Of a stretch of DNA of 15,581 bases, positions 1 through 15,581 are shown in pieces. The position numbers were made by a program, and so were the translations under genes. The stretch spans positions 1 to 15,581 of the forward strand of contig JAEWHQ010000224.1 in assembly GCA_023387715.1 (NCBI GenBank), given 5' to 3'. Each line of letters begins with the position of its first letter. Position 1 is the stretch's first letter. The DNA comes from Pseudomonadota bacterium (GTDB taxonomy: Bacteria > Pseudomonadota > Alphaproteobacteria > Rhizobiales > Rhizobiaceae). The notes below the pieces were generated by a model. It saw only the letters and a list, made by a program, of their open reading frames with translations. It was not told the DNA's origin and did no database searches.

Positions 1-150
1 CAAAGCCTGATAGTCAGCATTGTCGGTACAATGGCTGTCATTCATTTAAACGGTGACACAGCATGGCCGGTCATTATTTATGCAAGCGGCATGGCATTTA
101 TAGTCTTATCCGGCCAGTTCTTACTGCGCTTTAAAAAAGAAAAAGCTTAA
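1..150 (+). CDS. C-terminal end of an MFS-type transporter (5' partial)
   Basis: The window opens inside a plus-strand reading frame that gives 49 residues before a TAA. Two hydrophobic stretches are visible (SLIVSIVGTMAVIHL and WPVIIYASGMAFIVLSG), separated by a short polar loop (NGDTA), and the protein ends in a basic tail (LLRFKKEKA). This is the look of the last two membrane helices and cytoplasmic tail of a major facilitator transporter, and the Bcr/CflA drug-exporter group would fit. Only the last part is present, so substrate and subfamily cannot be fixed. The gene is followed within 10 bases by a strong hairpin. What is seen: two helices and a basic tail. What is inferred: MFS membership. 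Confidence 0.6.
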   Translation, partial: QSLIVSIVGTMAVIHLNGDTAWPVIIYASGMAFIVLSGQFLLRFKKEKA

Positions 151-156
151 ACCAAT

Positions 157-190
157 AACCGATCGGGCGCTCAACGCCCGATCGGTTTTA
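157..190. terminator. Bidirectional hairpin terminator between convergent genes
   Basis: A perfect 13-bp stem (157-169 with 175-187, starting AACCGATCGGGCG) encloses a 5-base loop and is followed by TTTTA on the plus strand. On the minus strand the bases after the stem are ATTGGTTTAAGC, so termination is weaker that way. It lies 7 bases after the MFS stop and 10 bases before the end of the DUF2239 gene, so it can serve both. Confidence 0.85.
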
Positions 191-199
191 CAACATCCA

Positions 200-802
200 T
201 CAAGGACGAAGTTCGCTTGATGCCAATCGCAAAGCATAGCGCCGGATATCTTCCGGCCAGCCTCGAATTTGCTGCTGCATCTTCTCCTGATCGCCCGCAA
301 ATAAAGCGCGAATAGCCTCTTCATAGCCTTCTAAATCACCTGCCATTGTGTACATGAACTGATAGGCCGCTTCCTGTGCAGCGCGCTGTGTATCGCGGGG
401 CCCTGCATGGCGGCGAGCTTCATCCACCAACTTCCGCAACACGGCAGATGCACCGCCCGGTTGTTTTGCCAGCCAATCCCAATGGCGCGGCAACAAGGTC
501 ACCTCACGCGAAACGACACCTAGTTTCGGCCGCCCTCGTCCGCGTGGTTCTGGTTGAACCTCATCCTCCGCAACTGATGTAACGCCATATTGAGAAGTCA
601 AACGTGCAGCAATTTCCTGCTCGCTGCCACGAATATCCAGATCAATAATCCGTCCGGTTTCATCATCAAAAACCAAAACAGCACTCGTCGCATCAGTTTC
701 TAATGTCGCCTTCACAGCTAGAGCTGCTTCTAGCAAAGCACCGGAAAATAATAATTCCTGCCCATTAAATGCGGTGCAGGATTTTGAAAGGGTCAAAGTC
801 AT
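200..802 (-). CDS. DUF2239 family protein; candidate AT-hook/RHH DNA-binding autoregulator
   Basis: A 200-residue soluble protein with the DUF2239 pattern, recognised from the block GRPKLGVVSREVTLLPRHW followed by an AKQPGGAS turn. No function is established for the family. Residues 87-93 (RGRGRPK) resemble an AT-hook core. Residues 97-132 read as strand (VVSREVTLLP), helix (HWDWLAKQ), PGG turn and helix (ASAVLRKLVDEARRHA), the order of a ribbon-helix-helix DNA-binding unit. The C-terminal third is helical and charged. I chose the ATG at 802, not the GTG at 832. The likely -10 on this strand (847-852) puts the transcript start near 840, leaving the GTG no room for a ribosome site, while the ATG has GGA 9 bases upstream. 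It diverges from a GIY-YIG gene across a symmetric promoter. DNA binding is my inference. Confidence 0.88.
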   Translation of the reverse strand: MTLTLSKSCTAFNGQELLFSGALLEAALAVKATLETDATSAVLVFDDETGRIIDLDIRGSEQEIAARLTSQYGVTSVAEDEVQPEPRGRGRPKLGVVSREVTLLPRHWDWLAKQPGGASAVLRKLVDEARRHAGPRDTQRAAQEAAYQFMYTMAGDLEGYEEAIRALFAGDQEKMQQQIRGWPEDIRRYALRLASSELRP

Positions 803-842
803 ATGCGTATTCCATTGATAAAAATCAGTCACTCTTCATTTT

Positions 843-896
843 CTTATTATTACCCGTATAAAATTCTTGCGTCAATATTACCCGTGTAATAATAAG
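843..896. promoter_or_regulatory. Mirrored divergent promoter with repeated operator boxes
   Basis: An 11-bp inverted repeat (CTTATTATTAC at 843-853, GTAATAATAAG at 886-896) frames this region. Plus strand: -35 TTGCGT (867-872), 17-bp spacer, -10 TAATAA (890-895). Minus strand: -35 TTGACG (870-875), 17-bp spacer, -10 TAATAA (847-852). The two -35 elements overlap by three bases. Two direct copies of TATTACCCGTRTAA (848-861 and 876-889, one mismatch, 28 bp apart) each cover one spacer and reach the -10. The second copy is itself a TTAC-N4-GTAA palindrome. One bound protein would block both genes. Confidence 0.75.
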
Positions 897-913
897 CTTT
901 CACAAAATTCATA

Positions 914-920
914 AAAGGAG
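914..920 (+). promoter_or_regulatory. Strong ribosome binding site of the GIY-YIG gene
   Basis: AAAGGAG ends 7 bases before the ATG at 928. It fixes this start over the other ATG codons nearby and suggests efficient translation once the divergent promoter is released. Confidence 0.8.
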
Positions 921-927
921 CCTTCAT

Positions 928-1263
928 ATGCAGGGTATTGAACGAAAAGCTGCAATCGCAGCCTATAAAGAGAGAAAAGTTGCAAGCGGCATTTACAGTA
1001 TCACCTGTCAAGCAAGTGCTGAAAGCTGGGTTGGCCACTGGACAAATATTGACGCAATCAAAACGCGGCTCTGGTTTACCTTGCGCCAAAACAGCTCAAT
1101 GCAAAAAGCATTACAAAGCGCATGGAATACCCATGGCGAAGATCAGTTCAGCTTTGATATTCTGGAAAGATTTGAAGAAGACGAGCCTGAATACATCCGT
1201 GCATCAATACTAAAAGAAAGAGCATTATTCTGGCGCGAAAAGCTAAACGCCTATGCCATATAA
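928..1263 (+). CDS. GIY-YIG nuclease family protein (short, single-domain)
   Basis: A 111-residue protein made almost entirely of one GIY-YIG fold. The GIY is intact at residues 21-23. The second signature is WVG at 34-36, with Trp in place of the usual Tyr. Other expected elements follow: an Arg in KTRLWFTLR (R48), a helix with SAWNTHGEDQFSFDILE (66-80), and an E97-containing LKERALFWREKLNAY end resembling the Glu-containing last helix of GIY-YIG endonucleases. The protein has no extra DNA-binding domain, unlike homing endonucleases or UvrC. It has a strong ribosome site, a good divergent promoter and its own terminator. Nuclease activity is known for the superfamily, but the Tyr-to-Trp change leaves catalysis here open. 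Its partner appears to be the divergent DUF2239 protein. Confidence 0.85.
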   Translation: MQGIERKAAIAAYKERKVASGIYSITCQASAESWVGHWTNIDAIKTRLWFTLRQNSSMQKALQSAWNTHGEDQFSFDILERFEEDEPEYIRASILKERALFWREKLNAYAI

Positions 1264-1320
1264 AAAGAGACAAGAAGCCTCACCGCAAATCTGTAACAAT
1301 AAATATAGAGCGCATTCATA

Positions 1321-1347
1321 AATGCCGCCCTGGGGCGGCATTTTTTT
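1321..1347 (+). terminator. Rho-independent terminator of the GIY-YIG gene
   Basis: A 9-bp stem (AATGCCGCC at 1321-1329 with GGCGGCATT at 1334-1342) with a CTGG loop runs into seven Ts (1341-1347). It stands 57 bases after the stop and 21 bases before the end of the convergent flavoprotein gene. The 1264-1320 stretch before it holds nothing else that I can see. Confidence 0.9.
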
Positions 1348-1368
1348 ATCTGTTGAGAAATTGGACAA

Positions 1369-2127
1369 TCAGGAATCCGGATCTTTAAAATCCGTCTCGC
1401 CTTTTTTCCAGTATCCGGCTGCGATAACGCGGCTGCGGTCAAAGCCGCAATCAACCACAAAATGACGCCGCACATCACGCACCACGCCCGCTTCAGCTGA
1501 AAACCACACTTGTCCGTTTTCCTTAGACAAACCGGTTGTCATCATCGCATCCTGCAATTCACGACTGCTGCCAATCGGTGCGCCTTTACGTGAAATCCAG
1601 TGAATATCAGCCCTCGCTTTCGTGATGATTTGCTGTTTGTCACTATCTTCCGGCACTTCGAGAAAAGCCGTTACTTTGGCCGTTTCCGGCAAGTCTTCAA
1701 GGATGGCACCAATAGCTGGCAAAGCAGTTTCATCACCGCCGATCAGCAAATGTTCGGCACTCTCATCATAGCGATAGCCACCGCGTGGCCCTGCCATTTG
1801 AATAACGTCGCCAGGCTTTGCTCTTTCCGCCCATGTCGAGCATGGCCCATCGCCATGTAAAACAAAATCAATATCCATTTCGGCATCGTTTTCGTAAAAA
1901 TAGCGGATGGTATAAGCGCGTCCGCTTGACCTTTCACTGTCCGCCACCGGCGCAAAAAGCTTAACCCATTGTGCCGGACGCTTGACCGGAAAACCTTCCA
2001 ATGCACTTGATCCGACCGTTATGCGTTTCATGTGCGGGCTTACCATTTGCACTTCCCGCACTTCAGCAATCCGCAAGCGGCGGTCTGTCGGAATAGGCGC
2101 ACGTTCTGTTATTTCAAAATCAGACAT
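1369..2127 (-). CDS. Siderophore-interacting protein (FAD/NAD(P)H ferric-siderophore reductase)
   Basis: A 252-residue cytoplasmic flavoprotein of the SIP/ViuB/YqjH family, which releases iron from imported ferric siderophores by reduction. The FAD-binding motif RAYTIR is at 70-75, HGDGPCSTWA at 91-100 lines the flavin pocket, and GGDETALPA (130-138) starts the nucleotide-binding domain. WFSAEAGVVRDVRRH (208-222) and the family end motif GYWKKGETD (238-246) follow. Full length and intact. The start at 2127 is preferred to an in-frame ATG at 2139 because GGAG lies 6 bases before it, while the upstream ATG has only AAGA directly against it. It lies 21 bases after the MFS gene, so the two form an operon. 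Regulation is probably by the divergent LysR protein. I saw no clear Fur box. The substrate siderophore is unknown. Confidence 0.92.
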   Translation of the reverse strand: MSDFEITERAPIPTDRRLRIAEVREVQMVSPHMKRITVGSSALEGFPVKRPAQWVKLFAPVADSERSSGRAYTIRYFYENDAEMDIDFVLHGDGPCSTWAERAKPGDVIQMAGPRGGYRYDESAEHLLIGGDETALPAIGAILEDLPETAKVTAFLEVPEDSDKQQIITKARADIHWISRKGAPIGSSRELQDAMMTTGLSKENGQVWFSAEAGVVRDVRRHFVVDCGFDRSRVIAAGYWKKGETDFKDPDS

Positions 2128-2148
2128 TTCAATCTCCATTCTTCACAT

Positions 2149-3573
2149 TCAGCCGTTGCGACGGCGTAAACTGGTGAGTGAGAGTAAAAGGGCAATAACT
2201 GCCATGAAGGCCGCAACCGTGAAGGCACTTTGCATACCGGCAGCCACTGTTTGCGGCGTAGCAGATGCGGCATCACCGGCAGAATGGGCGTAGATTGCCC
2301 CCATTAAAGAAGCACCGGTGATAAGTCCTAAGTTACGCGCAAGTGCGAGCAAACCAGAGACAAGACCACGTTGCTGTGGCTCTGCATCCATCATCACGGC
2401 GGTGTTGTTCGGGGTTTGGAAAAAGGCAAGGCCAACACTGATAAAGGCAATGGCCACCAGATAAACCGGAATACCCCCAGTAACCGAAACCCACGACATG
2501 ATCAGTGAGCCGATTGCAAATAGAGCAAGCCCGATAACCATCGTTAAACGCGCGCCGATTTTATCGGCAATCGTTCCGGCAAGAACGCCCATAAAGGCGG
2601 CAATCAATGGGCCGACAGTCATCACCATGCCAACTGTGCGCATATCAAGTTCCAACGCTAATTTTAAGAAAAATGGCCCTAAGATTAAGGTCGCCATCAT
2701 CACAGCATAGACAAGAACACTCATAATCATGCTGGTTGATAAAAGCGCATTGCGGAACATTGAAAGGTTTAGCAAAGATGCTGGTGTGCTCAACTGCACC
2801 CAGATAAACCAGATGAAGCCGATGGCAGCTGCAACTTCTAAGCCCAGCACCAATTCATCACCAAATCCGCGTGTGCCTGAGAAAGTCATGGCGAGCGAAT
2901 AAGCAGCCAGCGTTGCTGCCAAAAGCACGGTTCCTGTCCAGTCGAAATTTCGCAATGATGATGTTTGCTTTGGCGCATCCACCGAGGCTGGCAGGTAAAG
3001 CTGCACCAAAAAATAAGCAACAATACTGAGCGGAATATTGACCCAGAACATCGACTGCCAGCCGAAAAGACCGAGCAAAAAAGCCCCTAAAGACGGCCCC
3101 AGCGCAATGCCGAATGAAACCATGGTTGACAAAACACCCATTGCAAAACCTGTACGGTTTTTAGGGAAAACCTCGCCGACAAAAGCAAAGGACAAAGCCA
3201 TTAAAACAGCACCGCCAACCCCTTGCAGCGCACGCCCTGCAATCAGCATAGGCAGGTTTGCCGAGAGGGCACATATGGCGGAAGCCACCATAAAAATAAC
3301 TAAACCCCAGAGATAAAGGCGCTTTTTGCCAAGCTGATCGCCAAAGCGACCAACCCCGACAATCAACGCGGTGACCACCAGCAGATAGCTGACCACCACC
3401 CATTGAATAGCACCAAAACTTGTGCCGAACTCGGTTACCAGTTGCGGCAGCGCGACATTGATAATGTTGGTACCTAATTGCGATAAAAGAATTGCCAGTG
3501 AAAGCCCGGTCAAAACCATGCCGGAACGAACGGGCCGTGGCAAAATTTCAGTTTGAGAAATTTGTGTCATCAT
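2149..3573 (-). CDS. DHA2-type MFS efflux transporter
   Basis: A 474-residue inner-membrane protein with many hydrophobic helices, about the usual length for the 14-helix drug:H+ antiporter-2 group. Motif A (GRFGDQLGKKRLYL, 75-88) lies in the loop after helix 2, AGRALQGVGGA (112-122) is the motif B region with its key Arg, and IALGPSLGAFLLG (156-168) is the antiporter motif C. A second motif-A-like loop (GTIADKIGARL) opens the second half. The first ATG has GGAAA 5 bases upstream, and the second ATG directly after it is an equal choice. It is first in an operon with the siderophore-interacting protein and diverges from a LysR gene. Substrate cannot be read from sequence. Siderophore or drug export are both possible given the partner gene. 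Confidence 0.9.
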   Translation of the reverse strand: MMTQISQTEILPRPVRSGMVLTGLSLAILLSQLGTNIINVALPQLVTEFGTSFGAIQWVVVSYLLVVTALIVGVGRFGDQLGKKRLYLWGLVIFMVASAICALSANLPMLIAGRALQGVGGAVLMALSFAFVGEVFPKNRTGFAMGVLSTMVSFGIALGPSLGAFLLGLFGWQSMFWVNIPLSIVAYFLVQLYLPASVDAPKQTSSLRNFDWTGTVLLAATLAAYSLAMTFSGTRGFGDELVLGLEVAAAIGFIWFIWVQLSTPASLLNLSMFRNALLSTSMIMSVLVYAVMMATLILGPFFLKLALELDMRTVGMVMTVGPLIAAFMGVLAGTIADKIGARLTMVIGLALFAIGSLIMSWVSVTGGIPVYLVAIAFISVGLAFFQTPNNTAVMMDAEPQQRGLVSGLLALARNLGLITGASLMGAIYAHSAGDAASATPQTVAAGMQSAFTVAAFMAVIALLLSLTSLRRRNG

Positions 3574-3640
3574 ATTTTTCCGTTACAAAACCTTGAGAGA
3601 AGGCTTTTCATGAAAAAAAGATAACGCCACATTTGAATTG

Positions 3641-3685
3641 TTTGCAGTGCAATGATGGAATTATATAATTGCATCAAATGCAATT
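3641..3685. promoter_or_regulatory. LysR gene promoter with two overlapping palindromes
   Basis: Plus-strand promoter: -35 TTTGCA (3641-3646), 17-bp spacer, perfect -10 TATAAT (3664-3669), giving a start near 3676. TTGCA-G-TGCAA (3642-3652) covers the -35. AATTGCAT-CAA-ATGCAATT (3667-3685, 8-bp arms) covers the start site. The -10 itself lies in a 12-bp palindrome (3659-3670). Shared TTGCA/TGCAA half-sites suggest one protein binds both, most simply the LysR product for autorepression and control of the divergent MFS operon. I could not place a convincing minus-strand promoter. Confidence 0.65.
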
Positions 3686-3700
3686 GAGACTCTATCTTTC

Positions 3701-4609
3701 ATGTCAGACAAACGCCTTTCACAAATTGATATGAATTTGCTCATCACGCTGGATGCGCTCTTGTCGGAAGGCAGCGTTGCCGGTGCTGCGCAGCGCATGA
3801 ACCTCAGCGCCCCTGCCATGAGCCGCCAGCTGACCCGTATCCGTGAATTATTTGACGATCCCATTCTGGTGCGTGCCGGTCGCGGCCTTGTACCGACACC
3901 AAGGGCAGAAGAGTTGCGCGAACGTTTACGCCAATTTGTCTTGGCCGCAGAAACGCTTGTGCGCGGCGAAGGCGAGATTGACCCGCGCCAGCTGGAACGC
4001 ACATTTACGGTGCGCTCCAATGATGGTTTTGTGGGCGCTTATGGTGCGGCTATCGCACAAGCCGTTTTTCAGGAAGCTGCTAAAGTGCGGCTTTATTTTG
4101 CCCCGCAAGGCAATGAAGATGTTGAGGCTTTGCGCGAAGGCAAGGTGGATCTTGATATTGGCGTAATCGGTGCCATGGGGCCGGAAGTGCGCTTGCAAGC
4201 CTTGTTTCATGACCGCTTTATCGGCGTTGTACGCCGCGATCATCCGATTGCAACACAAGGTGCATCCTTGGAAAATTTTATTCTTTACCCGCATGTTTCC
4301 GTTTCACGGCGCGGGCGGTTTGACGGGCCGATTGATAAAGCGCTGGCCGCACAAGGCAAGGAGCGCACCGTCAGCCTTGCTGTTGCCAGCTTCTCCGAGA
4401 GCCTCGAGATTGTGCGGCGCAGTGATTATATCGCCGCCATGCCCGACCGCCTCACCCATGCAGCACGGCGGGATCTTTTTAACTTTCCGCTACCCGTCCA
4501 AGCCGATGCCCTTGCCATTTCACAAGCCTGGCATCCGCGCTTTGATGCCGATCCGGCACATCGCTGGCTCAGAGCCCTCGTGCGCCGGATTTGTTCCAAT
4601 TCGGTTTAA
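3701..4609 (+). CDS. LysR-family transcriptional regulator of the MFS/SIP operon
   Basis: A 302-residue LysR protein of normal length. The winged helix-turn-helix occupies about residues 8-67 (SVAGAAQRMNLSAPAMSRQLTRIRE is the HTH, followed by the wing DPILVRAGRGLVPTPRA). From about 95 on it is a periplasmic-binding-protein-like effector domain. The gene starts 127 bases from, and diverges from, the MFS/siderophore-reductase operon, the classical layout for a LysR protein and its target. The start codon has no obvious Shine-Dalgarno, and an in-frame ATG 10 codons later is no better. The effector is not predictable. It may be a siderophore, an aromatic compound or the drug exported by the MFS protein. 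It ends 24 bases before the end of the convergent RND pump gene, and I see no hairpin between them. Confidence 0.92.
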   Translation: MSDKRLSQIDMNLLITLDALLSEGSVAGAAQRMNLSAPAMSRQLTRIRELFDDPILVRAGRGLVPTPRAEELRERLRQFVLAAETLVRGEGEIDPRQLERTFTVRSNDGFVGAYGAAIAQAVFQEAAKVRLYFAPQGNEDVEALREGKVDLDIGVIGAMGPEVRLQALFHDRFIGVVRRDHPIATQGASLENFILYPHVSVSRRGRFDGPIDKALAAQGKERTVSLAVASFSESLEIVRRSDYIAAMPDRLTHAARRDLFNFPLPVQADALAISQAWHPRFDADPAHRWLRALVRRICSNSV

Positions 4610-4633
4610 AACAGCAAGCGACCATATAAGGCT

Positions 4634-7600
4634 TTATTTTTTAAAGTGCTTTGCAGCAAATGCCCGATCTTCTTGTGTCACAGACGTTAACTTCTTCAGA
4701 TGTTTACCCAAAAAGCCATTGAGATCATCCATCACCGTATACATCACAGGCACGAAAATGAGGCTCAATGCTGTCGACGTAATCAAGCCGCCAATCACAG
4801 CGATGGCCATCGGTGCGCGGAAAGCGGCATCTCCGCCAACACCGATGGCCGCCGGCACCATCCCTGCAACCATTGCGATGGTCGTCATGATAATGGGACG
4901 GGCACGGGTGATACCTGCCTTGATCAAGGCTGCGCGACGCTCCAGACCTTGCCCACGGCATTCAATGGCATAATCCACCATCAGAATTGAGTTTTTACAC
5001 ACAATCCCCATCAGCATCAGCAGGCCGATGACTGAAGACAGATCAAGTGCTGCACCATAAATCAGCAAAGCCAAGGCCGCACCGCCGATGGAAAGCGGCA
5101 AGGCAATCAAAATAGTAACCGGTTGCAAGAAATCTTTAAACAACAGCACAAGAACTGCCAGTACCACCAAAATACCGGTCAAAAGCGCCACTGCGAAGTT
5201 TTCAAACATCTCATTCATTGCTTCGGCATCGCCATACTCAATCTGGCTGACACTGGTTGGCAAATCCTTATAGGCAGGCAATTCTGCAATTGCTGCCAAA
5301 GCCTCACCCAATGTGGCACCGCCACTCAAATTGGCTTCAACTTGTATCAACCGCTTACGGTCAAGCCGTTCAAGTCTGCTTTCTGCCGTGCCAAATTCAA
5401 TATCCGCAACCGAAGCCAAAGGCACCATTTGTCCTGATGCAGTGCTGACCCGTAATTGACGCAAACTATCAAGCTGGCTGCGCGTATCCTCATCAAACAA
5501 AACACGGATCGGTATCTGCCGGTCGCCTAAATTGAACTGCGCTGAATTGGCATCAATTTCACCAAGCGTAGCAATACGTGTCACCGTACCAATGGCAAGT
5601 GGAGAAACACCCAGTCGCGCAGCCTCATCAAGACGCGGTTTCACATGCACTTCGGGCGCAGGCAGCGGCTCGCCCGAAACCACATTAGCAAGTTGCGGCA
5701 GTGTCCGCATTTGTTTTTCCAAGGCACGCGCTGCCTGCGATAATTCCTCACCATTATTACCGGCCAAAGTAATCGATACTTCCTTGCCGCCATTATCATT
5801 GAGGAAGGTGAAACGAATATCCGCAGTGCCAGCGAAAATAGGGCGTACGGCTTCTTCAAAAGCTTTACGGCTTAAATCACGCTCGGCTCGCGGTTTCATT
5901 TTAATCAAGAGATCAAAATCATTCACGCCTTCGCCGCTTGTCGCCAGCACATCAATCACTTCCGGCCATTTGACCAATTGCGTCACGATGTGATCTGAAA
6001 CCCGCGCGGCTTCTTCAAGCCGTGTGCCCGGCGCAAGCGTTACTTTGGCCTGTGATAAATTATTATCACCTTCAGGCATAAAGCCGGTAGGCAGCAGGCT
6101 CATCAGATAAACCGAGCCGGTAAAGATCATCGCGACCAGCGCCAAAGTTGTTTTTCGGTGATCCAATGTCCAGCCTAACACACGCTGATACCAGGCTCTA
6201 AGACGTGATTTTTTGGCTTCTTTCTGATGCGTCTTAGCAGGCAACAGCCAATAGGCTGCCATTAGTGGCGTAAGCAAGCGCGCCACCGCCATTGAGATCA
6301 AAACGGCAATGGCAACCGTTAAGCCAAACTGTTTAAAATACTGACCAACCGCGCCGCCGATAAAACTCACAGGCGCAAAAATCGCAACAATGGTTAGCGT
6401 TGTGGCGACAACCGCAAGACCGATGGCATCCGATGCTTCCAGTGCTGCCTGATAAGGACGTTTGCCCATATGCACATGGCGCTCAATATTCTCAATCTCG
6501 ACAATCGCATCATCGACAAGAATACCGATCACCAAGGTTAGCGCCAGCAAACTGATACTGTTCAGCGTAAAGCCAAGCAAATCCATCACGGCAAAGGTCG
6601 GCAAAATCGACAATGGCATAGCAACCGCCGCAATCAAAGTTGCCCGCCAATTCCACAGAAAGAAAAACACCACCACAATGGTCAGCAGCGCTCCTTCGAC
6701 CAGCGCTGACATCGCATTATTATAGCTTTGCAATGTATATTCGACCGTCGAAATCAGTTCTTTGATGGTGAGTTCCGCGTGGGAGGTCTGAATTTCGGCC
6801 AATTTCTTCGTGACACCGGCAGCTACAACCGTGTCACTATAGCCTTTCGCACGCGAGACTGAAAAACCAACCACCGGCACGCCATCAAGACGCGCAAAAC
6901 CGCGCATTTCAGACGCCGTATCATCCAGCGTGGCAATCTCGCGCAATGGTATCCAGCGTCCACCCGGCAAAGGAATTGTCAGACGCTGCAATTCCTCAAA
7001 TGTACGCGCGCTGGCAAGCGTGCGCACCGATTGCTCTTGCCCGCCAATATGGCCGCGCCCGCCCGGCACATTCACATTCAATTCACGCAATGTCGTGTTG
7101 ATCTGATCGGCTGTGACACCTAAAGCCAGCAAGCGCTCAGATTTCAAAGAAACGCGGATCTCGCGGTTGACGCCGCCAAGGCGGCGCACTTTTTGCACAC
7201 CTGGCACAGTGAGCAGCTCACGCGTGATTGTATCTTCAACAAACCACGATAAATCAACAGCCGATAAATGCGGTGCAGATACCATGTAATAAAGGATCGC
7301 ACTGCCATCGACATCCTCACGCGCCACCAATGGCTCCTGAATTGTCTGCGGCAGATCAGAGCGAATTTGCGTGATCGCATCGCGCACATCATTGGTAACA
7401 CGGTCAGGATCAGTGCCGATCTTAAATTCAACAGTCGTGGTTGAAACACCATCAGCAATAGATGAACGGATATGACGGACACCGGCAATCCCTGAAACGG
7501 CTCCTTCCACACGGCGGGTCACCTGCGTTTCCATCTCCGATGGCGCAGCGCTCGTTTGCGTCACGGTAACCGTGACAATCGGAAAAGACACGTTCGGATC

Positions 7601-7714
7601 AGAGTTAGTCGGCAAGCGTTCAAAGGCAAACCAACCTGCAAACGTCATTGCCAAAAACAACACAATGGTCGGGATCGGCTTGGCGATCGCCCATGCGGAA
7701 ATATTATTAAACAT
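4634..7714 (-). CDS. RND multidrug efflux pump, inner-membrane permease (AcrB/HAE1 family)
   Basis: A 1026-residue RND permease with the usual twelve-helix, two-large-loop layout and family-typical length. Residues 12-32 form helix 1. The helix-4 motif GILVDDAIVEIENIER carries the proton-relay pair D401/D402. The helix-10 motif LMGIVCKNSILMVDYA carries K907, the partner of those aspartates in AcrB. The porter-domain opening (PTNSDPNVSFPIVTVT) and the PAAIGVGGDAAFRAPMA stretch near helix 11 are also typical. The pump takes up lipophilic compounds from the periplasm and membrane and expels them with the adaptor and an outer-membrane channel. The start lies 11 bases after the adaptor stop, so the two are cotranscribed. 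No outer-membrane factor gene follows. Substrates are unknown. Confidence 0.95.
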   Translation of the reverse strand: MFNNISAWAIAKPIPTIVLFLAMTFAGWFAFERLPTNSDPNVSFPIVTVTVTQTSAAPSEMETQVTRRVEGAVSGIAGVRHIRSSIADGVSTTTVEFKIGTDPDRVTNDVRDAITQIRSDLPQTIQEPLVAREDVDGSAILYYMVSAPHLSAVDLSWFVEDTITRELLTVPGVQKVRRLGGVNREIRVSLKSERLLALGVTADQINTTLRELNVNVPGGRGHIGGQEQSVRTLASARTFEELQRLTIPLPGGRWIPLREIATLDDTASEMRGFARLDGVPVVGFSVSRAKGYSDTVVAAGVTKKLAEIQTSHAELTIKELISTVEYTLQSYNNAMSALVEGALLTIVVVFFFLWNWRATLIAAVAMPLSILPTFAVMDLLGFTLNSISLLALTLVIGILVDDAIVEIENIERHVHMGKRPYQAALEASDAIGLAVVATTLTIVAIFAPVSFIGGAVGQYFKQFGLTVAIAVLISMAVARLLTPLMAAYWLLPAKTHQKEAKKSRLRAWYQRVLGWTLDHRKTTLALVAMIFTGSVYLMSLLPTGFMPEGDNNLSQAKVTLAPGTRLEEAARVSDHIVTQLVKWPEVIDVLATSGEGVNDFDLLIKMKPRAERDLSRKAFEEAVRPIFAGTADIRFTFLNDNGGKEVSITLAGNNGEELSQAARALEKQMRTLPQLANVVSGEPLPAPEVHVKPRLDEAARLGVSPLAIGTVTRIATLGEIDANSAQFNLGDRQIPIRVLFDEDTRSQLDSLRQLRVSTASGQMVPLASVADIEFGTAESRLERLDRKRLIQVEANLSGGATLGEALAAIAELPAYKDLPTSVSQIEYGDAEAMNEMFENFAVALLTGILVVLAVLVLLFKDFLQPVTILIALPLSIGGAALALLIYGAALDLSSVIGLLMLMGIVCKNSILMVDYAIECRGQGLERRAALIKAGITRARPIIMTTIAMVAGMVPAAIGVGGDAAFRAPMAIAVIGGLITSTALSLIFVPVMYTVMDDLNGFLGKHLKKLTSVTQEDRAFAAKHFKK

Positions 7715-7725
7715 GAGATAATCTT

Positions 7726-8880
7726 TCAGGGAGAGGTGATCTTGTGCTCAGCCATCGCTGCCGATATCGGCAGCGGCACAACCGCCTCGCCATCATGCAG
7801 CAAAGGCCCTGCTTTTTTGATCAGCTGATCACCGTTTTGCAAACCGGTTAACACTTCCACCTGACCATTCCGGCGCACACCGAGCGTGACATTTCTTTTC
7901 ACCGCTTTGCCGTCAGTCACCACAAATACAGACGTATCTTTTGCCCCCTCACTGTAAAGAACCGCAGAATTATTGACAAAAATACTGTCACTTTGGCCAA
8001 GCAGCACTTCCGCCCTGCCAAACACTCCGGCAAACAACGAGGATGTGTTTTCAAACGCAATATAAGCAGTGCCCAGACGTGTCTGCGGATCAATTTTCGG
8101 CGAAACCAATCGGATATGACCGCTGACAAGCTGGCCACTCGGCAAAGTCACACGCGCAACCTGCCCTGCTTTTAATAAGGACAATTCACTTTCAGGAATA
8201 TCCGCTGCCAGTTCACTTTCGCCATTGCGGATGAGCATCAAAAGCGGCTCAGTACCGGCAAGCGCGCCTGCACGTGCTTTACGCTCCGAGATAATGCCTG
8301 CAACAGGGGCTTCAACCACCGCTTTAGCACGCTCTGATTTTGCTTCGGCTAATTGCGCTTCGGCCTGAATAAATTCAGCCTCTGCAACTGTCACACCCTG
8401 TCGCGCCACATCCAATGCGGATTGGCGCTCATCAAAATCTTGTTTGCTGATCGTGCGTGAACCTATTAAGCGCTGTGCACGGGCAAAATTGGCTTCAACC
8501 TGCCTGAAGCTTGCCTGTTGCTGCGCAACCGCAGCCCGCGCCCGCGCCACACGCCCCTCATTTTCGCGTAAATTATGATCCAGCTTTGCAGTATTTAAGC
8601 GAACAAGCACCTGACCTTTTGCAACATGATCACCAATTTCTGCATCAACAGTCGCAATACGCTCATTGCTTAATGATGTACCAACAGCCACTTCTTCGCG
8701 CGGTACAAACAAACCATTAAACGGCAAGGTTAGATCCGTTTTCAGCCGTTCAACAGTCACTGTCGTGACTGTTTTAGCAGTGCGGGGATCGCCTTGCTCT
8801 TCATTGGCAAGCGCAGCATTCACACCAAAAATAAAACATAAGAAACAAGCAAAAAGTGAGAGGCGCAAGAACAACCTCAT
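7726..8880 (-). CDS. RND efflux periplasmic adaptor (membrane fusion protein, AcrA-like)
   Basis: A 384-residue exported adaptor. Residues 1-25 form a signal peptide (basic start, long hydrophobic core, cleavage likely after ALA before NEEQGD). No proper lipobox is present, so it is probably not a lipoprotein. The biotinyl-lipoyl half-motif VDAEIGDHVAKGQVLVRLNT is at 78-97. A long alpha-helical hairpin rich in Ala, Gln, Glu and Arg spans about 100-188. The second lipoyl half (VVEAPVAGIISERKARAG) and beta-barrel and membrane-proximal domains follow. GAAGG, 9 bases before the ATG, supports the start. The gene leads the operon with the RND permease. It bridges the permease to an outer-membrane channel that must be encoded elsewhere. 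Confidence 0.94.
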   Translation of the reverse strand: MRLFLRLSLFACFLCFIFGVNAALANEEQGDPRTAKTVTTVTVERLKTDLTLPFNGLFVPREEVAVGTSLSNERIATVDAEIGDHVAKGQVLVRLNTAKLDHNLRENEGRVARARAAVAQQQASFRQVEANFARAQRLIGSRTISKQDFDERQSALDVARQGVTVAEAEFIQAEAQLAEAKSERAKAVVEAPVAGIISERKARAGALAGTEPLLMLIRNGESELAADIPESELSLLKAGQVARVTLPSGQLVSGHIRLVSPKIDPQTRLGTAYIAFENTSSLFAGVFGRAEVLLGQSDSIFVNNSAVLYSEGAKDTSVFVVTDGKAVKRNVTLGVRRNGQVEVLTGLQNGDQLIKKAGPLLHDGEAVVPLPISAAMAEHKITSP

Positions 8881-8945
8881 GGTTCAATACCTTCAAAAAA
8901 TGAAGCGCAGCAGCGCTAACGATGCCTGCTGAGAACCAAAAAACC

Positions 8946-9032
8946 ATGCAGATTGCGTGCAGAAACCGTCGAAAAAATGCAGATGTGATTAGAACAGATA
9001 AAAATGGTGCGCAAAATCCCAAGTAATTGGGA
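8946..9032 (-). promoter_or_regulatory. Probable promoter and operator region of the RND operon
   Basis: On the minus strand a -35 TTGCGC (9009-9014) and -10 TAATCA (8986-8991) stand 17 bp apart, which would give a leader of about 100 bases. Three TCTGCA repeats (plus-strand TGCAGA at 8947, 8958 and 8978) sit at and just after the predicted start. A 6-4-6 inverted repeat, TCCCAA-GTAA-TTGGGA (9017-9032), sits just upstream of the -35. Both are candidate regulator sites, and no regulator gene is adjacent. Nothing else is seen in 8881-9084. Confidence 0.4.
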
Positions 9033-9084
9033 GGCTACTAAAAGGCATAATCGCGTTGGAAAAATTGTTTTTTGATACAAATAA

Positions 9085-9117
9085 AAACGGCACCGGTTCT
9101 TAAAACCGGTGCCGTTT
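9085..9117 (-). terminator. Terminator of the 3-hydroxyanthranilate dioxygenase gene
   Basis: A perfect 14-bp stem (9085-9098 with 9104-9117, AAACGGCACCGGTT) with a CTTAA loop. Read on the minus strand it runs into TTTTTATTT, a good U-tract. It begins 8 bases after the dioxygenase stop and isolates that gene from the RND operon downstream. Confidence 0.9.
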
Positions 9118-9125
9118 GATCTTCA

Positions 9126-9677
<552 letters not shown>

Positions 9678-9693
9678 TCAACTCCCATTATTT

Positions 9694-9707
9694 AGCGCAA
9701 TTGCGCT
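9694..9707. promoter_or_regulatory. 14-bp perfect palindrome just upstream of the dioxygenase start
   Basis: AGCGCAATTGCGCT is a perfect palindrome lying 20-33 bases before the dioxygenase ATG, directly upstream of its ribosome site. It may be an operator downstream of the promoter. As RNA it could form only a 5-bp stem with an AAUU loop. Confidence 0.4.
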
Positions 9708-9748
9708 TGGTCTCCTGCTCCGCTTTACCCATGCCGCATATTAAAGAC

Positions 9749-9776
9749 GTTATAATTTACAGCCTCTATCAGGCAA
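9749..9776 (-). promoter_or_regulatory. Proximal candidate promoter of the dioxygenase gene
   Basis: Minus-strand -35 TTGCCT (9771-9776), 16-bp spacer, -10 TATAAC (9749-9754). Predicted start near 9742, leaving a leader of about 70 bases that contains the 9694-9707 palindrome. Confidence 0.5.
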
Positions 9777-9822
9777 AACGGCTCCTCACCGGCTGAAGAA
9801 ACAACCAGCCGTCGCGCCCTGC
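9772..9822 (-). ncRNA. Candidate structured leader RNA upstream of the dioxygenase
   Basis: If transcription begins at a more distant promoter (TTGATA at 9911-9916, 19-bp spacer, TATAAT at 9886-9891 on the minus strand), the dioxygenase mRNA has a leader of about 205 bases. Its middle can fold in two exclusive ways. In one, ACGGCU pairs with AGCCGU, extended by CAGG-C with GCCUG. In the other, CGGCUG pairs with CAGCCG around a 10-base loop. I recognise no known riboswitch class. The structure is my own hand-fold and could be chance. No open reading frame of convincing size lies in 9675-9939. Confidence 0.25.
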
Positions 9823-9939
9823 TGCTTATGAGTTGGCACCCCCGCAACGCAAAGCCCCTATGATGGTGATTTCATCCCTTGAGCAATTATAATGCAAGAA
9901 TGAAAATTCCTATCAATTAATAAGATATAATTATAAATC

Positions 9940-10863
9940 TTAAATTTTGTTTCGATGATCATTGCTCAGCAACATGCCTTGCAAATGATTGCGCAGCACC
10001 GTGATAAAACTGCTCACGGCCGGAGATAAGGACTTGCCGCTGGCACGGATCAGGCATAAATCACGCGACACTGTCGGATCAACCAAGGGGCGCGAAACCA
10101 GATTATATTGATCAGCGCGCGACATTGCATAGGTCGGCAAAACTGCCACGCCTAAACCAGCGCCAACAAATGCCAAGGCCGTTGTCACCATAGACGCTTC
10201 AAACTTTGGATGCAGGATTTGTGATGCTTGTTCGGCGCCCAGTTCCATCAAGCGCCGGATACCGCTATTGCGTGACATCGCAATCAACGGCCATTGTGGC
10301 AGATCATCCCAACGCACAAAAGCATTGCCTGCCAAAGGATGGTCAGCCGGCATAAACAAACCTAAATTATCCCGCATCAAAACCGTGCGTTCTATGCCTT
10401 CTTCATGCGCCGAGAAGGTGCCTAATCCGCAATCAGCATTATTGGCAACCACCTCTTCACGGATATCCTGATTGGGAGCATCCAGCACTTCAATATTGAT
10501 ACCCGGATAATCCTTATGAAAAGCGGCAATCGCAAAAGGCACAATGGCTGAAGACAATAAAGGCGAGGCTGCAATACGAATACGTCCGCGTTTTCGGGCT
10601 GCCAGATCACGGGTATTTTGAATAGCGTGGCCTAAATCTTCCATCACCTTGGAAGAGGAGGCACGAAACTCCTCGCCCGCTTGAGTAAGCTCGACGCGGC
10701 GCGTGGTGCGGTCAAACATCCGCACACCAAGCTCATTTTCCATCTCGCGGATCATGGTGGATAGAGCTGGTTGCGCAACACCCATATGACGTGCCGCCGC
10801 AGAAAAGCTTTTATGCTCGGCGACAGCCAGAAAGGCCTCAATCTGCTTGAGTGCAATGCGCAT
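9940..10863 (-). CDS. LysR-family transcriptional regulator (divergent to aldehyde dehydrogenase)
   Basis: A 307-residue LysR protein of normal length. The N-terminal winged HTH is textbook: MRIALKQIEAFLAVAEHKSF, then SAAARHMGVAQPALSTMIREMENELG (21-46) and the wing VRMFDRTTRRVELTQAGEEF. From about residue 90 it is the two-lobed effector-binding domain. GGGAAG a few bases before the ATG supports the start. It diverges from the aldehyde dehydrogenase gene over a 145-base gap containing a LysR-type site. The dioxygenase gene lies downstream in the same direction, 265 bases away with its own likely promoters. The natural inducer may be an aromatic or kynurenine-pathway intermediate. This is inferred only from the neighbours. 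Confidence 0.93.
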   Translation of the reverse strand: MRIALKQIEAFLAVAEHKSFSAAARHMGVAQPALSTMIREMENELGVRMFDRTTRRVELTQAGEEFRASSSKVMEDLGHAIQNTRDLAARKRGRIRIAASPLLSSAIVPFAIAAFHKDYPGINIEVLDAPNQDIREEVVANNADCGLGTFSAHEEGIERTVLMRDNLGLFMPADHPLAGNAFVRWDDLPQWPLIAMSRNSGIRRLMELGAEQASQILHPKFEASMVTTALAFVGAGLGVAVLPTYAMSRADQYNLVSRPLVDPTVSRDLCLIRASGKSLSPAVSSFITVLRNHLQGMLLSNDHRNKI

Positions 10864-10906
10864 CTATCTTCCCACTTATACAAATTACTTATTAATTAAT
10901 ACGATA

Positions 10907-10923
10907 ATTCATTCTGGATGAAT
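10907..10923. promoter_or_regulatory. Probable LysR binding site
   Basis: ATTCAT-TCTGG-ATGAAT is a perfect 6-5-6 inverted repeat and contains the T-N11-A pattern known for LysR sites. It lies 44 bases upstream of the LysR start and 85 bases upstream of the chosen aldehyde dehydrogenase start. A separate perfect 10-bp palindrome, ATTAATTAAT, is at 10891-10900. I could not place a convincing -10/-35 pair here. Confidence 0.6.
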
Positions 10924-11008
10924 AAACAAGGCAATGCAATGTTGCGCTCAGAAACAAGATTTTTCCCAATTATCAAGGCTGGCTGCGCCAGAAAAGCAAG
11001 GTTCCAGA

Positions 11009-12442
11009 ATGACGAGTTACCCAAAACTTCAGCTTTATATTGCAGGTCAGTGGCGTTCTTCAAAAGAAACCATTCCGGTGCTTAATCCGGCTGATGAAAC
11101 TATCATCGGCGCTTTACCGGTTGCAAGCCGTGCTGATCTTGATGATGCACTGGAAGCAGCAGCAAAGGGTTTTCGCATCTGGTCGCGCACGGCACCGGCA
11201 AAACGTGCCGAAGTTATTTTGCGCGCTGTAGCTTTGATAAAAGAACGCTCGGAAGAGATCGCCCGCTCCATCACCATGGAACATGGCAAGCCGATTGCGC
11301 AGGCACGCCTCGAAGTGCAACGCGGCTGCGAGTTTTTTGAATGGGATGCCGGTGAAGCCGTGCGCAGCTATGGGCGCGTTATCCCGAGCGAACCGGATAT
11401 CCGCTATATAGTCATTCATCAACCAGTGGGCACAGTAGCCGCCTTCTCACCGTGGAATTTTCCGATGAGCCAGCCAGCCCGGAAAATCGCCGGTGCCATT
11501 GCTTCAGGCTGTTCCATCATTTTGAAGGCAGCAGAAGAAACCCCTGCCGGCGCACTTCACATTGCCAGCGCATTTCATGATGCCGGCCTGCCAGCAGGCG
11601 TTCTCAATCTCGTTTTTGGTGTTCCGGCAGATATTTCGTCCTACCTTATCCCGCAGGAACAAGTTCGCCTCGTTGCCTTCACCGGTTCAACCGCCGTCGG
11701 CAAACATTTGACCGAAATTGCCTCACGCAGCGTCACCCCTGTTTTGATGGAACTGGGCGGACACGCACCGGTGATCGTTTGCGATGATGTAGATCCGATA
11801 AGAGCGGCCGAGCTTTCCGTTTCCCGAAAAGCACGCAATAGCGGTCAGGTCTGCACATCGCCAACCCGCTTCTTTGTCCATAAAAACATCTACCACTCCT
11901 TTTTGGATGCCTTTGTGGAGCGCGCGAAAGCTGTCCGTATTGGTGATGGTTTTGATGCAAATACCGACATGGGGCCAGTTGCCAATCACCGCCGTGTTGA
12001 GGCTATCGAAACATTGGTTGAAGATGCCCGTGATCGCGGTGCGCAGATACTTGCAGGCGGCACCAAGCCAACGGGCAAAGGTTATTTCTATCCGCTGACC
12101 GTAGCAGCAGAGCTTCCCGATGGTGCCCGTGCCTTAGAGGTCGAGCCATTCGGCCCGCTTGCATTGATCAATCCGGTGGATTCAGTGGAAGAGGCGATCG
12201 AACGCGCCAATGCGCTGCCTTTTGGCCTTGCGGCTTACGGCTTCACCCACTCCGCGCACAATGCGCATATGCTTGCAGAACGCATTGAAGCCGGAAATGT
12301 CTCGATCAATACATTGGAAGCATCAGTTGCCGAAACACCTTTTGGCGGCGTTAAAGAAAGCGGCTATGGCCGTGAAGGCGGCGCCGAAGGGCTGCACCAT
12401 TATATGACGGTTAAAAATATTTCACACCGCATGGTGCTGTAA
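11009..12442 (+). CDS. NAD(P)-dependent aldehyde dehydrogenase (semialdehyde dehydrogenase-like)
   Basis: A 477-residue ALDH-superfamily enzyme oxidising an aldehyde to an acid. Catalytic residues are all present: N150 in FSPWNFP, K173 in IILKAAEETP, E248 in MELGGHAP and nucleophile C282 in SGQVCTSP. The dinucleotide motif FTGSTAVG is at 224-231, and VEPFGP (378-383) and the PFGGVKESGYGREGG end motif are intact. The overall pattern is closest to succinate-semialdehyde-type dehydrogenases. I start it at 11009 because AAGG lies 7 bases upstream and residues begin MTSYPKLQLYIAGQW, as in the family. An in-frame ATG at 10934 would add 25 atypical residues. It diverges from a LysR gene and lies near 3-hydroxyanthranilate dioxygenase, so 2-aminomuconate semialdehyde is a possible substrate. 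That is inference and the specificity is open. Confidence 0.92.
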   Translation: MTSYPKLQLYIAGQWRSSKETIPVLNPADETIIGALPVASRADLDDALEAAAKGFRIWSRTAPAKRAEVILRAVALIKERSEEIARSITMEHGKPIAQARLEVQRGCEFFEWDAGEAVRSYGRVIPSEPDIRYIVIHQPVGTVAAFSPWNFPMSQPARKIAGAIASGCSIILKAAEETPAGALHIASAFHDAGLPAGVLNLVFGVPADISSYLIPQEQVRLVAFTGSTAVGKHLTEIASRSVTPVLMELGGHAPVIVCDDVDPIRAAELSVSRKARNSGQVCTSPTRFFVHKNIYHSFLDAFVERAKAVRIGDGFDANTDMGPVANHRRVEAIETLVEDARDRGAQILAGGTKPTGKGYFYPLTVAAELPDGARALEVEPFGPLALINPVDSVEEAIERANALPFGLAAYGFTHSAHNAHMLAERIEAGNVSINTLEASVAETPFGGVKESGYGREGGAEGLHHYMTVKNISHRMVL

Positions 12443-12454
12443 AAAATCTAAACA

Positions 12455-12490
12455 AAGCCTGCCATTTCATCAATGGCAGGCTTCTTTTTT
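12455..12490. terminator. Bidirectional terminator between aldehyde dehydrogenase and the ACT-domain gene
   Basis: A perfect 12-bp stem (AAGCCTGCCATT at 12455-12466 with its complement at 12472-12483), 5-base loop TCATC, then CTTTTTT on the plus strand. On the minus strand the stem is followed by TGTTTAGATTTTTT. It sits 13 bases after one stop and 9 bases before the other. Confidence 0.9.
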
Positions 12491-12491
12491 A

Positions 12492-12878
12492 TTATTCAAC
12501 CGCCCATTCACGCGTGGCGGTATCGGCTTTTTCAAAATCATCACAGATAAGGATCAGCTGATTATAATGGTCAGAATATTGCGTTAAAATTCGCACATCA
12601 GCATCACTTAAAGCGCGCGCAATTGCCCCCAACTGACCGGGTGTCCCTTGTTTGAGTTTACGAATAAGCGGACGCTGCATCGCAACCACCCGGATATTAG
12701 CAGCCTCAGCCGCAGCCCAAGCTACCTCACCGTTTTTAAATAGAAAATGCGCAATCACCCGATCACCATTTGAGAAAACGCCACCACCTTCAAATGGAAT
12801 AGCGGCACGCCCCATCACTTCACCAAGCTTTGCCAGCCCGTCTTTTTCACCGCTTAAATCAAACTCAATATCAAACAT
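12492..12878 (-). CDS. ACT-domain-containing small protein
   Basis: A 128-residue soluble protein. The C-terminal half (LKQGTPGQLGAIARALSDADVRILTQYSDHYNQLILICDD, about residues 75-114) fits the ACT fold: a PGQLG turn into a helix, then a strand, a variable loop and a final strand, as in amino-acid-binding regulatory domains. The N-terminal half (FDIEFDLSGEKDGLAKLGEVMG) looks like a second, more diverged ACT-like unit. I start at 12878, where MFDIEFDL begins a domain strand. A longer frame from 12935 would add 19 basic residues lying over the previous gene. The gene overlaps the ABM-protein gene by 8 bases, so translation is probably coupled. Ligand and role are unknown. Shared control with an ABM-fold protein and an ArsR regulator suggests a small-molecule response. 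Confidence 0.7.
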   Translation of the reverse strand: MFDIEFDLSGEKDGLAKLGEVMGRAAIPFEGGGVFSNGDRVIAHFLFKNGEVAWAAAEAANIRVVAMQRPLIRKLKQGTPGQLGAIARALSDADVRILTQYSDHYNQLILICDDFEKADTATREWAVE

Positions 12879-13233
12879 TCTTTTCAACTTTCTCATGTAT
12901 TTTCCGGCTGTCATCAGGGGCTTGCTGGCGTTCACTCATGCCATAATCACGCAAAACGCTTGCAACTCTTAAACGGTAATTGCTGAAAACATGATCACGT
13001 CCGGCTGTCTGCACATTGCGGTGCATCGTCAGGTTGCGCCAACGCTGAACAGCATCTTCATCGCGCCAGAATGACAATGACAAAACTTTATTCGGCACGG
13101 TCAGGCTCTGAAACCGTTCAATCGAAATAAACCCCTCAATATCATTCAAAAGCGGCCGCAACTGCGACGCCAAATCCAGATATTCGCCTTGTGTATCCGG
13201 TGTCGTTTCCGCTTCAAAAATAACGGCGATCAT
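12871..13233 (-). CDS. Antibiotic biosynthesis monooxygenase (ABM) fold protein
   Basis: A 120-residue protein with the dimeric alpha/beta-barrel ABM pattern: MIAVIFEAETTPDTQGEYLDLASQL as first strand and helix, LLNDIEGFISIERFQSL as second strand, then LSLSFWRDEDAVQRWRNLTMHRNVQ, the family's typical SFW-D-DA-W-R and H segment (H71). Members act as cofactor-free monooxygenases, haem-degrading enzymes or stress proteins, so the exact reaction cannot be assigned. The C-terminal 20 residues are charged and probably disordered. The start at 13233 has AAAGGG 6 bases upstream, while the ATG two codons earlier touches that same sequence. First gene of a two-gene operon that diverges from an ArsR-type regulator. 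A possible -10 TATGAT lies at 13260-13265 on the minus strand. Confidence 0.85.
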   Translation of the reverse strand: MIAVIFEAETTPDTQGEYLDLASQLRPLLNDIEGFISIERFQSLTVPNKVLSLSFWRDEDAVQRWRNLTMHRNVQTAGRDHVFSNYRLRVASVLRDYGMSERQQAPDDSRKIHEKVEKNV

Positions 13234-13286
13234 GGGCATCCCTTTCTTAATTCTGACGCATCATAGCCAATTGACGCTTCTTAATG

Positions 13287-13304
13287 GTTCGATTAGCGTC
13301 GAAC
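13287..13304. promoter_or_regulatory. Inverted repeat operator abutting the ArsR-type start codon
   Basis: GTTCGA-TTAGCG-TCGAAC is a perfect 6-6-6 inverted repeat ending two bases before the ATG at 13306. With -35 TTGACG (13271-13276) and a 17-bp spacer, the -10 (TAGCGT, 13294-13299) falls inside it and transcription would start at or beside the ATG. No Shine-Dalgarno is present, so the message may be leaderless. It also lies at the upstream edge of the possible minus-strand promoter. Confidence 0.6.
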
Positions 13305-13305
13305 T

Positions 13306-13986
13306 ATGAGTGAAGGTCCCAACATTGCCCGTATTGCCGCTTTAGTGGCTGACCCTGCCCGCAGCGCCATGCTGCTGGGGCTTATGGATGGCCGTGCTTT
13401 AACCGCAACCGAACTCGCCAATCTTGGCGGCATCACCAAACAAACGGCCAGCAGCCATTTAGCAAAACTCGTTGATGGTGATGTGGTGAGTGTCGAAACA
13501 CAAGGTAGGCATCACTATTTCAAACTTGCCGGGGAACATGTTGCTACCTTGCTTGAAGCTCTGATGGTTTTCAGCCACGATAACGCAACGCTTCAACCAG
13601 CCAAAACTATCCGCACCGGCCCGAAAGATTTAAACTTACGCAAAGCACGGATTTGCTATGATCATTTAGCCGGTGAAATGGGCGTAAAGCTCTATGATCA
13701 TATGATGGAACATAACTGGCTGCATGATGATCTGAGCGTTTCAGCCAAAGGCTGGGATATGCTTGCACATATCGGCATTAGCCAAAAGACTTTGCCGTTA
13801 AGCAACCGCCCGCTTTGCCGGGCTTGCCTTGATTGGAGCCAGCGCCGCCATCATCTGGCAGGCCGCATTGGAAAAGCCGTTTTAGATCAAATGATTGCAC
13901 TGGCATGGGCGCGGCGTTTGCCAACATCACGCGTGATCAGCTTTACGCCAGAAGGTGAACGACGCTTTTTTGACTGGCTGCAGTAA
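13306..13986 (+). CDS. ArsR-type winged-helix regulator with Cys/His C-terminal domain
   Basis: A 226-residue regulator, about twice the length of a simple ArsR protein. Residues 8-75 form the winged HTH: ADPARSAMLLGLMDGRALTATELA, then the recognition part GGITKQTASSHLAKLVDGDVV and the wing TQGRHHYFKL. The second half (about 105-226) has LRKARICYDHLAGEMGVKLYD and PLCRACLDWSQRRHHLAGRIG, a pattern I know from a widespread ArsR-like subgroup of unknown ligand. C117, H120, C171, C174, H182 and H183 could bind a metal or act as a redox switch, which is inference. It diverges from the ABM/ACT operon and presumably represses it and itself through the inverted repeat at 13287-13304. It ends 17 bases before the convergent DUF2938 gene, with no hairpin visible. 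Confidence 0.88.
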   Translation: MSEGPNIARIAALVADPARSAMLLGLMDGRALTATELANLGGITKQTASSHLAKLVDGDVVSVETQGRHHYFKLAGEHVATLLEALMVFSHDNATLQPAKTIRTGPKDLNLRKARICYDHLAGEMGVKLYDHMMEHNWLHDDLSVSAKGWDMLAHIGISQKTLPLSNRPLCRACLDWSQRRHHLAGRIGKAVLDQMIALAWARRLPTSRVISFTPEGERRFFDWLQ

Positions 13987-14003
13987 ATAAAAATTGTCTA
14001 TCC

Positions 14004-14495
14004 TCACATATTAACAACCAAAGCCGCCAGATAAAGCCCGATACCAAAAACACTATGCGCCATAAGACTGCGGAAACGTGCCGTTCCCGGCGCCGGTGTT
14101 TTGGACGCGGCAATACCAAAACCAAAGCACGGCTGCATAATAAAAAACGGCGCCGCCATACTTAATAATCCGGCCAGCAATGCAGGCCAGAATGTTGGTT
14201 GCTGCGCCCAGCCAATACCGGTGCATAGCAGCAGAATACCGGCAAAAAGCACGCCGGTAGCATAATGAACAATCCAGCCGATTGCCTTTTCACCAATCAT
14301 CGGCTCAGCCTGCATAATATTGTTATGTTTGAATTTGCCTTGCGGCATATGCAAAATCCAGCGCCCGACAACGCGATAATCCAATGATGGGATTGCAAAG
14401 ACCCGTTTGAGCATAATTGCCCATAGATCCATGACAATCGTTGCGCCAACACCCAAAGCAACGGCACGAACAATGAGATCGGTTTCCACTATCAC
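14004..14495 (-). CDS. DUF2938 family membrane protein
   Basis: A 163-residue integral membrane protein with about four hydrophobic helices (roughly 8-30, 71-92, 103-125 and 143-161). Family-type features are MDLWAIMLKR after helix 1, DYRVVGRWILHMPQGKF in the first loop, EKAIGWIVHY, and QPCFGFGIAASKTPAPGTARFRSLMAH before the last helix. No function is known for the family. I use a GTG start at 14495 because AAGAGG lies 6 bases upstream and the product then matches the usual family length. Extending the frame to 14726 would run over the divergent gene. It is divergent from an ArsR-rhodanese regulator, which suggests control by sulfur, metal or redox state. Confidence 0.85.
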   Translation of the reverse strand: MIVETDLIVRAVALGVGATIVMDLWAIMLKRVFAIPSLDYRVVGRWILHMPQGKFKHNNIMQAEPMIGEKAIGWIVHYATGVLFAGILLLCTGIGWAQQPTFWPALLAGLLSMAAPFFIMQPCFGFGIAASKTPAPGTARFRSLMAHSVFGIGLYLAALVVNM

Positions 14496-14575
14496 ATTTA
14501 ACCTCTTAAAGCTTCCTGCAAGGCAAAGCCTGCTTTCTCTGTGGTGCCTATATAGAGCCAAACACACATACACAC

Positions 14576-14595
14576 ATTCAATTAATTGATTGAAT
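14576..14595. promoter_or_regulatory. Perfect 7-6-7 inverted repeat, probable ArsR-family operator
   Basis: ATTCAAT-TAATTG-ATTGAAT lies 81 bases from the DUF2938 start and 27 bases from the ArsR-rhodanese start. Length, symmetry and AT richness match ArsR-family operators. A possible plus-strand -35 (TTGATT, 14586-14591) lies in its right arm. A CA-rich stretch (14560-14576) flanks it, and nothing else is seen in 14496-14621. Confidence 0.7.
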
Positions 14596-14621
14596 AATAT
14601 TTCTGCGCTAAGCCTGCACAC

Positions 14622-15284
14622 ATGAATCACGATGAGATACAAAACAAGTTTTTTGACCAGATCGCCGAGCTTGCCCGCGCTGCGGGCAGCGCGCAGCGTC
14701 TGATGTTGTTGCAGCATATTGCGCAAGGTGAGCGCTCGGTTGAGCGATTGGCTGAACTATCCGGCCTCACCATTGCCAATGCCTCGCAACATTTGCAGCA
14801 ATTGAAGCGCGCCAATTTTGTGCAAACACGGCGCGACGGCAAAAATGTGCTTTATCGCTTGAGCAACGGCCCCGTTATTGAACTGATTTCAGCGCTCACC
14901 CGACTGGCAGAATATAATCAGGCAGAAGTTCGCTCGCTCATTCAAGACAGCATTCATCAACGCGATCAGCTGGAAGCTGTTTCACATGATGAGCTTGTCG
15001 AGCTTTTGCGAGATAATAGCATCACCCTGTTGGATGTACGCCCTGAAGATGAATATGCGTTAGGCCATTTACCGGGCGCGATTAATATTCCGTTTAATGA
15101 GCTGGAACAACGCTTGGCCGAGCTTGGCTCAGCACAGGAAGTGGTTGCCTATTGCCGCGGCTCAAAATGTGTTTTGTCACCCAATGCCGTTGCTACCTTA
15201 AAAGCCAAAGGTTTGCGTGCCAGCTATCTGATTGACGGCTTCCCTTCATGGAAAGCCGCCGGTCATACGGTTGAAACACAATAA
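14622..15284 (+). CDS. ArsR-family regulator fused to a rhodanese domain
   Basis: A 220-residue two-domain protein. Residues 12-95 form the ArsR winged HTH: AGSAQRLMLLQHIAQGERSVERLAELSGLT, the recognition helix region IANASQHLQQLKRANFV, then the wing TRRDGKNVLYRL. Residues 120-218 are a single rhodanese domain: SHDELVELLRDNSITLLDVRPEDEYALGHLPGAINIP, then the active-site loop YCRGSKCVLS (C178, C183) and the end segment LIDGFPSWKAAG. The only two cysteines in the protein are in that loop. ArsR-rhodanese fusions are known. Rhodanese carries sulfur as a cysteine persulfide, so persulfide or thiosulfate sensing is likely but inferred. It diverges from a DUF2938 membrane protein with a palindrome between them. 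No Shine-Dalgarno precedes the ATG. Confidence 0.92.
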   Translation: MNHDEIQNKFFDQIAELARAAGSAQRLMLLQHIAQGERSVERLAELSGLTIANASQHLQQLKRANFVQTRRDGKNVLYRLSNGPVIELISALTRLAEYNQAEVRSLIQDSIHQRDQLEAVSHDELVELLRDNSITLLDVRPEDEYALGHLPGAINIPFNELEQRLAELGSAQEVVAYCRGSKCVLSPNAVATLKAKGLRASYLIDGFPSWKAAGHTVETQ

Positions 15285-15314
15285 AACTCTGCCTTCACAC
15301 CAACTTTTAGCGCG

Positions 15315-15581
15315 TTACCCTTGCAAATTATGCAATGTAACAAACGGGCAGATATCCTTAGCAATATCACACAAATGACGGTGGTGGGTCAAATAAATAA
15401 CCTGACCAGCCTCCGCCATTTGCGCAAATAAACGCAAAGTTTCTTCGGCACGGAAATCATCAAAGCTTTCCATAATATCATCTGCCACAAATGGCAGCGC
15501 CGGACGCTCACGCACAAATTCATAATAGCCGGCAACGCGCAATGCGAGATAAAGCTGAAAACGTGTGCCCTTGGATAATTC
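15315..15581 (-). CDS. C-terminal end of a Rad50/SMC-like ATPase, YhaN type (5' part beyond the window)
   Basis: The last 88 residues of a minus-strand protein whose start lies outside the window. It opens with ELSKGTRFQLYLALRVA, an ABC signature like those of the YhaN/Rad50 group. It continues with the Walker B segment LPFVADDIMESFDDFR, where the acidic pair coordinates Mg and drives ATP hydrolysis, then an H-loop in VIYLTHHRHLCDIA. These are the carboxy-terminal half-site of a coiled-coil ATPase that pairs with a nuclease (YhaO/SbcD-like), probably encoded upstream outside the window. The TAA at 15315 lies 30 bases after the stop of the convergent ArsR-rhodanese gene. No terminator is visible in between. 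Confidence 0.85.
   Translation of the reverse strand, partial: ELSKGTRFQLYLALRVAGYYEFVRERPALPFVADDIMESFDDFRAEETLRLFAQMAEAGQVIYLTHHRHLCDIAKDICPFVTLHNLQG

Follow-up and report, generated by a model that had tools for sequence, protein, structure and literature searches.

Which role does a DUF2239 protein play beside a short GIY-YIG gene, and how far does that role extend? In the window analyzed here (the whole stretch of 15,581 bases), a DUF2239 gene and a GIY-YIG-fold gene diverge from a 125 bp gap. The original prediction regarded them as a possible two-gene module in which DUF2239 acts as a DNA-binding autoregulator of a stand-alone GIY-YIG protein, perhaps as a DNA-processing, toxin–antitoxin-like or defence pair. 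No paper naming DUF2239, COG3644 or PF09998 was found in the literature searched. We compared the locus with its relatives across genomes and, with good confidence in the explanation as a whole, propose that DUF2239 is a box-binding autoregulator, most likely a repressor, that governs a small regulon including a probably non-catalytic GIY-YIG protein.

A divergent gene pair with paired boxes

The features of the locus are as follows.

200..802, reverse strand: DUF2239 gene, proposed autoregulator (Pfam PF09998, E 3.7e-80)
410..541, reverse strand: proposed DNA-binding segment of DUF2239, codons 88–131, GRGRPKLGVVSREVTLLPRHWDWLAKQPGGASAVLRKLVDEARR (from conservation and predicted helices)
846..875, reverse strand: predicted sigma70-like DUF2239 promoter, TTGACG (875–870), 18 nt, AATAAT (851–846) (consensus scan, 10/12 matches)
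847..864, no strand assigned: operator box 2, TTATTACCCGTATAAAAT (model score 22.9)
875..892, no strand assigned: operator box 1, ATATTACCCGTGTAATAA (model score 23.0)
913..920, forward strand: AAAAGGAG, likely ribosome-binding site of the GIY-YIG gene (from sequence, 7 nt before ATG 928)
928..1263, forward strand: GIY-YIG-fold gene, 111 aa, probable non-catalytic effector

The DUF2239 reading frame ends with a stop at 200 and starts at ATG 802 (200 aa) or GTG 832, the former matching where most aligned relatives begin. Its product belongs to PF09998 (268.5 bits against a gathering cut-off of 25, profile positions 1–182 of 182), and its closest named relative among the matches listed is from Paenochrobactrum glaciei (92% identical), which places the window in a Paenochrobactrum-like bacterium of the Brucellaceae. 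Relatives form at least 7,987 protein clusters, and DUF2239 was present in 51 of 397 sampled Pseudomonadota genomes. Relatives are also encoded on six IMG/VR contigs (L268–L273), which may be viral or flanking host sequence. In a Reyranella contig (L040), the DUF2239 match falls into two pieces, possibly a broken or misassembled gene.

The gap reads TTACCCGTATAA at 850–861 and TTACCCGTGTAA at 878–889, within two boxes whose starts lie 28 bp apart. The paired boxes noted earlier at the DUF2239 promoter are real and exceed chance: to an independent 18-bp model, 847–864 and 875–892 were the only sites scoring above 12 in the 15,581 bases. The next site (9199–9216, score 11.3) is probably a chance match inside a gene, which we take to resemble 3-hydroxyanthranilate dioxygenase. 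Box 1 touches the −35 element of the predicted DUF2239 promoter, and box 2 overlaps the −10 element and the spacer. Shuffled sequences averaged 0.8 sites in the consensus scan, and the support for this promoter therefore comes from the recurrence of TTGAC beside box 1 in relatives.

The box recurs at DUF2239 promoters

To train the box model we used 52 GIY-YIG promoters whose fetched 6 kb contained no DUF2239. A pattern search recovered a ATTTTAYCCGGRTAATATTGAC-type palindrome in 52 of the 54 GIY-YIG promoters that lack DUF2239 next door; in the other two, L014 and L076 (the latter with a changed core), it is visible by eye. The consensus is an 18-bp palindrome of about ATTTTAYCCGGRTAAAAT, with ACCCGT at its centre in the window. 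We then scored DUF2239 promoters (250 bp upstream) from the 51 Pseudomonadota genomes that encode the gene, the 397 genomes being an even draw that contains the centre genome and a few already encountered. At thresholds of 10, 12 and 14, at least one box was present in 46, 46 and 45 of the 51 promoters, and at least two in 31, 27 and 22, mostly 25–29 bp apart. At the same thresholds, sites occurred in 2, 1 and 0 of 1,020 dinucleotide shuffles of these upstream regions, and in 2, 2 and 2 of 677 other 250-nt windows from the same loci. Four of the five box-less promoters have boxes before a GIY-YIG gene that leads a same-direction row including DUF2239; in L238 and L248 the order is boxes, GIY-YIG, DUF2239, and the other two are the longer rows of L227 and L234 described below. 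The fetched stretch of the L242 locus held no box.

A second set gave a uniform picture. Among further DUF2239 loci of training-type genomes (29 unlinked from the GIY-YIG gene, 1 linked), all 30 promoters carried two boxes, in the order box 1, TTGAC, about 9 nt, box 2. DUF2239 genes on plasmids of Deinococcus gobiensis, Paenibacillus, Comamonas, Burkholderia stagnalis and Azospirillum (one each, 5/5 fetched) likewise had two boxes. By sequence comparison, the putative operator is recognisable across three phyla: Pseudomonadota, Deinococcota and Bacillota. With a defined operator, DUF2239 becomes a testable regulator with predicted targets in each genome.

The box follows DUF2239, also where the genes are unlinked

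Of the 397 genomes, 31 encoded the GIY-YIG protein, 29 of them together with DUF2239; DUF2239 occurred alone in 22, and 344 had neither gene (Fisher p 7e-28, a nominal value, as related genomes are not independent). Assigned by hand from coordinates, the 29 pairs comprised 12 divergent neighbours, 4 in the same direction and 13 unlinked. We also analyzed the best 80 of 221 GIY-YIG loci confirmed in the genome collection. DUF2239 lay in the fetched flank of 25 of these 80 and was divergent in every case, with 82–150 bp between the two matches in 23 loci (exceptions: L018, 918 bp; L040, 63 bp). The other 55 of the best 80, with no DUF2239 in the fetched flank, were mostly from Bradyrhizobium. 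Genomes were sought for 41 of the 80 loci, 35 of them from these 55, and 34 of the latter were examined: 32 encoded DUF2239 elsewhere (misses: L017 and L068). The six genomes with an adjacent pair all scored DUF2239 too, giving 38/40 overall. Six plasmid records from Azospirillum (3), Novosphingobium (2) and Phyllobacterium (1) also carry the divergent pair by coordinates. DUF2239 is encoded in a control genome of C. vibrioides as well, and Azospirillum brasilense Sp7 has the pair. Across the genomes surveyed, neighbourhood and co-occurrence are conserved: all 25 pairs within the fetched flanks are divergent, and 29 of the 31 GIY-YIG genomes encode both proteins.

The box tracks DUF2239. By hand count, it was present in 21 of the 22 DUF2239 genomes without a GIY-YIG gene (L228 showed only a low score, 12.4). 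It also preceded 12 of the 13 GIY-YIG genes that lie unlinked in DUF2239 genomes; three or more of those 13 genomes had contributed to the training set as well. L302, a partial GIY-YIG match in a DUF2239 genome, had no box. Neither GIY-YIG gene from genomes lacking DUF2239 had one (0/2), a comparison of two genomes in which one match is weak (E 3.5e-4). At L303 (2630–3510), whose genome yielded no DUF2239, the GIY-YIG gene has no box and is followed by a frame that looks MarR-like by eye; this gene may have passed to another regulator. In 192 alphaproteobacterial genomes, a loose 20-base pattern with two mismatches matched 42, mostly through chance-like sequences. A strict core, A[CT]CCGG[AG]T[AG]ATATTGAC, picked by hand after the matches had been seen, occurred in 7 of 15 DUF2239 genomes vs 0 of 177 others.

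A different, unlinked transcription factor might bind the box, with DUF2239 and the GIY-YIG gene merely among its targets. Such a reading would fit the lack of a significant match between DUF2239 and any known DNA-binding family. It would also fit the response of two Caulobacter GIY-YIG genes, CCNA_00744 and CCNA_01405, to host and phage XRE factors, as reported in one study (PMC10688885); both also appear in a cspC-mutant transcriptome table in another (PMC4551563), and either may or may not belong to the window family. However, this factor would need to accompany DUF2239 through Pseudomonadota, Deinococcota and Bacillota and to vanish with it. The box lies at DUF2239 in nearly every sampled genome and at GIY-YIG only where DUF2239 exists (the control being two genomes), the strict core was seen in DUF2239 genomes only (7 of 15, against 0 of 177 others), and conservation within DUF2239 is highest in a basic arm together with a stretch that has two short helices. 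We consider an unlinked factor quite improbable. Since the box follows the presence of DUF2239 in the surveys and in the strict core, DUF2239 is the simplest candidate binder. The predicted role as a DNA-binding autoregulator linked to the GIY-YIG gene has gained support: the operator accompanies DUF2239 in different phyla, both the co-occurrence of the two genes and their neighbourhood are conserved, and DUF2239 very probably binds the box at its own promoter.

A candidate DNA-binding segment

In a set of 56 relatives filtered to 75% identity, 39 DUF2239 positions are shared by 90% or more, and 26 of these fall in codons 88–131. RGRGRPK occupies residues 87–93 and is followed by REVTLL-PRHWDWLAKQ-PGGAS-AVLRKLVDEAR. 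The proposed segment would form an AT-hook-like arm and then a strand-helix-helix unit, if the fold guess is right. The structure model, a monomer prediction, places helices at 105–112 and 117–131 and assigns no strand at 97–104, where confidence is low (pLDDT < 50 for residues 74–100, about 68–79 for 101–130). A BrnA profile matched in register but weakly (hhalign P 0.009, probability 4.6%), and 5 of 300 column shuffles reached its score. Foldseek with the DUF2239 model returned no PDB match at E ≤ 0.001, Pfam gave no ribbon-helix-helix family match, and no known DNA-binding family emerged from PDB sequence search, Foldseek or Pfam. Of the earlier likening of this region to ribbon-helix-helix repressors, the two helices are predicted, the strand part is of low confidence and the BrnA profile match is weak. 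A ribbon-helix-helix fold is only suggested.

Ribbon-helix-helix autoregulators form a class that includes BrnA-type proteins, MetJ, Arc and CopG. We propose that DUF2239 works like them, regulating itself through paired palindromic operators, and it shares with BrnA the order of a GRP-basic arm, a VTL stretch, a short helix, a GG turn and a second helix. Unlike these autoregulators, DUF2239 has no significant family match and carries extra N- and C-terminal parts.

Repression as the most likely direction of control

In the mechanism that we propose, DUF2239 would bind the 18-bp palindrome sequence-specifically, putatively as a ribbon-helix-helix-like dimer that contacts it through the invariant GRPKLGV arm and the REVTLL-helix-GGAS-helix segment. 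At the predicted DUF2239 promoter the box pair, with a spacing of usually 25–29 bp, adjoins the −35 element and lies over the −10 element, and for this reason DUF2239 most likely represses itself; in the window it would also repress the divergent GIY-YIG gene. A signal would relieve the repression.

The position directly upstream of a −35 element is also used by activators. DUF2239 could accordingly be an activator or a dual regulator, with box 1 upstream of the −35 element activating and box 2 over the −10 element mediating autorepression. Many GIY-YIG promoters have a single box just upstream of the −35 element, and in Bradyrhizobium GIY-YIG promoters this box abuts TTGAC. Yet such a single box also touches the −35 element, which suits repression, and box 2 lies over the predicted −10 element of DUF2239 promoters and at the matching place in hydrolase promoters. 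We regard activation as a possibility of rather low probability and retain repression as the preferred direction.

The GIY-YIG partner lacks nuclease residues

The ribosome site formerly ascribed to the GIY-YIG gene is probably AAAAGGAG at 913–920. A Pfam scan of the window protein gave no match; a profile of its relatives matched the I-TevI catalytic domain (E 1e-6), and we assign the window protein to the GIY-YIG fold. At the positions of I-TevI Tyr17, Arg27 and Glu75, the window protein has Trp34 (1027–1029), Ile44 (1057–1059) and Ala99 (1222–1224). Comparison of 77 close relatives extends this loss: Tyr17 is replaced by Trp in 77/77, and Arg27 and Glu75 are retained in 0/77 each. None of a wider 21 relatives has all three residues. 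In a study of I-TevI, Y6A and E75A abolish activity, R27 and E75 are called critical, and R27A leaves residual activity (PMC1952068). The close relatives thus differ from the I-TevI catalytic domain in lacking all three equivalents, and the window protein differs from GIY-YIG nucleases in its length, 111 aa, which offers no space for a second DNA-binding domain.

The GIY-YIG protein could be an active nuclease held in check by DUF2239, whether as toxin, DNA-processing or defence enzyme; a DNA-processing, toxin–antitoxin-like or defence role was first offered for this pair. These readings are weakened because the close relatives are without Tyr17, Arg27 and Glu75. The genes of a toxin–antitoxin pair would be tightly linked and both obligatory; here, the partner is missing from 22 of 51 DUF2239 genomes and the two genes lie apart in 13 of 29 pairs, and that candidate is not supported. 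For a defence role, PADLOC gave nothing for DUF2239 and weak matches for the GIY-YIG protein, to the GIY-YIG domain only (HEase, 5.7e-6; UzuA, 1.7e-4), and no GIY-YIG relative turned up when viral contigs were scanned. We judge an active nuclease unlikely. The GIY-YIG partner has probably lost its cutting activity, judging from these residues, and, with the I-TevI fold kept, would probably act by binding instead. It would exemplify a nuclease fold kept without nuclease residues, and it warns against naming nuclease or defence genes from annotation alone.

A proposed small regulon beyond the pair

Boxes elsewhere in the genome would place a very small regulon under DUF2239, often including the GIY-YIG gene and, in some genomes, an alpha/beta hydrolase. 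A 20-base pattern searched genome-wide gave 31 rows in 21 genomes, 0–3 per genome; the reversed control gave 1 match. By manual placement, 28 of the 31 rows map to promoters of DUF2239, GIY-YIG or hydrolase genes (two of the 28 being the same site listed on the other strand) and 3 elsewhere. These regulon sizes are lower bounds because the pattern misses some boxes, such as those at Bradyrhizobium DUF2239 promoters. Alpha/beta hydrolase genes with boxes occur in Kaistia terrae (L134), Phyllobacterium (L135), L190, L191 and L306. The L190 and L191 genomes resemble each other, and in L191 the gene on the far side of the box is glyoxalase-like. We retrieved 30 hydrolase relatives from the phylum sample; boxes were present only at the two closest. 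The claim that the GIY-YIG gene is the only other gene controlled does not always hold, given the boxes at alpha/beta hydrolases in some genomes. The module stands as a gene pair with real boxes and is not limited to two genes; it appears to be part of a wider, trans-acting regulon.

Small dedicated repressor regulons with detoxification targets are known from the TetR/MarR type. The proposed DUF2239 regulon resembles them in having one autoregulated switch, few promoters per genome (0–3 by pattern) and enzymes among its targets. It differs in that DUF2239 has no Pfam link to those families, its recurrent partner is a GIY-YIG-fold protein and its operator is recognisable in three phyla. Going further, and only tentatively, DUF2239 might found a new transcription-factor family with an operator stable over at least three phyla, and the GIY-YIG 'pseudonuclease' might be a non-catalytic sensor or co-regulator, so that the pair would constitute a signal-response module of a new type, for which detoxifying enzymes are optional outputs. 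In either role, the GIY-YIG protein might, for instance, bind DUF2239, a modified nucleotide or an electrophilic metabolite.

Other neighbours are candidates for further targets by position: a GST, a MarR-like gene and a MATE efflux gene. In Bradyrhizobium, the gene divergent from DUF2239 encodes a GST (PF02798; L105, 641–1306) and may, from its position, be under DUF2239 control. In Rhodopseudomonas (L018, 5241–5900), a GST 80% identical to the L105 protein lies between DUF2239 and the GIY-YIG gene, with a box on each side. In L227 (41–2966) and L234 (513–3480), boxes are followed in one direction by GIY-YIG, MarR-like, DUF2239 and MATE efflux genes.

A Paenibacillus plasmid (L157, NZ_LC597664.1) encodes DUF2239, a DUF1330-like gene (below the Pfam cut-off) and an alpha/beta hydrolase in a row at 2474–4524, preceded by two boxes scoring 33.4 each. 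The plasmid is mobilizable and also carries tet(L). Horizontal transfer of the row is suggested because its hydrolase is 68% identical to the Kaistia hydrolase.
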